A stretch of DNA of 64,000 nucleotides from Comamonadaceae bacterium. Its GTDB lineage: Bacteria; Pseudomonadota; Gammaproteobacteria; Burkholderiales; Burkholderiaceae_C. The notes under the pieces are model-generated. The model made no database searches, was not told the DNA's origin, and worked only from the letters and a program-made list of their open reading frames with translations. Where the stretch lies: the NCBI GenBank assembly GCA_003599455.1, contig QZKF01000018.1:1-64000 (forward strand), written 5' to 3'. Every line of letters begins with the position of its first letter. Position 1 is the first letter of the stretch. Positions 1 through 64,000 of the stretch are shown piece by piece. A program made the position numbers and the translations under genes.

Positions 1-514
<514 letters not shown>

Positions 515-518
515 TCAG

Positions 519-534
519 TTAAGTGATGTCTTAA
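519..534. promoter_or_regulatory. Inverted repeat at the cbbR start, candidate CbbR site
   Basis: TTAAG, six bases, CTTAA forms a perfect inverted repeat whose right edge touches the A of the cbbR start codon. LysR regulators bind dyad T/A-rich sites between divergent genes and often repress their own gene. Position and symmetry suggest cbbR autoregulation; the AT-rich block 491-515 beside it may hold further half-sites. Confidence 0.4.
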
Positions 535-1487
535 TGAAAAACGCCACCTTCAGGCAGTTGCGCGTGTTCAGCGAGGTGGCCCGCCACCTCAGCTTCGCGC
601 GCGCGGCGCAGGCGCTGCACCTCACGCCACCGGCGGTGACCATGCAGGTCAAGGAGCTCGAAGGCCATGTGGGCATGCCGCTGTTCGAGCGCAGCGGCCG
701 CAAGGTCGCGCTCACCACGGTGGGCGAGTACATGCTGGTCTACGCGCGCAAGATGCTGGCCACGCTCAAGGACGCCGAGGACGCGGCGGCGCGGCTGCAG
801 AAGCTGGAGACCGGCACGCTGGTGATCGGCATGGTCAGCACCGCCGAGTACTTCCTGCCGCACCTGCTGGCGGAGTTCCGGCGCGAGCACGAAGGCCTCG
901 ACATCCGGCTCGCGGTGAGCAACCGCGAACAGCTCGTCAAGATGCTGCACGCCAACGAGGTGGACATCGCCATCATGGGCCGGCCGCCCAAGGAACTCGC
1001 CACGCGGGTGGAGCCCTTCGCGGCCCATCCGCATGTCTGGGTGGCGCCGGTCAACCACCCGCTGGCGCTCGCGGGCCATGTGCCCGCCACCCTGCTGCAG
1101 GACTACGGCTGCATCGTGCGCGAGCAGGGCTCAGGCACGCGCGCCGCGCTGGAGAAATTTTTGCTCGACGAGCATGTCGAGCTGCGCGTGATCATGGAAA
1201 TGGCGAGCAACGAAACCATCAAGCAGGCCGTGATGGCGGGCATGGGCCTGAGCTTCCTGTCGCTGCACACCATCGGGCTGGAATTGCGCCACCGGCTGAT
1301 CGCGGTGCTGGACGTGCAGGGCGCGCCGGTGGTGCGCGCCTGGAACGTGGTGCACACCCTGTCCAAGCTGCTGTCGCCCGCAGCCGAAGCGTTCCGCTAC
1401 TTCGTGCTGGAGCGCGGCGAGTCCTGGCTGGCTGAAAATTTTCCGCCGCACTTCATGGCGCCGGAACGCGGCACGGCCGACACCTGA
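534..1487 (+). CDS. cbbR: LysR-family regulator CbbR
   Basis: A 317-residue LysR-type transcriptional regulator. The winged helix-turn-helix occupies about residues 1-65 (FRQLRVFSEVARHLSFARAA, then LTPPAVTMQVKELE), followed by the two-lobed effector domain to about residue 300. Orientation and position next to cbbL identify it as the Calvin-cycle regulator CbbR, which in characterised autotrophs senses metabolites such as PEP, RuBP or NADPH and activates the divergent cbb operon. The start ATG at 534 is the first in frame and gives the standard N-terminus. The length is usual for the family. Effector specificity cannot be read from the sequence. Confidence 0.92.
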   Translation: MKNATFRQLRVFSEVARHLSFARAAQALHLTPPAVTMQVKELEGHVGMPLFERSGRKVALTTVGEYMLVYARKMLATLKDAEDAAARLQKLETGTLVIGMVSTAEYFLPHLLAEFRREHEGLDIRLAVSNREQLVKMLHANEVDIAIMGRPPKELATRVEPFAAHPHVWVAPVNHPLALAGHVPATLLQDYGCIVREQGSGTRAALEKFLLDEHVELRVIMEMASNETIKQAVMAGMGLSFLSLHTIGLELRHRLIAVLDVQGAPVVRAWNVVHTLSKLLSPAAEAFRYFVLERGESWLAENFPPHFMAPERGTADT

Positions 1488-1509
1488 AGCCGGCGCCGCG
1501 CCGGGGCGT

Positions 1510-2640
1510 TCAGGCGCCCTGCATGCGGTAGCGGTACACGCCGTCCGCACCCGTCTCGCGCACCGCTTCGCCGCGCACCAGCAGGTGGTTCAGGTGGGCC
1601 ACGCCTTCGCCGGTGGCCATGCCCAGCAGCTCGCCGTTGCTGTCGATCGAGCGCGCGAACAGCGCGCCGAACACGTCGACCGTGCGCTTGGGCGACTCGG
1701 CCAGGCTGCGCCGCAGGCGCTGCAGGCCGCGCTCGTGGCCGTGGGCCAGGCGGTCCAGGCGCGCGTGCAGACCCTTGAAGGGCTCGCCGTGCGCCGGCAG
1801 CACCAGCAGCCCGTCGCTCAGCGTGGCGCGCAGGTGCTCGATGCTGGCGATCCAGTCGCCCAGCGGGTCGGCGTCGGGCTCGGTGGGGAACACGCTCACG
1901 TTCGACGAGATGCGCGGCAGCACCTGGTCGCCCGAGACCAGCACGCCCAGCTCGTCGCTGGCCAGGCAGGCGTGTTCGGGCGAGTGGCCGCGCCCCACGA
2001 TCACGCGCCAGTCGTGCGCGCCGATGCGCACCGTCTCGCCGTCGCTGAGGCGGCGAAAGCTGTCGGGCAGCGCGTGCATGTACTTGCCGTAGCCGCCGAA
2101 GCGGGTGCGGTAGATGTCCAGCGATTCCTCGTTCCAGCCCATCCGGCGGTAGAAGTCGATGGCCTCGTCGGGCGCCTCGCGGCCGGTGTCGGCCACCAGG
2201 GTGCGGCAGGTGAGGTATTCGAGCCGCGTCATCCACAGCCGGCACTGGAACTTGCGCGTGAGCCAGCCCGCCATGCCGACGTGGTCGGGGTGCATGTGGG
2301 TGCAGAAGATGCGCGTGATGCGCGCGCCCTGGGGCGTGGCGGCCAGCGGGCCTTCCGGCGAAATCAGCTGGCGCCAGGCGGCCAGCGCTTCGGGTGTCTT
2401 GGTGCCGGTGTCGATGACGGCCCAGCCCGGGCCCTGCGCGTCCTCGTCGGCCACGGCCCACAGGTTGATGTGGTTGAGCGCGAACGGCAGCGGCATGCGC
2501 AGCCACAGCACACCGGGCGCGACCTCGCGCACCTCGCCCGGCGCGGGCGGTTCGCCGCAGGGGTATTGCAGCGCGTAGGGGGTGTCGGGAGCGGCGGCCG
2601 GATCGTCCGGTCGACCATCGGGGGTGGGGGCATCGGTCAT
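1510..2640 (-). CDS. MBL-fold metallo-hydrolase (LACTB2/glyoxalase II-like)
   Basis: A 376-residue metallo-beta-lactamase-fold protein. The zinc motif THMHPDHVG (HxHxDH) sits near residues 113-121, with a later GRGHSPEHA histidine and [10 protein letters not shown] aspartate that fit the remaining ligands. The N-terminal 55 residues are a Pro/Ala-rich lead, then [20 protein letters not shown], the usual first strands. A C-terminal helical part (about 270-376) resembles the winged-helix tail of LACTB2-type hydrolases. The physiological substrate is unknown; thioester or lactone hydrolysis and detoxification are possible. The gene converges on cbbR with about 20 bases between the stops. Confidence 0.85.
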
Positions 2641-2660
2641 GGGGTCATTATTTCAGACGG

Positions 2661-3092
2661 GTGCGCCGCGCGAGTTCGTCGATTCAGACGATGCTTCGGT
2701 CCGACCTCGGCGCCGCGCAGGGCGAAGCGCTGGCGAAAGAACTCGGCGCCATCGTCAACACGGCGTCCGTGGCCGCGCAGGACGGCCAGATGGGCCAGGC
2801 CAGCTACGCCGCGAGCAAGGCCGCCATCGTCGGCATGACACTGCCCATTGCCCGCGACCTCATGGGCGAAGGCATCCGCGTCAACACCATCCTGCCTGGC
2901 ATCTTCAACACGCCTTCGCTGCAAGGCGCGTCCGACAACGTGAAGGCCGCGCTCGCCGCATCCGTGCCCTTCCCCAAGCGCCTGGGCGAACCCGACGAAT
3001 ACGCCCACATCGTCGAGACCATGGTGACCAATGGCTACTTCAACGGGGAGAGCGTGCGGTTGGATGGGGCGATACGGATGGCGCCGAGGTGA
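2661..3092 (+). pseudogene. 5'-truncated short-chain dehydrogenase remnant (HSD10-type)
   Basis: Only the C-terminal half of a short-chain dehydrogenase is present. From about residue 30 the frame reads [20 protein letters not shown] then [16 protein letters not shown] and [14 protein letters not shown], ending in [12 protein letters not shown], which is characteristic of 3-hydroxyacyl-CoA dehydrogenase type II. The catalytic Ser, Tyr and Lys remain. The N-terminal Rossmann fold with the Gly-rich NAD motif is absent, and the preceding residues are unrelated. No upstream frame supplies the missing half, so this looks like a deletion remnant. It sits at the left edge of the low-GC island, so loss may have accompanied the insertion. 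Confidence 0.75.
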
Positions 3093-3306
3093 TGTTGCTG
3101 GCGGCACTTCCGACCGTTCGCGGTAGTTCGAGGGACACGGTCCATTTGCCAGAGCCCACAACTCCACGATCACATGGACCACGCGTCGTGTAGGTCGCCT
3201 TGAACGTCTTGCTGAAGGTCAAGCGGCCCAGCGTCGTGGCAACTTGGTTGCTGAGAAAACTTGCGATGGCCTTGTGAGAGCCTTCGACTAGTTCGTGAAG
3301 CTCCAC
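3040..3306 (-). CDS. Small hypothetical ORF in frame after the beta-family gene
   Basis: An 88-codon frame starting with GTG at 3306. It lies 21 bases downstream of the amber stop of the beta-family gene and in the same reading frame, with no other stop between them. The first 70 or so residues look protein-like ([17 protein letters not shown], then a strand-rich part with [13 protein letters not shown]). The last 17 overlap the dehydrogenase remnant antisense and are probably not native. It could be a fourth gene of the toxin operon cut at the island edge, a C-terminal extension lost through a stop mutation, or a chance frame. I recognise no family. Confidence 0.3.
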
Positions 3307-3327
3307 GCCTTTAGCTATTTTTTCGAT

Positions 3328-4443
3328 CTAAGCCTCCAGGGCCAACAGTTCAGTTGCACTGACGCCCGCCGCCACTCGCGTGAGCATCTGCGGCAACTGA
3401 GCCGCTACGTGGACGAGATGATGGTTCATGTCGACCTCGACCCAAGTTCCCAAATTCCCGCTACTCACTTCCAAGTTCGCACAGCGCCACGTGTAGTCGT
3501 CGCCGAAAGAATAGTCGCGACCGAGGTACACCGGCGAGTCCACAACGCGCTGCGCTAACTGGTGATACTGCTTGTACTTCATTCCCTCCTTCAAACTGTA
3601 GCCACGGAAGACGTGATGATGCAAGCCCTTGGTGTACCGGATCTTCGCGTTCGCGTTCGTGGCAATGATCTTGTCTGAGAAGTTGGGGTGAACGATGCCG
3701 TAGTCTCCGAACGCGATCCCCTCGGACGGGACGCCTGTTGCGACGTTGAGCCAAATGGGCATCTCTTGCCGGAAGAACGATAGGGAGCCTTCCTTTGCGA
3801 CGCTACCAACATCCTTCGGCATGCTGGACGCGACTACAGAGATGAGCCCAAAGTTCGCGGCGGTCAAGGCGGTGTCAACAAAATCTTGTGTGATTCCGCG
3901 CAAGCGAACAAGTGAGACCTTGTCCAGTCCCCCAACGGATTCAAGGTCGATCAAGATTTTTGTGGCACCTGCGGAAATGTCTGCATAACGCAGGCGGTCG
4001 ATGAGTTCAGCAATCGTGTCTTCTGCGGCTTCAAGGTCGTCGATCTTGAGCCGGAACGTCAGACCGTGCCCCTGCCGGACGGCGATATGAGCGATACGTT
4101 CCCACAATTCCGGTTCGTGGTCGAAGCCAAACACGGGTGTGAACATGATTCCAAGTCCGCGCAAGCTCGCACACAAAGCTTCGAGTGCCGGGCTGCCAGC
4201 GTCGGTCTTGTGCTCGGGCGCGATGGAATGCAGGTCCACGCTGACCGCTTGCAGAGGGCAATGCTTTCGTAGCTGATGTGCAAACCGAACGCACGAGGTT
4301 TCAATGGATTCACCTTCGTTAGGCGACAGAAGCTCCACGAGAGGATGGACGTGACGGGCCAACGGGCGCGGGAGCTTGCCAAGCGCCTTGAGGTCGTTGG
4401 CTTTGCCTTTGAGAATCGGCGTATATAGAGTCTTTGCGTCCAC
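3328..4443 (-). CDS. Beta family protein (phage T4 beta protein-like)
   Basis: A 371-residue protein starting at GTG 4443, with GAGG about six bases upstream. Its opening LYTPILKGKANDLKALGKL and its spread of LFRLKIDDLEA-like, ILIDLESV and GLISVVASSMP segments fit the 'beta family protein' group (Pfam Beta_protein, recalled from memory), which looks like a TIM-barrel-type fold of unknown biochemistry. These proteins are often encoded beside XRE/ImmA-type genes in mobile loci. The gene follows the HigA/peptidase gene by 8 bases, so it belongs to the same operon and may be a third component of the toxin-antitoxin or defence unit. Base composition is lower in GC than its neighbours. Confidence 0.65.
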   Translation of the reverse strand: MDAKTLYTPILKGKANDLKALGKLPRPLARHVHPLVELLSPNEGESIETSCVRFAHQLRKHCPLQAVSVDLHSIAPEHKTDAGSPALEALCASLRGLGIMFTPVFGFDHEPELWERIAHIAVRQGHGLTFRLKIDDLEAAEDTIAELIDRLRYADISAGATKILIDLESVGGLDKVSLVRLRGITQDFVDTALTAANFGLISVVASSMPKDVGSVAKEGSLSFFRQEMPIWLNVATGVPSEGIAFGDYGIVHPNFSDKIIATNANAKIRYTKGLHHHVFRGYSLKEGMKYKQYHQLAQRVVDSPVYLGRDYSFGDDYTWRCANLEVSSGNLGTWVEVDMNHHLVHVAAQLPQMLTRVAAGVSATELLALEA

Positions 4444-4451
4444 TGGCTACC

Positions 4452-5693
4452 TCACTCAAATGAGACTTCCGGAAACTGGGTGCGAACCTCGTTCGCGCCC
4501 AACAAATCTCCGAAAACACGGAAATTTCCACTCTCTCGACGTACACGCCCTGCAATGATTGCAGGATGCACCATTTGTTCTTTTGCAAACCGAACAATGC
4601 GCTCTCGACTTGGTGATGAAAGGACTTCACTCCGTCGCCAAGCAGCTCTTGAAACCAATGCGTCACGCGCGATACGGTTCGCTTCAATCTCCAGCATTTC
4701 CGTAGCGTCGCTATCTTCCAGTCGATCCAAAAATGCGTCACCTGGATTGCTCAAGTGCTTCATTACGTGGGCGAGCTCGTGGAGTAGCGTAAACCAAAAA
4801 TGATCTATGCGATCAAAGCGGAGCGTCAGTCCAATAACAGGCACGCCATCTTGATCGAGAAATGCAGCGCCATCTAGCTGTGTTCCAGCAAGGTGAGGCT
4901 CAATCACGACCGGAATTCCCTTTCCTTCGATCACCTCGCAAGCCAAACGAATACCGTTTTGATGCCAGCTAAGATGAACGACTTGGGTCAAGAATGCATT
5001 ATCGATGGCCTCGGGCTGGTAAGTTGGCAAACGCTGATTGACTTTCCGCTTTCTCGCTACGTCCAAAACCCGAGCCTTCCAGGCCAACAGACCATAGCGA
5101 GACTTTGGATTCACAGCATCTCCGCGAAGTCCCTGCCGAGCCAAGATCGGAGAGCCGCCACCAGCCGGAAGGATGCTGGTCACAAAATCACGCGCCAATT
5201 CTCTTAAGGCGCGAGTATTTCGTTGAGGTACCTCGTTGAAGTAGCCATGACGATCCATCTCCTTAAACGGGAAGCGATTCCAGTCAACATCTGCGTCAAC
5301 AATGTCTTTGTTCGGTTCCTCTGTCGCTGGATTTGGATCGGAGACGAGGACATCCGCTGAAATTCCCAATCCTATTGAAATCTCACGGATCATTTGCACC
5401 GTAAGCGGGCGCTTTCCAGCCAACACCTCGGATACACGACTCCTTGAGCCGAAGTAGGGCACTAGGTCAGTCTGGCGAAGCCCTTGTTCGTGCATTCGAA
5501 ACTGGATAGCCTCTATCGGGCTTGGAGTCTCGAACTTGAATCGCGTCTTCTCATACTCCTCGACAAGGAGAGAGAGTAGTTCCAGACGAGCACCAGCTGG
5601 TGATTCCGGCGAAGGGTCTGCAAGGGCAAGACGCTCCACCTCACTCAGGTACGAGCGATAGTCGATTTCTGTCTTGATGATCTTCGGTTCCAT
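4452..5693 (-). CDS. HigA-like antitoxin fused to ImmA/IrrE metallopeptidase
   Basis: A 413-residue two-part protein. Residues 1-120 resemble HigA: a helical N-terminus (IDYRSYLSEVERLAL) and an XRE helix-turn-helix (EQGLRQTDLVPYFGSRSRVS, then EVLAGKRPLTVQMIREI). The C-terminal half carries the zinc peptidase motif LLHELAHVMKHL near residue 303, with a downstream EIEAN glutamate as likely third ligand, as in ImmA/IrrE proteases. The start ATG 5693 overlaps the HigB stop by one base (TAATG), indicating translational coupling; an upstream in-frame ATG at 5732 lies inside higB. The HTH probably binds the palindrome at 6017-6033. The peptidase may cleave a repressor, the toxin or its own antitoxin half; that part is inference. 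Confidence 0.82.
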   Translation of the reverse strand: MEPKIIKTEIDYRSYLSEVERLALADPSPESPAGARLELLSLLVEEYEKTRFKFETPSPIEAIQFRMHEQGLRQTDLVPYFGSRSRVSEVLAGKRPLTVQMIREISIGLGISADVLVSDPNPATEEPNKDIVDADVDWNRFPFKEMDRHGYFNEVPQRNTRALRELARDFVTSILPAGGGSPILARQGLRGDAVNPKSRYGLLAWKARVLDVARKRKVNQRLPTYQPEAIDNAFLTQVVHLSWHQNGIRLACEVIEGKGIPVVIEPHLAGTQLDGAAFLDQDGVPVIGLTLRFDRIDHFWFTLLHELAHVMKHLSNPGDAFLDRLEDSDATEMLEIEANRIARDALVSRAAWRRSEVLSSPSRERIVRFAKEQMVHPAIIAGRVRRESGNFRVFGDLLGANEVRTQFPEVSFE

Positions 5694-5974
5694 TAGTATT
5701 TCTTCGAATATTCGGCGTGGGTTCCGATCCACTCCACGACTACCACACCTGTCTGATATGCAACGACTGTCACGAGCCTGTACTCGTTACCTCTAACATT
5801 GAATATCACTGTGTTCCTTTCAAGCATGCTGGCCGATGCGTATTTGTCCTTTATGTCTTGAGGCGTGCGCCATCGACTTCCGCCAACGTCCACAACCCAC
5901 GCGCCGATCCACTTTCGACAATCGGCATGTGCAGCGCAGAACTGGTCAAGTTTTTCTCGTCCAACGATTCGCAT
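5693..5974 (-). CDS. higB: HigB-type mRNA interferase toxin
   Basis: A 93-residue basic protein starting MRIVGREKLDQFCAAHAD, with WRTPQDIKDKYASAS and a strand-rich end (IFNVRGNEYRLVTVVAY, VVVVEWIGTHAEYSKKY). These features fit the HigB_toxin branch of the RelE superfamily, ribosome-dependent mRNA endonucleases. Toxin-first gene order and the one-base overlap with the HigA-like gene are diagnostic of higBA loci. Family members use conserved basic and aromatic residues of the C-terminal sheet; Arg46-like and the terminal Tyr/Lys residues are present, but activity cannot be shown here. The promoter and operator lie just upstream. Confidence 0.85.
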   Translation of the reverse strand: MRIVGREKLDQFCAAHADCRKWIGAWVVDVGGSRWRTPQDIKDKYASASMLERNTVIFNVRGNEYRLVTVVAYQTGVVVVEWIGTHAEYSKKY

Positions 5975-6003
5975 GGGTGTTCTTGGTCTTGTTCATCGCC
6001 GCG

Positions 6004-6032
6004 AGCATACCATGCAGTTCCCTATTTGGGAA
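6004..6032 (-). promoter_or_regulatory. Promoter of the higB operon
   Basis: On the minus strand TTCCCA (6032-6027) and TATGCT (6009-6004) are separated by 17 bases, and TGG directly before the -10 gives an extended -10. Transcription would start about 20 bases before the higB ATG. Confidence 0.55.
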
Positions 6033-6033
6033 C
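6017..6033. promoter_or_regulatory. Palindromic operator of the toxin operon
   Basis: GTTCCC, five bases, GGGAAC is a perfect inverted repeat covering the -35 element and spacer of the higB promoter. A further GTTCCC half-site lies at 6043-6048, and the block is flanked by ATACCAT (6007-6013) and ATGGTAT (6052-6058), also inverted to each other. HigA proteins repress their own operons at such sites. Confidence 0.6.
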
Positions 6034-6060
6034 ATTTTTCCGGTTCCCGATATGGTATCA

Positions 6061-6432
6061 GGCAGTCGCCTTTGTGCAGACGCCCGCTGACGCTCGCGAC
6101 CAGTCGGCTACTGGCCGAGAGCAGACAGTTCCCTGAGATCTCCCGGAAGCGTGTGCGCTCAACCCACCACGGCTCGCCCTCGCTGCAGTACTGCTTCGAA
6201 TAGCCGCGCCTATGGCGCCATCGTGTCGCCCATGGGCAGATCAAACCCTTCGCCGATCAGCCGCCTTTTTGGCATGCAGCGTGCCGGGCTCAGCGCTGGT
6301 CGTATTTGCCGCTTTGGCGCGGGCTTTGTTCACAAATTCAGCACCCCAAAAAATCAGGCGTGGTTTTTGCAGGCCCCGGGGCTAGAGTGCCCACAGCATT
6401 CGCGTCCACCATCCACCTGAACGGGCCACCCG
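6061..6432. other. Intergenic stretch without recognisable genes
   Basis: About 370 bases between the toxin operon's control region and the membrane-protein gene. Frames here are short and lack protein-like composition. It probably includes the right edge of the island and the promoter of the next gene, but I saw no convincing promoter, direct repeat or tRNA fragment. Confidence 0.4.
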
Positions 6433-6912
6433 ATGTTCGACCTCCCGATGCTCACCCTCATCCACGTCCTCATCAGCGTGCTCGGCATCGTCGCCGGGCT
6501 CGTGGTCATCGGGGGCCTCATGGGTGGCGCCCGGCTCGACGGCTGGACGGCGTTCTTTCTGCTCACCACCATCCTCACCAGCGCCACCGGCTTCTTCTTC
6601 CCGGCCGACAAGGTCACGCCCGCGCATGCGGTGGGTGCCATCTCTCTGGTGGTGCTGGCGGTCTGCCTGCTGGCGCGCTACGTGAAGCAGCTGGCGGGCA
6701 CCTGGCGCAGCACCTACGTGGTGACAGCGGTGGTGGCGGTGTACCTCAACGTGTTCGTGCTGGTGGTGCAGCTCTTCGTGAAGACGCCGCCGCTGGCGCA
6801 GCTCGCGCCCACCCAGGCCGAGCCGCCGTTTGCCGTCACGCAGGGGCTGGTGCTGCTGGTGTTCGTGGTGCTGGGTTGGGCGGCGCTGCGCGGGTTTCGC
6901 AACGCGCGCTGA
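6433..6912 (+). CDS. Hypothetical multi-pass membrane protein
   Basis: A 159-residue, very hydrophobic protein with four to five predicted membrane helices, near residues 6-28 (LIHVLISVLGIVAGLVVIGG), 37-54, 62-82, 92-114 and 133-152. A short loop FFFPADKVTPAHAVG connects helices 2 and 3. The ATG at 6433 is the first start in frame. I do not recognise a characterised family. No operon partner is close; the next gene is convergent. Confidence 0.7.
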   Translation: MFDLPMLTLIHVLISVLGIVAGLVVIGGLMGGARLDGWTAFFLLTTILTSATGFFFPADKVTPAHAVGAISLVVLAVCLLARYVKQLAGTWRSTYVVTAVVAVYLNVFVLVVQLFVKTPPLAQLAPTQAEPPFAVTQGLVLLVFVVLGWAALRGFRNAR

Positions 6913-6939
6913 TCGGCGGGCAGGCCGGGGCTTCTCGCC

Positions 6940-8235
6940 TCAGGGGATCGGATATGGCCGCTCATCCGGCGTGTTGAGCGCGATGGCGCGGTAGTGCGCG
7001 TGCCAGGTGTCGGGCGGGTAGCTCGCCGGGTCGCGCGGGGCCAGGTGGTTGACGATGTCGAAGTGGTTGAGCTTGTGGCCCATCGCCACCTCGTCCAGCC
7101 GCGCCTTGCCCTGGATGTGCGACATGATGGTGCGGCACAGCAGCGAGTAGGCCCACGGGGACGAGCCAATGCCGTCCAGGCCGACGCCGGGGAAATACAG
7201 GTTGCTGGCGTCCAGGCTGCGAAAGATGCAGCCGCAGCGCGCGGCCAGCTCGTCCAGCGTGCGGATCGACGCGATTTTTTCTGACGCGAAGTACGACAGG
7301 TCGATGCCGTAGCCGGTGCCCCAGAGCAGCAGCTCGGCCTGCACGCGCTGCCCGTTCGACAGCGCCACCGTGTCGCCGGTGATGCTGTCCACGCTGGCGT
7401 GGTGGCGTTCGATCTCCGCATAGTGTTCGAGCATGCCGGGGCGCCCGGGAATGAGCTGGTCGCGCAGCACGTCGAAGGGCTGCGTGGGCATGATGTCGGT
7501 GATGCCGAACTTTTCGTAGCGGTCGCGCATGTCGGCGCCGATGGTGGCGCTCTGCTGCTCGGCCGTCATGCCGCTGGCCTGCAGGCGGGCAAAGCCGCGC
7601 ACGCTGCCTGCGACGTGCTTGGGCTTGCGCGTGGGCACAAACCAGCGCGTGCCGCGAAAGGCCCAGGCCACGCGCCGCGCGCCCTGCTGAAAACACAGCT
7701 CCAGCAGGTCGAAGGCCGAGGCACCGCCGCCCACCACCAGCACGCTGCGGCCGGTCAGCAGGCTTGGGTCGCGCAGGGCGCTTGAGTGGAACTCGCGCAC
7801 CGTGCTGCCGGTGCGCGGGCACGCGGGAATCACCGGCGTGTTGTGCGCGCCCGTGGCCGCCACCAGGTGCCGTGCGTGCACCGGGCCGTTGGGCGTGGCC
7901 AGCTCCCAGCCGGCTGCGTCCTCGCGCGCCGACTGCACGGGCGTGTTCAGCCGGATGCCGTCGGCCAGGCCGAAGTGCTCGACCCAGGCTTCGATGTTGG
8001 CCAGGATGTGCGGCTGGGTCGCGCCCTGCAGCGGCAGCTCGCCGAGCTGCCAGTCGGCGGGGCTGATCTGGATGTCCTGCCACGCGGGGAGGTCGCGCCA
8101 CAGCCCGCCCACGCGGCCCTGGCGCTCCAGCACCACGGCGTCCAGCCCGGCCCGGCGCGCGTAGGCCAGGGCCACCACGCCGGCCAGGCCGCCGCCCACG
8201 ATGGCCACGTCGAATCGCTTGCCGGTGTTTTGCAT
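6940..8235 (-). CDS. Flavin-containing monooxygenase-like NAD(P)/FAD oxidoreductase
   Basis: A 431-residue flavoprotein. The N-terminal FAD motif VAIVGGGLAGVVALAYARRA lies at about residues 10-29, and the second nucleotide motif VLVVGGGASAFDLLE at about 165-180. The order FAD motif, then NADPH motif, then LLLWGTGYGIDLSYF near residue 313 resembles class B flavin monooxygenases and the TrkA/CzcO-like group. It would oxygenate a small organic substrate or move electrons from NADPH; the substrate is unknown. The gene is divergent from the sensor kinase that follows, and the palindrome at 8332-8346 lies in the shared region. Confidence 0.83.
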   Translation of the reverse strand: MQNTGKRFDVAIVGGGLAGVVALAYARRAGLDAVVLERQGRVGGLWRDLPAWQDIQISPADWQLGELPLQGATQPHILANIEAWVEHFGLADGIRLNTPVQSAREDAAGWELATPNGPVHARHLVAATGAHNTPVIPACPRTGSTVREFHSSALRDPSLLTGRSVLVVGGGASAFDLLELCFQQGARRVAWAFRGTRWFVPTRKPKHVAGSVRGFARLQASGMTAEQQSATIGADMRDRYEKFGITDIMPTQPFDVLRDQLIPGRPGMLEHYAEIERHHASVDSITGDTVALSNGQRVQAELLLWGTGYGIDLSYFASEKIASIRTLDELAARCGCIFRSLDASNLYFPGVGLDGIGSSPWAYSLLCRTIMSHIQGKARLDEVAMGHKLNHFDIVNHLAPRDPASYPPDTWHAHYRAIALNTPDERPYPIP

Positions 8236-8331
8236 GGGGGGCTCCTGCGACAGGGGGTGACCACATCATGGCCCAAAAGGGCCCCGGAACGGCGGCCGTT
8301 CGGGTGACTTCACCCGGGGGTGGCCGTGTCC

Positions 8332-8346
8332 GGCACAATTTGTGCC
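8332..8346. promoter_or_regulatory. Perfect palindrome upstream of the PAS kinase gene
   Basis: GGCACAA, one base, TTGTGCC is a perfect 7-base inverted repeat between two divergent genes. A second dyad, GAACGG and CCGTTC around three bases, lies at 8287-8301. Either may be an operator; no regulator is adjacent. Confidence 0.35.
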
Positions 8347-8380
8347 ATACCCCACCCCCTACCTATCCATTCGAGCGCGC

Positions 8381-11300
8381 ATGGCCGAAGCTGTTTCCGG
8401 TTCTTCCCCTTCTGCTGAAGGCGCCGCCATGCCGGCCTCCACGGCGCCCGCTCTTCCCTATGAGGCCCTGTTTCTGGCGCTGCCGTTCGCGGCGTCCATC
8501 ACGCGCCAGCGCGACGGCTGCCTGCTGGCGGTCAACGACGCCTGGACGGTGCTCACCGGCCTGAGCCGCGAGGCCGCCATCGGGCGCACCACGGTCGAGC
8601 TGGGCCACTGGACCGACCCCGCGCTGCGGCAGCGCTATGTGTCGGAGCCGCAACAGAACGATTCGCAGGTGCTGCACCTGTGCGACGGCGTGGCGCACCG
8701 CGTGCGCATGCGCACCACCGTGCTGCCGGCGCAGCCCGAGCCGCTGTTGCTGGTCTGCATCGTCGAGGCCACGCGCGAGTTCGAGGCGCAGGCCGCCAAC
8801 GAGCAGACCCGCCAGGAGCTGCGCGCCACCAACCTCGAGCTGCAGCAACAGGTGGAGCTGCACGCCGCGATCGAGAAGATGGCCCGCGCGGGCCACTGGA
8901 CCAACGCGGAGAACGACGACGACGTGATCTGGTCGCTCGGCCTGTACGAGATCGCCGGCCTGGAGCCGAGCGAGCGCATCCAGCGCTCGGCCGGGCGCTC
9001 GGGCATCCACCCCGACGACATGCCCGCCTGGCGTGCGGCGCGTGCGGCGCTGGACGGGCGCGAGGTGGAATTCCGCTGGCAGCGCCCGGACGGCGCGCTG
9101 CGCTGGTTCCGCACCCGCATCGGCCAGACCATGGTGGCGGGCAACCCGCAGACCGATTTCGGCGTGGTGCAGGACATCACCGCCGAACGCGAGGCCACCG
9201 AACGCCTGGCCGAGCAGCTCAAGCTGTTGCAGAACATCGCGGCCCGCGTTCCCGGCATGATGTACCAGGCGCGCCTGCGTCCCGATGGCACGAGCGTCAT
9301 CTCGTACGTGAACGACGCGGCGCGCGACATGCTGGAGGTGGACCCGGCCGCGCTGCAGAAGGACGCCCGCGTGCTGTTCGATCGGGTGCATCCCGACGAC
9401 CGGGCATCGGTGATCGCTTCGCTGGCGGCTTCGGCGCGCGACCTGCGTTTCTGGCGCCAGACCTACCGCGTGCGCCTGCCCACGCGCGGCACGCGCTGGT
9501 ACAACGTGGAGGCGGTGCCGCAGCGCGAGCCCGACGGCTCGGTGGTCTGGCACGGCTTCTCCACCGACGTGACCGACGCCCGCCTGGCCGCGCACAAGCT
9601 GGAGCGCCAGCACCGCATGCTGGAAGCGGTGCGCCTGGCGCAGGGCGTGTTCATCGAGGCCGAGGACAAGCGCAAGGCCTTCGAGGGCCTGCTCGAGGCC
9701 TTCATCACGGTCACCCACAGCGGCTACGGCTTCGTGGGCGAGGTCCACTACGATGAGGACGACCAGCCCTACCTGCGCACGCACGCCATCACCAACATCT
9801 CGTGGGACGAAATGTCGCGGCGCATGTACGAGGAGCAGCTGGACGCGGGCATGGCGTTTCGCAACCTCAGGAGCCTGTTCGGTGTTGCCATGTCCACCGG
9901 CCAGCCTGTGATTGCCAACGCCCCGGCCAGCGACAGCCGCTCGGGTGGCATGCCACCCGGGCACCCGCCCATGGACGCCTTTCTCGGCATTCCACTCGCG
10001 GTGGGCGACCGGCTGGTGGCCATGGTCGGGCTGGCCAACCAGCCCGAGGGCTACAGCGAGGACGACATCGAGTTCCTGCAGCCCCTGCTGGGCGCGGTGC
10101 GCCAGCTGGTGCTGGCCTGGCGCGGCCACGGCGAGCAGCAGCGCACCCGCGCGCAGCTGGAAGCCACCAGCGCCCTGCTGGCGGAGAAGAGCGCGGCCCT
10201 GCAGGACACGCTCGACAGCATCGGCCAGGGCCTGAGCCGGGTCGATGCGCAGGGGCGCGTGACGGCCTACAACCACCGCATGCTCGAGCTGCTCGACCTG
10301 CCGGAGCACCTGTTCCAGGGCCTGCCCATGGTGGCCGACCTGATCCAGTACCAGCGCGACCGCGGCGACTTCGGGCCGGACCTGCGGTGGGTGGACCCGG
10401 AGGCGCGGGATTTTGTCGGCCACGACCCCGAGCGCATGCCGCCCTCGCACTACTGGCGCCGCACGCGCGAAGGCCGCACGCTGGAGATCCGCTCGCGCTC
10501 GCTGCCCGATGGCGGCATGGTGCGCACCTACACCGACGTCACCACCTACATCGAGGCGCAGGAAGCCCTGCGCGAGGAGCGCCAGCGCCTGGCCTGGGTG
10601 CTGGAGGCCACGCGCCCCGGCATCTGGGAAACCAACCTGGTCGAGCACACGCTCACGGTGAACGACCGCTGGGCCGAGATGCTGGGCTATTCGCTCAAGG
10701 AGCTGCTGCCCATGCGCTACGAGACCTGGGAAGCCCTTGTGCACCCGGACGACCTCAGGCGCGCCGACGAGATCCGCGACCGGCACCTGGAGGGCGCCTT
10801 GCCCTACTACGAGTGCGACATCCGCATGCGCCACAAGGCGGGCCACTGGATCTGGGTCAACACGCGCGGGCGGGTGCACAAGCGCGACGCCCAGGACCGC
10901 GCGCTGTTCATGTCGGGCACGCACCTGGACATCACCGAGCGCGTGGCCGCGCAGGAGCAGGTGAGGGCGCTCAACGCCAGCCTGGAGCAGCGCGTGGGCG
11001 AGCGCACCGCCGAGCTCGAGCGCTCCATGCGCGACATGGAGGCGATCTCGTACTCCATCGCGCACGACCTGCGCGCGCCGCTGCGCTCGGTCAATGGCTT
11101 CGCCGCCATCGTGCTCGACGAGGAGGCCGCCCGCCTGAGCCCGACCGGGCGCGAGATGTTCGAGCGCATCGCGCGCTCGTCGCGCAACATGGGCCAGATG
11201 ATCACCGACATGCTGGAGCTGCTGCGCGTGGTGCGGGTGGAACTCGACGCCGTGCCGGTGGACATGCAGGCGCTGGCGCAGTCGGTGGCGGAGTCGCTGG

Positions 11301-11686
11301 CGCCCCAGTCGGCGCACGCGCGCATCGGGATCCAGACCCTGCCGCAGGCGCTGGGCGATGCGACGCTGCTGCGCCAGGTGCTCTCCAACCTGATGGACAA
11401 CGCGCTCAAGTACTCGCGCCACCTGGCCAGCCCCGAGCTGCAGGTGGGCTTCGAGTCGGCGCGGCGCGCCTACTTCGTGCGCGACAACGGCATGGGCTTC
11501 GACATGGCCCACGCGGACAAGCTGTTCGGCCTGTTCCAGCGCCTGCACGCCGGCAGCGACGTGCCCGGCATGGGCGTGGGGCTGGCGATCGTGGCGCGCA
11601 TCGTGGAGCGCCACGGCGGGCGCATCTGGGCCGAGTCGGCCCCCGGTGAGGGCGCCACCTTCTGGCTGAAGTTGCCGCTGGCCTGA
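8381..11686 (+). CDS. Multi-PAS/GAF sensor histidine kinase
   Basis: A roughly 1,100-residue sensor kinase without membrane helices. In order: a PAS-like domain (about 30-120), a PAS with PAC end (about 165-265), another PAS (about 275-390), a GAF-like domain (about 415-560), a PAS_7-like domain (SIGQGLSRVDAQGRVTAYNH, about 605-735), a further PAS (about 740-860), a coiled-coil linker, then the histidine kinase core. The H-box is SIAHDLRAPLRSVNGF, the N-box NLMDNALKYS, and the G-boxes DNGMGFD and GVGLAIVARIV. No receiver domain is attached and no response regulator gene adjoins, so it is an orphan kinase. GTG 8342 is an alternative start; ATG 8381 was preferred as a normal start codon. Confidence 0.88.
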   Translation: MAEAVSGSSPSAEGAAMPASTAPALPYEALFLALPFAASITRQRDGCLLAVNDAWTVLTGLSREAAIGRTTVELGHWTDPALRQRYVSEPQQNDSQVLHLCDGVAHRVRMRTTVLPAQPEPLLLVCIVEATREFEAQAANEQTRQELRATNLELQQQVELHAAIEKMARAGHWTNAENDDDVIWSLGLYEIAGLEPSERIQRSAGRSGIHPDDMPAWRAARAALDGREVEFRWQRPDGALRWFRTRIGQTMVAGNPQTDFGVVQDITAEREATERLAEQLKLLQNIAARVPGMMYQARLRPDGTSVISYVNDAARDMLEVDPAALQKDARVLFDRVHPDDRASVIASLAASARDLRFWRQTYRVRLPTRGTRWYNVEAVPQREPDGSVVWHGFSTDVTDARLAAHKLERQHRMLEAVRLAQGVFIEAEDKRKAFEGLLEAFITVTHSGYGFVGEVHYDEDDQPYLRTHAITNISWDEMSRRMYEEQLDAGMAFRNLRSLFGVAMSTGQPVIANAPASDSRSGGMPPGHPPMDAFLGIPLAVGDRLVAMVGLANQPEGYSEDDIEFLQPLLGAVRQLVLAWRGHGEQQRTRAQLEATSALLAEKSAALQDTLDSIGQGLSRVDAQGRVTAYNHRMLELLDLPEHLFQGLPMVADLIQYQRDRGDFGPDLRWVDPEARDFVGHDPERMPPSHYWRRTREGRTLEIRSRSLPDGGMVRTYTDVTTYIEAQEALREERQRLAWVLEATRPGIWETNLVEHTLTVNDRWAEMLGYSLKELLPMRYETWEALVHPDDLRRADEIRDRHLEGALPYYECDIRMRHKAGHWIWVNTRGRVHKRDAQDRALFMSGTHLDITERVAAQEQVRALNASLEQRVGERTAELERSMRDMEAISYSIAHDLRAPLRSVNGFAAIVLDEEAARLSPTGREMFERIARSSRNMGQMITDMLELLRVVRVELDAVPVDMQALAQSVAESLAPQSAHARIGIQTLPQALGDATLLRQVLSNLMDNALKYSRHLASPELQVGFESARRAYFVRDNGMGFDMAHADKLFGLFQRLHAGSDVPGMGVGLAIVARIVERHGGRIWAESAPGEGATFWLKLPLA

Positions 11687-11696
11687 GCGGCGCGGG

Positions 11697-12614
11697 TCAG
11701 AACGGCGCTGCGTCCGGCGCTTCGTCGCCGGCACCGTCCTGGGCCAGCGGGGCGGGTGCGGCGGCCGTGCGGGCCTGGCGCAGCGCGGCCTTCTCGCCGG
11801 CGCTGGCGAACTTGCTGTACTTGCCGGTCAGGCCGACCAGCTGGCCGTAGATCTTGGGGTTGGCGGCCAGGCATTCCTTCTGTTCGAGGAAGTCGGCCTC
11901 GCCGGTGAAGTTGCCCACCAGGCCACCGGCCTCGGTGACCAGCAGCGCGCCCGCGGCCACGTCCCAGGGCGAGAGGCCCATTTCGAAGAAGCCGTCGGTG
12001 AAGCCCGCGGCCACATAGGCCAGGTCGAGCGCGGCGGAGCCGGGGCGGCGCACGCCGGCCACGCGCGGCATCACGTCGCCGAACATCTGCAGGTAGGTCT
12101 GGAAGGAGTCGCCCGGGCGGAACGGGAAGCCGGTGGAGAGCAGGCAGTCGCGCAGCGTGGTGCGCTTGGCCACGCGGATGCGGCGGTCGTTCATGTAGGC
12201 GCCGCGCCCGCGCGTGGCGCAGAACAGGTCGTTGCGGCTGGGGTCGTAGATGACGGCTTGTTCGAGCCGGTTGCCGACCATGAGCGCGATGCTCACGCAG
12301 TAGACCGGGAAGCCGTGGATGAAGTTGGTGGTGCCGTCCAGCGGGTCGATGATCCAGACATGGTCTGCGCCGCCGTGTTTGCCCGGGCGTTTGCCCGATT
12401 CCTCGGCCCAGATGGCGTGGTCGGGATAAGCGGTGAGCAGGGTGTCGATGATGGCGGCTTCAGCGGCCTGGTCGACTTCGGTCACGAAGTCGTTGGTCTG
12501 CTTGACCGAGACCCGGACCGACTCCACGTCCAGCGCGGCGCGGTTGATGAGGGTGCCAGCGGTGCGTGCGGCCTTGATGGCCACGTTGAGCATGGGGTGG
12601 AGTGTGGACGACAT
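11697..12614 (-). CDS. suhB: Inositol monophosphatase family protein SuhB
   Basis: A 305-residue Mg-dependent phosphatase. It has the substrate and metal motif [15 protein letters not shown] near residues 82-96 and the second signature [15 protein letters not shown] near 215-229. SuhB hydrolyses inositol-1-phosphate and in Gammaproteobacteria joins the NusA/NusG rRNA antitermination complex. The C-terminus has an extra Ala/Pro-rich tail of about 40 residues. The start ATG 12614 matches the family N-terminus [17 protein letters not shown]; the frame stays open far upstream only because it runs antisense through trmJ. The gene is divergent from trmJ, with 120 bases between starts. Confidence 0.92.
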
Positions 12615-12734
12615 GAATTGTGAACCTCGGCGCGCTCCGGGGTGGAGGGCGCGACAGTGGATGAGCGGGCGGGGCCGGCCGGCGATGCGGGCGGTGACAA
12701 TAGCCGGGATTTTACCGTCCCCGCCCATTTCGCC

Positions 12735-13469
12735 ATGCAGACCCGTTTTGTCCTGATCCAGACCAGCCACGCCGGCAATGTGGGCGGCGTGGCCCGTGCC
12801 ATGAAGGTGATGGGCTTCGACGACCTGGTGCTGGTGCAGCCGCGCTGGGCCAATGTGCTGCGGCGCGAGGAAACCATACAGCGCGCCAGCGGCGCCAACG
12901 ATGTGCTGGCCAGGGCCCGCATCGTGGACACGCTGGACGAGGCGCTCGACGGCATGAGCCACCTGTGCGCCACCGCCATGACGCCGCGCGACTTCGGCCC
13001 GCCCACGCGCTCGCCGCGCGAACACTTCACCGGCTTGCTGGGCGCGGGCGAGCCGCCCGGGGGGGTGGCCTTCCTGTTCGGCAGCGAGCGTTTCGGCATG
13101 CGCAACGAGGACGTGTACCGCTGCCATGTGGCGCTGAGCATTCCCACCGCGCCGGGCTTCGGCTCGCTCAACCTGGCCGCCGCGGTGCAGCTGATCGCCT
13201 ACGACTGGCGCCTGGCGCTGGGCGGTTTCGAGGCACCGCCCGTGGTGGCCGACCGTGCGCAGGCCGATGCGAAGGCCTTGTCGGGCATGCTCGACCACCT
13301 GGAGCAGGCGCTGGTGGCGGTGGATTTTCTTGACCCGGCGGCGCCCAAGAAGCTCATGCCGCGCCTCAACCAGCTTTTCAACCGCGCTGCGCCGAGCGAC
13401 GAGGAAGTCCACATTCTTCGAGGTGTCGCCAAGGCCATGCTGCAAACCGCCGAAAAGGCGAAGCGCTAG
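12735..13469 (+). CDS. trmJ: tRNA (cytidine/uridine-2'-O-)-methyltransferase TrmJ
   Basis: A 244-residue SPOUT-family methyltransferase that 2'-O-methylates position 32 of certain tRNAs using S-adenosylmethionine. The start [20 protein letters not shown] has the family's NVG motif. [15 protein letters not shown] at about residues 112-126 and [20 protein letters not shown] at about 133-152 form the trefoil-knot cofactor site. ATG 12735 is the natural start; a longer frame upstream adds non-family residues. cysE follows by 10 bases on the same strand, so the two are probably cotranscribed. Confidence 0.93.
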
Positions 13470-13479
13470 ACTGCCCCCC

Positions 13480-14244
13480 ATGTTTGACCGCATCCGCTCC
13501 GACATCCAGTGCGTCCTGGACCGCGACCCCGCTGCGCGCAGCACCTGGGAGGTGGTCACCTGCTATCCGGGCCTGCACGCCGTCTGGCTGCACCGCCCGG
13601 CGCACTGGTGCTGGACCCATGGCTTCAAATGGGCGGGCCGCTTCATCTCGCACCTCTCGCGCTGGTTCACCGGCATCGAGATCCATCCCGGGGCCAAGCT
13701 GGGCGAGCGCGTGTTCTTCGACCACGCCATGGGCGTGGTGGTGGGCGAGACCGCCGAGATCGGCGACGGCTGCACGATCTACCAGGGCGTGACGCTGGGC
13801 GGCACCTCGCTCTACAAGGGCACCAAGCGCCACCCCACACTGGGCAAGGACGTGGTGGTGAGCGCGGGCGCCAAGGTGCTGGGCGGTTTCCTGGTGGGCG
13901 ACGGCGCCAAGATCGGCAGCAACGCGGTGGTGATCAAGCCGGTGCCCGCGGGCGCGACGGCGGTGGGCATCCCGGCGCGCATCATCCCGAGCAAGACCGG
14001 CGAGAGCGCCGACGTGACCGACCCGAAGTTCCAGGCCTACGGCATCACGCAGGAAGACGACCCGCTGTCGCAGGCCATGCGCGGCCTGATCGACAACGCG
14101 GCCGGCCAGGAGCACCAGATCGCGCTGCTGTGGCAGGCCATCGAGACCCTGGCCGAGACGAAGAAGCGCGACTGCGTGCCGCAGGACGCGGCGCGCGAGG
14201 AACACTTCGAGGCCGACAAGCTCAACCAGCTCGTCGGCAAGTAG
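13480..14244 (+). CDS. cysE: Serine O-acetyltransferase
   Basis: A 254-residue enzyme that makes O-acetylserine from serine and acetyl-CoA, the first step of cysteine synthesis. The N-terminal helical part (to about residue 60) precedes a left-handed beta-helix of hexapeptide repeats, with the catalytic [18 protein letters not shown] segment near residues 83-100 and [16 protein letters not shown] at about 108-123. The extra C-terminal tail (about 190-254) is helical and acidic. The short form lacking the long enteric N-terminus is common in proteobacteria. It is placed directly after trmJ. Confidence 0.92.
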
Positions 14245-14250
14245 TCCGGC

Positions 14251-14727
14251 TCAGTGATGATGGCCGTGCGCGCCATGCGCGTGGCCGTGCGAAATCTCTT
14301 CCGGCGATGCTGCCTTCACATCGATCACCTTCAGCGTGAAGGTGAGTTCCTGACCGGCCAGCGGGTGGTTGCCGTCGAGGTGGATGGTGTCGCCCTTGAT
14401 CTTGGTCACGGTGAAGATCTGGCGCTGGCCCTGGTCGTCGCTGCCTTCGAGCTGGCCGCCCACCTTCACGCCGGGCGGGAAGTCCTTTTTCAGGATGGTG
14501 GTCACCAGGCTTTCGTCGCGGTCACCGAAAGCCAGCGAGGGCAGCAGCTGGATCGTGGTCGTGAAACCCTTTTCCTGGCCTTCGAGTGCGAGCTCCACGC
14601 CGGGCAGGGTGTTGCCGTAGCCACCGTGCAGGTAGGCGCGCGGCTCCTTGCCGTCTTCAAGCACCTTGCCCTTGGCATCGGTGGCGCGGAAGGTGAGGGT
14701 GACGATGGTGTCTTTCGTGATCTTCAT
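14251..14727 (-). CDS. slyD: FKBP-type peptidyl-prolyl isomerase SlyD
   Basis: A 158-residue FKBP-type prolyl isomerase and chaperone. The FKBP part opens VTLTFRATDAKGKVLEDG; an insert-in-flap region follows at about 70-120 and ITFTLKVIDV-like strands return near residue 138. The last 12 residues are His-rich (HGHAHGAHGHHH), the metal-binding tail through which SlyD handles nickel and other ions. The start ATG 14727 gives the canonical MKITKDTIVTL. It follows the mog gene by 19 bases on the same strand, in the order darP-mog-slyD. Confidence 0.93.
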   Translation of the reverse strand: MKITKDTIVTLTFRATDAKGKVLEDGKEPRAYLHGGYGNTLPGVELALEGQEKGFTTTIQLLPSLAFGDRDESLVTTILKKDFPPGVKVGGQLEGSDDQGQRQIFTVTKIKGDTIHLDGNHPLAGQELTFTLKVIDVKAASPEEISHGHAHGAHGHHH

Positions 14728-14746
14728 GGGTGTCTCTTCAAAGGGT

Positions 14747-15352
14747 TCAGCGGGCGGGGCGCACGGCGGTCTTGGGGCGCCAGGCCTTGATGACCTCGTC
14801 GTGGGTTTCCAGGTAGGGGCCACCGATCAGGTCGATGCAGTAGGGCACGGCGGCGAAGATGCCGTTGACGCGCACGCTGCCATCGGCGTTTTTTGCCCCC
14901 TCCAGCGTTTCGGCGATCGCCTTGGGCTGGCCGGGCAGGTTGATGATGAGGCTCTTGTCCCTGATGACGGCAACCTGGCGCGAGAGGATGGCGGTGGGCA
15001 CGAAGGCCAGGCTGATCTGGCGCATCTGCTCGCCGAAGCCGGGCATCTCCTTGTGCGCCACGGCCAGCGTGGCCTCGGGCGTCACGTCGCGCAGCGCCGG
15101 GCCGGTGCCGCCGGTGGTGAGCACCAGCGCGCAGCCCGCGTCGACGAGTTCGACCAGCGTGGCGCTGATGCGATCCACCTCGTCGGGGATCAGGCGCGGT
15201 TCGAAGGTGATCGGGTTCTTCAGCGCGCGCGTGAGCCAGTCCTGCAGCGCGGGCAGGCCTTTGTCTTCGTAGACGCCGGTGCTGGCGCGGTCGCTGATGG
15301 AGACGATGCCGATGCGCACCGGGTCGGCGCTGGCGGGGAGGGTGTCGCTCAT
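14747..15352 (-). CDS. mog: Molybdopterin adenylyltransferase Mog
   Basis: A 201-residue enzyme that adenylates molybdopterin before molybdenum insertion. Motifs include IGIVSISDRASTGVYEDKG near residues 14-32, LVLTTGGTGPALRDVTPEAT near 77-96 (the MPT-binding TTGGTG), and LIINLPGQPKAI near 136-147. Molybdenum cofactor is needed by the nitrate reductase NasA encoded about 9 kb away. The start codon overlaps the darP stop (ATGA), so translation of the two is likely coupled. Confidence 0.93.
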   Translation of the reverse strand: MSDTLPASADPVRIGIVSISDRASTGVYEDKGLPALQDWLTRALKNPITFEPRLIPDEVDRISATLVELVDAGCALVLTTGGTGPALRDVTPEATLAVAHKEMPGFGEQMRQISLAFVPTAILSRQVAVIRDKSLIINLPGQPKAIAETLEGAKNADGSVRVNGIFAAVPYCIDLIGGPYLETHDEVIKAWRPKTAVRPAR

Positions 15353-16005
15353 GGCTGGTCTTCGTCGGTGGTGGGCTCGCCGCCGTGGTCCTCGCCCTGG
15401 TTCAGCGTGGCCTTGACGATCTGGAAAATCTCGCGGTAGGCCTTGCCGTGGCGCACGGCCTCGCCCGGGCGTTCCTGGGGTTCGGTGACCTGCGCGTCCT
15501 TGCGCGCCTGGCGGATCAGCGCGCGCAGGTGCTGCACGTCGGCGCTGGCGTCGAGCTGCATCCAGTGCGTGAGCGCCTCGTCGTCGGCGATCAGCCGGTC
15601 GCGCCATTGTTCGGCCAGGTGCAGCGACAGCGTGCCCTTGGCCGAGCCCTTGTTCTGCTCGTCGAGCGCGGCTTCCACCGCGGCGAGCGTGGCTTCGTCC
15701 ACGCCGCGCATGAGCTTGCCGATGAACTGCATCTGGCGGCGGCGGCCTTCGAAGTTGGTGATCTTTCTGGCGTCGTTGACGGCGTCCACCAGTTTCTCGG
15801 ACAGGTCGAGGCGTTGCATCAGGTCGGCGCGCAGGGTGAGCAGGCTCTCGCCCAGTTGCTGCAGCCGATCGCTGTATTTCTTCAGGTCGGTCTTGCTCAT
15901 GTCGTCCGAACCCTTGAGCTCGCGCTTGAGTTCCAGGTCCAGCTCGCTGCCCAGGGCGACGAACTGGCCGCGGACGAAATAGCCTTTGGTGGGTTTGCGG
16001 GACAT
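15349..16005 (-). CDS. darP: Ribosome-associated protein DarP (YjgA, DUF615)
   Basis: A 218-residue charged helical protein of the DUF615/YjgA family. The N-terminus MSRKPTKGYFVRGQFVALGS is followed by family stretches LKKYSDRLQQLGESLLTL, GRRRQMQFIGKLMR near residue 85 and WRDRLIADDEALTHW near 125. In E. coli the protein binds late 50S precursors. The C-terminal 20 residues are acidic and low-complexity. It is the first gene of the darP-mog-slyD cluster and is divergent from pmbA, with 73 bases between starts. Confidence 0.9.
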   Translation of the reverse strand: MSRKPTKGYFVRGQFVALGSELDLELKRELKGSDDMSKTDLKKYSDRLQQLGESLLTLRADLMQRLDLSEKLVDAVNDARKITNFEGRRRQMQFIGKLMRGVDEATLAAVEAALDEQNKGSAKGTLSLHLAEQWRDRLIADDEALTHWMQLDASADVQHLRALIRQARKDAQVTEPQERPGEAVRHGKAYREIFQIVKATLNQGEDHGGEPTTDEDQP

Positions 16006-16078
16006 GTGGATTCTCGGGAAGGGGCATCTGCGGACGCAGCGGCCACCTGGGTGGGCGGCAAGTATCATAGCCGTCGAC

Positions 16079-17518
16079 ATGAAAAAAGCCTCCCACACCC
16101 GGCCGCAAGCCCCCGCTCCCCGTCCCACGGCCGATTCCCGCTCCCCCCTTCCCGGATTCCAGTACGCACGCAGCCAGTTCGAGGAACTGGTCGATCTCGC
16201 GCTGTCCCACGCGAAGCAGCTGGGTGCCGCCGATGCGGCGGCCGAAGTCTCCGAAGGCGCGGGCCTGAGCGTGTCGGTGCGCAAGGGCGAGCTGGAAAAC
16301 GTGGAGCGCAACCGCGACAAGTCGCTCGGCGTCACGGTCTACCTCGGCAGCAAGCGCGGCAACGCCTCCACCTCCGATTTTTCGCCGACCGCCATCCGCC
16401 AGACGGTGCAGGCCGCGTACGACATCGCGCGCTTCACCGCCGAAGACCCCATGGCCGGTCTGCCCGATGCGGCCGATGTGGCGGAGCACCAGCCCGACCT
16501 GGACCTGTTCTATCCGTGGGCGATCGATTCCACGCAGGCGCTGCAGGTGGCGCTGGCCTGCGAAGCCGCGGCCTTCGCCACGAGCAGGAAGATCGCCAAC
16601 AGCGAGGGCGCGGGCGTGTCGGCCCAGCAGTCGCATTTCTTCACCGCGCACATGCGCGGTGGCGAACGCGGCAAGCCCGGCATCTTCAGCGGCGGCTACG
16701 CCAGTTCGCGCCACAGCCTGTCTGTCGCGCCGATCGCGGGCAAGGGCGCGCACATGGAGCGCGACGCCTGGTACAGCTCGATGCGCGACCCGCGCGACCT
16801 GGCCAGCCCGGACTCCATCGGTCGCTACGCCGCCGAGCGCGCGCTCGCGCGCCTCAACGGCCGCAAGATCGCCACCACGCAATGCCCGGTGCTGTTCGAG
16901 TGCACGCTGGCCGCCGGCCTGCTGGGCGCCTATGTGCAGGCCACCAGCGGCGGCGCGCTGTACCGCCACACCACCTTCCTGCCCGACAGCCTGGGCCAGC
17001 GCGTGATGGCGCGCCACCTCGACATCGACGAAGACCCGCACATTCCCAAGGGCAAGGGCAGCTCGCCGTTCGATGACGAAGGCGTGCGCACCGACAAGCG
17101 CCGCGTGCTCGACGCCGGCCGGGTGCAGGGCTATTTCCTGGGCAGCTATTCGGCGCGCAAGCTCGGCATGCGCACCACCGGCAACGCGGGCGGCTCGCAC
17201 AACCTCACCCTCACCAGCCGCCACACGCGCCCGGGCGACGACCTGCGCGCCATGCTCAAGAAGCTCGGCCGCGGCCTGTTCGTCACCGAGCTGATGGGCC
17301 AGGGCGTCAACTACGTGACCGGCGACTACTCGCGCGGCGCCTCGGGCTACTGGGTGGAGAACGGCGAGATCGCCTACCCGGTGCACGAAATCACCATCGC
17401 TGGCAACCTCAAGGACATGTTCCAGGGCATCGAGGCCGTGGGCGCCGACACCTACAACTTCGGTGCGAAGACGGTGGGCTCGGTGCTGGTGAATCGCATG
17501 AAGGTCGCGGGGAGTTGA
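16079..17518 (+). CDS. pmbA: Metalloprotease PmbA (TldE)
   Basis: A 479-residue member of the TldD/TldE (U62) family. Residues about 35-200 form the first domain (FEELVDLALSHAKQLGAADA; VRKGELENVERNRDKSLGV). The second half has YFLGSYSARKLGMRTTGNAG near 348-367, ELMGQGVNYVTGDYSRGASG near 405-424 and VENGEIAYPVHEITIAGNL near 427-445. TldE pairs with TldD, which carries the HEXXH; together they process unfolded peptides such as microcin B17 and degrade CcdA. The N-terminal 25 residues are Pro/Arg-rich and poorly conserved. Divergent darP-pmbA is a standard betaproteobacterial arrangement. Confidence 0.92.
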   Translation: MKKASHTRPQAPAPRPTADSRSPLPGFQYARSQFEELVDLALSHAKQLGAADAAAEVSEGAGLSVSVRKGELENVERNRDKSLGVTVYLGSKRGNASTSDFSPTAIRQTVQAAYDIARFTAEDPMAGLPDAADVAEHQPDLDLFYPWAIDSTQALQVALACEAAAFATSRKIANSEGAGVSAQQSHFFTAHMRGGERGKPGIFSGGYASSRHSLSVAPIAGKGAHMERDAWYSSMRDPRDLASPDSIGRYAAERALARLNGRKIATTQCPVLFECTLAAGLLGAYVQATSGGALYRHTTFLPDSLGQRVMARHLDIDEDPHIPKGKGSSPFDDEGVRTDKRRVLDAGRVQGYFLGSYSARKLGMRTTGNAGGSHNLTLTSRHTRPGDDLRAMLKKLGRGLFVTELMGQGVNYVTGDYSRGASGYWVENGEIAYPVHEITIAGNLKDMFQGIEAVGADTYNFGAKTVGSVLVNRMKVAGS

Positions 17519-17545
17519 TGGCCCCCACGCGCCGCCGCTGCGACG
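17519..17545 (+). repeat. Partial copy of the GC-rich intergenic repeat
   Basis: Directly after the pmbA stop, GGCCCCCACG then CGCCGCCGCTGCG resembles, in reverse complement, the right end of the repeat at 19388-19467, with about one mismatch over 22 bases. It sits just before the EamA gene start. Confidence 0.35.
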
Positions 17546-17556
17546 GCTGATCGCCC

Positions 17557-18444
17557 ATGCGCCCGGAAGCCCTGGCCCTGCTGGCGGCGGCTTGCTGGGC
17601 GGTCTCCAGCCTCTTTTCAGCGCCCCCGGCCCAGCGGCTGGGGGCGTTTGCATTCAGCCGCTGGCGCATGCTGTTTGCCAGCGTGCTGCTGTGGGGCCTG
17701 GCGCTCGCCGGTGGCGGCTGGCGCAGCCTGGATGGCGCGGCCATGGGCCTGCTGGCGGTCTCGGGCGTGATCGGCATCTTCATCGGCGACACGGCGCTGT
17801 TCGGCTGCATGAACCGGCTCGGCCCGCGCCGCTCGGGCGTGCTGTTCGCCTGCCACGCGCTGTTTTCCGGGGTGCTGGCCTGGGCATTCCTGGGCGAGGT
17901 GCTCTGGGGCTGGGCGCTGCTGGGCAGCGGTTTGCTGGTGGGTGGCGTGATGCTCGCCATCCTGTGGGGCAAGCGCAGCGACGAGGCCCACGGCTGGGAG
18001 CAGACCCGCGGGCCGCTGGTGGTGGGCGTGGCGCTGGGCCTGCTGGCCGCGCTGTGCCAGTCGGTGGCGACCCTGATGCTCAAGCCGCTCATGAGCACCG
18101 GCATCGACGCGGTGGCCGCCAGTGCCATGCGCATGAGCATGGCGCTGGCCGCGCACGCGGTGCTGCTGGCGGTGGGCTGGCCCGGTGCGCGCGCCAGGGC
18201 GCCGATGCGCTGGAGCGACGCGGGCCTGATCTTCCTGAGCGCCGCCGTCGCCATGGCGCTGGGCATGACGCTGATCCTGGCCGCGATGCGCGACGGTCAG
18301 GCTGGCCTCGTCGCGGTGCTGTCGTCCGTCACGCCGATCCTGATCCTGCCGCTGCTGTGGCTGGTCTACCGCCGCCGCCCGGCCGCCGGGGCCTGGCTGG
18401 GCGCGGTGCTCGCGGTGGCGGGCACCGCGATGATCCTGTCCTAG
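17557..18444 (+). CDS. DMT/EamA family transporter
   Basis: A 295-residue membrane protein with about ten helices in two homologous EamA halves (about 1-138 and 150-295). Features include LALLAAACWAVSSLFSAP at the start, SGVIGIFIGDTALF in helix 3, and a second half with LGLLAALCQSVATLMLKPL. Such proteins export or import amino acids, nucleobases or other metabolites; the substrate is not predictable here. ATG 17557 is used. The stop overlaps the convergent yqeY stop within CTAG at 18441-18444, so the two messages meet end to end. Confidence 0.87.
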   Translation: MRPEALALLAAACWAVSSLFSAPPAQRLGAFAFSRWRMLFASVLLWGLALAGGGWRSLDGAAMGLLAVSGVIGIFIGDTALFGCMNRLGPRRSGVLFACHALFSGVLAWAFLGEVLWGWALLGSGLLVGGVMLAILWGKRSDEAHGWEQTRGPLVVGVALGLLAALCQSVATLMLKPLMSTGIDAVAASAMRMSMALAAHAVLLAVGWPGARARAPMRWSDAGLIFLSAAVAMALGMTLILAAMRDGQAGLVAVLSSVTPILILPLLWLVYRRRPAAGAWLGAVLAVAGTAMILS

Positions 18445-18887
18445 CCTGCGAGCGCGGCTTTCACGGCCGCGGAGACCTGGCCCATCTCGGCCTTGCCGGC
18501 CAGGCGGGCCTTCACCGCGCCCATGACCTTGCCCATGTCGCCCGGGCCCTTGGCGCCCAGCTCGGCCACGATGGCCTTCACTTCGGCGGCCACCTCGTCG
18601 GCCGACAGGCGCGCGGGCAGGTAGGCCTGCAGCACGGCCATCTCGGCGGTTTCCTTGTCCACCAGGTCCTGGCGCGCGGCCTTGGCGAAGGCCTCTATGC
18701 TGTCCTTGCGCTGCTTGACCAGCTTGTCCACGATGGCGATCACCATGGCGTCGTCCAGCTCCACGCGGTCGTCCACTTCCTTCTGCTTCATCGCGGCGGT
18801 GAGCAGGCGGATGGTGCCCAGGCGCTCGCTGTCCTTGGCGCGCATGGCGGCTTTCATGTCTTCGGTGATGCGTTCTTTCAGGCTCAT
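18441..18887 (-). CDS. yqeY: GatB/YqeY domain protein
   Basis: A 148-residue helical protein of the YqeY family, related to the tail of the GatB amidotransferase subunit. Signature stretches are MSLKERITEDMKAAMRAKD, LGTIRLLTAAMKQKEVDDR and the C-terminal GKVMGAVKARLAGKAEMG. Function is not well established; links to tRNA-dependent amidation are inferred from homology. It is placed downstream of rpsU, as in many proteobacteria, with a hairpin terminator between them. Confidence 0.92.
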   Translation of the reverse strand: MSLKERITEDMKAAMRAKDSERLGTIRLLTAAMKQKEVDDRVELDDAMVIAIVDKLVKQRKDSIEAFAKAARQDLVDKETAEMAVLQAYLPARLSADEVAAEVKAIVAELGAKGPGDMGKVMGAVKARLAGKAEMGQVSAAVKAALAG

Positions 18888-18929
18888 GGGGGCTCCTGGG
18901 TGTGGGTGGTGCGGGGGAAATCGGGCAAC

Positions 18930-18965
18930 AAAAAAGCCCGCCTGAGCGTCCTCCAGCGGGCTTTT
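18930..18965 (-). terminator. Rho-independent terminator after rpsU
   Basis: Ten-base arms AAAAGCCCGC (18932-18941) and GCGGGCTTTT (18956-18965) enclose a 14-base loop. Read on the minus strand the stem ends in six T residues. It lies between rpsU and yqeY and could attenuate read-through into yqeY. Confidence 0.8.
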
Positions 18966-18996
18966 GGGCGACCGGGACAGGCCCGGTGGCTCGTGC

Positions 18997-19209
18997 TCAG
19001 TACAGCTTTTTCGGCAGCTGCATCGAGCGCACACGCTTGTAGTGGCGCTTGACGGCAGCGGCCTTCTTGCGCTTGCGCTCGGCGGTGGGCTTTTCGTAGA
19101 ACTCGCGGGCGCGCAGGTCGGTCAGCAGGCCGAGCTTTTCGATGGTGCGCTTGAAACGGCGCAGGGCGACGTCAAAGGGTTCGTTGTCTTTTACACGGAT
19201 GGTCGTCAT
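18997..19209 (-). CDS. rpsU: 30S ribosomal protein S21
   Basis: A 70-residue very basic protein ([38 protein letters not shown]), the full length of bacterial S21. It binds the 16S rRNA platform near the anti-Shine-Dalgarno region and helps start-site recognition. A strong terminator follows directly, then yqeY on the same strand. Confidence 0.96.
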
Positions 19210-19387
19210 TGGCGAAAGATATCCAGAATGCGCGGAAAGAGGATGACCGGGAAGATCGGGCCCGGGCGTCGTTTCCGCAAAATGTCCCGTCATTAACTAG
19301 TATTGGCCGACGGGGATTTGCCAGCAAAGCCTTGGATTATAGCCACTTTGGCGATGTTGGCTACCCGGTGCACCCTCGGTCGGCAGC

Positions 19388-19467
19388 GTTTCGCCGCCGG
19401 GCCGCCCCAAGGCGAAACAGCCCCCTCGGGGGGCAGCGACCCGCGCAGCGGCGGAGCGTGGGGGCTA
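19388..19467. repeat. GC-rich structured intergenic repeat (REP/BIME-like)
   Basis: The stretch contains the inverted arms GTTTCGCC (19388-19395) and GGCGAAAC (19411-19418), then a CCCCCTCGGGGGG hairpin at 19421-19433, then CCGCGCAGCGGCGGAGCGTG. From memory, elements of this pattern recur downstream of genes in Comamonadaceae genomes. It lies immediately after the stop of the HI0933-like gene and may act as a bidirectional message end. Confidence 0.5.
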
Positions 19468-19470
19468 CGC

Positions 19471-20673
19471 TCACAAGGCCTGTGCGCAGGCGTGGGCGCT
19501 GGCCCAGGCCCACTGGAAGTTGTAGCCGCCCAGCCAGCCGGTCACGTCCACCACCTCGCCGATGAAATACAGGCCTGGCTGCTTCGATTCCAGCGTCTGG
19601 GACGACAGGTCCCGCGTGTCCACGCCGCCGAGCGTGACCTCGGCCTTGCGGTAGCCCTCGGTGCCGGTCGGGGTGATGTCCCAGCGCGACAGGCGCTCGG
19701 CCAGGCGCGCCAGGGCCTTGTCGGAGGCTTCGGACACCGGGCGCTGCCAGTCGGCGTCCTGCAGCACCCAGGCGTCGGCCAGGCGGCTGGGCACCAGGCC
19801 GGCGAGTTCGTTGGCGATCAGCTTGCGCGAGGTGGCCTTGGCGCGCGCCAGCGCGGCGGGCAGGTCGGCTTCGGGCGCGAGGTCCAGGCGGATCGGCGTG
19901 CCCTCCCGCCAGTAGCTGGAAATCTGCAGCACCGCCGGGCCGGACAGGCCCCGGTGGGTGAACAGCAGGTCTTCGAGGAAGGCCATCCGGGTCTTTTTCT
20001 CGCCGGTCTCGATGCGCACCGGCAGCGCCAGGCCGGCCAGCCCGGCATACGGTGCCCAGCCTTCGCCGTCGAAGGTGAGCGGCACCAGGCCGGGGCGCGT
20101 CTCCACCAGCCGCAGACCGAACTGTGTCGCGATGCGGTAGCCGAAGTCGGTGGCGCCGATTTTCGGGATGGACAGGCCGCCGGTGGCGATCACCACCGCG
20201 CGGCTGCGCACGATGCCGCGCCCGGTGTCCAGTTCGTAGACGCTGTCGCCGCCCTGGCGCACGGCCTTGACGCCGCAGGGCTGCCAGCGCTGCACGCCGC
20301 CGGCCTCGCACTCGCGCAGCAGCATCTGGATCAGGTCGTCGGCCGAACGGTCGCAGAACAGCTGGCCCTTGTGTTTTTCGTGGAAGGCGATGCCGTGGCG
20401 CTGCACCAGGGCGATGAAATCGGCCGGCGTGTAGCGCGACAGCGCCGAGCGGCAGAAATGCGGGTTGGCGCCCAGGAAGTGCTTGTGCGGCGCCTGCGGG
20501 TCCAGCTCGCGGTTGGTGAAGTTGGCGCGCCCGCCGCCCGAGATGCGGATCTTCTCGGCGACCTTGTCGCTGTGGTCCAGTACCAGCACACGCAGGCCGC
20601 GCTGGCCCGCGACGCCGGCGCAAAAAAGGCCGGCGGCGCCAGCGCCGATGACGATGGCGTCGAAGTCTTGCAT
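19471..20673 (-). CDS. NAD(P)/FAD-dependent oxidoreductase, HI0933/YhiN family
   Basis: A 400-residue flavoprotein. The FAD motif is IVIGAGAAGLFCAGVAGQRG (residues 7-26), followed by the family signature RISGGGRANFTN near residues 43-54. VVIATGGLSIPKIGATDFGY near 154-173 and the end YFIGEVVDVTGWLGGYNFQ near 369-387 complete the HI0933-like pattern. These proteins are related to aminoacetone or NAD(P)H oxidoreductases, but their reaction is unproven. The start ATG is at 20673. The GC-rich repeat adjoins the stop. Confidence 0.9.
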   Translation of the reverse strand: MQDFDAIVIGAGAAGLFCAGVAGQRGLRVLVLDHSDKVAEKIRISGGGRANFTNRELDPQAPHKHFLGANPHFCRSALSRYTPADFIALVQRHGIAFHEKHKGQLFCDRSADDLIQMLLRECEAGGVQRWQPCGVKAVRQGGDSVYELDTGRGIVRSRAVVIATGGLSIPKIGATDFGYRIATQFGLRLVETRPGLVPLTFDGEGWAPYAGLAGLALPVRIETGEKKTRMAFLEDLLFTHRGLSGPAVLQISSYWREGTPIRLDLAPEADLPAALARAKATSRKLIANELAGLVPSRLADAWVLQDADWQRPVSEASDKALARLAERLSRWDITPTGTEGYRKAEVTLGGVDTRDLSSQTLESKQPGLYFIGEVVDVTGWLGGYNFQWAWASAHACAQAL

Positions 20674-20699
20674 GGCGCGCAGTGTAGGCGCACCCGCTG

Positions 20700-20996
20700 T
20701 CAGCCCGTGCTTCGGCTGCGTTCGGCGAGTACTGCGGCCTTGCGGGTGAGGCGGTCGATTTCGCTGGTGATGTCCGACAGCACGTTGGCCACCACCGCGA
20801 ATTCGCGGCCGTGCTGGCCGGCCCGCGCGGCCTGCAGGCGTGTCACGTCACCCTGTGCGGCCAGCACCGTCTGCAGGATCATGCGTTGCGACAGCATGCG
20901 CTGGCGCGCGGCGAGGTTCACCAGTGAGAGGCCCGCAATGTGGGCAGGAGTGTCGTTGCGCTGAAAGGTGGTGTTGGGGGCAGCGAGTGTGGTCAT
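20700..20996 (-). CDS. Small stand-alone PilJ-type domain protein
   Basis: A 98-residue protein containing LVNLAARQRMLSQRMILQTV near residues 24-43. This is the core of the PilJ-type N-terminal domain (type IV pili methyl-accepting transducer N-terminal family), which is related to nitrate/nitrite-sensing modules. The same AxRQRMLSQR core appears twice in the regulator at 30024-31319. The rest is one long helix pair without a membrane span or signalling output. ATG 20996 is chosen over an upstream start at 21056 whose 20 extra residues look non-native. It may be a soluble ligand-binding accessory protein; function unknown. Confidence 0.62.
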   Translation of the reverse strand: MTTLAAPNTTFQRNDTPAHIAGLSLVNLAARQRMLSQRMILQTVLAAQGDVTRLQAARAGQHGREFAVVANVLSDITSEIDRLTRKAAVLAERSRSTG

Positions 20997-21069
20997 GCAC
21001 AACCCCAAGCAATCGCCGGGCCACGGTTGCGCGCGTCTCGCCCGCGCGGTGCGCACCAGCGTGGCGCGC

Positions 21070-22197
21070 TCAGCCTTTCCAGGTGAACGGAAACGCGAGC
21101 TGCTTCAGAAAGCCCTTGGGTACGTAGTCGCCCAGTACGCCGTAGCGTTCGGGCCAGACCTTGTTGCTGTTGACGGCCGTGCCGAATAGGTGGTCAAGAA
21201 AGGCGTAGTGCGCGGCGTAGTTCTTGTCCAGCGCGTCGGCGTCCTGGCTGTGGTGCCAGTGGTGGAAGTTGGGCGTGACGATGAGGTAGCGCAGCGGGCC
21301 CAGGCGCACGCTCACGTTGGCGTGGTTGAACACGGCCTGGAAGCCCACCACGATGATGTAGGCGTCGATCACTTCCTTGGAAAAACCCAGCAGGTAGATG
21401 GGCCCGAGCACCAGCGTGCGCGTGATGATGGTCTCCAGGATGTGCTGGCGCGAGCCGGCCATCCAGTCCATGTGTTTGGTGCTGTGGTGCACCGCGTGCA
21501 GGCGCCAGAGCAGAGGCACCTCGTGGTAGGCGCGGTGCGTCCCGTACTGGGCGAGGTCGGCCACCAGAATGATCAGTGGCAGCGCCGCCCAGAACGGCAG
21601 GGCCGCGATCCAGCCGCGCACGCCGTCCGCCGGCACCCAGCCGAAGATGTTGTGCACCAGCAGGTTGGTCGCCAGCAGCATGAAGCCGATGACCATGTGG
21701 TTGACGATGAAGTGGTGGAAGTCGGTCTGCCACTCGGGGCGAAACACTGGCTGGTCCTTGCGCAGGGCGAAGAGCTTCTCGATGAAGATGAAGATCAGCG
21801 CCGAGCCCAGCAGATCGAGGATGAACCAGTCCATGCCGATGTAGGGCGTGTGGTCGGGGAAGTTCGGGTCCACCTCCACCTGGTGCCCACCCAGCAGCGC
21901 GCTGAGCGTGACCAGCGCGAACGCAAAGGCCGAGAGCCAGCGCGCGCGGTTGAACAACACGTTCACCAGGCTCAGGCCGCCGGCGATGACCATGCCCCCG
22001 AAGAGCAACTGGCGCATGAGGCCCACGTCGTACTGCTGGCGCAGCTGGGGCGTGGTGAGGTACTGCGGGAAGTGAAAGGCCATCACGCCGAGGAAACACA
22101 GGATGGCCAGTGACAGCGCGATGGCACCGGTGACGAGGCCACGGCCCGGGCGCAACGCGCCGTGGCCTTCGGTGAACTGGTTGAGTTTCTTGAGCAT
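21070..22197 (-). CDS. Sterol desaturase/fatty acid hydroxylase family protein
   Basis: A 375-residue membrane protein with helices near residues 24-43, 67-86, 92-108, 125-145, 167-187 and 200-222. The diiron histidine motifs follow: HRAYH near 227, HAVHH near 241 and HHWHH near 320, the three-box pattern of the fatty acid hydroxylase superfamily. It would use O2 to hydroxylate or desaturate a lipid; the substrate is unknown. It is on the same strand as cobA with 69 bases between, so it may be transcribed from the nitrate operon, though no functional link is evident. Confidence 0.87.
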   Translation of the reverse strand: MLKKLNQFTEGHGALRPGRGLVTGAIALSLAILCFLGVMAFHFPQYLTTPQLRQQYDVGLMRQLLFGGMVIAGGLSLVNVLFNRARWLSAFAFALVTLSALLGGHQVEVDPNFPDHTPYIGMDWFILDLLGSALIFIFIEKLFALRKDQPVFRPEWQTDFHHFIVNHMVIGFMLLATNLLVHNIFGWVPADGVRGWIAALPFWAALPLIILVADLAQYGTHRAYHEVPLLWRLHAVHHSTKHMDWMAGSRQHILETIITRTLVLGPIYLLGFSKEVIDAYIIVVGFQAVFNHANVSVRLGPLRYLIVTPNFHHWHHSQDADALDKNYAAHYAFLDHLFGTAVNSNKVWPERYGVLGDYVPKGFLKQLAFPFTWKG

Positions 22198-22266
22198 GCA
22201 GAAGGCTCCCGAGCGTCCTGAAGGGGACGCGGCTGCGGCAGTGTAGCGGGGCGCTGGCGCGCGGGC

Positions 22267-23067
22267 TCAGGCCGTGCGGGCGAGCGGCAGCGGGGCCTGA
22301 AGGGCGGCCACGCCGCTCACCACGTCGCCCACCACGATCACCGCCGGGCTGCCCAGGCCTTCGCGCTCGATGGTGGCGCGCAACTGCCCCAGCGTGGTGA
22401 GTGCGTGGCGCTGCTGGGGCAGGCTGGCGTACTGGATCACCGCCAGCGGCGTGTGTGCCGGCAGGCCGGTGAGCAGGTCCTGCTCGATCTGCGCGGCGCT
22501 GGACACGCCCATGTAGATCACGAGCGTCAACTTCGCGTCGCGCGCGGTGGCGGCCAGGGCCTGCCAGTCGGTGCCGGCGTCGCCCGGCTTGGCATGGCCG
22601 GTGACGAAGACCACGCCGTGCGCGTGCTCGCGGTGCGTGAGCGGCACGCCCAGCGAGGTCAGGCCGGCGAGGCCGGCCGTGATGCCGTTGACCACCTGCA
22701 CCTCGATGCCGGCGGCGCGCAGGTGCTCCACCTCTTCGCCACCGCGCCCGAAGATGAAAGGGTCGCCCCCCTTGAGGCGCACCACGACCTCGCCTTCGCG
22801 CGCGGCCATCACCATGAGCTTTTCGATGAAGGCCTGTGGCGTGCTCTTGCATCCGCCGCGCTTGCCCACGTGCACGATGCGCGCGCGCGGCGATGCGTGT
22901 GCGAGCACACCTTCGCTCACCAGGTCGTCGACCAGCAGCACGGTGGCGGCGCTGATGGCCTTGACCGCCTTGAGCGTGAGCAGCTCGGGGTCGCCGGGGC
23001 CGGCGCCCACCAGGGCCACGGTACCGGGCAGGAACTCAGATGGCGAGGGCATGGGTTGCGGATTCAT
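22267..23067 (-). CDS. cobA: Uroporphyrinogen-III C-methyltransferase
   Basis: A 266-residue SAM-dependent methyltransferase making precorrin-2, the branch point to siroheme and cobalamin. Family motifs are VALVGAGPGDPELLTLKA near residues 17-34, VVVRLKGGDPFIFGRGGEE near 93-111 and VNGITAGLAG near 124-133. It lacks the CysG N-terminal siroheme-synthase half. It lies last in nirB-nirD-nasA-ybiB-cobA and would supply siroheme for NirB. The start ATG 23067 overlaps the end of ybiB by 32 bases; ATG 23052 is an alternative. Confidence 0.93.
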   Translation of the reverse strand: MNPQPMPSPSEFLPGTVALVGAGPGDPELLTLKAVKAISAATVLLVDDLVSEGVLAHASPRARIVHVGKRGGCKSTPQAFIEKLMVMAAREGEVVVRLKGGDPFIFGRGGEEVEHLRAAGIEVQVVNGITAGLAGLTSLGVPLTHREHAHGVVFVTGHAKPGDAGTDWQALAATARDAKLTLVIYMGVSSAAQIEQDLLTGLPAHTPLAVIQYASLPQQRHALTTLGQLRATIEREGLGSPAVIVVGDVVSGVAALQAPLPLARTA

Positions 23068-23965
23068 GGTGGTGAAGCTCTCGCAAGATGTGTTCCACCT
23101 GCAGGGCAATCGGCGTGGGAACGGGCTCGGTGCCGTCGAGCACCGCACGGATGTAAGCGGCTGTGTTCAACGCATCCACGTCGGGCAGCGCAGGCAGCTT
23201 GGCCAGCGGGCCGTCCTGCTGCGCCTGCACTTCGGTGCGCTCGCCATCGCGGAACACTTCCATGCGCGGCGTGCGGCGTGCGTCGGCCACGGGCTCGCCT
23301 TCGGTGCCGCGCAGCAGCAGCGCGTGCGCGCCGGTGAGCGCCCAGGTGGCGGCCATGGAGCTGGCGTACTCGGGGTGGGTGTAGCTGCCGACGATGAAGG
23401 CGCGGCCTGCGCAGGGGTTCATCAGTTTCACCAGGCTGTGTGCCGGGTTGCGCAGGCCGACCGCGCGGCGCACGTCGAGCAGGCGCTTGAGGTCGGGGCT
23501 GAGCACCTCGGTGGGCACGAATGCGACTTCGCCCGCGCGCAACGCAGGCGCGCTGTGCGCGGGCTCGATGCCGAGCGCCGCGAACACGCTGGCGGACGAC
23601 ACGCGCTTGTCTTCGGTGGCGGTGCCGTGCACCAGCACCGCCGCGCCACGACGCGCCAGCAGCAGCGCGAGCAGCGGCGTGAGCACCGGCAGCTTGCGCG
23701 CGCCGTTGTAGCTGGGCAGCACCACGGTGGGGTGGCCGGCGTCGGGCAGCTTGTGCAGGCGCGCGTGCGCGGCGTCCAGGAAGCCCGCCATCTCTTCCGG
23801 CGTCTCGCCCTTGATGCGCATGGCCAGGCAGAAGCCGCCCACTTCGAGGTCGGTCACGGCGCCGTCGAGCACCTGGCCCAGCAGGTCGGTGGCCTGGGCG
23901 CGCGTGAGCGAGCGGGCGCCGTCCTTGCCGCGGCCGATCTCCTTGATGTAGTGGCTGATGCCCAT
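23036..23965 (-). CDS. ybiB: DNA-binding protein YbiB (TrpD2 family)
   Basis: A 309-residue relative of anthranilate phosphoribosyltransferase. YbiB/TrpD2 proteins keep the TrpD fold but bind nucleic acids rather than phosphoribosyl diphosphate. Visible features are the N-terminal helical domain (YIKEIGRGKDGARSLTRAQA), GGFCLAMRIKGETPEEMAGF near residue 43, and AAVLVHGTATEDKRVSSA near 115 in place of the TrpD Gly-rich loop. Its position between nasA and cobA recurs in betaproteobacteria, and E. coli ybiB is SOS-linked; its role in nitrate assimilation is unclear. The 3' end overlaps cobA. Confidence 0.88.
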   Translation of the reverse strand: MGISHYIKEIGRGKDGARSLTRAQATDLLGQVLDGAVTDLEVGGFCLAMRIKGETPEEMAGFLDAAHARLHKLPDAGHPTVVLPSYNGARKLPVLTPLLALLLARRGAAVLVHGTATEDKRVSSASVFAALGIEPAHSAPALRAGEVAFVPTEVLSPDLKRLLDVRRAVGLRNPAHSLVKLMNPCAGRAFIVGSYTHPEYASSMAATWALTGAHALLLRGTEGEPVADARRTPRMEVFRDGERTEVQAQQDGPLAKLPALPDVDALNTAAYIRAVLDGTEPVPTPIALQVEHILRELHHHESATHALAI

Positions 23966-24022
23966 GGCGCGCGATTGTCCAGCAAGTTTGATGACTTGGC
24001 GTTATATGGCCACAGCGCGCGG

Positions 24023-26836
24023 TCAGGCGGTCTGCAGCGCCGGCGCGCTGCCGCGCACCAGTCGCTTGATTTCGGGCAGGCAGGAGCCGCAGTTGGTGCC
24101 GCAGCGCAGGCTGGCCTGCAGCGCGGCCAGGCGTTGCGCCTCGTTGCCTTCGCAGGTCTGCAGCCGGGCCTGGATGGCGTCGTCGGTCACGTTGAAGCAG
24201 GTGCAGATCTGCTTGCCCCGGGCCGCGATCGCCACCGGCGCCCGGGCACCGGGCATGAGCAGCAGGCGCCCGTAGGCGGCCGCGGGCAGTTCGTCCTGCA
24301 GCAGGGGTTTGATCCAGACCTCGGCGCGCGTGTCGCCCGCGAGCACGAAGGCCTCGAGCCGCGTGGATTCGCCCTCGCGCACCAGGCGCGCGGTGCGGCG
24401 CTGGCCCAGGCGTTTGTCGGCGTAGCGCAGCACGTCGGCGGCGTCGAGCCCGAGCAGCGCCTCGATGCGCTCGACCAGCGCGGGCTCGGGCGCCTCGTGC
24501 GCGGCGGCGCGGAACAGCACGCCGGTGCGCTCGGTGCCGGCGGCGGCCTCGGCCAGCGGCACGCCGTTGGAGAACGGCACGCAGGAAGCGAACGGAAACT
24601 GCGCCATCAGCTCGCGCAGCCCCTCGCGCGCGGCCAGGGCTTTTGCATCGGGCAGCCAGGCCATGGCCAGCAGCGTCCAGGGCAGCTCGGCCTTGAGCAC
24701 CTTCACCGCCGCGTGCTTGAGCTCGGGCTGTTTTGACGAGGGGCAATAAGCCGAGGTGGTGAGCGCGTTGACGCCGGCGAGCCGCTCGCCGGTGCTGCTC
24801 AGGCCGCTGAGGTATTCCGCGCCCCAGTGCATGGCGATGAAGGCCTGCGACAGGCCGATCTCGGGCGAGCCCTGCGCCGGCACCAGGATGGAGCCGCGCT
24901 TGCTGGTCACGTGCACCAGGTCACCGTCCTTCAGGCCGCGGCGCTCCATGTCCTGCGGGTGCAGCTGCACGGCGGGCTCGGCCACATGGCCGAACAGGCG
25001 GCCCAGCGTGCCGGTGCGTGTCATGCCGTGCCACTGGTCGCGCAGGCGGCCGGTGGTGAGCGAGAACGGGTAGCGCGATTCGCGCGGCTCGGCCAGCGGC
25101 ACGAAGGGCAGGGCGGCGAAGCGGGCCTTGCCGTCGGGCGTGGGGAAAACGCCGTCTTCGTACAGGCGCTGTTTGCCTTGTGTCTCGCCGGCCTTGATCG
25201 GCCACTGCTGCGGCCCCTGCTGCTGCAGCATGGCATAGGACAGGCCGGTGATGTCGAGGTCGCGCCCGCGCGTGGATTCGCGGTGTTCGAGCCAGAGGCT
25301 TTCGGCGTCGGGGTAGGGGAACAGCGTGGGCTGGCCGGGGCGCAGGCGGGCTTCGAGCCGCTGCGCGACGTCGACCACGATGCGCCAGTCGTGCCGCGCC
25401 TGGCCCGGCGCGGGCACGGCCGGGCGCACGCGGCTGATGCGGCGCTCGCTGTTGGTGACGGTGCCGTCCTTCTCGCCCCAGGTGGTGGCGGGCAGCAGCA
25501 GGTCGGCGTAGTCGCAGGTGGCGGCGGTGGCGTAGGCCTCCTGCACCACCACGAACTCGGCTCGCTGCAGGGCGCGGCGCACAGTGGCCTGGTCGGGCAT
25601 GGACTGGGCGGGGTTGGTGCAGGCGATCCACAGCGCCTTGATCTCACCGTCGGCCGCGGCCTGGAACATCTCCACCGCGCTCTTGCCCGGCTTCTCGGGC
25701 ACCGAGGGAACGCCCCAGAGCGCGGCCACCTCGGCACGGTGTTGCGGGTTGGCCAGGTCGCGGTGGGCGCTCAGCAGGTTGGCCAGGCCGCCGACCTCGC
25801 GCCCGCCCATGGCGTTGGGCTGGCCGGTCAGGCTGAACGGGCCGGCGCCGGGCTTGCCGATCTGGCCGGTAGCCAGGTGCAGGTTGATCAGCGTGGCGTT
25901 CTTCGCGGTGCCGCTGCTGCTCTGGTTCAGGCCCTGGCAGTACAGGCTGAGCGTGGCCGGCGAGGTGGCGAACCACTGCGCGGCGGTGAACAGGTCTTCC
26001 TTCGGCACGCCGCAGGCCTGGGCCACTCGCTCGGGCGTGTACTCGCGCACCAGCGTTTTCAGGGCCTCGAAGCCGGTGGTGTGCGCGGCCATCCAGGCCG
26101 TGTCGAGCCAGCCTTCCCACAGCATGATGTGCAGCAGGCCGTGGAACAGCATCACGTCGCTGCCGGGTTGCAGTGGCAGGAACAGGTCGGCGAAGCCGGC
26201 CGTGTCGGTGCGGCGCGGGTCGGCCACGATCACCTTCATGGCCGGGTTGGCCTGCTTCGCTGCTTCGATGCGGCGGAACAGCACCGGGTGTGCGAACGCC
26301 GCGTTGCTGCCGACGATGAGCAGGCAGCTGGCGTGGTTCACGTCGTCGTAGCAGGCGGGCGGCGCGTCGGCGCCCAGCGTGAGCTTGTAGCCGGCCACCG
26401 CGCTGCTCATGCACAGGCGCGAGTTGGTGTCGACGTTGTTGGTGCCGATCAGGCCCTTGGCCAGCTTGTTGAAGGCATAGTAGTCCTCGGTCAGCAACTG
26501 GCCGCTGATGTAGAAGCCCACCGCATCGGGGCCGTGGTTCTCGATGACCGAGGCGAAGCGCTCGGTGGCGAGATCGAGCGCAGCGTCCCAGGCCAGGGGC
26601 TGCGCGGGTGCGCCGCGTTGCAGCCGCCGCAGGGGCTGCAGCAGGCGCGTCTGCTGCGCGATCGCGGGCGTGGCGGTGAGGTGCAGCGTCTGGCCCTTGG
26701 TGCAGAGCTTGCCGAAATTGGCCGGGTGCAGCGGGTCGCCGCGCACCGCGGTGATCTGGCTGCCCACGCTGTCGATCAGCACCCCACAGCCCACGCCGCA
26801 GTAGGGGCAGGTCGAGCGGGTGGTGGTCGGGTTCAT
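24023..26836 (-). CDS. nasA: Assimilatory nitrate reductase catalytic subunit
   Basis: A 937-residue molybdoenzyme reducing nitrate to nitrite in the cytoplasm. The N-terminal [4Fe-4S] motif TCPYCGVGCGVL (residues 9-20) with LCTKG near 45 is followed by molybdopterin domains (QLLTEDYYAFNKLAKGLIGT; LIVGSNAAFAHPVLFRRI; GREVGGLANLLS). The C-terminus adds a BFD-like [2Fe-2S] domain, ICTCFNVTDD and RCGTNCGSCLPEIKRLV near residues 874-925, as in Klebsiella NasA. No separate NADH-dehydrogenase subunit (NasC type) is encoded here, so the electron donor must come from elsewhere. The start codon overlaps the nirD stop by ATGA. Confidence 0.93.
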   Translation of the reverse strand: MNPTTTRSTCPYCGVGCGVLIDSVGSQITAVRGDPLHPANFGKLCTKGQTLHLTATPAIAQQTRLLQPLRRLQRGAPAQPLAWDAALDLATERFASVIENHGPDAVGFYISGQLLTEDYYAFNKLAKGLIGTNNVDTNSRLCMSSAVAGYKLTLGADAPPACYDDVNHASCLLIVGSNAAFAHPVLFRRIEAAKQANPAMKVIVADPRRTDTAGFADLFLPLQPGSDVMLFHGLLHIMLWEGWLDTAWMAAHTTGFEALKTLVREYTPERVAQACGVPKEDLFTAAQWFATSPATLSLYCQGLNQSSSGTAKNATLINLHLATGQIGKPGAGPFSLTGQPNAMGGREVGGLANLLSAHRDLANPQHRAEVAALWGVPSVPEKPGKSAVEMFQAAADGEIKALWIACTNPAQSMPDQATVRRALQRAEFVVVQEAYATAATCDYADLLLPATTWGEKDGTVTNSERRISRVRPAVPAPGQARHDWRIVVDVAQRLEARLRPGQPTLFPYPDAESLWLEHRESTRGRDLDITGLSYAMLQQQGPQQWPIKAGETQGKQRLYEDGVFPTPDGKARFAALPFVPLAEPRESRYPFSLTTGRLRDQWHGMTRTGTLGRLFGHVAEPAVQLHPQDMERRGLKDGDLVHVTSKRGSILVPAQGSPEIGLSQAFIAMHWGAEYLSGLSSTGERLAGVNALTTSAYCPSSKQPELKHAAVKVLKAELPWTLLAMAWLPDAKALAAREGLRELMAQFPFASCVPFSNGVPLAEAAAGTERTGVLFRAAAHEAPEPALVERIEALLGLDAADVLRYADKRLGQRRTARLVREGESTRLEAFVLAGDTRAEVWIKPLLQDELPAAAYGRLLLMPGARAPVAIAARGKQICTCFNVTDDAIQARLQTCEGNEAQRLAALQASLRCGTNCGSCLPEIKRLVRGSAPALQTA

Positions 26837-27216
26837 GCGGTGGCGGTCTTGCGCTGCGGGCCGGCGACGGGGCGGGTGAGGTCGGTGGCGTGGCTGGCGA
26901 GTTCCTGTGCGTCCAGGTGCACCACGCCATCTTCGACCTTCACCGCGAACTTCGGCGTGCAGCCTTCGTCGGGCTCCCTGGCGCAGCCGCTGTCCAGGCC
27001 GATGGTCCAGTTGTGCAGCGGGCAGGCCACCTGGGTGCCGAAGACGATGCCCTGGCTCAGCGGGCCGCCCTTGTGCGGGCAGCGGTCCAGCAGGGCGAAC
27101 ACCTCGTCGCGGTCGTTGCGGAACACCGCCACGTCCAGGCCCTGCTCGCGTTGCACGCAACGGGAGCCCAGCACGGGAATGTCGTCCACGCGGGCAATCG
27201 GAATCCAGACGCTCAT
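26833..27216 (-). CDS. nirD: Nitrite reductase small subunit (Rieske-type)
   Basis: A 127-residue Rieske-like subunit of NADH-nitrite reductase. The [2Fe-2S] motifs are intact: CPHKGGPLSQG near residues 46-56 and CPLHNW near 65-70. The enteric NirD protein lacks cluster ligands, so this one is of the cluster-carrying type. It overlaps nirB upstream and nasA downstream, each by ATGA. Together with NirB it reduces nitrite to ammonium. Confidence 0.93.
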   Translation of the reverse strand: MSVWIPIARVDDIPVLGSRCVQREQGLDVAVFRNDRDEVFALLDRCPHKGGPLSQGIVFGTQVACPLHNWTIGLDSGCAREPDEGCTPKFAVKVEDGVVHLDAQELASHATDLTRPVAGPQRKTATA

Positions 27217-29681
27217 GCTGCGCTCCCTTCAAGAGAAACGGGTTTGATCGGGATGAACTGGCGCGTGTCCACCGAGGCCTGCTTGAAGTCGAACCACGGG
27301 TCGGGCTCGCCGTCGAGCGCGAACTGCAGCTCGGCCCACAGGGCCTTGCGGCCCTCGTGGTCGTCGAGGATCTTCTTCTTCACATAGTCCAGGCCCACGC
27401 GGTTCACGTAGTGCACGGTCCGCTCCAGGTACCAGCCCTCCAGGCGGTAGAGCTGCATGAAGGCGCCGGTGTACTCCAGCACTTCCTCGGCGGTCTTGAG
27501 CTTGGTGAAGAAGTGCGCGACCTCGGTCTTGATGCCGCCGTTGCCGGCCACGTACATCTCCCAGCCCGAGTCCACGCCGATGATGCCCACGTCCTTGATG
27601 CCGGCCTCGGCACAGTTGCGCGGGCAGCCACTGACGGCGAACTTCACCTTGTGCGGTGCATACATGCGCCACATCGCGCGCTCCAGGTCCTTGCCCATCT
27701 GGGTGCTGTCCTGCGTGCCCATGCGGCACCACTCGCTGCCCACGCAGGTCTTCACCGTGCGCAGGGCCTTCGCATACGCGTGGCCGCTGGGCATGCCGAT
27801 GTCCTTCCACACCGCCTGCAGGTCTTCCTTCTTCACGCCCAGCAGGTCGATGCGCTGGCCGCCGGTGACCTTTACCGTGGGGATCTTGTACTTGTCCACC
27901 GCATCGGCGATGCGGCGCAGCTCGTCGGCCGTGGTCTCGCCGCCCCACATGCGCGGGATCACGCTGTAGGTGCCGTCCTTCTGGATGTTGGCGTGCATGC
28001 GCTCGTTGATGAAGCGGCTCTGCGGATCGTCCTTCGCCTCTTTCGGCCAGGTGCTGATCAGGTAGTAGTTGACGGCCGGGCGGCAGGACGAGCAGCCGTT
28101 GGGCGTGCGCCAGCCCATGCCGGTGAACACCGCGCTGGTGCTGGTGTACTTGCTGTCGCGGATCGCATCGCGCACCGCCTGGTGGCCGTGGTCGGTGCAG
28201 CCGCACATGGCCTTGAGCTTGGGCGTGGCCGAGTAGTCGCCGCCGGCGGTGAACATCAGGATCTGCTCGACCAGGCCGGTGCACGAGCCGCAGCTCGCGC
28301 TGGCCTTGGTCTGCTTGCGCACCTCTTCCAGCGTGAACAGGCCCTTGTCCTTGATGGCCTTGCAGATCGCGCCCTTGGTCACGCCGTTGCAGCCACACAC
28401 TTCGTCGCTGTCGGCCATGGCCGCGGCCTTGCTGTGGCCCTGGTGGCCCACGTCGCCGATGTTGGACTCGCCGAACATCAGCTTGTCGCGGATGTCGGCC
28501 ACGCTGCGGCCGTCGCGCAGCAGCTTGAAGTACCAGGAGCCGTCGACCGTGTCGCCGTACAGGCAGGCGCCCACCAGCTTGTCGTCCTGGATCACGAGCT
28601 TCTTGTAGACGCCGCCCGAGGGGTCGCTCATCACGATCTCTTCGGTGTTGGCGCCGCCCGTGAAGTTGCCGGCGGAAAACAGGTCGATGCCGGTGACCTT
28701 GAGCTTGGTCGAGGTGAGCGAGCCGCTGTAGCGGCCGATGCCGAACTCGGCCAGGTGCGTGGCCAGCACCTTGCCCTGCTCGAACAGCGGCGCCACCAGG
28801 CCGTAGGCGATGCCGCGGTGCGCCGCGCATTCGCCCACCGCGTAGATGCGCGGGTCGGTCACGGTCTGCAGCGTGTCGCTGACCACGATGCCCTTGTTCA
28901 CGTGCAGGCGCATGCTCTCGGCCAGCGCGGTGTTGGGGCGGATGCCCACGGCCATCACCACCAGGTCGGCCGGCAGCTCGGTGCCGTCCTTGAAGCGGAT
29001 CGCCTTCACGCGGCCTTCGTCGTTGCCCACCAGTTCCTGCGTCTGCGCGCCGATCAGGAACTTCATGCCGCGCTGTTCCAGCGAAGCCTGCAGCAGCTTG
29101 CCCGCCACGTCGTCGAGCTGGCGTTCCATGAGCCAGGGCGCCACGTGCACCACGCTCACCGTCATGCCGCGCTTCATCAGGCCGTTGGCCGCTTCCAGCC
29201 CGAGCAGGCCGCCGCCGATGACGACCGCGTGCTGGTACTTCGTGGCCGCGTCGATCATGGCCTGCGTGTCGGCGATGTCGCGGTAGGCGAGCACGCCTTG
29301 CAGGTCCTTGCCGGGGATGGGCAGCATGAAGGGGTTGGAGCCGGTGGCCATGATGAGGCGGTCGTACGGTGCCTCGATCACGCCGCCCTGGCCGTCGCTG
29401 GCGCGCACGACGCGCTTGACGCGGTCCACCTCGGTCACGGTCTTGCCCGCGTGCAGCGTGACGCCGTGCTCGCTGTACCAGGCCCAGTCGTTGAGCACGA
29501 TCTCGTCCAGCGTCTGCTCGCCCGCGAGCACTGGCGAGAGCAGGATGCGGTTGTAGTTCGGGTGCGGCTCGCTGCCGAAGACCGTGATGTCGTAGAGGTC
29601 CGGGGCGATCTTGAGCAGCTCTTCGAGCGTGCGCACACCGGCCATGCCGTTGCCGACCATCACCAGTTGGGCTTTTTTCAT
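27213..29681 (-). CDS. nirB: NADH-dependent nitrite reductase large subunit
   Basis: An 822-residue siroheme enzyme reducing nitrite to ammonium with NADH. The order is: FAD domain (LVMVGNGMAGVRTLEELL, residues 6-23), NADH motif (VVIGGGLLGLEAANGL near 148), two BFD-like [2Fe-2S] segments (VCGCNGVTKGAICKAI near 422; ASCGSCTGLVEQIL near 459), then the sulfite/nitrite reductase half with cluster and siroheme cysteines in CVGSEWCRMGTQDS near 643 and SGCPRNCAEAGIKDVG near 682. It is first in the nirBD-nasA-ybiB-cobA operon. The 340-base leader contains a sigma-54 promoter and ANTAR-type hairpins, listed separately. Confidence 0.95.
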   Translation of the reverse strand: MKKAQLVMVGNGMAGVRTLEELLKIAPDLYDITVFGSEPHPNYNRILLSPVLAGEQTLDEIVLNDWAWYSEHGVTLHAGKTVTEVDRVKRVVRASDGQGGVIEAPYDRLIMATGSNPFMLPIPGKDLQGVLAYRDIADTQAMIDAATKYQHAVVIGGGLLGLEAANGLMKRGMTVSVVHVAPWLMERQLDDVAGKLLQASLEQRGMKFLIGAQTQELVGNDEGRVKAIRFKDGTELPADLVVMAVGIRPNTALAESMRLHVNKGIVVSDTLQTVTDPRIYAVGECAAHRGIAYGLVAPLFEQGKVLATHLAEFGIGRYSGSLTSTKLKVTGIDLFSAGNFTGGANTEEIVMSDPSGGVYKKLVIQDDKLVGACLYGDTVDGSWYFKLLRDGRSVADIRDKLMFGESNIGDVGHQGHSKAAAMADSDEVCGCNGVTKGAICKAIKDKGLFTLEEVRKQTKASASCGSCTGLVEQILMFTAGGDYSATPKLKAMCGCTDHGHQAVRDAIRDSKYTSTSAVFTGMGWRTPNGCSSCRPAVNYYLISTWPKEAKDDPQSRFINERMHANIQKDGTYSVIPRMWGGETTADELRRIADAVDKYKIPTVKVTGGQRIDLLGVKKEDLQAVWKDIGMPSGHAYAKALRTVKTCVGSEWCRMGTQDSTQMGKDLERAMWRMYAPHKVKFAVSGCPRNCAEAGIKDVGIIGVDSGWEMYVAGNGGIKTEVAHFFTKLKTAEEVLEYTGAFMQLYRLEGWYLERTVHYVNRVGLDYVKKKILDDHEGRKALWAELQFALDGEPDPWFDFKQASVDTRQFIPIKPVSLEGSAA

Positions 29682-29741
29682 CGCTGCGACTCCATGTGTG
29701 AAAGGCTGTGGGGGCCCAGGCCGCGCGCGAACGGAATCACG

Positions 29742-29753
29742 CAGGCATGCCTG
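29742..29753. promoter_or_regulatory. 12-base palindrome in the nirB leader
   Basis: CAGGCATGCCTG is a perfect palindrome about 60 bases upstream of the nirB start codon, downstream of the predicted leader hairpins. Role unknown. Confidence 0.3.
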
Positions 29754-29782
29754 GACAGGTAGTAACTGGGGAATACGATCAG

Positions 29783-29800
29783 ACCGACACAGATGTCGGT
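29783..29800 (-). promoter_or_regulatory. Third leader hairpin of nirB, possible terminator stem
   Basis: ACCGACA and TGTCGGT (7-base perfect arms around four bases) follow one base after ANTAR hairpin 2. The RNA after it, CUGAUCGUAUU, is only weakly U-rich. The hexaloop ACCGAU of hairpin 2 is complementary to the 3' arm here, so the structures could compete. Confidence 0.4.
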
Positions 29801-29801
29801 T

Positions 29802-29827
29802 CCAGACTGGCCATCGGTGCCGTCTGG
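29802..29827 (-). promoter_or_regulatory. nirB leader ANTAR-type hairpin 2
   Basis: On the minus strand the arms CCAGACGGC and GGCCAGTCTGG pair over nine base pairs, with two single-base bulges in the right arm, closing a six-base loop ACCGAT. The loop has A at position 1 and G at position 4, the recognition pattern of ANTAR antiterminators. It is five bases after hairpin 1. Confidence 0.6.
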
Positions 29828-29832
29828 TCGGG

Positions 29833-29854
29833 CAGCGCACGTCGCTGTGCGCTG
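29833..29854 (-). promoter_or_regulatory. nirB leader ANTAR-type hairpin 1
   Basis: On the minus strand the perfect 8-base arms CAGCGCAC and GTGCGCTG close a six-base loop AGCGAC with A at position 1 and G at position 4. With hairpin 2 it forms the dual hexaloop element typical of RNA targets of NasR, NasT, EutV and AmiR. Confidence 0.68.
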
Positions 29855-29908
29855 GATCTCCGACGCTGGGTCGGGGATGGGACGCGTCGTTACGTCCGCT
29901 CATCACCA

Positions 29909-29924
29909 AGCAATCGCCGTGCCA
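29909..29924 (-). promoter_or_regulatory. Sigma-54 (-24/-12) promoter of nirB
   Basis: TGGCACG, four bases, TTGCT matches the RpoN consensus perfectly, with GG and GC ten bases apart. Transcription would begin near 29898, giving a leader of about 217 bases that includes the hairpins. RpoN use implies an enhancer-binding activator, most likely NtrC. Confidence 0.8.
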
Positions 29925-30023
29925 TGTCGATCGTGGTGGGCCGCCCGCCCGGTTTCAGGCATGCTTGCGGGGCTTGTGCGCGGCGGGCAGTTGCGCCAGA
30001 ACTTTTCCAAGTCATTGATTCAT

Positions 30024-31319
30024 ATGAGCATTTCGGTAGTTTTGTGGTGCGACGAGCCAGCTGGCCAGGCCCTGGTGAAGGACCTGGAAGCGGCCGGTGC
30101 CCAGGTGCTGGCGGTGGTCGAGGCCGGGCATCAGCTGGTGCAGGGCGTGGTGCGCCATGCACCAAATCTGGTGGTCGTGCAGGCCGCCGTGGCCGGGGAT
30201 GCCCTGTTCAAGACCACGCAGACGCTGGCCGAAGCCGCGCCCCTGCCGGTGCTGGTGTTCACCGCCGATGGCGACGCGGCGCACATCGCGCGCGCCACCG
30301 AGTCGGGCATCCATGCCTACGTGGTCCAGGGCTACGGCGCGCAGCGCCTGCGGCCCCTCATGCAGCTGGCGCAGGCGCGCTTTCGCCGCGAGCAGGCGCT
30401 GCTGGAAGAACTGCGCGATGTCTCCACCCGCTTCGAGGAGCGCAAGACGGTGGAGCGCGCCAAGGGCATCCTGATGCATGCGCGCCAGGTGTCCGACGAC
30501 GAGGCCTTCCAGATCCTGCGCACCGCGTCCATGCACAGCAACCAGCGCCTGGGCCAGGTGGCGCAGCACATCATCCAGTCGGCGCACTTTGCCGAGGGTG
30601 TGAACCGCGCCGGGCAGCTGCGCATGCTCTCGCAACGCCTGGTGAAGCACTGGCTGCTGCGCCTGGCGGGCGTGCAGGTCGCGAAGCACCTGGCGCTGCA
30701 GGCCGATTCGATGCAGCGCATCGACGCCAACCTCGCGCTGCTGGGCAAGAACCTGTCGCAACCCACCTTCGGCGACCTGCTGGCGCGGGTGCTGGACACC
30801 TGGACCGCGCTGAAGAAGGCGCTGGGCGCCGAGCCGGCGCCCGGGGCGCTGGCATCGATCGACGCCCTGGCCGAGCGCCTGCTGCAGGATGCCGAGCACC
30901 TGACCACCAGCCTGGAGAACGCGGGCAGCGTGGTGCAGCTGCGCATGCTCAACATGGCCGGCCGCCAGCGCATGCTGTCGCAGCGTTTTGCCAAGGCGGC
31001 GCTGCTGGGCGTGCTCGAGAGCGGCGACACCCGGCCGCAGCACCAGGCCGACATGGAGGCCGCGCGCCAGGCGTTCGAACAGGGCCTGGCCTACCTGAAC
31101 GGCCTGCCCCTGTCCACGCCCGACATCCGCCGCACGCTGGAGTCGGCCGCCCAGGGCTGGCAACAGCTGCTCATCGGCGCCGACCAGGTGCGCCGGCCGG
31201 CCGGGCGCGACCGCCTGCTGCGCCTGGAAAGCCTGGCCGCCGCCAGCGAAAGCCTGCTCGACGATTTCGAGCAGCTCGCGGCCCAGTACGAGCGCAGCAT
31301 GCAGATGCTGATGGGCTGA
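30024..31319 (+). CDS. Receiver-like/ANTAR regulator with PilJ-type domains (NasT-like)
   Basis: A 431-residue cytoplasmic regulator divergent from nirB. Residues 1-110 look like a degenerate receiver (VVLWCDEPAGQALVKDLEAA) without a clear phospho-acceptor triad. An ANTAR domain follows at about 125-190: TRFEERKTVERAKGILMHAR, then VSDDEAFQILRTASMHSNQR. The C-terminal half has two PilJ-type segments, AGQLRMLSQRLVKHWLL near 195 and MAGRQRMLSQRFAKAALL near 312, related to nitrate-sensing modules. NasT is receiver-ANTAR and NasR is NIT-ANTAR; here receiver, ANTAR and a sensor-like part are in one chain. It probably binds the nirB and nrtA leaders. ATG 30024 gives the native N-terminus. The kinase/phosphatase gene follows after 3 bases. 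Confidence 0.82.
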   Translation: MSISVVLWCDEPAGQALVKDLEAAGAQVLAVVEAGHQLVQGVVRHAPNLVVVQAAVAGDALFKTTQTLAEAAPLPVLVFTADGDAAHIARATESGIHAYVVQGYGAQRLRPLMQLAQARFRREQALLEELRDVSTRFEERKTVERAKGILMHARQVSDDEAFQILRTASMHSNQRLGQVAQHIIQSAHFAEGVNRAGQLRMLSQRLVKHWLLRLAGVQVAKHLALQADSMQRIDANLALLGKNLSQPTFGDLLARVLDTWTALKKALGAEPAPGALASIDALAERLLQDAEHLTTSLENAGSVVQLRMLNMAGRQRMLSQRFAKAALLGVLESGDTRPQHQADMEAARQAFEQGLAYLNGLPLSTPDIRRTLESAAQGWQQLLIGADQVRRPAGRDRLLRLESLAAASESLLDDFEQLAAQYERSMQMLMG

Positions 31320-31322
31320 CGC

Positions 31323-33077
31323 ATGGCCTTTCACGTGGACGTGGGCTTTGTCTGCCAGCCGGGTCGCAAGACGCCGAACGAGGATTTCTGCGCCGCCATG
31401 CTGCCGCCCGAGGGGCAGGAAGACATGGGCACCATCGTCGCCGTGGCCGACGGCGTGAGCACCGGTGGCATGGGCGGCGAGGCCGCGCAGACCACCGTCA
31501 CCAGCCTGGTGCGCAGCTACCACGACACGCCAGAGACCTGGGACACCACGGTCGCGCTGGACCGCATCATCGGCGCGCAGAACGCCTGGCTGGCCGGGGT
31601 GAACCGGCGCCGTCAGCCCGCCCTGGGCCTGACCACGCTCACCGCGCTCGTGCTGCGCGGCCAGTCGTACACCGTGGCCCATGTGGGCGACTCGCGCTGT
31701 TACCTGCTGCGCGAAGGCCAGACCCTGCTGCTCACGCACGACCACACCGTCAACCACCCCGACATGCGCCACCAGCTGCTGCGCGCCGTGGGCCTGGAAG
31801 ACCACCTCGTGGTGGACTACCTGCAGGGCGACCTGCAGGTGGGCGACACCTTCGTCATGCTCACCGACGGGGTGCACGGCAAGGTGCCCGAGCGCCGACT
31901 GGCCGAGTGGGTGGCCCAGCCCGATGCACAGGCCGCCGCCGAGCGGCTGGCGGCCGAAGCCCTGAGCGCCGGCAGCGACGACAACCTCACCGCCATGGTG
32001 GTGCGCGTGCTCGATCTGCAGGGGCCCAACCTGCAGGACGCCAGCCGCACGGCGCAGAGCCTGCCGGTGCCGCACCGGCTCAAGGTGGGCGAGGGCATCG
32101 ACGGCCTCGTCGTCACCGCCACCGTGGCCGACAACGGCATCAACCTGCTGTACCAGGTGCGCGATCCCCGCAGCCAGGTGCTCTACGCGCTCAAGACCCT
32201 GCACCCCGCGCGCGCGCACGACCCCGACGAGCGCGCCATGCTCGCGCACGAGGCCTGGCTGGCCAAGCGCATGCAGTCCTCGCGCGCGGCCGACCACCTG
32301 GTGGCTGTGCACGACCACCTGCCCGACCGCCAGCCGCGCAGCGCGTGTTACCTGCTGTACGACTGGCACGGTGGCGAGACCCTGCAGCAGCTGCTGGACC
32401 GGCAGCACCGGCTCGGCCCGGTGCAGGCCGTCAGCGCCGCCATGCAGACCTTGCGCGTGCTCGGCCTGCTGCACCGCCAGGGCGTGATCCACCGCGATGT
32501 GAAGCCGGCCAACCTGCACCAGGGCGACGACGGCGTGCTGCGCCTGCTCGATCTCGGCGTCGCCCTCAGCGGGCGCGAGCCCGAAAGCATGCGCAGCCTG
32601 CACGCGGGCACGCCCAGCTTCGTCAACCCCGAACAATGGGGGCAACACGGCAAGGCTGGTGCCGCCGCCACCGGCGAGCACGCGCCCGAACCGGCCGATG
32701 CGCAGAGCGACCTGTTTGCGCTCGGCGTCACGCTCTACCAGCTGCTCACCGGCAAGCTGCCCTATGGCGAGGTGCTGCCCTACCAGGTGGGCCGCTACTT
32801 CCGCGACCCCACGCCACCCAGCCGCCACAACCCCGAGGTGCCGATCTGGCTCGACCACGTGGTGCTCAAGGCCGTGGCGCGCGACAAGGGCCTGCGCTTC
32901 GAGACCGCCGAAGAATTCCTGCTGGCGCTCGAGCGCGGCGCCTCCCGCCCGCTCACGGTGCCCCCGGCGTCGGCCCTGCTGCAGCGCGACCCGACCATGC
33001 TGTGGAAACTGCTGCTCGCCGTGAGCGTGCTGTTCAACCTGTTGCTGGTGTACTGGCTGCTGTTCCTGCCGACGTAG
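31323..33077 (+). CDS. PP2C phosphatase fused to a Ser/Thr protein kinase, membrane-anchored
   Basis: A 584-residue bifunctional protein. Residues 1-235 are a PP2C-type phosphatase (VAVADGVSTGGMGGEAA, VAHVGDSRCYLLREGQ, VMLTDGVHGKV, SAGSDDNLTAMVV give the metal aspartates). About residues 260-540 form a Hanks-type kinase: ALKTLHPA lysine near 293, HRDVKPAN catalytic loop near 390 and LLDLGVALSG in place of DFG. The last 25 residues are one membrane helix (LLLAVSVLFNLLLVYWLLF). It starts 3 bases after the ANTAR regulator, so they are cotranscribed. Such fusions recur in nitrate-assimilation loci of Pseudomonas and Burkholderiales, but targets are unknown. Confidence 0.88.
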   Translation: MAFHVDVGFVCQPGRKTPNEDFCAAMLPPEGQEDMGTIVAVADGVSTGGMGGEAAQTTVTSLVRSYHDTPETWDTTVALDRIIGAQNAWLAGVNRRRQPALGLTTLTALVLRGQSYTVAHVGDSRCYLLREGQTLLLTHDHTVNHPDMRHQLLRAVGLEDHLVVDYLQGDLQVGDTFVMLTDGVHGKVPERRLAEWVAQPDAQAAAERLAAEALSAGSDDNLTAMVVRVLDLQGPNLQDASRTAQSLPVPHRLKVGEGIDGLVVTATVADNGINLLYQVRDPRSQVLYALKTLHPARAHDPDERAMLAHEAWLAKRMQSSRAADHLVAVHDHLPDRQPRSACYLLYDWHGGETLQQLLDRQHRLGPVQAVSAAMQTLRVLGLLHRQGVIHRDVKPANLHQGDDGVLRLLDLGVALSGREPESMRSLHAGTPSFVNPEQWGQHGKAGAAATGEHAPEPADAQSDLFALGVTLYQLLTGKLPYGEVLPYQVGRYFRDPTPPSRHNPEVPIWLDHVVLKAVARDKGLRFETAEEFLLALERGASRPLTVPPASALLQRDPTMLWKLLLAVSVLFNLLLVYWLLFLPT

Positions 33078-33083
33078 CAGCGA

Positions 33084-34298
33084 TCAGGCGCTGCGCGCGC
33101 GCCCACCTTTCTCAGCCCAGGTGCGCGTCCAGCGCATCTGCATCGAGCGCATCATCAGCAGCACCAGCAGCGCAAGCACCGAGAACAGCGCGAAGCCCCA
33201 GAAATAGGTGCCGGCGTACTGCCGCGACAGGCCCATGGCATTGGGCACCAGGCCGCCGCCGAGGGCGCCGATCTCGCCGATCATGGAGCCGGCCACGGCG
33301 GTCGACAGCGGCCAGCGCAGCGGCACCAGCTGGAACAGGGCGCCATTGCCCGCGCCCAGGGCCGCGAAACACAGCATGAGCAACAGGGTGGTGACGACCA
33401 GCGAGCCGCCGGCCAGGCCGCAGGCCATCAGCGAGGCGCTGATGACGAGCAGCACGGCGGTGAGCGTGTTGATGCCGCCCCAGTGGTCGGAGATCCAGCC
33501 GCCGAAGATGCGCAGCGCCGCGCCCATGAAGGCCGCCAGCATGGTGAGCTGCCCGGCCTGCACCTTGCTCACGCCGAACTGGTCGTAGTAGTAGCTCGGC
33601 AGGAAGGTGGCCAGGCCGATGAAGCCGCCGAAGGTGACGGCGTAGATGACGCTGAAGGCCCAGCCGTCTTTTTCAAACAGGCAGGCGACGTGTTCGCGCA
33701 GGCCGGCGTGCTTGTCCACGTCGTCGGGCTCCCGGGCCAGGAAGATCATCACCAGCACCGGCACCATCAGGCCCAGCGCGGCGATGCCGTACACCGCTTT
33801 CCAGCCATAGGCCTGCGCCAGCTGCGGCGCCAGCAGGGCCGACAGCGAGGTGCCCACGTTGCCCGCGCCCACCAGGCCCATGGCCAGGCCCTTGTAACGC
33901 GCGGGGAAGGAGCCCGAGCCCAGCGACAGGGCCACGCCGAAGCTCGCGCCGGCGATGCCCAGCAGCACGCCCATGGCGATCAGGTGGTGGAAGGTCTCGA
34001 CGTAGAAGTAGCCGAACAGCAGCGCCAGCGCGATGCCCCCCATCTCCACCAGCGTGGCGTTCTTGCGGCCGATGTACTGCGCCAGCACGCCGAGCGGAAA
34101 TCGCATGAGGGCGCCGGCGAAGATGGGCACCGACAGCATCACGCCCAGTTGCGCGGGGCTGAGTTGCAGCGAGTCCTTGATGAAGGGCGCCATGGCGCCG
34201 TTGGTGACCCAGACACCGCAGCAGTAGGTGAAGTAGATGAAGGAGGCCAGCAGCGTGGGGCTGTGACCGGCTTTCAGGAACGAACGGAAACCCGCCAT
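33084..34298 (-). CDS. narK: Nitrate/nitrite MFS transporter (NarK/NasA type)
   Basis: A 404-residue major-facilitator protein with 12 membrane helices, of the nitrate/nitrite porter family. Signatures include YCCGVWVTNGAMAPFIKDSL in helix 1 and GLVGAGNVGTSLSALLAP, the Gly-rich nitrate signature in helix 5; GAGNGALFQLVPLRW is the second copy. Start ATG 34298 is preferred over 34382 because AAGGTG lies just upstream and the extra 28 residues are not porter-like. It is downstream of nrtD on the same strand but 218 bases away, with its own sigma-54-like promoter and structured leader. Confidence 0.9.
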   Translation of the reverse strand: MAGFRSFLKAGHSPTLLASFIYFTYCCGVWVTNGAMAPFIKDSLQLSPAQLGVMLSVPIFAGALMRFPLGVLAQYIGRKNATLVEMGGIALALLFGYFYVETFHHLIAMGVLLGIAGASFGVALSLGSGSFPARYKGLAMGLVGAGNVGTSLSALLAPQLAQAYGWKAVYGIAALGLMVPVLVMIFLAREPDDVDKHAGLREHVACLFEKDGWAFSVIYAVTFGGFIGLATFLPSYYYDQFGVSKVQAGQLTMLAAFMGAALRIFGGWISDHWGGINTLTAVLLVISASLMACGLAGGSLVVTTLLLMLCFAALGAGNGALFQLVPLRWPLSTAVAGSMIGEIGALGGGLVPNAMGLSRQYAGTYFWGFALFSVLALLVLLMMRSMQMRWTRTWAEKGGRARSA

Positions 34299-34339
34299 GG
34301 CGTGCACCTTTGAGAGGAGAAGGAAGAGGGGGATGGACG

Positions 34340-34366
34340 CCCATGCCGCTGGCCACCGGGCCGCTG
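34340..34366 (-). promoter_or_regulatory. narK leader hairpin with ANTAR-like hexaloop
   Basis: On the minus strand GGC and GCC close the six-base loop ACAGCG (A at position 1, G at position 4); the stem extends to CACCGGC and GCCCGGTG with one bulged C. Only one such loop is evident in this leader, so ANTAR control of narK is weaker than for nirB and nrtA. Coordinates are approximate by a few bases. Confidence 0.35.
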
Positions 34367-34386
34367 TGCCGGTGATGTGCATGGGG

Positions 34387-34425
34387 CGCGACAGCCGGCC
34401 ACCGGGGCGGTGGTCGGCTGTCGCG
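34387..34425 (-). promoter_or_regulatory. Long stem-loop in the narK leader
   Basis: Arms CGCGACAGCCG (34387-34397) and CGGCTGTCGCG (34415-34425) plus an inner CCACCG/CGGTGG give 17 base pairs with one mismatch. No U-tract follows on either strand, so it may shape or protect the leader rather than terminate. Confidence 0.5.
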
Positions 34426-34457
34426 GGAAAAGGCCTTCGTCAGCCTGGAAAAAGTCG

Positions 34458-34473
34458 AGCAAATTCCATGCCC
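34458..34473 (-). promoter_or_regulatory. Sigma-54-like promoter of narK
   Basis: GGGCATG, four bases, TTGCT on the minus strand differs from the RpoN consensus at two positions and keeps GG and GC exactly ten bases apart. It lies about 160 bases upstream of the narK start, after the nrtD stop. Confidence 0.45.
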
Positions 34474-34516
34474 GCCGGCATGTCCCTCTTTGGGTCAGAT
34501 CGCCTGCCGCGCAGGG

Positions 34517-35323
34517 TCAGGCGGCCTTCTCCACGTGCGCCTGGCGTGTGTAGAGGAAGTCGATGACCGCCTTGCGGGCCTGCTGGTAGCTCGGGTCGTC
34601 GGCCAGCTCCACGCGCTTGCGCGGGCGCGGCAGGTCCACCGTGAGCACCTCGCCGATGGTGGCGGCCGGGCCGTTGGTGAGCATCACGATGCGGTCGCTC
34701 AACAGCACGGCCTCGTCCACGTCGTGCGTGACCATGACCACCGTGCTGTGCGTGCGCGCCACGATCTCGAGCAGCTCGTCCTGCAGCTTGGCGCGGGTGA
34801 GGGCGTCGAGCGCGCCGAAGGGTTCGTCCATCAGCAAGACCTTGGGTTCCATCGACAGGGCGCGGGCGATGCCCACGCGCTGCTTCATGCCACCGGAGAT
34901 CTCACCGGGGCGCTTCTGCGCGGCGGGCGTGAGGCCCACCAGGGCCAGCGCTGCCTCGGTGCGGGCCTTGAGTTGCGCCTTGTTCTCAGTGGCCGAGAAC
35001 ACGCGCTCGACCGCGAGGTAGACATTCTCGAAGCAGGTCAGCCAGGGCAGCAGCGAGTGGTTCTGGAACACCACCGCGCGCTCCGGGCCGGGGCCGGCGA
35101 TCTCCTTGTCGGCGCAGATCAGCACGCCGCTGGTGGGCGTGGTCAGGCCGGCGATGAGGTTGAGCAGCGTGGACTTGCCGCAGCCCGAGTGGCCGATCAG
35201 CGTGACGAACTCGCCCTTGGCCACCGTCAGGTTGATGTCGCGCAGCGCGGGGAAATTGCCCTTCTTCGTCTTGAAGGTCTGCTCGACGTTCTGGATCTCG
35301 ATGTACTTGGATGCGTCGCTCAT
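34517..35323 (-). CDS. nrtD: Nitrate ABC transporter ATP-binding protein
   Basis: A 268-residue ABC ATPase energising nitrate uptake. Walker A is GHSGCGKST near residues 44-52, the Q-loop VFQNHSLLPW near 85, the signature ISGGMKQRVGIARAL near 144, Walker B VLLMDEPFGALDALTRAKL near 164, and the H-loop VTHDVDEAVLLSDR near 198. It is most like NrtD/NasD/TauB ATPases. It follows nrtB with 58 bases between and completes the NrtA-NrtB-NrtD transporter. Confidence 0.92.
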   Translation of the reverse strand: MSDASKYIEIQNVEQTFKTKKGNFPALRDINLTVAKGEFVTLIGHSGCGKSTLLNLIAGLTTPTSGVLICADKEIAGPGPERAVVFQNHSLLPWLTCFENVYLAVERVFSATENKAQLKARTEAALALVGLTPAAQKRPGEISGGMKQRVGIARALSMEPKVLLMDEPFGALDALTRAKLQDELLEIVARTHSTVVMVTHDVDEAVLLSDRIVMLTNGPAATIGEVLTVDLPRPRKRVELADDPSYQQARKAVIDFLYTRQAHVEKAA

Positions 35324-35381
35324 TGGGAAACCTCCATGCTGTGCATTGCGGTGCGATCGCCTTCGGGAGGCCGGGCGGCGA

Positions 35382-36329
35382 TCATGATTTCACCTCTTCG
35401 TATGTGAACAGGGTGGCCAGCTTGATGAGGCCGAATTCGAGCACCAGGCCCACGATGCCGATCACGAAGATGGCGATGATGATGCTGGCCACGTTGAGGT
35501 TGTTCCACTCGTCCCAGATCCAGAAGCCGATGCCCACGCCACCGGTCAGCATCTCGGCCGCCACGATCACCAGCCAGGCCGTGCCCACCGCCAGGCGCAC
35601 GCCGGTCAGCAGGTAGGGCAGCACGGCGGGGAACAGGATCTTGGTGAAGATCTTCCACTCGCTCAGGTTGAGCACGCGCGCCACGTTCATGTAGTCCTGC
35701 GGCACGCGCTGCACGCCCACCGCGGTGTTGATGATCATGGGCCAGATGGAGCAGATGAAGATGGTCCAGATGGCGGCCGGGTTGGCGCCCTTGAACACCA
35801 GCAGGCCGATCGGCAGCCAGGCCAGCGGCGAGACCGGGCGCAGCAGGCTGATGAGCGGGTTGAACATGCGGCTGAGGAACTCGAAGCGGCCGATGGCGAA
35901 ACCGGCCGGGATGCCGACCAGCGCGGCCAGGCCGAAGCCGATGGCCACGCGCTGCAGCGACATCAGCACGTTCCAGCCCACGCCCTGGTCGTTAGGGCCG
36001 ACCTGGTAGAACGGATCGGAGAACACCTCGACCGCCTGCGCCCAGGTCTGCATCGGCGTGGGGATGCCGCTGTTGCTGGTGCTCGCCACCACCGACCACA
36101 CCGCGATCAGGAACACCAGCCCCAGCACCGGCGGCAGCACGCTGGCCCAGAGGAAGCGCAGGTCCCAGCCGCGCGAGGGCGCCGGGGAGGCCGCCGTGGC
36201 GGCGGCAGGTGGATGGAGTTCCGGCATGGTGGCGGTGGGGTAGGTCGGCGCGGCGGACGCCGTGCTGTTGGGGGTGGCCTTCGGGGCGGACATCCCCTCC
36301 AGCGGCGAATGGAACACGGCACTGACCAT
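35382..36329 (-). CDS. nrtB: Nitrate ABC transporter permease
   Basis: A 315-residue inner-membrane permease. After a 55-residue Pro/Ala/Thr-rich cytoplasmic lead, six helices follow, with the BPD_transp_1 coupling motif region DYMNVARVLNLSEWKIFTKI near residues 218-237. LAWLPIGLLVFKGANPAAIW near 170 and GTAWLVIVAAEMLTGGVGIG near 257 are typical of NrtB/SsuC/TauC permeases. It lies 26 bases after nrtA and would pair with two NrtD ATPases. Confidence 0.92.
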   Translation of the reverse strand: MVSAVFHSPLEGMSAPKATPNSTASAAPTYPTATMPELHPPAAATAASPAPSRGWDLRFLWASVLPPVLGLVFLIAVWSVVASTSNSGIPTPMQTWAQAVEVFSDPFYQVGPNDQGVGWNVLMSLQRVAIGFGLAALVGIPAGFAIGRFEFLSRMFNPLISLLRPVSPLAWLPIGLLVFKGANPAAIWTIFICSIWPMIINTAVGVQRVPQDYMNVARVLNLSEWKIFTKILFPAVLPYLLTGVRLAVGTAWLVIVAAEMLTGGVGIGFWIWDEWNNLNVASIIIAIFVIGIVGLVLEFGLIKLATLFTYEEVKS

Positions 36330-36355
36330 GGTGTTTCTCCGGTGCGGCGGCCTGT

Positions 36356-37651
36356 TCAGGCCGCGTTGATCTTGAAGCTGTCGGCGTACTTCGCCGGGTC
36401 CTTGCCGTCCCACACCACGCCGTCGATGAACTTGGCGCTGCGCATCTCGGACTTGGGCAGCGAGGTCTTGCTGGCCGCCGCGGCCTGCTTGAAGATGTCG
36501 ATGCGGTTGACCTGTCTGGCCACGGCCAGGTAGTCGGGATGCGACTTGAGCAGGCCCCAGCGCTTGTGCTGCGTCAGGAACCACATGCCGTCGCTCAGGT
36601 AGGGGAAGTTGGCCGAGCCGTCGTTGTAGAACTTCATGTGGTTGGGGTCGTCCCAGGTCTTGCCCATGCCGTTCTGGTAGCGGCCCAGGATGCGCTGGTT
36701 GATCGCGTCCACGCTGGTGTTCACGTAGGAGCGCTGCGCGATGGTCTCGGCCATCTTGTTCTTGTTCTGCAGGCCGGCGTCGATCCACTTGCCGGCTTCC
36801 AGGATGGCGGCCGTCACGGCGCGCGCGGTGTTGGGGTTCTTCTGCACGAACTCGGCCGTGGTGCCCAGCACCTTCTCGGGGTGGTCCTTCCAGATGTCCT
36901 GGGTGGTATTGGCCGTGATGCCGATGCCGTCCATGATGGCGCGGTGGTTCCAGGGCTCGCCCACGCAGAAGCCGTCCATGTTGCCCACGCGCATGTTGGC
37001 CACCATTTGCGGCGGCGGCACCACGATGGCGCGCGCGTCCTTCATCGGGTCGATGCCGGCGGCGGCCAGCCAGTAGTACAGCCACATGGCGTGCGTGCCG
37101 GTGGGGAAGGTCTGGGCGAAGGTGTATTCGCGCTTCTCGGTGGCCATCAGCTTGGCCAGCGAGGGGCCGTCCACCGCGCCTTTTTCGGCCAGCTTCTTCG
37201 ACAGCGTGATGGCCTGGCCGTTCTGGTTCAGGTTCATCAGCACCGCCATGTCCTTCTTCGGCCCCGAGGTGCCGAGTTGCAGGCCATAGACCAGGCCGTA
37301 GAGCACGTGGGCAAAGTCCAGCTCGCCGTTGACCAGCTTGTCGCGCACGCCGGCCCAGCTCGCTTCCTTGGTCGGCACGATCTTCACGCCGTACTTCTTG
37401 TCGATGCCGAGCTCGGCGGCCATCACCACGCTGGCGCAGTCGGTCAGCGGGATGAAGCCGATCTTGACCTCGGTCTTTTCCGGTGCGTCGGAGCCGGCGG
37501 CCCAGACGCCGTGGTGGCCCAGCGTGGAGAAGAGGGCGGCGGTGCCGATGGCGCTGCCCTTCTTGATGAATTCGCGGCGCGAGGCGGCGGCGGTGTCGGT
37601 GCCCGTGGCGGGGGTGAGGCTGTCCGCTGGCTTGGGGGTGTCTGCGTGCAT
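36356..37651 (-). CDS. nrtA: Nitrate ABC transporter substrate-binding protein (Tat-exported)
   Basis: A 431-residue periplasmic nitrate-binding protein of the NrtA/NasF family. Residues 23-45 contain a twin-arginine signal (SRREFIKKGSAIG then a hydrophobic stretch), so export by Tat is likely. The mature part has VKIGFIPLTDCASVVMAAEL, PTGTHAMWLYYWLAAAGIDP near 198 and NMDGFCVGEPWNHRA near 238, typical of nitrate-specific members. Start ATG 37651 has AAGGAG upstream; a longer frame to 37720 would run through the leader terminator and is rejected. It is first in nrtABD and sits behind the attenuator-like leader. Confidence 0.93.
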   Translation of the reverse strand: MHADTPKPADSLTPATGTDTAAASRREFIKKGSAIGTAALFSTLGHHGVWAAGSDAPEKTEVKIGFIPLTDCASVVMAAELGIDKKYGVKIVPTKEASWAGVRDKLVNGELDFAHVLYGLVYGLQLGTSGPKKDMAVLMNLNQNGQAITLSKKLAEKGAVDGPSLAKLMATEKREYTFAQTFPTGTHAMWLYYWLAAAGIDPMKDARAIVVPPPQMVANMRVGNMDGFCVGEPWNHRAIMDGIGITANTTQDIWKDHPEKVLGTTAEFVQKNPNTARAVTAAILEAGKWIDAGLQNKNKMAETIAQRSYVNTSVDAINQRILGRYQNGMGKTWDDPNHMKFYNDGSANFPYLSDGMWFLTQHKRWGLLKSHPDYLAVARQVNRIDIFKQAAAASKTSLPKSEMRSAKFIDGVVWDGKDPAKYADSFKINAA

Positions 37652-37671
37652 GTCCAACTCCTTGCTGATTG

Positions 37672-37746
37672 AAAAAACCTGAGAACCAAAGCAGAACGGC
37701 GCCCATTTCCGAGCCTGCATCGAGCGGGCGGGAAATGGACGCCGTT
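37672..37746 (-). terminator. Leader terminator/attenuator stem of nrtA
   Basis: On the minus strand the 16-base arms AACGGCGTCCATTTCC (37746-37731) and GGAAATGGGCGCCGTT (37710-37695) pair completely as RNA, with one G-U wobble, around a 20-base loop. A run of six T residues follows at 37677-37672, about 17 bases after the stem, further than in a textbook terminator. The 5' arm overlaps ANTAR-type hairpin 2, so the two cannot form together. Confidence 0.65.
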
Positions 37747-37750
37747 GTCC
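37737..37750 (-). promoter_or_regulatory. nrtA leader ANTAR-type hairpin 2
   Basis: On the minus strand GGAC, the six-base loop AACGGC and GTCC form a short perfect hairpin; the loop has A at position 1 and G at position 4. Ten of its bases are the start of the terminator's 5' arm, the arrangement expected for antitermination by an ANTAR protein. Confidence 0.6.
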
Positions 37751-37772
37751 GTGTCTGGGAAGACTGTGAAAT

Positions 37773-37794
37773 GCCTTGCCGCCATTGGCCGGGC
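37773..37794 (-). promoter_or_regulatory. nrtA leader ANTAR-type hairpin 1
   Basis: On the minus strand GCC-CG-GCC and GGC-AA-GGC pair as two 3-bp helices separated by a 2x2 internal loop, closing a six-base loop AATGGC with A at position 1 and G at position 4. It begins about 8 bases after the predicted transcription start. Confidence 0.5.
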
Positions 37795-37812
37795 GTTCCT
37801 GGCGTTCATTGA

Positions 37813-37828
37813 AGCAGGTACCGTGCCA
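37813..37828 (-). promoter_or_regulatory. Sigma-54 (-24/-12) promoter of nrtA
   Basis: TGGCACG, four bases, CTGCT differs from the RpoN consensus at one position, with GG and GC ten bases apart. Predicted start near 37802 gives a leader of about 150 bases to the nrtA ATG, containing both hairpins and the terminator stem. Confidence 0.75.
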
Positions 37829-37960
37829 GCCCGAGGGTTATCCCGCGGTGCGCTGGCAGGTATTTGATTTCAAAGGAAAAAAGGCTCGCCAAGGGGTGGC
37901 GACGGGCCGGCCTGGGCGGCCCTGTAGGCGGGCATCAATGTGGTGCGGCGGGCGTGCGCG

Positions 37961-37975
37961 GCACGGTATTTGTGC
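37961..37975. promoter_or_regulatory. NtrC-like enhancer site upstream of nrtA
   Basis: GCAC, seven bases, GTGC reproduces the dyad core of the NtrC consensus, about 145 bases upstream of the sigma-54 promoter, a usual enhancer distance. It is in the nasR-nrtA gap. Confidence 0.55.
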
Positions 37976-37995
37976 GCCGCAGCACTGCTGCCGGT

Positions 37996-39288
37996 TCAGT
38001 GCGGCGGGGGCAGCATGTCGGCCATCGCCAGCACCGCCTCGGCCACTTCGATGAGCCGGCGGTTCTGGTTCATGGCCATCTGGCGCATGGTCTTGTGGGC
38101 CGCTTCCTCGCTGAGCTGGCGGTGCGCCATCAGCAGGCCCTTGGCGCGTTCGATCACCTTGCGCTCGTTGAGGCTGGCGCGCACGGTGTCGAGTTCCTCG
38201 CTCATGGTCTGCAGGCGCCGCGCCTGCTCCTGCACCAGCTCGAGGATCGACCGCTCCAGCTGCAGGCCATAGCCCTGCGCGTTGGCGCCGAAGCCGGCCG
38301 CGCCGGCCTGGGCGGCCTGCGGCGCGGGGTCGGGCACCGGTACGTCGCGGAAGAAGGACAGGGCGTCGGCCTCGCGCGTGGCGGTGCTGCTGAGCGCGTG
38401 GTAGGCGTCGAGCTCGGCGCTGGCCGCGCCGATCTTCTCCTCGCAGGCGCGCAGCAGGTCGAGCGCGAGCCGGTCTTCCACCGCCTTCATGCGGTCGATG
38501 CGCTGGCTGCAGCAATCGAACCAGACCTGGCTGAGTTGCACGTTGAGCGGCGCGCCGTTCGCGGCGGTGCAGAGCACGCGGCGCAGGCGCTCGATCTCGG
38601 CCAGGGTGGAGCTGGCCTGGCTGGCGGCCCACAGATCGACCACCCTGGGGTGGGCGAACTCGGCAAACACCTCCAGGCAGCGCTCCTGCGACTCGATCAG
38701 GTGCAGCAGGCGCTGCTGTTCCGAGGTCTCGGCGTGGCCGGAGGCAAACAGGGCCGAGCCGGCCGCGCGCTCCTGGCCGGCGAATTCCTTGCCCTGCATG
38801 AAGTTGAACAGGGCCACCAGCAGGCGCGAGATCTCGGGGTCGCTGGCGCTGTCGGCGGCTTCGAACACCACCGCCAGCAGCCCGGCGATCAGGCGCACAT
38901 AGGCCTCGGTGGCCTGGCGCGGTGTCCATTCCAGCGCATCGATGCGCGCGCGCAGGCCGCCCAGCGCGTCCAGCCCGTGCAGCACGTAGGCGATGCGGCT
39001 GAACAGCCGCGCGCCGTGGCCGACCCGGGCCGATTCGGTGTCCAGGCTGTCGAAACAGGCCCGCAGCTCGGCCTCGGTCTGGCGGCATTCCTCGATCTGT
39101 TTGGCGCGCATCTCGGTGAAGCGCGCGCCCTGGGAGCCGAGGTGCAGGTTGGACAGGCCGCGCTCGCGCTGCAGGCCGTGCACCAGGCGCCCGGTGACGT
39201 TCACCAGCGCGCTGGTGAGCGCGAGCTGCTGGAGCTCGGCGATTTCGCAGCGCTTGGCGGCGACGAGGAAATTCAGGCCCGATTTCAT
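37996..39288 (-). CDS. nasR: Nitrate-responsive antiterminator NasR (NIT-ANTAR)
   Basis: A 430-residue regulator. The N-terminal 290 residues are an all-helical NIT domain ([20 protein letters not shown], with ERG after an HGLQ-R motif as in nitrate/nitrite-sensing domains). The C-terminal ANTAR domain at about 365-425 reads [20 protein letters not shown] then [20 protein letters not shown]. In Klebsiella, NasR binds nitrate or nitrite and prevents termination in the nasF leader; here the next gene on the same strand is nrtA, with a matching leader, so the role is very likely the same. Start ATG 39288 gives [20 protein letters not shown]; the longer upstream frame is antisense to tsaD. Confidence 0.9.
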
Positions 39289-39356
39289 GTGTTCGTGGGG
39301 TGGCGTGGCATGACCTGAGTGTCCAGCAACAAACATGCCGCCCGTACACTTCCCGC

Positions 39357-40460
39357 ATGCGGATTTTGGGAATCGAGTCGTCCTGCGACGAAACCGGCGT
39401 GGCCCTGGTCGATGCCAGCGGCAGCGCCACGCCCCGGCTGCTGGGGCACGCCCTGCACAGTCAGATCGAAATGCACCAGGCCTATGGCGGCGTGGTGCCC
39501 GAGCTCGCCAGCCGCGACCACATCCGCCGCGTCCTGCCCCTGACCGACGCCGTGCTGGCCCAGGCCGGCCTGCCGCTGTCGGCGGTGGACGCGGTGGCCT
39601 ACACCCGCGGCCCCGGCCTGGCGGGCGCGCTGCTGGTGGGATCGGGCGTGGCCTGCGCCCTGGGTTTTGCCCTGGGCAGGCCGGTGGTCGGCGTGCACCA
39701 CCTCGAAGGCCATCTGCTGTCGCCCTTCCTGAGCGCCGACCCGCCCGAATTCCCGTTCGTGGCGTTGCTGGTCTCGGGCGGCCACAGCCAGCTGATGCGG
39801 GTGGACGGCGTGGGCCGCTACGAGCTGCTGGGCGAAACCATCGACGACGCGGCGGGCGAGGCCTTCGACAAATCGGCCAAGCTGCTTGGCCTGCCGTACC
39901 CGGGTGGCCCGGCGCTCGCGCGCCTGGCGCTGCAGGGCGATCCGCTGGCCTACAAGTTTCCACGCCCGCTGCTGCACAGCGGCGACCTCGACTTTTCGTT
40001 CGCCGGTCTCAAGACGGCCGTGCTGACCCAGGTCAAGCGGCTCGCCCACGCGCGGCTGGACGGCCCGGCCACGCTGCATCTGGCCGACCCGCTGAGCGCG
40101 CAGCAGAAGGCCGACGTGGCGGCCAGCGTGCAGGCCGCCATCGTCGAGGTGCTGGTGAAGAAGTCGATGATGGCGATCCGCCAGACCGGCTTGCGCCGCC
40201 TGGTGGTGGCGGGCGGGGTGGGGGCCAACGCGCTGCTGCGTGAGCAGCTCGGCTCGGCCTGTGCGAAGGCCGGCGTGCGCGTGCACTACCCCGAGCTGCA
40301 CCTGTGCACCGACAACGGCGCCATGATCGCGCTGGCCGGGGGCATGCGGGCGCAGGCCGGGCTGGCCCTGGCGGGCGGCGCCGGCAGCGATGGCTACCGC
40401 TTCGATGTCAGGCCGCGCTGGCCGCTGTCCGAGCTGGGGCTGCCCGTAACCGCCGCCTGA
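39357..40460 (+). CDS. tsaD: tRNA N6-adenosine threonylcarbamoyltransferase
   Basis: A 367-residue ASKHA-fold protein that, with TsaB and TsaE, transfers the threonylcarbamoyl group to A37 of ANN-decoding tRNAs. The metal-binding HHLEGH lies near residues 114-119; other motifs are [17 protein letters not shown] at the start, [13 protein letters not shown] near 137 and [14 protein letters not shown] near 282. The C-terminus has about 20 extra residues. ATG 39357 gives the canonical [12 protein letters not shown]. It is divergent from nasR, with 68 bases between starts. Confidence 0.95.
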
Positions 40461-40480
40461 ATACCGGGCGGGGGCATCTC

Positions 40481-40490
40481 CATAATTATG
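40481..40490. promoter_or_regulatory. AT-rich palindrome upstream of the binding-protein gene
   Basis: CATAATTATG followed by AATTAAACT is an AT-rich island in the 117-base gap between tsaD and the next gene. It likely holds the promoter; -10/-35 assignment is ambiguous. Confidence 0.35.
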
Positions 40491-40577
40491 AATTAAACTC
40501 GCCGGATGCTGTCGCCCAGGCGACTCCGGACCGCGTGCCGCCACGGCCCGCGCCATCGCACCGAGGAGCACTTCCCC

Positions 40578-41885
40578 ATGAAATACCTGCTTGAATCCCT
40601 GTTTTCCCCGCGCCGTCGTGCGCTGGTGGCCGCGCTCGCGGGCAGCCTGACCGCCGCCGTGTCCCTGGCCCAGGCGCCGGCGCCGTCCGCAGCCCCGATC
40701 CGCATCGGCATGATCGAAGGCCTGTCCGGCCCGTTCGCCAACACCGGCGAGGCGGTGTTCCGCAACCTCGTGTGGGCCACCGAGCGGGTCAATGCCCGCG
40801 GCGGCGTCAAGCTGCCCGGCGGCAACCGACCGCTGCTGATCGAGCGCTTCGACAGCAAGGGCCAGACCGAGGAGGCGCTCTCCGCGCTGCGCTCGGCGGT
40901 CGACCGCGACGTCACCATCGTCACGCAGGGCAACTCGTCGGCCGCGGCCAGCGCGCTGATCGATGCCATCAACAAGCACAACGAGCGCGAGCCTGCCCGG
41001 CAGATGCTGTTCCTGAACTACTCGGCGGTGGACCCGGTGCTGACCAATGAAAAGTGCAGCTTCTGGCATTTCCGCTTCGACGCCCACGCCGACATGCGCA
41101 TGAGCGCGCTCATGAGCGTGCTGCGGGAAGACAAACAGCTCAAGAGCATCTACCTGATCGGCCAGGACTACAGCTTCGGCCAGTCGGTGCTGCGCGAGGC
41201 GCGCAGCCAGCTCGCCGCGCAGCGCCCCGATGTGGCCATCGCCGGCGAAGAGCTGCACCCCATGGCGCGCGTGAAGGACTTCCTGCCCTACGCCGCCAAG
41301 ATCAAGGCCAGCGGCGCGCAGGCCGTGCTCACCGGCAACTGGGGCAACGACCTCACGCTGCTCGTGAAGGCCGCGCGCGAAGCCGGCTTCGAGGGCAGCT
41401 TCTACACCTTCTACGGCAACGCCCTGGGCGCTCCGGCGGCGATGGGCGACGCGGGCATCGGCAAGGTGATCGCCGTGGCCGACTGGTTCCCCAACGTGCC
41501 CACGCCCGAGTCCGAGGCCTTCTACAAGGCGTTCCGCCAGCGTTTCCCCAGCCCGGCCGACGACTACGTGCACATGCGCATGCAGCTCATGATCGAGTCG
41601 CTGGCCCAGGCGATCGAGCGCGCGGGCGCGGCCGGTCCGGTCAATGCCGCGACCATCGCGGCGCAGATGGAGAAGGGCGAGGTCACGCTGGCCGGCCAGC
41701 GCGCGCGCATGCGCGCCGCCGACCACCAGTTCCAGCAGCCGCTGGCTGTGGCCGTGATGGACCGCCAGGGCGCGCCCGGCGTGAAGTTCGACGTGGAAGG
41801 CTCGGGCTATGGTTTCCGCGTGATCCGCCACCTCACGCCGCAGCAGGCCGAGAAGCCGCACACCTGTACCATGCAGCGTCCCTGA
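40578..41885 (+). CDS. Branched-chain amino acid-type ABC substrate-binding protein
   Basis: A 435-residue periplasmic binding protein of the LivK/HAAT family. A signal peptide occupies about residues 1-33 (RRRALVAALAGSLTAAVSLA). The mature protein opens IRIGMIEGLSGPFANTGEAV; IYLIGQDYSFGQSVLREA near 192 and ADWFPNVPTPESEAFYKAF near 301 match type I periplasmic binding folds. No permease or ATPase genes adjoin, so it is an orphan component, a common situation in Comamonadaceae. The ligand is unknown; amino acids, amides or aromatic acids are possible. The aminotransferase gene follows after 20 bases. Confidence 0.87.
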   Translation: MKYLLESLFSPRRRALVAALAGSLTAAVSLAQAPAPSAAPIRIGMIEGLSGPFANTGEAVFRNLVWATERVNARGGVKLPGGNRPLLIERFDSKGQTEEALSALRSAVDRDVTIVTQGNSSAAASALIDAINKHNEREPARQMLFLNYSAVDPVLTNEKCSFWHFRFDAHADMRMSALMSVLREDKQLKSIYLIGQDYSFGQSVLREARSQLAAQRPDVAIAGEELHPMARVKDFLPYAAKIKASGAQAVLTGNWGNDLTLLVKAAREAGFEGSFYTFYGNALGAPAAMGDAGIGKVIAVADWFPNVPTPESEAFYKAFRQRFPSPADDYVHMRMQLMIESLAQAIERAGAAGPVNAATIAAQMEKGEVTLAGQRARMRAADHQFQQPLAVAVMDRQGAPGVKFDVEGSGYGFRVIRHLTPQQAEKPHTCTMQRP

Positions 41886-41905
41886 ATTTGCTGGAGCGTT
41901 TGTTG

Positions 41906-43108
41906 ATGAGACATGTGGTGGAGAAGCTGGAGGCCTCGCGCATCCGGGAAGTGGCCAACGAAGGCCTGGGCCGCACCGATGTGCTGAAGTTCTGGTTCGG
42001 CGAGAGCGACGAGGTCACGCCGGGTTTCATCCGCGACGCGGCCGTGGCCTCGCTGCAGGCGGGCGAGACCTTCTACGCGCACAACCTCGGCCTGCAGGAG
42101 CTGCGCGAGGCGCTCTCGATCTACACCGACCGTCTGCACCCCGGGCGCGGCACCGGCCACTGGTTCGACCGGCTGGCCGTCACGTCCGGTGGCGTCAACG
42201 GGCTGATGCTGGCCTCGCAGGCGCTGGTCGAGGCGGGCGACGAGGTGGTGGTGGTCACGCCGGCCTGGCCCAACCTGGTGGCACAGCCGCTGATCATGGG
42301 CGCGAAAGTCCGCAGCGTGCCGCTGCGGGTGCTGTCCGAGGGGCCGCGGGCCGGCGCCTGGGCGCTGGACATGGACGCCCTGCTGGCCGCCATCACCCCG
42401 GCCACGCGCCTGCTGATCGTCAACGCCCCGAACAACCCGACCGGCTGGACGCTCAGTGCCGCCGAGCAGCGCACCATCCTGGCGCACTGCCGCCGCACCG
42501 GCACCTGGATCCTGGCCGACGAGGTCTACGAGCGCCTCTACTTCGCGGGCGATGCGCCCAACGGCGCGGCCCCCAGCTTTCTGGATGTGGCCGAACCGGA
42601 CGACCGCGTGATCGTCGCCCACAGCTTTTCCAAGAGCTTCCTCATGACCGGCTGGCGACTGGGCTGGCTGGTATTGCCCGCCGCGCTCACGGCCGCCGTG
42701 GGCAAGCTGATCGAATACAACACCTCGTGCGCGCCGGTCTTCGTGCAGCGCGCCGCCACGGTGGCGCTGCAGCGCGGCGACGAGGTCACGCCTGCGCTGG
42801 TGGCCCACCTCCGGTCCTGCCGCGACACCCTGGTGCCCGCGCTGCGCGCCGTGCCCGGCGTGACGCTGGCCGAGCCGCTGGGCGGCATGTATGCCTTCTT
42901 CCGGCTGCAGGGGCAGGACGACTGCCTGGCGGTGGCCAAGCGCCTGGTGCGCGAGGCCGGTCTGGGCCTGGCGCCCGGCAGCGCGTTCAGCCCCGAGGCC
43001 GCGGGCTGGCTGCGCTGGTGTTTCGCCAGCCGCGACACGGGCCGGCTGCTGCAGGGCGTGGACCAGCTGCGGGCCTGGCTGGCCAGCCAGCCGCACCCCG
43101 CCGGCTGA
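41906..43108 (+). CDS. Pyridoxal-phosphate aminotransferase, class I/II
   Basis: A 400-residue fold-type I aminotransferase. Motifs are [20 protein letters not shown] near residues 92-111, NAPNNPTGW near 173-181, [12 protein letters not shown] near 201 and [15 protein letters not shown] near 238-252, which contains the PLP lysine. It resembles aspartate-type enzymes acting on amino acids; the true substrate is uncertain. It may work with the upstream binding protein in amino acid use, but that link rests on position only. ATG 41906 is chosen. The rpsO promoter overlaps its 3' flank. Confidence 0.88.
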
Positions 43109-43120
43109 TACCTTCTGGTC

Positions 43121-43126
43121 TATAAT
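43121..43126 (+). promoter_or_regulatory. -10 element of the rpsO promoter
   Basis: A perfect TATAAT lies about 100 bases upstream of rpsO, directly after the aminotransferase stop. No good -35 is seen at 16-18 bases, so an activator or another element may compensate. Confidence 0.5.
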
Positions 43127-43226
43127 CCGCGGTTGCTGTCTTCACGGACGGCAAATTCACGCCCGCTGCGGCCATCGGCTGCGACGGGACGCACGTAATG
43201 CCAGGCAACTGGCCAAGGAAACTGCA

Positions 43227-43493
43227 ATGATTGCCCAATCCATCAAAGCCGAAGTGGTCGCGGCCAACGCCCGCGCCGCCAACGACACCGGCAGCCCCGA
43301 AGTGCAAGTCGCACTGCTGACCGCCCGCATCAACGAGCTGACCCCCCACTTCAAGACCCATGCCAAGGATCACCACGGTCGCCGTGGCCTGCTGCGCATG
43401 GTGAGCCGCCGTCGCAAGCTGCTCGACTACCTGAAGTCCAAGGACGCCGAGCGTTACATCGCCCTGATCCAGAAACTGGGCCTGCGCAAGTAA
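43227..43493 (+). CDS. rpsO: 30S ribosomal protein S15
   Basis: An 88-residue primary 16S rRNA-binding protein of the small subunit. [20 protein letters not shown] near residues 20-39 and [21 protein letters not shown] near 47-67 are the family signatures, and the length is exact. It precedes pnp in the conserved rpsO-pnp order, with a terminator between. Confidence 0.97.
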
Positions 43494-43513
43494 TTGGACC
43501 GGCTGTGACGCAC

Positions 43514-43551
43514 AAAACGCCTGAGTTGGTTCGCTGGCTCGGGCGTTTTTT
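43514..43551 (+). terminator. Rho-independent terminator after rpsO
   Basis: Arms AAAACGCCTGAG (43514-43525) and CTCGGGCGTTTT (43538-43549) form a 12-bp stem with one G-T wobble around a 12-base loop, ending in six T residues. Confidence 0.82.
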
Positions 43552-43606
43552 GCTTGTCGTTCCCCTTTTTTGATTCCGGAGCATCGATTACAGAGCGAAG
43601 CTGTGT

Positions 43607-43706
43607 CATTCCAAGCGGGTTGTGCGCCTCGGCCAAGCGCTCTGCCCATCTGGAATGGCATCGTGTTCTGGGTTGTGTTTCCGGGTTTTGTGCAGCCGGG
43701 CTGCAC
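43607..43706 (+). promoter_or_regulatory. Structured pnp leader
   Basis: The 250-base gap before pnp holds CATTCCA (43607-43613) complementary to TGGAATG (43651-43657), and a perfect 7-bp hairpin with a CGG triloop at 43690-43706. In E. coli the pnp leader hairpin is cut by RNase III and mediates autocontrol by PNPase; a similar role here is inferred. Confidence 0.4.
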
Positions 43707-43751
43707 GCTGAGTTTCCCGTCATGGACGGGGCTGTTTAACGGAGAGACACC

Positions 43752-45878
43752 ATGAGCATGTTCAACAAAGTCACCAAGAGCTTCCAGTGGGGCCCCCACA
43801 CGGTCACCATGGAAACCGGCGAAATCGCGCGCCAGGCCACCGGCGCCGTGCTGGTCAACATCGACGACACCGTGGTGCTCGCCACCGTGGTTGCCAAGAC
43901 CGAAGCCAAGGCCGGCCAGGACTTCTTCCCGCTGACCGTGGACTACACCGAGAAGTCGTACGCCGCCGGCAAGATCCCCGGCAGCTTCTTCAAGCGCGAA
44001 GGTCGCCCGAGCGAACTCGAGACGCTGACCTGCCGCCTGATCGACCGCCCGATCCGCCCGCTGTTCCCTGAAGGCTTCTACAACGAGGTGCAGGTGATCG
44101 TGCACGTGGTGAGCCTGAACCCCGAAGTGCAGGCCGACATCGCCGCCATGATCGCCACCTCGGCCGCGCTGTCCGTCAGCGGCATCCCGTTCAACGGCCC
44201 GATCGGCGCCGCGCGCGTGGGTTATGTCAATGGCGAGTACGTGCTCAACCCGGGTCAGACCCAGTTGAAGGACAGCCAGCTCGACCTGGTGGTCGCTGGC
44301 ACGCAGTCCGCCGTGCTGATGGTGGAATCCGAAGCCGACCAGCTGTCCGAAGAAGTCATGCTGGGCGCCGTGGTGTTTGGCCACGAGCAGGGCAACATCG
44401 CCATTGCCGCCATCAACGAGCTGGTGCGCGACGCCGGCAAGCCGGCCTGGGACTGGCAGCCGCCTGCCAAGGACGAGCCGCTGATCGCCAAGATCGACGA
44501 GCTGGCCAAGGCCAAGCTCGAAGCCGCCTACCAGATCCGCAACAAGCAGGCCCGCACCCAGGCCTGCCGTGCGGCGTACGCCGACGTGTTCGCCGCGCTG
44601 AAGGCCGAGGGCGTGGCCTTCGACAGCGTGGCCATCGAAGCCCTGCTGTTCGAGATCGAAGCGAAGATCGTGCGTGGCCAGATCCTGGCCGGCGAGCCCC
44701 GCATCGACGGCCGCGACACGCGCACCGTGCGCGGCATCGAAATCCGCAACGGCGTGCTGCCTCGCACCCACGGCTCGGCCCTGTTCACCCGTGGTGAAAC
44801 CCAGGCGCTGGTCGTGGCCACGCTGGGCACCGACCGCGACGCGCAGCGCATCGACGCGCTGGCCGGCGAGTTCGAAGACCGCTTCATGCTGCACTACAAC
44901 ATGCCTCCCTTCGCCACCGGAGAAGCCGGCCGTTTCGGTACGCCCAAGCGCCGCGAGATCGGCCACGGCCGTCTGGCCAAGCGCGCGCTGATCGCCGCGC
45001 TGCCGAGCAAGGAAGACTTCCCCTACACCATGCGCGTGGTGTCCGAAATCACCGAGTCCAATGGCTCCTCGTCGATGGCTTCGGTCTGCGGCGGCTGTCT
45101 GGCGCTGATGGATGCGGGCGTGCCGATGAAGGCGCACGTGGCCGGCATTGCCATGGGCCTGATCAAGGACGGCAACCGCTTCGCGGTGCTGACCGACATC
45201 CTGGGTGACGAAGATCACCTGGGCGACATGGACTTCAAGGTCGCCGGCACCACCAACGGCATCTCGGCGCTGCAGATGGACATCAAGATCCAGGGCATCA
45301 CCAAGGAGATCATGCAGGTCGCGCTGGCCCAGGCCAAGGAAGCCCGCATGCACATCCTGGGCAAGATGCAGGAAGCCATGGGCGAAGCCAAGACCGAGGT
45401 GTCCAACTTCGCGCCCAAGCTCTTCACCATGAAGATCAACCCCGAGAAGATCCGCGACGTGATCGGCAAGGGCGGCGCCGTCATCCGCGCGCTGACCGAA
45501 GAGACCGGCACGCAGATCAACATCGACGAAGACGGCACCATCACCATCGCCTCGACCGACGCGGCCAAGGCCGATGAGGCCAAGCGCCGCATCGAGCAGA
45601 TCACCGCCGAAGTGGAAGTGGGCAAGGTCTACGAAGGCCCGGTCACCAAGATCCTGGACTTCGGTGCCCTGATCAACCTGCTTCCCGGCAAGGACGGCCT
45701 GCTGCACATCAGCCAGATCGCGCACGAGCGCGTCGAGCGCGTCACCGACTACCTGACCGAAGGCCAGATCGTTCGCGTGAAGGTGCTCGAGACCGACGAA
45801 AAGGGCCGTGTCAAGCTGTCCATGAAGGCGCTGGCCGATCGCAACGCGGTGGAGCCGCAGCAGCAGCCCCAGTCGTGA
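43752..45878 (+). CDS. pnp: Polyribonucleotide nucleotidyltransferase (PNPase)
   Basis: A 708-residue phosphorolytic 3'-5' exoribonuclease and degradosome component. Two RNase PH-like domains (about 10-140 and 310-460, with [20 protein letters not shown] and [19 protein letters not shown]) flank a helical linker. A KH domain ([20 protein letters not shown] near 560) and an S1 domain ([20 protein letters not shown] near 622) end the protein. It is the full usual length. It follows rpsO in the standard order with a structured leader. Confidence 0.97.
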
Positions 45879-45889
45879 CCCCTTCGGTG

Positions 45890-46879
45890 ATGCAAGCGGT
45901 CGAGATCAGCAGCTTCGGCGCACCCGAGGTCCTGCGCCTGGCTGAGCGCCCGGTGCCGGTCGCGGGGGCGGGCGAGGTGTTGATCCGCGTGAGCGCATCG
46001 GGCGTGAACCGCCCCGACGTGCTGCAGCGCACCGGCAACTACCCGGTGCCGCCCGGCGCGTCCGACATTCCCGGCCTCGAAGTGGCGGGTGTGATCGCCT
46101 CGGGTGATGCGGCTGCCATGGCGGCCGCCGGCCTGAAGGTGGGCGACCGCGTGTGCGCGCTGGTGGCCGGTGGCGGCTATGCGCAGTGGTGCGTGGCGCC
46201 CGTGGGCCAGTGCCTGCCGGCGCCCGAGGGCCTGGACGACATCGCCGCCGCTTCGCTGCCCGAGACCTTCTTCACCGTCTGGAGCAACGTGTTCGACCGT
46301 GGCCGCCTGCAGGCCGGTGAGACCTTGCTGGTGCAGGGCGGTACCAGCGGTATCGGCGTGACCGCGATCCAGATGGCCAAGGCCCTGGGCGCGCGCGTGA
46401 TCGCCACCGCAGGCAGCGACGACAAGTGCGCCGCCTGCCTGTCGCTGGGCGCCGACCACGCGATCAACTACAAGACACAGGATTTCGTCGCCGCCGTCGC
46501 CGAGCTCACGGGCGGGCAGGGCGTCAACGTCATCCTCGACATGGTGGCCGGTGCTTACGTGGGCCGCGAGATCGAATGCCTGGCCGAAGACGGCCGGCTG
46601 GTGATCATCGCGGTGCAGGGTGGCGTCAAGGCCGAGTTCAACGCGGGCCTGGTGCTGCGCCGCCGCCTGACCATCACCGGCTCGACCCTGCGGCCGCGTC
46701 CGGAGGCGTTCAAGGCGGCGATCGCGGCCTCGCTGCGCGCGCAGGTCTGGCCGCTGCTGGCCCAGGGCCGCATCAAGCCGGTGATCCACCAGGTGTTCCC
46801 CGCCGGCCAGGCCGCGCAGGCGCACACGCTGATGGAATCCAACCAGCACATCGGCAAGCTTGTGCTGAGCTGGTCGTGA
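45890..46879 (+). CDS. NAD(P)H:quinone oxidoreductase, zeta-crystallin type
   Basis: A roughly 329-residue zinc-independent member of the MDR family, related to PIG3-type quinone oxidoreductases. The GroES-like part has [20 protein letters not shown] near residues 41-60; the cofactor motif [20 protein letters not shown] lies near 138-157. The structural zinc cysteines of alcohol dehydrogenases are missing. It probably reduces quinones with NADPH. GTG 45875 overlapping the pnp stop is an alternative start; ATG 45890 ([10 protein letters not shown]) was preferred. tpiA follows 22 bases later. Confidence 0.88.
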
Positions 46880-46901
46880 ACGCGGACGCAGAGAGACTGA
46901 C

Positions 46902-47648
46902 ATGAGAAAGCTGATCGCAGGCAACTGGAAGATGAACGGCTCGCTGGCCGGCAACGAAGCGTTGGTGAAAGCCATGCTCGCTGGCCTGGGCAATGCCGTG
47001 CCCGCCGCCGACATGGCGCTGTGCGCGCCGGCGCCGTACCTGGCCCAGTTGCAAGCGCTCTTGCAAGGCAGCGCCATCGCCTGGGGCGCGCAGGACGTGT
47101 CCGGTCACGAGCAGGGCGCCTACACCGGCGAGGTGTCGGTGGCCATGCTCAAGGACTTCGCCTGCCGCTACGTGATCGTGGGTCACTCCGAGCGCCGCCA
47201 GTACCACGGCGAGACCGATGTGCTGGTGGCCGCCAAGGCGCAGCGTGCGCTGGCCGGCGGCGTGACGCCCATCGTGTGCGTGGGCGAGACGCTGGCCGAG
47301 CGCGAAGCGGGCCAGACCGAGGCGGTGGTCAAGCGCCAGCTAGCGGCGGTGATCCATGCCGTGGCGCATTGCACCAGCGAAATCGTGGTGGCCTACGAAC
47401 CCGTGTGGGCCATCGGCACCGGCAAGACCGCTTCGCCCGAGCAGGCGCAGCAGGTGCACGCCGTGCTGCGCGCCCAGCTGTCCGCGGCCACGCAACACCC
47501 CGAGCGGGTGCACATCCTGTACGGCGGCAGCATGAACGCGGCCAACGCGGCCAGCTTGCTGGCCCAGCCCGACATCGACGGTGGCCTCATCGGCGGCGCG
47601 TCGCTCAAGGCGGCCGACTTCCTTCAGATCGTGGCCTCGGCCTCCTAA
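46902..47648 (+). CDS. tpiA: Triose-phosphate isomerase
   Basis: A 248-residue TIM-barrel enzyme interconverting dihydroxyacetone phosphate and glyceraldehyde 3-phosphate. Catalytic and loop residues are visible: the N-terminal NWKMNGS lysine, VIVGHSERR with the electrophilic histidine near residue 93, the catalytic glutamate in [14 protein letters not shown] near 161-174, and YGGSMN near 206. The length is standard. It is placed before secG, a widespread order. Confidence 0.96.
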
Positions 47649-47700
47649 ACCTTTTCGTGTCCCGATGGACACGGCGACAACCGATATTCCGGAGAAAAAG

Positions 47701-48120
47701 ATGAACGTTTTGTTGACCATCCTGCTGGCGGTCCAGATCCTGTCCGCGCTGGGCATGATCGGCCTGATCCTCATGCAGCACGGCAAGGGTGCCGATGCGG
47801 GCGCTGCCTTTGGGGGCGGCGCGGGCTCGGCCAGCCTGTTTGGCGCCTCGGGTGGCGCGAACTTCCTCTCGCGCACCACGGCCGTGCTGGCCGCGGTCTT
47901 CCTGAGCTGCACCCTGGGCTTGGCCTACTTCGGCAACCTGCGCGCGGCACCGAGCTCGAGCAGCGTGCTCGAGGGTGCCGCCGTGCCGGTCCAGCCGGCC
48001 GAGACTGCGCAGCAGATTCCGGGCAACACGCCCGCATCCACCACCGCACCCGCGCCGGCCGCAGCCGGTGCCGCGAGCCAGCCCGCGGGCACCGGCGCCG
48101 CGCAAATCCCTGCGAAGTAA
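47701..48120 (+). CDS. secG: Preprotein translocase subunit SecG
   Basis: A 139-residue inner-membrane subunit of SecYEG. Two membrane helices (about 3-22 and 55-75) enclose the conserved cytoplasmic loop HGKGADAGAAFGGGAGSASL. A Pro/Ala/Thr-rich tail of about 55 residues follows, longer than in E. coli but usual in Burkholderiales. ATG 47701 follows a GGAGAAAAAG ribosome-binding region. It is in the order tpiA-secG-tRNA-Leu-nuo. Confidence 0.93.
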   Translation: MNVLLTILLAVQILSALGMIGLILMQHGKGADAGAAFGGGAGSASLFGASGGANFLSRTTAVLAAVFLSCTLGLAYFGNLRAAPSSSSVLEGAAVPVQPAETAQQIPGNTPASTTAPAPAAAGAASQPAGTGAAQIPAK

Positions 48121-48267
48121 GCCCGTCGCCACGTGGCCCGTGACAGCGGCCGTGGCGCGTTGAAAATCCCCTGCTGCGCTGCAAAAAGCGGGGTGGTTTC
48201 AGGGTAAACTCCATGGGTTGTCAGCAAGGCTCACACCTTCCCTCGTGAGCCTGAAATTGCAGACCCA

Positions 48268-48352
48268 GCCGACGTGGTGAAATTGGTAGACACGCTATCT
48301 TGAGGGGGTAGTGGCGAAAGCTGTGCGAGTTCGAGTCTCGCCGTCGGCACCA
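48268..48352 (+). tRNA. tRNA-Leu (anticodon GAG)
   Basis: The acceptor arms GCCGACG (48268-48274) and CGTCGGC (48342-48348) pair perfectly, followed by A and an encoded CCA. The anticodon stem CTATC/GGTAG closes a seven-base loop TTGAGGG with anticodon GAG, reading CUC and CUU. The long variable arm is typical of leucine tRNAs, and the T-arm has TTCGAGTC. It lies between secG and nuoA, a conserved site in this group. Confidence 0.95.
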
Positions 48353-48400
48353 ATCTTTGGACAACACGGCCCCACGCCGTGTCAGCGGAATCGACCCAAG

Positions 48401-48760
48401 ATGAGTCTCGAACAATACCTTCCTGTGCTTCTCTTTATCTTGGTGGGTATTGCCGTTGGGATCATCCCGCAGGTGCTCGGCTACATCCTCGGCCCCAACC
48501 TGCCGGACGCCGAGAAAAATTCCCCCTACGAATGCGGCTTCGAAGCCTTCGAAGATGCCCGCATGAAGTTCGATGTGCGCTACTACCTCGTGGCCATCCT
48601 CTTCATCCTGTTCGATCTCGAAATCGCATTCCTTATCCCCTGGGCCGTGGCCTTTGCCGACATCGGCACCACCGGCTTCATCGCCGGCGTGGTCTTTCTG
48701 GCCATCCTCACCGTGGGCTTTGCCTACGAGTGGAAAAAGGGCGCGCTGGACTGGGAATGA
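48401..48760 (+). CDS. nuoA: NADH-quinone oxidoreductase subunit A
   Basis: A 119-residue membrane subunit of complex I with three helices (about 6-28, 62-82, 90-110). The loop [11 protein letters not shown] near residues 40-50 holds the conserved cysteine that sits near the quinone channel. ATG 48401 lies 48 bases after the tRNA-Leu gene. It is the first of fourteen nuo genes in canonical order. Confidence 0.95.
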
Positions 48761-48796
48761 GCAAGACACACACAGGCGGATGCACCGGAGCGGTTC

Positions 48797-49276
48797 ATGA
48801 TTGAAGGCGTATTCAAGGAAGGTTTCGTCACCACGAGCTACGACTCGGTGGTGAATTGGGCCAAGACCGGCTCGCTGTGGCCCATGACCTTCGGTCTGGC
48901 CTGCTGCGCGGTCGAGATGATGCACGCGGCCGCCGCGCGTTACGACATCGGCCGCTTTGGCTCCGAGGTGTTTCGCGCCAGCCCGCGCCAGTCCGACCTG
49001 ATGATCGTGGCCGGCACGCTGTGCAACAAGATGGCGCCCGCCTTGCGCAAGGTCTACGACCAGATGGCCGAGCCGCGCTGGGTGCTGTCCATGGGTTCTT
49101 GCGCCAATGGCGGCGGCTACTACCACTACAGCTACTCGGTGGTGCGCGGCTGCGACCGCATCGTGCCGGTGGACGTGTACGTGCCGGGTTGCCCGCCCAC
49201 GGCCGAAGCCCTGCTGTACGGAATCATCCAGCTGCAGCAGAAGATCCGCCGCACCCACACCATTGCGCGCGCCTGA
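48797..49276 (+). CDS. nuoB: NADH-quinone oxidoreductase subunit B
   Basis: A 159-residue peripheral-arm subunit that binds cluster N2, the last [4Fe-4S] before quinone. Ligand cysteines are visible: tandem Cys36-Cys37 in [11 protein letters not shown], Cys102 in GSCANGGG and Cys132 in [11 protein letters not shown]. Confidence 0.96.
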
Positions 49277-49321
49277 GCGCCCCGTTTCCGGTATCCGTTG
49301 CACGTCACTGGCCCTGAAAGA

Positions 49322-49951
49322 ATGTTCATGACCGACACCGCCATGACACCCCACGCCGTCGAGCCCGAGGCGCTGAAAACCGCATTGGCCGACCTGCTCG
49401 GCGAGCAGGCGCTCTCGATCACCGTGGTGCGTGAGGAAGTCACGCTCACCGTGCGGGCCGCCGACTACTTGGCCGTCATGCGGACTCTGCGCGACGCACC
49501 ACAGGCAGGCTTCGAGCAGCTCATCGACCTCTGCGGCATGGACTACCAGACCTACGGCGATGGCCGCTGGGAAGGCCAGCGTTTCGCGGCCGTGGTCCAC
49601 CTGCTGTCGGTCACGCACAACCACCGTGTGCGTGTGCGCGTGTTCTGCCCGGAAGATGACTTCCCTGTGCTCGACTCCGTCACCTCCCTGTGGGCGGCGG
49701 CCAACTGGTACGAGCGCGAGGCCTTCGACCTCTACGGCATCGTGTTCGAAGGCCACGACGACCTGCGCCGCATCCTCACCGACTACGGCTTCATCGGCCA
49801 CCCCTTCCGCAAGGATTTCCCGCTGTCGGGCCACGTCGAGATGCGCTACGACGCCGAGCGCCAGCGCGTGATCTACGAGCCGGTGACCATCGAGCCGCGC
49901 GAGATCACGCCGCGCATCATCCGCGAAGACAACTACGGCGGTCTGCACTGA
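49322..49951 (+). CDS. nuoC: NADH-quinone oxidoreductase subunit C
   Basis: A 209-residue 30-kDa subunit of the peripheral arm, separate from NuoD (not a CD fusion). The signature [20 protein letters not shown] near residues 126-145 is followed by [23 protein letters not shown] 49322 and ATG 49328 are both plausible starts; a TTG at 49298 extends the frame but is less likely. nuoD starts one base after the stop. Confidence 0.94.
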
Positions 49952-49952
49952 C

Positions 49953-51206
49953 ATGGCTGAGATCAAGAACTACACCCTGAACTTCGGCCCGCAGCACCCG
50001 GCCGCGCACGGCGTGCTGCGCCTGGTGCTCGAGCTCGACGGCGAGGTCGTGCAACGCGCCGACCCGCACATCGGCCTGCTGCACCGCGCCACCGAAAAGC
50101 TGGCCGAGCACAAGACCTACATCCAGTCGCTGCCCTACATGGACCGGCTCGATTACGTGTCGATGATGTGCAACGAGCACGCCTACTGCCTGGCGATCGA
50201 GAAACTGCTGGGCATCGAGGTGCCCATCCGCGCGCAGTACATCCGCGTGATGTTCAGCGAGATCACGCGCCTGCTCAACCACCTCATGTGGCTGGGCTCG
50301 CACGGCAACGACTGCGGCAGCTCCACCATCCTGATCTACGCGTTCCGCGAGCGCGAGGACCTGTTCGACATGTACGAGGCGGTCTCGGGCGCGCGCATGC
50401 ACGCCGCCTACTTCCGCCCCGGCGGCGTGTACCGCGACCTGCCGGACACCATGCCGCAGTACAAGCACAGCAAGATCCGCAACGCCCGCGCGATGGCGGA
50501 CATGAACACCAACCGCCAGGGTTCGCTGCTCGACTTCATCGACGACTTCACGAAGCGCTTCCCGACCTACCTGGCCGAGTACCACACGCTGCTGACCGAC
50601 AACCGCATCTGGAAACAGCGCACCGTGGGCATCGGCGTGGTCACGCCCGAGCGCGCGCTCAACCTGGGCATGACCGGTCCCATGCTGCGCGGCTCCGGCA
50701 TCGCCTGGGACCTGCGCAAGAAGCAGCCCTACGACGTCTACGGCCAGATGGACTTCGACATTCCGGTGGGCAAGACCGGTGACTGCTACGACCGTTACCT
50801 CGTGCGCATGGAAGAGATGAAGCAGTCCAACCGCATCATCGAACAGTGCTCGAAGTGGCTGCGCGCCAACCCAGGCCCGGTGATCACCGACAACCACAAG
50901 GTGGCGGCCCCGGCGCGCGAGGCCATGAAGGCCAACATGGAAGAGCTGATCCACCACTTCAAGCTCTTCACCGAAGGTTTCCACGTGCCCGAAGGCGAGG
51001 CCTATGCGGCGGTCGAGCACCCCAAGGGCGAGTTCGGCATCTACCTCGTGAGCGATGGCGCCAACAAGCCCTACCGCCTGAAGATCCGCGCCCCTGGATT
51101 TGCACACCTGGCCACCATGGACGAGATGGCGCGCGGCCACATGCTGGCCGACGCCGTGGCCATCATCGGCACCATGGACATCGTTTTTGGAGAGATCGAC
51201 CGATGA
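49953..51206 (+). CDS. nuoD: NADH-quinone oxidoreductase subunit D
   Basis: A 417-residue 49-kDa subunit, related to the large subunit of NiFe hydrogenases and forming the quinone pocket with NuoB. It opens [20 protein letters not shown] with the quinone-site histidine; [20 protein letters not shown] and [17 protein letters not shown] follow, and it ends [10 protein letters not shown]. The stop overlaps the nuoE start (ATGA). Confidence 0.96.
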
Positions 51207-51730
51207 CCCCGGATCGCCACCACGCCACCGGCGTCTACACGCCGTCCGACGCCACGCTGCAGCGCTTCGCGCGCGAGGTCGCCAAGTACCCGTACGACCA
51301 GAAGCAGTCGGCCGTGATGGCCTGCCTGGCCATCGTGCAGCAGGAAGAGGGCCATGTGAGCCTGCAGGCCGAGCAGGCCGTGGCCGCCTACCTCGGCATG
51401 GAGCCGATCGCGGTGCACGAGGTCACGACCTTTTACAACATGTACAACCAGCGGCCGACGGGCAAGTTCAAGCTCAACGTCTGCACCAACCTGCCGTGTC
51501 AGTTGCGCGACGGCCAGAGCGCGCTGCACCACCTGGAGCACAAGCTCGGCATCGCCATGGGCGAGACCACGGCGGACGGCCTGTTCACGCTGCAGCAGAG
51601 CGAATGCCTGGGCGCCTGCGCCGATTCCCCCGTGCTGCTGGTCAACGACCGCCACATGTGCAGCTTCATGAGCAAGGACAAGCTCGATCAGCTGGTTGAT
51701 GGCCTGCGCGCCGCGGAAGGACAGCCATGA
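51203..51730 (+). CDS. nuoE: NADH-quinone oxidoreductase subunit E
   Basis: A 175-residue thioredoxin-like subunit with the [2Fe-2S] cluster N1a. Ligands Cys94, Cys99 (VCTNLPC) and Cys135, Cys139 (ECLGAC) are all present. It forms the NADH-dehydrogenase module with NuoF and NuoG. Both ends overlap neighbouring genes by ATGA. Confidence 0.95.
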
Positions 51731-53100
51731 ACGCCGAGCAGATCCTTTCCCAGTTCCGCGCCACCGGCGTGCAGACCTGCTTCCATGGCCGGCACATCGA
51801 GCCGCAGATCTACGCCGGCCTCGACGGCCACAACTGGTCGCTGAAAGACTACGTGGCCCGTGGCGGCTACCAGGCCCTTCGCAAGGTGCTCGGCCAGGAC
51901 GGCGCGCCGCCCGCCGGCGATCCGCCGGTCGTGGGTATGACGCAGGACCAGGTCATTGCCACGCTGAAGGAATCGGCTCTGCGCGGCCGCGGCGGCGCGG
52001 GTTTCCCGACCGGCCTGAAGTGGAGCTTCATGCCGCGCCAGTTCCCGGGCCAGAAGTACCTGGTGTGCAACTCCGATGAAGGCGAGCCCGGCACCTGCAA
52101 GGACCGCGACATCCTGATGTACAACCCGCACATCGTGATCGAGGGCATGGCGATCGCGGCCTATGCCATGGGCATCAGTGTGGGCTACAACTACATCCAC
52201 GGCGAGATCTTCGAGGCCTACGACCGCTTCGAAGCCGCGCTGGAAGAAGCGCGCGCAGCGGGCTTCCTGGGCGACGGCATCATGGGCAGCGGCTTCAGCT
52301 TCCAGCTGCACGCGGCCCACGGCTTCGGTGCCTACATCTGTGGCGAAGAAACCGCGCTGCTCGAATCGCTCGAAGGCAAGAAGGGCCAGCCGCGCTTCAA
52401 GCCGCCGTTCCCCGCCAGTTTCGGCCTCTACGGCAAGCCCACCACCATCAACAACACCGAGACCTTCGCCGCGGTGCCCTGGATCATCCGCAACGGTGGC
52501 GCAGCCTATCTGGCTTGCGGCAAGCCCAACAACGGCGGCACCAAGATCTACTCGGTGTCGGGCGATGTGGAGCAGCCCGGCAACTACGAGGTGCCCCTGG
52601 GCACGCCGTTCAGCAAGCTGCTCGAACTCGCCGGTGGCGTGCGCAAGGGCCGCACGCTCAAGGCTGTGATCCCGGGCGGCTCGTCGGCACCCGTGCTGCC
52701 CGCGCACATCATGATGCAGTGCACGATGGACTACGACTCCATCGCCAAGGCCGGCTCCATGCTGGGCTCGGGCGCGGTCATCGTGATGGACGACTCCCGC
52801 TGCATGGTCGAGTCGCTCAAGCGCCTGTCCTACTTCTACATGCACGAGTCCTGCGGCCAGTGCACGCCCTGCCGCGAAGGCACGGGCTGGCTCTGGCGCA
52901 TGGTCGACCGCATCGATCGCGGCCTGGGCAAGCCCGCCGACATGGCGCTGCTCGACAACGTGGCCGAGAACATCATGGGCCGCACCATCTGCGCCCTGGG
53001 CGATGCGGCGGCCATGCCGGTGCGCGCCATGATCAAACACTTCCGGCACGAATTCGAGGCCAAGATCGCGGCAGCGAACGCATCGGCCAAGGCCGCCTGA
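51727..53100 (+). CDS. nuoF: NADH-quinone oxidoreductase subunit F
   Basis: A 457-residue subunit that binds NADH, FMN and cluster N3. NADH/FMN motifs are [15 protein letters not shown] near residues 86-100 and [16 protein letters not shown] near 115-130. The N3 motif [17 protein letters not shown] near 375-391 and a later Cys in [13 protein letters not shown] supply four ligands. The start overlaps the nuoE stop. Confidence 0.96.
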
Positions 53101-53114
53101 CGACAAGAAACACC

Positions 53115-55247
53115 ATGGTTGAAATCGAACTCGACGGCAAAAAGGTGGAAGTGCCCCCGGGCAGCATGGTCATGCATGCGGCCGAAAAGGCCGGCACCTA
53201 CATCCCGCACTTCTGCTACCACAAGAAGCTGTCCATCGCGGCCAACTGCCGCATGTGCCTGGTCGACGTCGAAAAGGCGCCCAAGCCCATGCCGGCCTGC
53301 GCCACGCCAGTCACGCAGGGCATGATCGTTCGCACCAAGAGCGACAAGGCGATCAAGGCCCAGCAATCGGTGATGGAGTTCCTGCTCATCAACCACCCGC
53401 TGGACTGCCCCATCTGCGACCAGGGCGGCGAATGCCAGCTGCAGGACCTGGCCGTGGGCTATGGCGGCTCGGGTTCGCGCTACGAAGAAGAAAAGCGCGT
53501 GGTCTTCCACAAGGACGTGGGCCCGCTGATCTCCATGGAAGAGATGAGCCGCTGCATCCACTGCACCCGCTGCGTGCGCTTCGGCCAGGAAGTGGCCGGC
53601 GTGATGGAGCTCGGCATGTCGCACCGCGGTGAACACGCCGAGATCGAAACCTTCCTCGGCGAGACCGTGGACTCCGAGCTCTCGGGCAACATGATCGACA
53701 TCTGCCCGGTCGGCGCGCTCACCAGCAAGCCGTTCCGCTACAGCGCCCGCACCTGGGAACTCTCGCGCCGCAAGAGCGTGAGCCCGCACGATTCCACCGG
53801 CGCCAACCTGATCGTCCAGGTCAAGAACCACAAGGTCATGCGCGTGGTGCCGCTGGAGAACGAAGCCGTCAACGAATGCTGGATCGCCGACCGCGACCGC
53901 TTCTCGTACGAGGCCGTCAACAGCGAAGACCGCCTGACCGCGCCCATGCTCAAGCAGGGTGGCGAGTGGCACACGGTCGACTGGCAGACCGCGCTCGAAT
54001 ACGTGGCCAATGGCCTGAAGCAGGTCAAGGCCGAACACGGCGCTGCCGCCATCGGCGTGCTCGCCAGCCCGCACAGCACGCTTGAAGAACTCGCGCTGGC
54101 CGGCGCGCTGGTGCGTGGCCTGGGCAGCCAGAACATCGACACCCGCCTGCGCCACGCCGATTTCGCCAACGCCGCGCCCGCCGGCAGCGCGCGCTGGCTG
54201 GGCCTGCCGATCGCCGCGTTGTCCACGCTGCAGCGCGTGCTGGTCGTGGGCGCTAACCTGCGCAAGGACCATCCGCTGTTTGCGCAGCGCATCCGCCAGG
54301 CCCAGCGCAAGGGCGCGCAGGTCAACGTGCTCAACGCGGTCGCGCAGGACTGGGCCATGCCGCTGAAGAACGTGGTGCTCGCCGATAGCAGCGTCTGGGT
54401 GTCGGCGCTGGCCGGCATCGCGGCCGCCGTGGCCGCCGAAACCGGCGCTGTGGCGCCGGTGGCCGCCGACGTGAACGATGCGCACCGCGCGGTGGCGAAG
54501 TCGCTGCTGGGCGGCGAGCACAAGGCCATCCTGCTCGGCAACGCCGCCGCGCACCATGGCAAGGCCGCCAGCCTGCTGTCGCTCGCGAACTGGATCGCAC
54601 AACAGACCGGCGCCAGCGTGGGCTACCTCAGCGAGGCCGCCAACACCGTGGGCGCCCAGCTGGTGAACGCCGTGCCGGGGCAGGGCGGTTTGAACGCCGG
54701 CCAGATGCTCGGTGGTGCACTCAAGGCCACCCTGCTGCTCAATACCGAGCCGGCATACGACACGGCGGCTGGTGCCCAAGGCCTGACCGCGGCCGGCATG
54801 GTCGTCACCCTCAGCCCCTTCAAGACCAACCTCGACGTGAGCGACGTGCTGCTGCCGATCGCCCCGTTCACCGAAACCTCGGGCTCCTTCGTGAACGCCG
54901 AAGGCCGCCTGCAGGGCTTCCACGCCGTCGTGCGCCCGCTGGGCGAAACCCGCCCGGCCTGGAAAGTGCTGCGCGTGCTGGGCAACCTGCTGGGCCTGCC
55001 GGGCTTTGATGCCGACTCGTCGCAGGCCGTGCTGGCCAGCGCGCTGCCCGGCGTCACCACAGGCAGCCTGGTGGATGCCGCGCGCCTGTCCAACGCGGGC
55101 AACGCCACGGTCGACACGACACCCGCAGCGGGTACCCCCTGCGTGGCCTCGATCTACCAGCTCGACGGCCTGGTGCGCCGTTCGCCCGCCCTGCAACTGA
55201 CCGCCGACGCGCGGGCTGCACAAGCCGTGGAAGGAGCCAGCGCGTGA
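53115..55247 (+). CDS. nuoG: NADH-quinone oxidoreductase subunit G
   Basis: A 710-residue multi-cluster subunit. The N-terminal ferredoxin-like domain has Cys residues in [40 protein letters not shown] near residues 95-114 and [16 protein letters not shown] near 151-166 hold the N5 and N4 regions. The C-terminal half is molybdopterin-oxidoreductase-like but carries no cofactor in complex I. Tail composition is Ala-rich. nuoH starts within its stop (GTGA). Confidence 0.95.
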
Positions 55248-56326
55248 TCGATGCGATGTACAACGGCGGCCTGGGCCTGATCGCCGCCCCCTGGTGGACC
55301 ACGGCCGCCTGGCCCGTGATCTGGAACCTGCTGAAGATCGTGGCCGTGCTCGCACCGCTGATGGGCGCGGTGGCGTACCTCACGCTGTGGGAGCGCAAGC
55401 TGCTGGGCTGGATCCAGGTGCGCCACGGACCCAACCGCGTGGGCCCCCTGGGCCTGCTGCAGCCCATCGCCGACGCGGTCAAGCTGCTGACGAAGGAGCT
55501 GATCCAGCCGAGCGCCGCGAGCAGCGGCCTGTTCCGGCTCGGTCCCATCATGGCCATCATGCCGGCGCTGGCCGCCTGGGTGGCCGTGCCCTTCGGCCCC
55601 GAGGCCGTGCTCGCCAACGTGAACGCCGGTCTTCTGGTGATCCTGGCGATCACCTCGATCGAGGTCTACGGCGTGATCATTGCGGGCTGGGCGTCCAACT
55701 CCAAGTACGCCTTCCTGGGCGCGCTGCGCGCCTCGGCCCAGATGGTGAGCTACGAGATCGCCATCGGCTTCTGCTTCCTGGTGGTCGTCATGGTCTCGGG
55801 CAGCCTCAACCTGGTCGACATCGTGAACTCGCAGGGCCGCGGCATGGCCGCCTCGCAAGGCCTGAACTTCCTGTCGTGGAACTGGCTGCCGCTGCTGCCG
55901 ATCTTCTTCGTCTACCTCATCTCGGGCGTGGCCGAAACCAACCGCCACCCCTTCGACGTGGTCGAGGGCGAGGCCGAGATCGTGGCCGGCCACATGGTCG
56001 AGTACTCGGGCATGGGCTTTGCCATCTTCTTTCTGGCCGAGTACGCCAGCATGTGGCTGATCTCGGTGCTGGCGGTGCTGATGTTCCTGGGCGGCTGGCT
56101 GTCGCCCATCGACGCCGAGTGGCTCAACATGGTGCCGGGCTGGATCTGGCTCGGCCTCAAGACCTTCGTCGTCGTGTCCATGTTCATCTGGATCCGCGCC
56201 ACTTTTCCCCGCTTCCGCTACGACCAGATCATGCGTCTGGGCTGGAAGATTTTCATTCCTGTCACGCTGATCTGGCTGCTCCTCGTGGGTGCCCTGATGC
56301 AGACGCCGTGGAACCTCTGGAAATAA
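55244..56326 (+). CDS. nuoH: NADH-quinone oxidoreductase subunit H
   Basis: A 360-residue membrane subunit with eight or nine helices joining the peripheral and proton-pumping arms and lining the quinone channel. Family motifs are [20 protein letters not shown] near residues 50-69, [20 protein letters not shown] near 226-245 and [20 protein letters not shown] near 312-331. It starts with GTG overlapping nuoG. Confidence 0.96.
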
Positions 56327-56335
56327 GCAGGGCGA

Positions 56336-56866
56336 ATGACCATGTCCACCACCACCGCTTCCCCCGCCGTTGTCGCGCCGTTCTCCTTCCGCGACTTCCT
56401 CAACAGCTTCCTGCTCGTGGAGCTGTTCAAGGGCATGGCCCTGACCGGCCGCTACGCCTTCAAGCGCAAGATCACGGTGCAGTTCCCCGAAGAGAAGACG
56501 CCGCTGTCGCCGCGTTTTCGCGGCCTGCATGCGCTGCGCCGCTATGAAAACGGCGAAGAACGCTGCATCGCCTGCAAGCTCTGCGAGGCCGTGTGCCCGG
56601 CGATGGCGATCACCATCGAATCCGACGTGCGCGACGACGGCTCGCGCCGCACCACGCGCTACGACATCGACCTGACCAAGTGCATCTTCTGCGGCTTCTG
56701 CGAAGAGAGCTGCCCGGTCGACTCCATCGTCGAGACGCACATCTTCGAGTACCACGGCGAGAAGCGCGGCGACCTGTACTTCACCAAGGAAATGCTGCTG
56801 GCCGTGGGCGACCGCTACGAAACCGAGATCGCTGCCGCCCGGGCGTCCGACGCCCCCTACCGCTGA
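56336..56866 (+). CDS. nuoI: NADH-quinone oxidoreductase subunit I
   Basis: A 176-residue ferredoxin-like subunit with two [4Fe-4S] clusters, N6a and N6b, in [12 protein letters not shown] near residues 78-89 and [12 protein letters not shown] near 117-128. It carries electrons from NuoG to NuoB. ATG 56336 or ATG 56342 could start translation. Confidence 0.95.
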
Positions 56867-56917
56867 CCACGGCCGAGCCGATTCGGCCGGACCAGACGAC
56901 ACAAGAACCACGACGCC

Positions 56918-57577
56918 ATGGATTACCAGACCGGCTTTTTCTACCTGTTCGCTGCGGTGCTGCTGTTTGCAGGCTACCGCGTGATCACCGCCCGCAACCC
57001 GGTGCATGCCGTGCTGTTCCTCATGCTCGCGTTTTCGCAGGCCGCCGCGCTGTGGCTGCTGCTCAAGGCCGAGTTTCTGGGCATCACGCTGGTGCTGGTC
57101 TACCTCGGCGCGGTGATGGTGCTGTTCCTGTTCGTGGTCATGATGCTGGACATCAACATGGACTCGGTGCGCCAGGGTTTCTGGCGGCACTTCCCGCTCG
57201 CGGCCCTGCTGGGTGTCTTCGTGGCCGCCGAACTCATTGCCGTGCTGTGGGCCGGCTTCCCTTCGCTCAGCGCCAACCCCGATGCGGCGGGCGCAGGCAT
57301 CAACGCCGCCAACTACTCCAACACCCGCGAGCTGGGCGTTCTGCTCTACACCGAATACCTGTACCCGATCGAAGTGGCCGCCGTGATCCTGCTGGTGGCG
57401 ATGATCGCCGCCATCGCGCTGACCCTGCGCCAGCGCAAGGACAGCAAGGCCATCAACCCCGGCCTGCAGGTGCATGTGCGCGCCAGCGACCGCCTGGTGG
57501 TGCTGCCGATGAACGCCACGCAGAAAGCCGCACCCGCCGTCGAAGCGGCGACCGCCGAGGAGGGCAAGACATCATGA
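56918..57577 (+). CDS. nuoJ: NADH-quinone oxidoreductase subunit J
   Basis: A 219-residue membrane subunit with five helices in the first 165 residues. [20 protein letters not shown] at the start, [19 protein letters not shown] near 54-72 (the helix with the pi-bulge linked to coupling) and [18 protein letters not shown] near 147 are typical. A cytoplasmic Ala-rich tail of about 50 residues follows. It overlaps nuoK by ATGA. Confidence 0.94.
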
Positions 57578-57882
57578 ACGTGACCCTGGGCCATTTCCTC
57601 GCCGTCGGCGCGATCCTGTTTGCGATCTCGGTCGTGGGCATCTTCCTGAACCGAAAAAACCTCATCGTGCTGCTCATGGCCATCGAGCTGATGCTGCTGG
57701 CGGTGAACATGAACTTCGTGGCCTTCTCGCACTACCTGGGCGACATGCACGGCCAGGTCTTCGTGTTCTTCATCCTGACCGTGGCCGCCGCCGAATCGGC
57801 GATCGGCCTGGCCATTCTGGTGCTGCTGTTCCGCAACAAGTCGTCGATCAGCGTCGAAGAGCTCAACACCCTCAAGGGTTGA
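57574..57882 (+). CDS. nuoK: NADH-quinone oxidoreductase subunit K
   Basis: A 102-residue three-helix membrane subunit. The conserved glutamates of the proton path are in [20 protein letters not shown] near residue 37 and [16 protein letters not shown] near 72. The length is exact for the family. Confidence 0.95.
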
Positions 57883-57922
57883 GGCCAGGGCCACCCCACA
57901 CGAGAACTCAGGCAAGAACCCC

Positions 57923-59965
57923 ATGAGCACCACCCTCTCTGCAAGCACCCTGCTCGCCGTCCCCCTGGCCCCGCTGGTGGGCGCCGCGCTGGCCGGCATC
58001 CTGGGCACCACCTTCGGCGGCAATGTCATTGGTCGCCGAGCCTCGCACACGCTCACCATCCTGGGCGTGCTGATCGCCTTCATCCTCTCGGCCATGACGC
58101 TCAAGAGCGTGGCGGTGGACGGCGCGCGCTTCAACGAGACGATCTACACCTGGATGGTGGTGGGCGGCCTGAAGATGGAGATCGGCTTCCTGGTCGACGG
58201 CCTGACCGCCATGATGATGGTGGTGGTCACCTTCGTCTCGCTCATGGTGCACCTCTACACCATCGGCTACATGGAAGAGGACGACGGCTACAACCGCTTC
58301 TTCGCCTACATCTCGCTGTTCACCTTCTCCATGCTCATGCTGGTCATGAGCAACAACCTGCTGCAGCTGTTCTTCGGCTGGGAGGCGGTGGGCCTGGTGT
58401 CCTACCTGCTGATCGGCTTCTGGTTCAACAAGCCGACGGCGATCTTCGCCAACATGAAGGCCTTCCTGGTCAACCGGGTGGGCGACTTCGGCTTCATCCT
58501 CGGTATCGGCCTCATCGTGGCCTATGCCGGCAGCATGAACTACACCGAGGTGTTCGCCAAGGCGCCCGAACTCGGCAAGCTTGGCTTCCCCGGCACCGAC
58601 TGGCTGCTGATCACCGTGATCTGCATCTGCCTGTTCATCGGCGCCATGGGCAAGAGCGCGCAGTTTCCCCTGCACGTCTGGCTGCCCGACTCCATGGAAG
58701 GCCCCACGCCGATCTCGGCGCTGATCCACGCCGCGACCATGGTCACGGCCGGCATCTTCATGGTGGCGCGCATGTCGCCGCTGTTCGAGCTGTCCGACAC
58801 GGCGCTGAACCTCATCATGGTGATCGGTGCCATCACCGCGCTGTTCATGGGCTTCCTGGGCATCATCCAGAACGACATCAAGCGTGTCGTGGCGTACTCC
58901 ACGCTCTCGCAGCTGGGCTACATGACGGTCGCGCTCGGCGCCTCGGCCTATTCGGTGGCGGTGTTCCACCTCATGACCCACGCCTTCTTCAAGGCGCTGC
59001 TGTTCCTCGCGGCCGGCTCGGTCATCATGGGCCTGCACCACAACCAGGACATCCGCTGGATGGGCGCCGTGCGCAAGTACATGCCCATCACCTGGATCAC
59101 CTCGCTGCTGGGCACGCTGGCGCTGATCGGCACGCCGCTGTTCGCCGGCTTCTATTCCAAGGACAGCATCATCGAGGCGGTGCACTTCAGCAACCTGCCG
59201 GCCTCGGGCTTTGCCTACTTCGCCGTGCTCGCCGGCGTGTTCGTCACCTCGTTCTATTCGTTCCGCCTCTACTTCCTGGTGTTCCATGGCAGCGAGCGCT
59301 ACGACCAGAACCCGGATGCTCACCACGACCACCACGATGACCACGGGCATGACGACGGACACGGGCACGGTCATGACGACGGCAAGCCGCACGAGTCGCC
59401 CTGGGTGGTGACGGTGCCGCTGCTCCTGCTGGCCATTCCCTCGGTGGTGATCGGCTTCATGACCATCCAGCCGATGCTGTTTGGCGAATTCCTGAAGGAC
59501 GCGATCTTCATCAACACCGCGGCCCACCCGGCCATGGCGACCTTTGCCGAAGAGTTCCACGGTGCGCTGTCCATGGCAGGGCATGCTTTCTTCACGCCCC
59601 CGCTGTACCTGGCGCTGGCCGGCGCGGTGAGCGCCTGGTACATGTACCTGATCAACCCCGCGGTGCCCGCCGCCATCGGCCGCGCGCTGCGCCCGCTGGT
59701 CGTGCTGCTCGAGAACAAGTACTACATGGACTGGTTCAACGAGAACGTGCTCGCCCGGGGCGCGCGCGGCCTGGGTGTCGGCCTGTGGAAGGGCGGCGAC
59801 CGGGGCGTGATCGAAGCGGGGGTGGTCAACGCCAGCTGGAAGCTGGTGGGTGCGGTGTCCTCGGTGGTGCGCCGCGCCCAGACCGGCTACCTGTACCACT
59901 ACGCGCTCATGATGATCGTGGGCGTGCTGCTGTTCATGACGTACTTCGTCTGGCTCGCCAAATAA
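57923..59965 (+). CDS. nuoL: NADH-quinone oxidoreductase subunit L
   Basis: A 680-residue antiporter-like proton-pumping subunit with the long lateral helix at its C-terminus. Key motifs include NNLLQLFFGWEAVGLVSYLL near residues 143-162 (TM5 Glu), MGKSAQFPLHVWLPDSMEGP near 242-261 (TM7 Lys) and LIHAATMVTAGIFMVARMSP near 267. A His/Asp-rich stretch of about 28 residues (near 464-491, HHDHHDDHGHDD and similar) lies in a loop between late helices; it could bind metal or simply be a hydrophilic spacer. Confidence 0.95.
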   Translation: MSTTLSASTLLAVPLAPLVGAALAGILGTTFGGNVIGRRASHTLTILGVLIAFILSAMTLKSVAVDGARFNETIYTWMVVGGLKMEIGFLVDGLTAMMMVVVTFVSLMVHLYTIGYMEEDDGYNRFFAYISLFTFSMLMLVMSNNLLQLFFGWEAVGLVSYLLIGFWFNKPTAIFANMKAFLVNRVGDFGFILGIGLIVAYAGSMNYTEVFAKAPELGKLGFPGTDWLLITVICICLFIGAMGKSAQFPLHVWLPDSMEGPTPISALIHAATMVTAGIFMVARMSPLFELSDTALNLIMVIGAITALFMGFLGIIQNDIKRVVAYSTLSQLGYMTVALGASAYSVAVFHLMTHAFFKALLFLAAGSVIMGLHHNQDIRWMGAVRKYMPITWITSLLGTLALIGTPLFAGFYSKDSIIEAVHFSNLPASGFAYFAVLAGVFVTSFYSFRLYFLVFHGSERYDQNPDAHHDHHDDHGHDDGHGHGHDDGKPHESPWVVTVPLLLLAIPSVVIGFMTIQPMLFGEFLKDAIFINTAAHPAMATFAEEFHGALSMAGHAFFTPPLYLALAGAVSAWYMYLINPAVPAAIGRALRPLVVLLENKYYMDWFNENVLARGARGLGVGLWKGGDRGVIEAGVVNASWKLVGAVSSVVRRAQTGYLYHYALMMIVGVLLFMTYFVWLAK

Positions 59966-59981
59966 GAAGAGGGATAACAAG

Positions 59982-61457
59982 ATGGGTTTGCTGAGCCTTG
60001 CAATCTGGACGCCGATCTTTTTCGGCGTCGTGCTGCTGGCCCTGGGCCGCGACGACCAGGCCCACGTGGTGCGCTGGGTCGCGCTGGTGGGCGCCGTTGC
60101 CGGCCTGGCCGTCACCGTGCCGCTCTACAGCGGTTTCGAACTCGGCACCGCCGCGATGCAGTTCGTCGAGAAGGCCGTCTGGATCGAGCACTTCAAGGTC
60201 CACTACCACCTGGGCGTGGACGGTATCTCGCTCTGGCTGATCCTGCTGACCGCGTTCATCAACGTGGTGGTCATCGTCGCCAGCTGGGAGTCGATCACGA
60301 CGCGGGTGAACCAGTACATGGGCGCCTTCCTGATCCTCTCGGGCCTGATGATCGGCGTCTTCAGCGCGCAGGACGCGATGCTGTTCTATGTGTTCTTCGA
60401 AGCCACGCTGATCCCGATGTACCTGATCATCGGCATCTGGGGCGGTCCGAACAAGATCTACGCGGCCTTCAAGTTCTTCCTCTACACGCTGCTCGGTTCG
60501 CTGCTCATGCTGGTGGCGCTGATCTACCTGTACACCCAGGCCGGCGGCAGCTTCGCGCTGGCCGACTGGTACAAGCTGCCGCTGGGTTCCACGGCGCAGA
60601 CCCTGCTGTTCTTCGCCTTCTTCGCGGCCTTTGCCGTGAAGGTGCCGATGTGGCCGGTGCACACCTGGCTGCCCGACGTGCACGTGGAAGCGCCCACCGG
60701 CGGCTCGGCCGTGCTGGCGGCCATCATGCTCAAGCTCGGGGCCTACGGTTTCCTGCGCTTCTCGCTGCCCATCCTGCCCGACGCCTCGCACGAATGGGCC
60801 TGGCTCATGATCGCGCTCTCGCTCGTGGCCGTGATCTACGTGGGCCTGGTGGCCATGGTGCAGCAGGACATGAAGAAGCTCGTGGCCTATTCGTCGGTCG
60901 CGCACATGGGCTTTGTCACGCTCGGCTTCTTCGTCTTCAGCGACCTCGGCGTGTCCGGTGCCATCGTGCAGATGATCGCGCACGGCTTCGTCTCGGCCGC
61001 CATGTTCCTGGGCATCGGCGTGCTGTACGACCGCGTGCACTCGCGCGAAATTGCTGACTACGGTGGCGTGGTCAACACCATGCCCAACTTCGCCGCTTTC
61101 GCGCTGCTGTTCACCATGGCCAACTGCGGCCTGCCGGGTACCGCAGGTTTCGTGGGCGAGTGGATGGTGATCCTCGCCGCGGTCAAGGCCAACTTCTGGA
61201 TCGGCCTGCTCGCCGCGTCCGCACTGATCTTCGGCGCCGCCTATTCGCTGTGGATGTACAAGCGGGTCTACCTCGGCGCCGTGGGCAACGACAACGTGAA
61301 GGCACTGACCGACATCAACTCGCGCGAGTTCCTGGTGCTGGCGGTGCTGGCGCTGGCGGTGCTCTACATGGGCGTCTATCCCAAGCCCTTCACCGACGTG
61401 ATGGACGCGTCCGTGGCCGAGCTGCTGCGCCACGTGGCCATCTCCAAACTGAACTGA
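59982..61457 (+). CDS. nuoM: NADH-quinone oxidoreductase subunit M
   Basis: A 491-residue antiporter-like subunit with about 14 helices. [20 protein letters not shown] near residues 134-153 carries the TM5 glutamate and [20 protein letters not shown] near 222-241 the TM7 lysine region. [20 protein letters not shown] near 298 is the conserved TM9-TM10 segment. Spacing to nuoL is 16 bases. Confidence 0.96.
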
Positions 61458-61494
61458 GCCTCCCGGGCACCACGCTACACAAGAGAACGCTCAC

Positions 61495-62991
61495 ATGATT
61501 GACAAGCTCAGCTGGGTCGCGGCCTACCCAGAAATCCTTCTGCTGACGATGGCCTGCGTGATCGCGCTGGTCGACCTCGCGGTGAAGACGCCGTTGCGCG
61601 GTGCCACCTACGGCCTGACGCTGCTCACGCTCGCCGTGGTGGCCCTGCTGCAGGGCACGGCCGCCGCCGCGGGCAACACCATCCTGGGCTTCGGCGGCAT
61701 GATCGTGAGCGATCCCATGGGCAACTGGCTCAAGTGCTTTGCCGCCATCGCCATGATGGTCACGCTGGTCTATGGCCGTGGCTATGCCGGCCAGCGCGAC
61801 ATGCTGCGCGGCGGCGAGATGTTCACGCTGTCCATGTTCGCGCTGCTGGGCATGTTCGTCATGATCTCCGGCCACAACTTCCTGGTGATCTACCTCGGCC
61901 TGGAGTTGCTCACGCTCTCCAGCTACGCGCTGGTGGCCCTGCGCCGCGACGACGTGCAGGCCACCGAAGCGGCCATGAAGTACTTCGTGCTCGGCGCGCT
62001 GGCCAGCGGTTTCCTGCTCTATGGCCTGTCCATGGTGTATGGCGCCACCGGTTCGCTGGCCGTGCCCGAGGTGCTCAAGGCCATCGCCGGCGGCGAGGCC
62101 ACGCTCAAGGGTTCGGCCCAGGTGCTCACGCTCGGCCTGGTGTTCGTGGTCGCCGGACTGGCCTTCAAGCTCGGCGTGGTGCCGTTCCACATGTGGGTGC
62201 CCGACGTCTACCACGGCGCGCCCACGGCCATCACGCTCATGATCGGCGGCGCGCCCAAGCTGGCGGCCTTCGCGATCGTGATCCGCCTGCTGGTCGAAGG
62301 CCTGCAGCCGCTCGCGGTGGACTGGCAGCAGATGCTGGCGGTGCTGGCCGTCATGTCGCTGCTGGTGGGCAACCTCGCCGCGATCGCGCAGAGCAACCTC
62401 AAGCGCATGCTGGCGTTTTCCACCATCGCGCAGATGGGTTTCATGCTGCTCGGCCTGCTGGCCGGGGTGGTGCAGGGCGATGCCGGCAACATGGCCAACG
62501 CCTACGGTTCGTCCATGTTCTACGTGATCACCTACGTGCTGACCACGCTGGGCACCTTCGGCGTGATCCTGCTGCTCTCGCGCAGCGGTTTCGAGTCGGA
62601 AAACGTGAGCGATCTCGCCGGCCTGAACCAGCGCAGCCCGCTGTACGCCGGCGTGATGGCGATCTGCATGTTCTCGCTGGCCGGTGTGCCGCCGCTGGTG
62701 GGCTTCTACGCCAAGCTGTCGGTGCTGCAGGCGCTGCTGGCCTCCAGCGGTGCGTTCTACGTGGGCCTGGCGGTGTTCGCGGTCATCATGTCGCTGATCG
62801 GGGCCTTCTACTACCTGCGCCTGGTCAAGATCATGTACTTCGATGCACCGACGCAGACCGCCGAGATCGAAGCCGGCCTGGACGCCCGCTCCGTGCTCTC
62901 GCTCAACGGTGCGCTGGTGCTGGTGCTGGGCATCGTGCCCGGCGGCCTCATGACGCTGTGCGCCCAGGCCGTGGCGAAGCTCTTCGCCTGA
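61495..62991 (+). CDS. nuoN: NADH-quinone oxidoreductase subunit N
   Basis: A 498-residue antiporter-like subunit with 14 helices. [20 protein letters not shown] near residues 127-146 and [20 protein letters not shown] near 223-242 are the TM5 and TM7 proton-path motifs. It closes the nuo operon; no terminator hairpin is obvious before the next gene, 60 bases on. Confidence 0.96.
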
Positions 62992-63051
62992 AGAGCGCTG
63001 AGGCGGCGTGCCGGTGAACTTGCCGGTGGCCGCCGGCTCACACACCGTTCC

Positions 63052-63354
63052 ATGACCCACACCTTTTCCGTCTGGCTGGTGCTGATCGCCGCCTTCGTCG
63101 CGGCCAACCTGCCGTTCCTCAACGACCGCTGGCTCGCGGTGCTGCCGCGCCGCGCGCCCAAGACCCTGTGGATGCGCGCGGCCGAGCTCGTGCTGCTGTA
63201 CTTCCTGGTCGGCGCGCTCGGCCTGGCGCTGGAGCAGTACGCCGGGCAGATCGCGCCGCAGCGATGGGAGTTCTACGCCACCACCGGCGCGCTCTTCATC
63301 ACGCTGGCCTTCCCGGGCTTCGTCTACCGCTACCTCTACCGCCACCGCGGATGA
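63052..63354 (+). CDS. DUF2818 family membrane protein
   Basis: A 100-residue protein with three membrane helices (about 6-24, 42-61, 75-93). It belongs to DUF2818, a family found almost only in betaproteobacteria directly after nuoN. Its place in the transcription unit suggests a complex I accessory or assembly role, but nothing is proven. The stop overlaps the NUDIX start (ATGA). Confidence 0.85.
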   Translation: MTHTFSVWLVLIAAFVAANLPFLNDRWLAVLPRRAPKTLWMRAAELVLLYFLVGALGLALEQYAGQIAPQRWEFYATTGALFITLAFPGFVYRYLYRHRG

Positions 63355-63959
63355 ACGACGACAGCCACCTGCGCGAAACCCCGCTGGCGCGCGCCGAGCT
63401 GCTGCGCGGCCATTTCCTGCACGTGGTGCGCGACACCGTGCGTCTGCCCGGCGGCCGGGAGGCCACGCGCGAATACGTGCTGCACCCGGGCGCGGTGATG
63501 GTGATCGGCCTGCTCGACGATGGCCGCGTGGTGCTCGAGCGCCAGTTCCGCCACCCCATGCAGGCCGTGATGATCGAGTTCCCGGCCGGCAAGCTCGACG
63601 CGGGCGAAGGCAGCCTGGCCTGCGCCCAGCGCGAGCTGCTCGAGGAAACCGGCTACCGCGCGCGCGAGTGGGCCTTTGCCGGGCGGCTCGCGCCCACCAT
63701 CGCGTACTCCGACGAAATCATCGACATCTGGTTCGCGCGCGGCCTCACGCCGGGCGAGCGCCAGCTCGACGAGGGCGAACACCTGGACGTGTTCAGCGCC
63801 ACGCCGGCCGAGCTGCAGGCCTGGTGCTTCAGTGGTGAGGTGATCGACTGCAAGACCCTGATCGGTTCGATGTGGTTGCAGAACGTGCAACGCGGCGAGT
63901 GGGCGCTGGAATGGAGCCCGCGCCAGGCCGCGCCGGATGCGGGACAATCCGCTCCATGA
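63351..63959 (+). CDS. NUDIX hydrolase, ADP-ribose pyrophosphatase-like
   Basis: A 202-residue NUDIX enzyme. The catalytic box GKLDAGEGSLACAQRELLEE with TGY after it lies at about residues 82-104 and has the required Gly, Arg, Glu-Leu and Glu-Glu residues. The N-terminal strand VVRDTVRLPGGREATREYV and the placement favour nucleotide-sugar or ADP-ribose hydrolysis to AMP and a phosphosugar. Both ends overlap neighbours, so DUF2818, NUDIX and the DUF1178 gene are translationally linked. Confidence 0.9.
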   Translation: MNDDSHLRETPLARAELLRGHFLHVVRDTVRLPGGREATREYVLHPGAVMVIGLLDDGRVVLERQFRHPMQAVMIEFPAGKLDAGEGSLACAQRELLEETGYRAREWAFAGRLAPTIAYSDEIIDIWFARGLTPGERQLDEGEHLDVFSATPAELQAWCFSGEVIDCKTLIGSMWLQNVQRGEWALEWSPRQAAPDAGQSAP

Positions 63960-64000
63960 AGGTCCTCAACCTGCAATGCGCCCACCAGCACGAGTTCGAA
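63956..64000 (+). CDS. DUF1178 family protein (first 15 codons)
   Basis: The gene starts at ATG 63956 over the NUDIX stop and runs off the window. MKVLNLQCAHQHEFE fits the N-terminus of DUF1178 proteins, which begin with a strand and a Cys/His pair of a likely zinc-ribbon. Conclusions are limited by the short visible part. Confidence 0.6.
   Translation, partial: MKVLNLQCAHQHEFE

Follow-up and report, generated by a model that had tools for sequence, protein, structure and literature searches.

Sequence evidence for a probable sigma-54-initiated, ANTAR-controlled transcription attenuator in the nrtA leader of a Comamonadaceae bacterium

How might a nitrate transport operon that lies directly behind a nasR gene be regulated? 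In the Comamonadaceae bacterium studied here, the region between the nasR stop codon (37996) and the nrtA ATG (37651) holds a promoter and several hairpins, and the whole arrangement spans the minus strand from 37975 to 37651. All positions refer to the window, the 64,000-nucleotide stretch of contig QZKF01000018.1 that we analysed. An earlier note, made from the letters alone, had read this leader as nitrate-dependent antitermination of nrtABD under nitrogen control. Comparison with related sequences supports that reading well, and we consider it very probable that nrtABD is controlled by a transcription attenuator in this leader, with initiation by sigma-54 and an ANTAR protein as the regulator.

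The gene immediately upstream is nasR, as previously stated. Its product, the likely antiterminator acting on the leader, matches the Pfam families NIT (E 7.5e-58) and ANTAR (E 5.6e-19) and aligns with the solved structure of Klebsiella oxytoca NasR (4akk; E 2.9e-50). The residues matched to NasR R340, K347, R366 and N373 are kept in this alignment (K. oxytoca numbering, with an offset worked out in this analysis). The position of W362, which K. oxytoca NasR is reported to require for RNA binding (PMC7496416), is a histidine in the window and in the family consensus, and E191 and R193, which make off-state contacts, have no match in the alignment of the window's protein. Details of autoinhibition may therefore differ. 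Downstream of nrtA are nrtB (assigned by position), nrtD (TIGR01184, above the cut-off) and a NarK-type transporter, for which the best match, TIGR00886, is below the cut-off. One RpoN match and, above the cut-off, one NtrC-family match were found in the genome (106 contigs, 95% complete), as were two ANTAR genes, both inside the window. The closest named nasR loci are mostly from Hydrogenophaga, with identities of up to 83% among matches that may omit the records nearest to the window; the host therefore probably belongs to this genus or to a near neighbour of it.

Table 1. Features of the nasR–nrtA region, in window coordinates
Feature	Position	Strand	Remarks
nasR, NIT nitrate/nitrite-sensing and ANTAR RNA-binding domains	37996..39297	-	start codon inferred
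NtrC-type palindrome GCACAAATACCGTGC	37961..37975	-	enhancer-like; centred some 140 nt before the -24 box
Probable nasR terminator (hairpin plus T run)	37886..37902	-	pattern scan only
Sigma-54 promoter TGGCACGGTACCTGCT	37813..37828	-	one mismatch to consensus
P1 hairpin, loop AAUGGC (A1, G4), C-G closing pair	37773..37794	-	
M, small linker hairpin GUCU[UCCC]AGAC	37753..37764	-	weak alone, -1.2 kcal/mol
P2 (antiterminator) hairpin GGAC[AACGGC]GUCC	37737..37750	-	
Intrinsic terminator, 16-bp stem	arms 37746-37731 and 37710-37695	-	
Terminator U-tract TTCTGCTTT, imperfect	37688..37696	-	aligned with the U-rich tails of relatives
nrtA ribosome-binding site AAGGAG	37658..37663	-	
nrtA, nitrate-binding protein	36356..37651	-	Pfam NMT1_2, E 2.3e-102

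Direct reading of the minus strand bears out most of the layout first described for this leader (Table 1): the one-mismatch RpoN promoter (also found at 36/36 nrtA loci, see below), the AATGGC-loop hairpin and the 4-bp AACGGC-loop hairpin, A1 and G4 in both loops, the 16-bp stem that has ten bases in common with P2, and the ribosome-binding site of nrtA. The core of P1, GCC[AATGGC]GGC, is read at 37789-37778. P1 and P2 thus carry A1/G4 hexaloops on stems of at least 3 bp, the arrangement that, with a linker of variable length, defines an ANTAR dual-hairpin target (PMC3369931). The 5′ arm of the terminator stem contains the loop and the 3′ arm of P2, so that P2 and this intrinsic terminator, whose U-tract is imperfect in the window, overlap and exclude each other; an ANTAR protein encoded in the genome completes the set of parts of an ANTAR attenuator. 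Farther upstream, a hairpin probably ends nasR and separates it from the nrtA promoter, from which transcription is predicted to start at about 37802.

The earlier note had also named a T6 run as the terminator tail and remarked on a long gap before it. The run exists (37677-37672, minus strand), 17 nt past the terminator stem, but it was rejected as the tail: the U-tract starts at the end of the stem and aligns with the tails of relatives, which sit directly after the stem and often read GTTTTTGTTTTT. The U-tract of the window is poorer than that of a sister locus, L053 (TTTTGCTTT).

P2 and the terminator cannot coexist, and the energies of the two are far apart (−4.0 kcal/mol for P2 versus −35.8 kcal/mol for the terminator stem). 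The leader folds better than 200 of 200 shuffles (z −3.17). Forcing P2 with its loop unpaired changes the model energy from −56.1 to −41.4 kcal/mol; because of this cost of about 15 kcal/mol, P2 would require the aid of a binder or of timing.

Relatives of the locus retain this organization. A NasR search of 200 genomes gave any match in 148, many to the ANTAR part only, and we fetched 51 loci picked for matches that extend into the NIT part. An NrtA match is present in 35 of these, which with the window make 36 nrtA loci. The sigma-54 box, P1, P2 and the terminator occur in all 36 and the A1/G4 loops are retained; the exceptions of detail are L059, with only two contiguous P1 pairs, L081, with a G-U pair in P2, and L035 and L042, with mismatches in a terminator arm. 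The stems of P1 and the terminator covary, a check that the earlier note had proposed: 14 of 24 pairs are changed on both sides (alignment A1), compared with 11.2 in shuffles, 1 of 500 of which reached that count, and the covariation score is 0.361 versus 0.140 in shuffles and at most 0.112 in slid controls. In the terminator stem by itself, both partners vary in 7 of the 16 pairs; the P2 stem is nearly invariant. The MAFFT alignment displaces P1 in L042 and, for some rows with long linkers, the outer arm of P1; the effect on these counts is to lower them, not to raise them.

The leader also follows nasR in named records. A scan of the 900 nt after nasR in titled records, counting leader elements only, found promoter, P2 and terminator in 77 of 80 loci; the three misses are two contigs that end 136 and 325 nt past the scan point and L257, in which the stretch is empty. 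By a loose rule P1 is present in 76 of the 77, L294 being the one without it. Since eight of the 77 duplicate leaders of the first set, 105 of the 113 pooled leaders (36 nrtA loci plus 77 named nasR loci) are distinct.

The third base of the P2 loop pairs within the terminator. Across the 36 nrtA loci, the combination of this base with its terminator partner is C/G in 31, A/U in three (L063, L066 and L067) and a C/U mismatch in two. A broader collection of 231 elements was scored leaving that position out. There, a loop-3 A faces U in 80/80 cases, a loop-3 C faces G in 94/137 (otherwise U in 35 cases, and A or C in the other 8), and the 14 leaders with U at loop 3 have U (10), G (2) or A (2) opposite. 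The C/G cases carry most weight, because a U opposite the loop costs little where the tail is U-rich. Perfect co-change of the P2 loop and the terminator arm did not hold, given exceptions in 2/36 loci (L035 and L042) and in 43/137 C3-loop leaders.

Does the promoter place the leader under nitrogen control? As stand-alone evidence the sigma-54 pattern was discarded, with fewer matches in the window (26 sites with up to two mismatches) than the 43 expected by chance; the site is significant because it is conserved in 36/36 nrtA loci. C, the letter at its mismatched −12 position, is the commonest there (23/36 leaders). The NtrC-type consensus is GCACN7GTGC. This pattern too occurs in the window at chance level (4 found versus 5.3 expected), and the window's site counts only because its place is conserved. 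In 84 of the 113 leaders an exact match lies in the 300 nt that precede the sigma-54 box (shuffles, 2.1; maximum of 30 shuffles, 6); with one mismatch allowed, the palindrome precedes 103/113 leaders, compared with 34.8 in shuffles, and these sites concentrate some 80 to 160 nt ahead of the box. Exact sites at spacings of 5, 6, 8 and 9 were found in 0, 9, 6 and 2 leaders, respectively. The −24/−12 boxes, the NtrC site and the genes for RpoN and NtrC are all those of a sigma-54/NtrC promoter, and together they support nitrogen control of the leader.

We propose the following sequence of events. When nitrogen is low, NtrC bound about 140 nt upstream would activate RpoN polymerase, as the sites and genes suggest, and transcription would begin near 37802. 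In the absence of nitrate, P1 would form first and the 16-bp terminator after it, and transcription would end around 37688. When nitrate or nitrite is present, NasR would grip P1 and P2 through their A1/G4 loops, by analogy with K. oxytoca NasR; P2 so held would withhold its loop and 3′ arm from the terminator, and the polymerase would continue into nrtA. Because start and readthrough would each be gated, both nitrogen need and the presence of nitrate would be required.

The linker between the hairpins, which the earlier note had rightly called longer than usual, measures 27 nt from the inner P1 stem and 22 nt from the outer one. In the 36 leaders the median gap is 26 nt, with six at 9–16 nt and two near 60 nt. 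Natural EutV linkers are given as 5–12 nt, with 14 nt impairing function (PMC3369931), and an additional 20 nt in the linker abolishes function (PMC8934654); the window leader falls outside the EutV-type range of 5–12 nt. Across the leaders compared, the long linker is a family trait, with a small third hairpin inside it in many relatives.

In the window this third hairpin would be M. Its four pairs are kept in 15 of the 16 closest leaders (closing pair UA in 12, CG in 2 and AU in 1), and covariation among these closest relatives comes from a single pair. Over the 36 nrtA leaders, which are related sequences, the M score is 3.79 versus 2.96 in shuffles (sd 0.18), with 0 of 200 shuffles as high; p-values per leader are mostly not small, and in the window's own linker the scoring script favoured another pairing over M. 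A wider set of 138 leaders of fetched loci comprises 31 with at least two upstream A1/G4 C-G-closed hairpins, 41 with a single hairpin and a linker of up to 18 nt, and 66 with a single hairpin and a longer linker. An extra hairpin ending within 12 nt of P2 was found in 41 of these 66 long-linker leaders (shuffles, 22.5; sd 3.5; maximum 31; n = 200). We take M to be a likely linker hairpin of the window leader, and most likely it folds up the long gap between P1 and P2, a role of which we are less sure.

The newest observation of this analysis is a form with three hairpins. Among 200 distinct leaders chosen by a sigma-54 box (up to one mismatch), P2 and a terminator, 22 have at least two upstream A1/G4 hairpins (stems of at least 4 pairs), and thus three with P2, an arrangement that occurred 0 times in 50 shuffles of each; 31 of the 200 have no upstream hairpin by a C-G-closed, three-pair rule. 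These counts are not of independent events, because the loci are related to varying degrees. Three A1/G4 C-G-closed hairpins after the sigma-54 box are seen in L094, L095, L097, L099, L103, L112, L113 and L126, and also in L150, L158, L164, L167, L171, L236, L271 and others. From its position only, M in the window may be a decayed middle A1/G4 site. It is conceivable, if somewhat doubtful, that proteobacterial nitrate leaders use a three-hairpin ANTAR scaffold (upstream, middle and P2) in which all three hairpins are A1/G4 in some lineages, the middle one has turned into a plain bridge in the window's lineage and the first has done so in others. If so, ANTAR spacing would be set by folded geometry rather than by linker length. 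A search of mainly open-access literature found neither a three-hairpin ANTAR leader nor a link between narK RNA and ANTAR proteins.

A covariance model of the leader (R1) gave one strong hit in its own genome: the leader at 88.1 bits, besides its antisense at 32.4 bits, with four other hits at E 0.09 to 2.8. Similar leaders occur elsewhere in the order and class, with R1 matches (E up to 0.01, stricter filters) in 91/300 genomes of the order and, under the same limits, in 38/299 genomes of a phylum sample in which this order is also represented. We examined the 54 best-scoring R1 loci (L084 and L090–L142): in 49 of them a match to NrtA, NarK, NirB or NasR lies no more than about 700 nt downstream, some NarK matches having just 22–26% identity, and in L117, L132, L138, L139 and L142 no match to these four proteins was found within that distance.

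At gathering cut-offs, Rfam finds nothing besides a tRNA in the window and in L053, L034, L057 and L072. The window scores below the gathering cut-off, and so outside family membership, both for RF00625 P11 (22.8 bits, E 0.0048; cut-off 70) and for RF03032 narK RNA (22.2 bits, E 0.041; cut-off 43.2). Of 20 loci compared with Rfam, six are P11 and two are narK RNA above the cut-offs, and window-type leaders are below them. From these scores, P11 and narK RNA appear to be two branches, separately named, of a single kind of element. In five Rfam P11 loci (L129, L213, L214, L215 and L220) the middle hairpin has the form (U)CCCG[AxxGAx]CGGG(A), with A1/G4 and G-C closing.

The window has a further candidate leader. 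Upstream of nirB (29924-29682, minus strand) there is a perfect sigma-54 box, a P1-like hairpin GGACGT[AACGAC]GCGTCC and a P2-like hairpin CAGCGCAC[AGCGAC]GTGCGCTG; the nirB copy of the sister L053 has the compensated stem CTGTGCAC[AACGAC]GTGCGCAG and has lost A1 in P1. In this region we saw no terminator overlapping P2, and neither Rfam nor R1 gave a hit there. We regard it as a candidate second, divergent leader and do not claim that it is the same element. A leader for narK (34517-34382) was ruled out, A1/G4 hairpins being absent.

Divergent from nirB is the gene for the second ANTAR protein (29793-31316, plus strand), with a weak receiver domain (below cut-off), an ANTAR domain and PilJ-type domains, which is possibly a one-protein sensor-antiterminator for the nirB leader. 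Between this gene and narK lies a PP2C-type phosphatase–protein kinase fusion (31323-33077, plus strand), relatives of which occur near several nirB/nasR loci. In L060, L065, L074 and L076, proteins between nirB and nasA match the PilJ part of the second ANTAR protein only. Upstream of distant nirB genes in L041, L043, L044, L048 and L082, the hairpin TCCGCT[AACGAC]GGCGGA or close forms of it, with U-G closing, follows a sigma-54-like box, and a more distant NIT-ANTAR gene is nearby.

Could another protein, or no protein at all, act on the nrtA leader? PilJ-type domains may sense ligands. The REC-ANTAR-PilJ protein, the only other ANTAR gene product found in the genome, might serve the same attenuator in place of NasR. 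However, its gene adjoins nirB and not nrtA, the leader sits behind nasR in nearly all named nasR loci (77/80), and near-full-length relatives were matched at just three of the 51 loci fetched (L042, L053 and L066), which is an undercount because the loci were centred on nasR; we judge this assignment improbable. The hairpins could also form a constitutive terminator or a small, stable, trans-acting RNA without nitrate control, given that P11 is catalogued as an sRNA gene, which the window matches below threshold, and that termination in the leader would itself release a short RNA. Against this, the P2 stem is conserved beyond the needs of a terminator, the A1/G4 loops are kept, an ANTAR gene is adjacent, and a review citing Pseudomonas work describes the nirBD leader nalA as antiterminated by NasT (PMC12830290); we consider this reading very improbable.

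Nitrogen-only control, with a sigma-54/NtrC start and inert leader hairpins, would account for the strong conservation of the promoter and NtrC sites, but inert hairpins would not retain A1/G4 loops and covarying stems in distant genera, and we give this reading next to no credence. We prefer the ANTAR attenuator with NasR as its antiterminator. Counted against it are the leaders without an upstream hairpin (31/200) or without the partner G (43/137), the weak U-tract, a P1–P2 gap beyond EutV tolerance and the histidine at the W362 position.

The window leader belongs to the known kind of NasR/NasT leader, represented by Klebsiella nasF and Pseudomonas nalA. With nitrate, K. oxytoca NasR binds two A1/G4 C-G-closed hairpins, and readthrough at nasF is nitrate-dependent (PMC7496416). 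The window resembles nasF in its NIT-ANTAR regulator, its two A1/G4 C-G-closed hairpins and its terminator (PMC7496416), and in its proposed combination of Ntr control with nitrate (PMC7496416 and PMC5424462); unlike nasF, it has nrtABD as its target, right behind nasR and in a betaproteobacterium. Window-type leaders have a P1–P2 gap of 22–27 nt with a small hairpin. The nalA leader, which we infer to be P11, starts from sigma-54 with NtrC and is antiterminated by an ANTAR protein, NasT (PMC12830290). The P11-type P2, GGAC[AAAGGC]GUCC, is close to that of the window, and R1 finds loci above the P11 gathering cut-off. The nalA/P11 leaders differ in having the two-component NasS-NasT system, in driving nirB and, in the loci seen, in an A1/G4 middle hairpin with G-C closing.

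The nasA leader of Paracoccus denitrificans, which is nitrate-regulated through NasT, also has two hairpins, HI and HII (PMC5424462); it differs in its NasS-NasT system and in being alphaproteobacterial. That source places the hairpins 137 and 91 bp before nasA, and wide spacing may already be implicit there. Like the window, the RF03032 narK RNA model has a sigma-54-like start and an A1/G4 hairpin with another such site after it; its linker is shorter. Enterococcus EutV eut leaders share the dual A1/G4 hexaloop hairpins and the overlap of P2 with the terminator, but have the two-component EutV, linkers of 5–12 nt and ethanolamine genes (PMC3369931).

Novelty is limited, because general predictions existed both for ANTAR sites preceding nitrate transporters (PMC3369931) and for sigma-54 promoters preceding nitrate ABC transporters (PMC12316311). 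The comparisons made here tie two differently named Rfam families to one kind of element, and the Rfam models miss Comamonadaceae-type leaders at their cut-offs in the loci tried. Many natural leaders have long or hairpin-filled linkers and offer material for testing the EutV spacing rule. In Comamonadaceae and their neighbours, nrtABD operons that follow nasR are likely to share one design, NasR-type nitrate antitermination joined to sigma-54/NtrC control.
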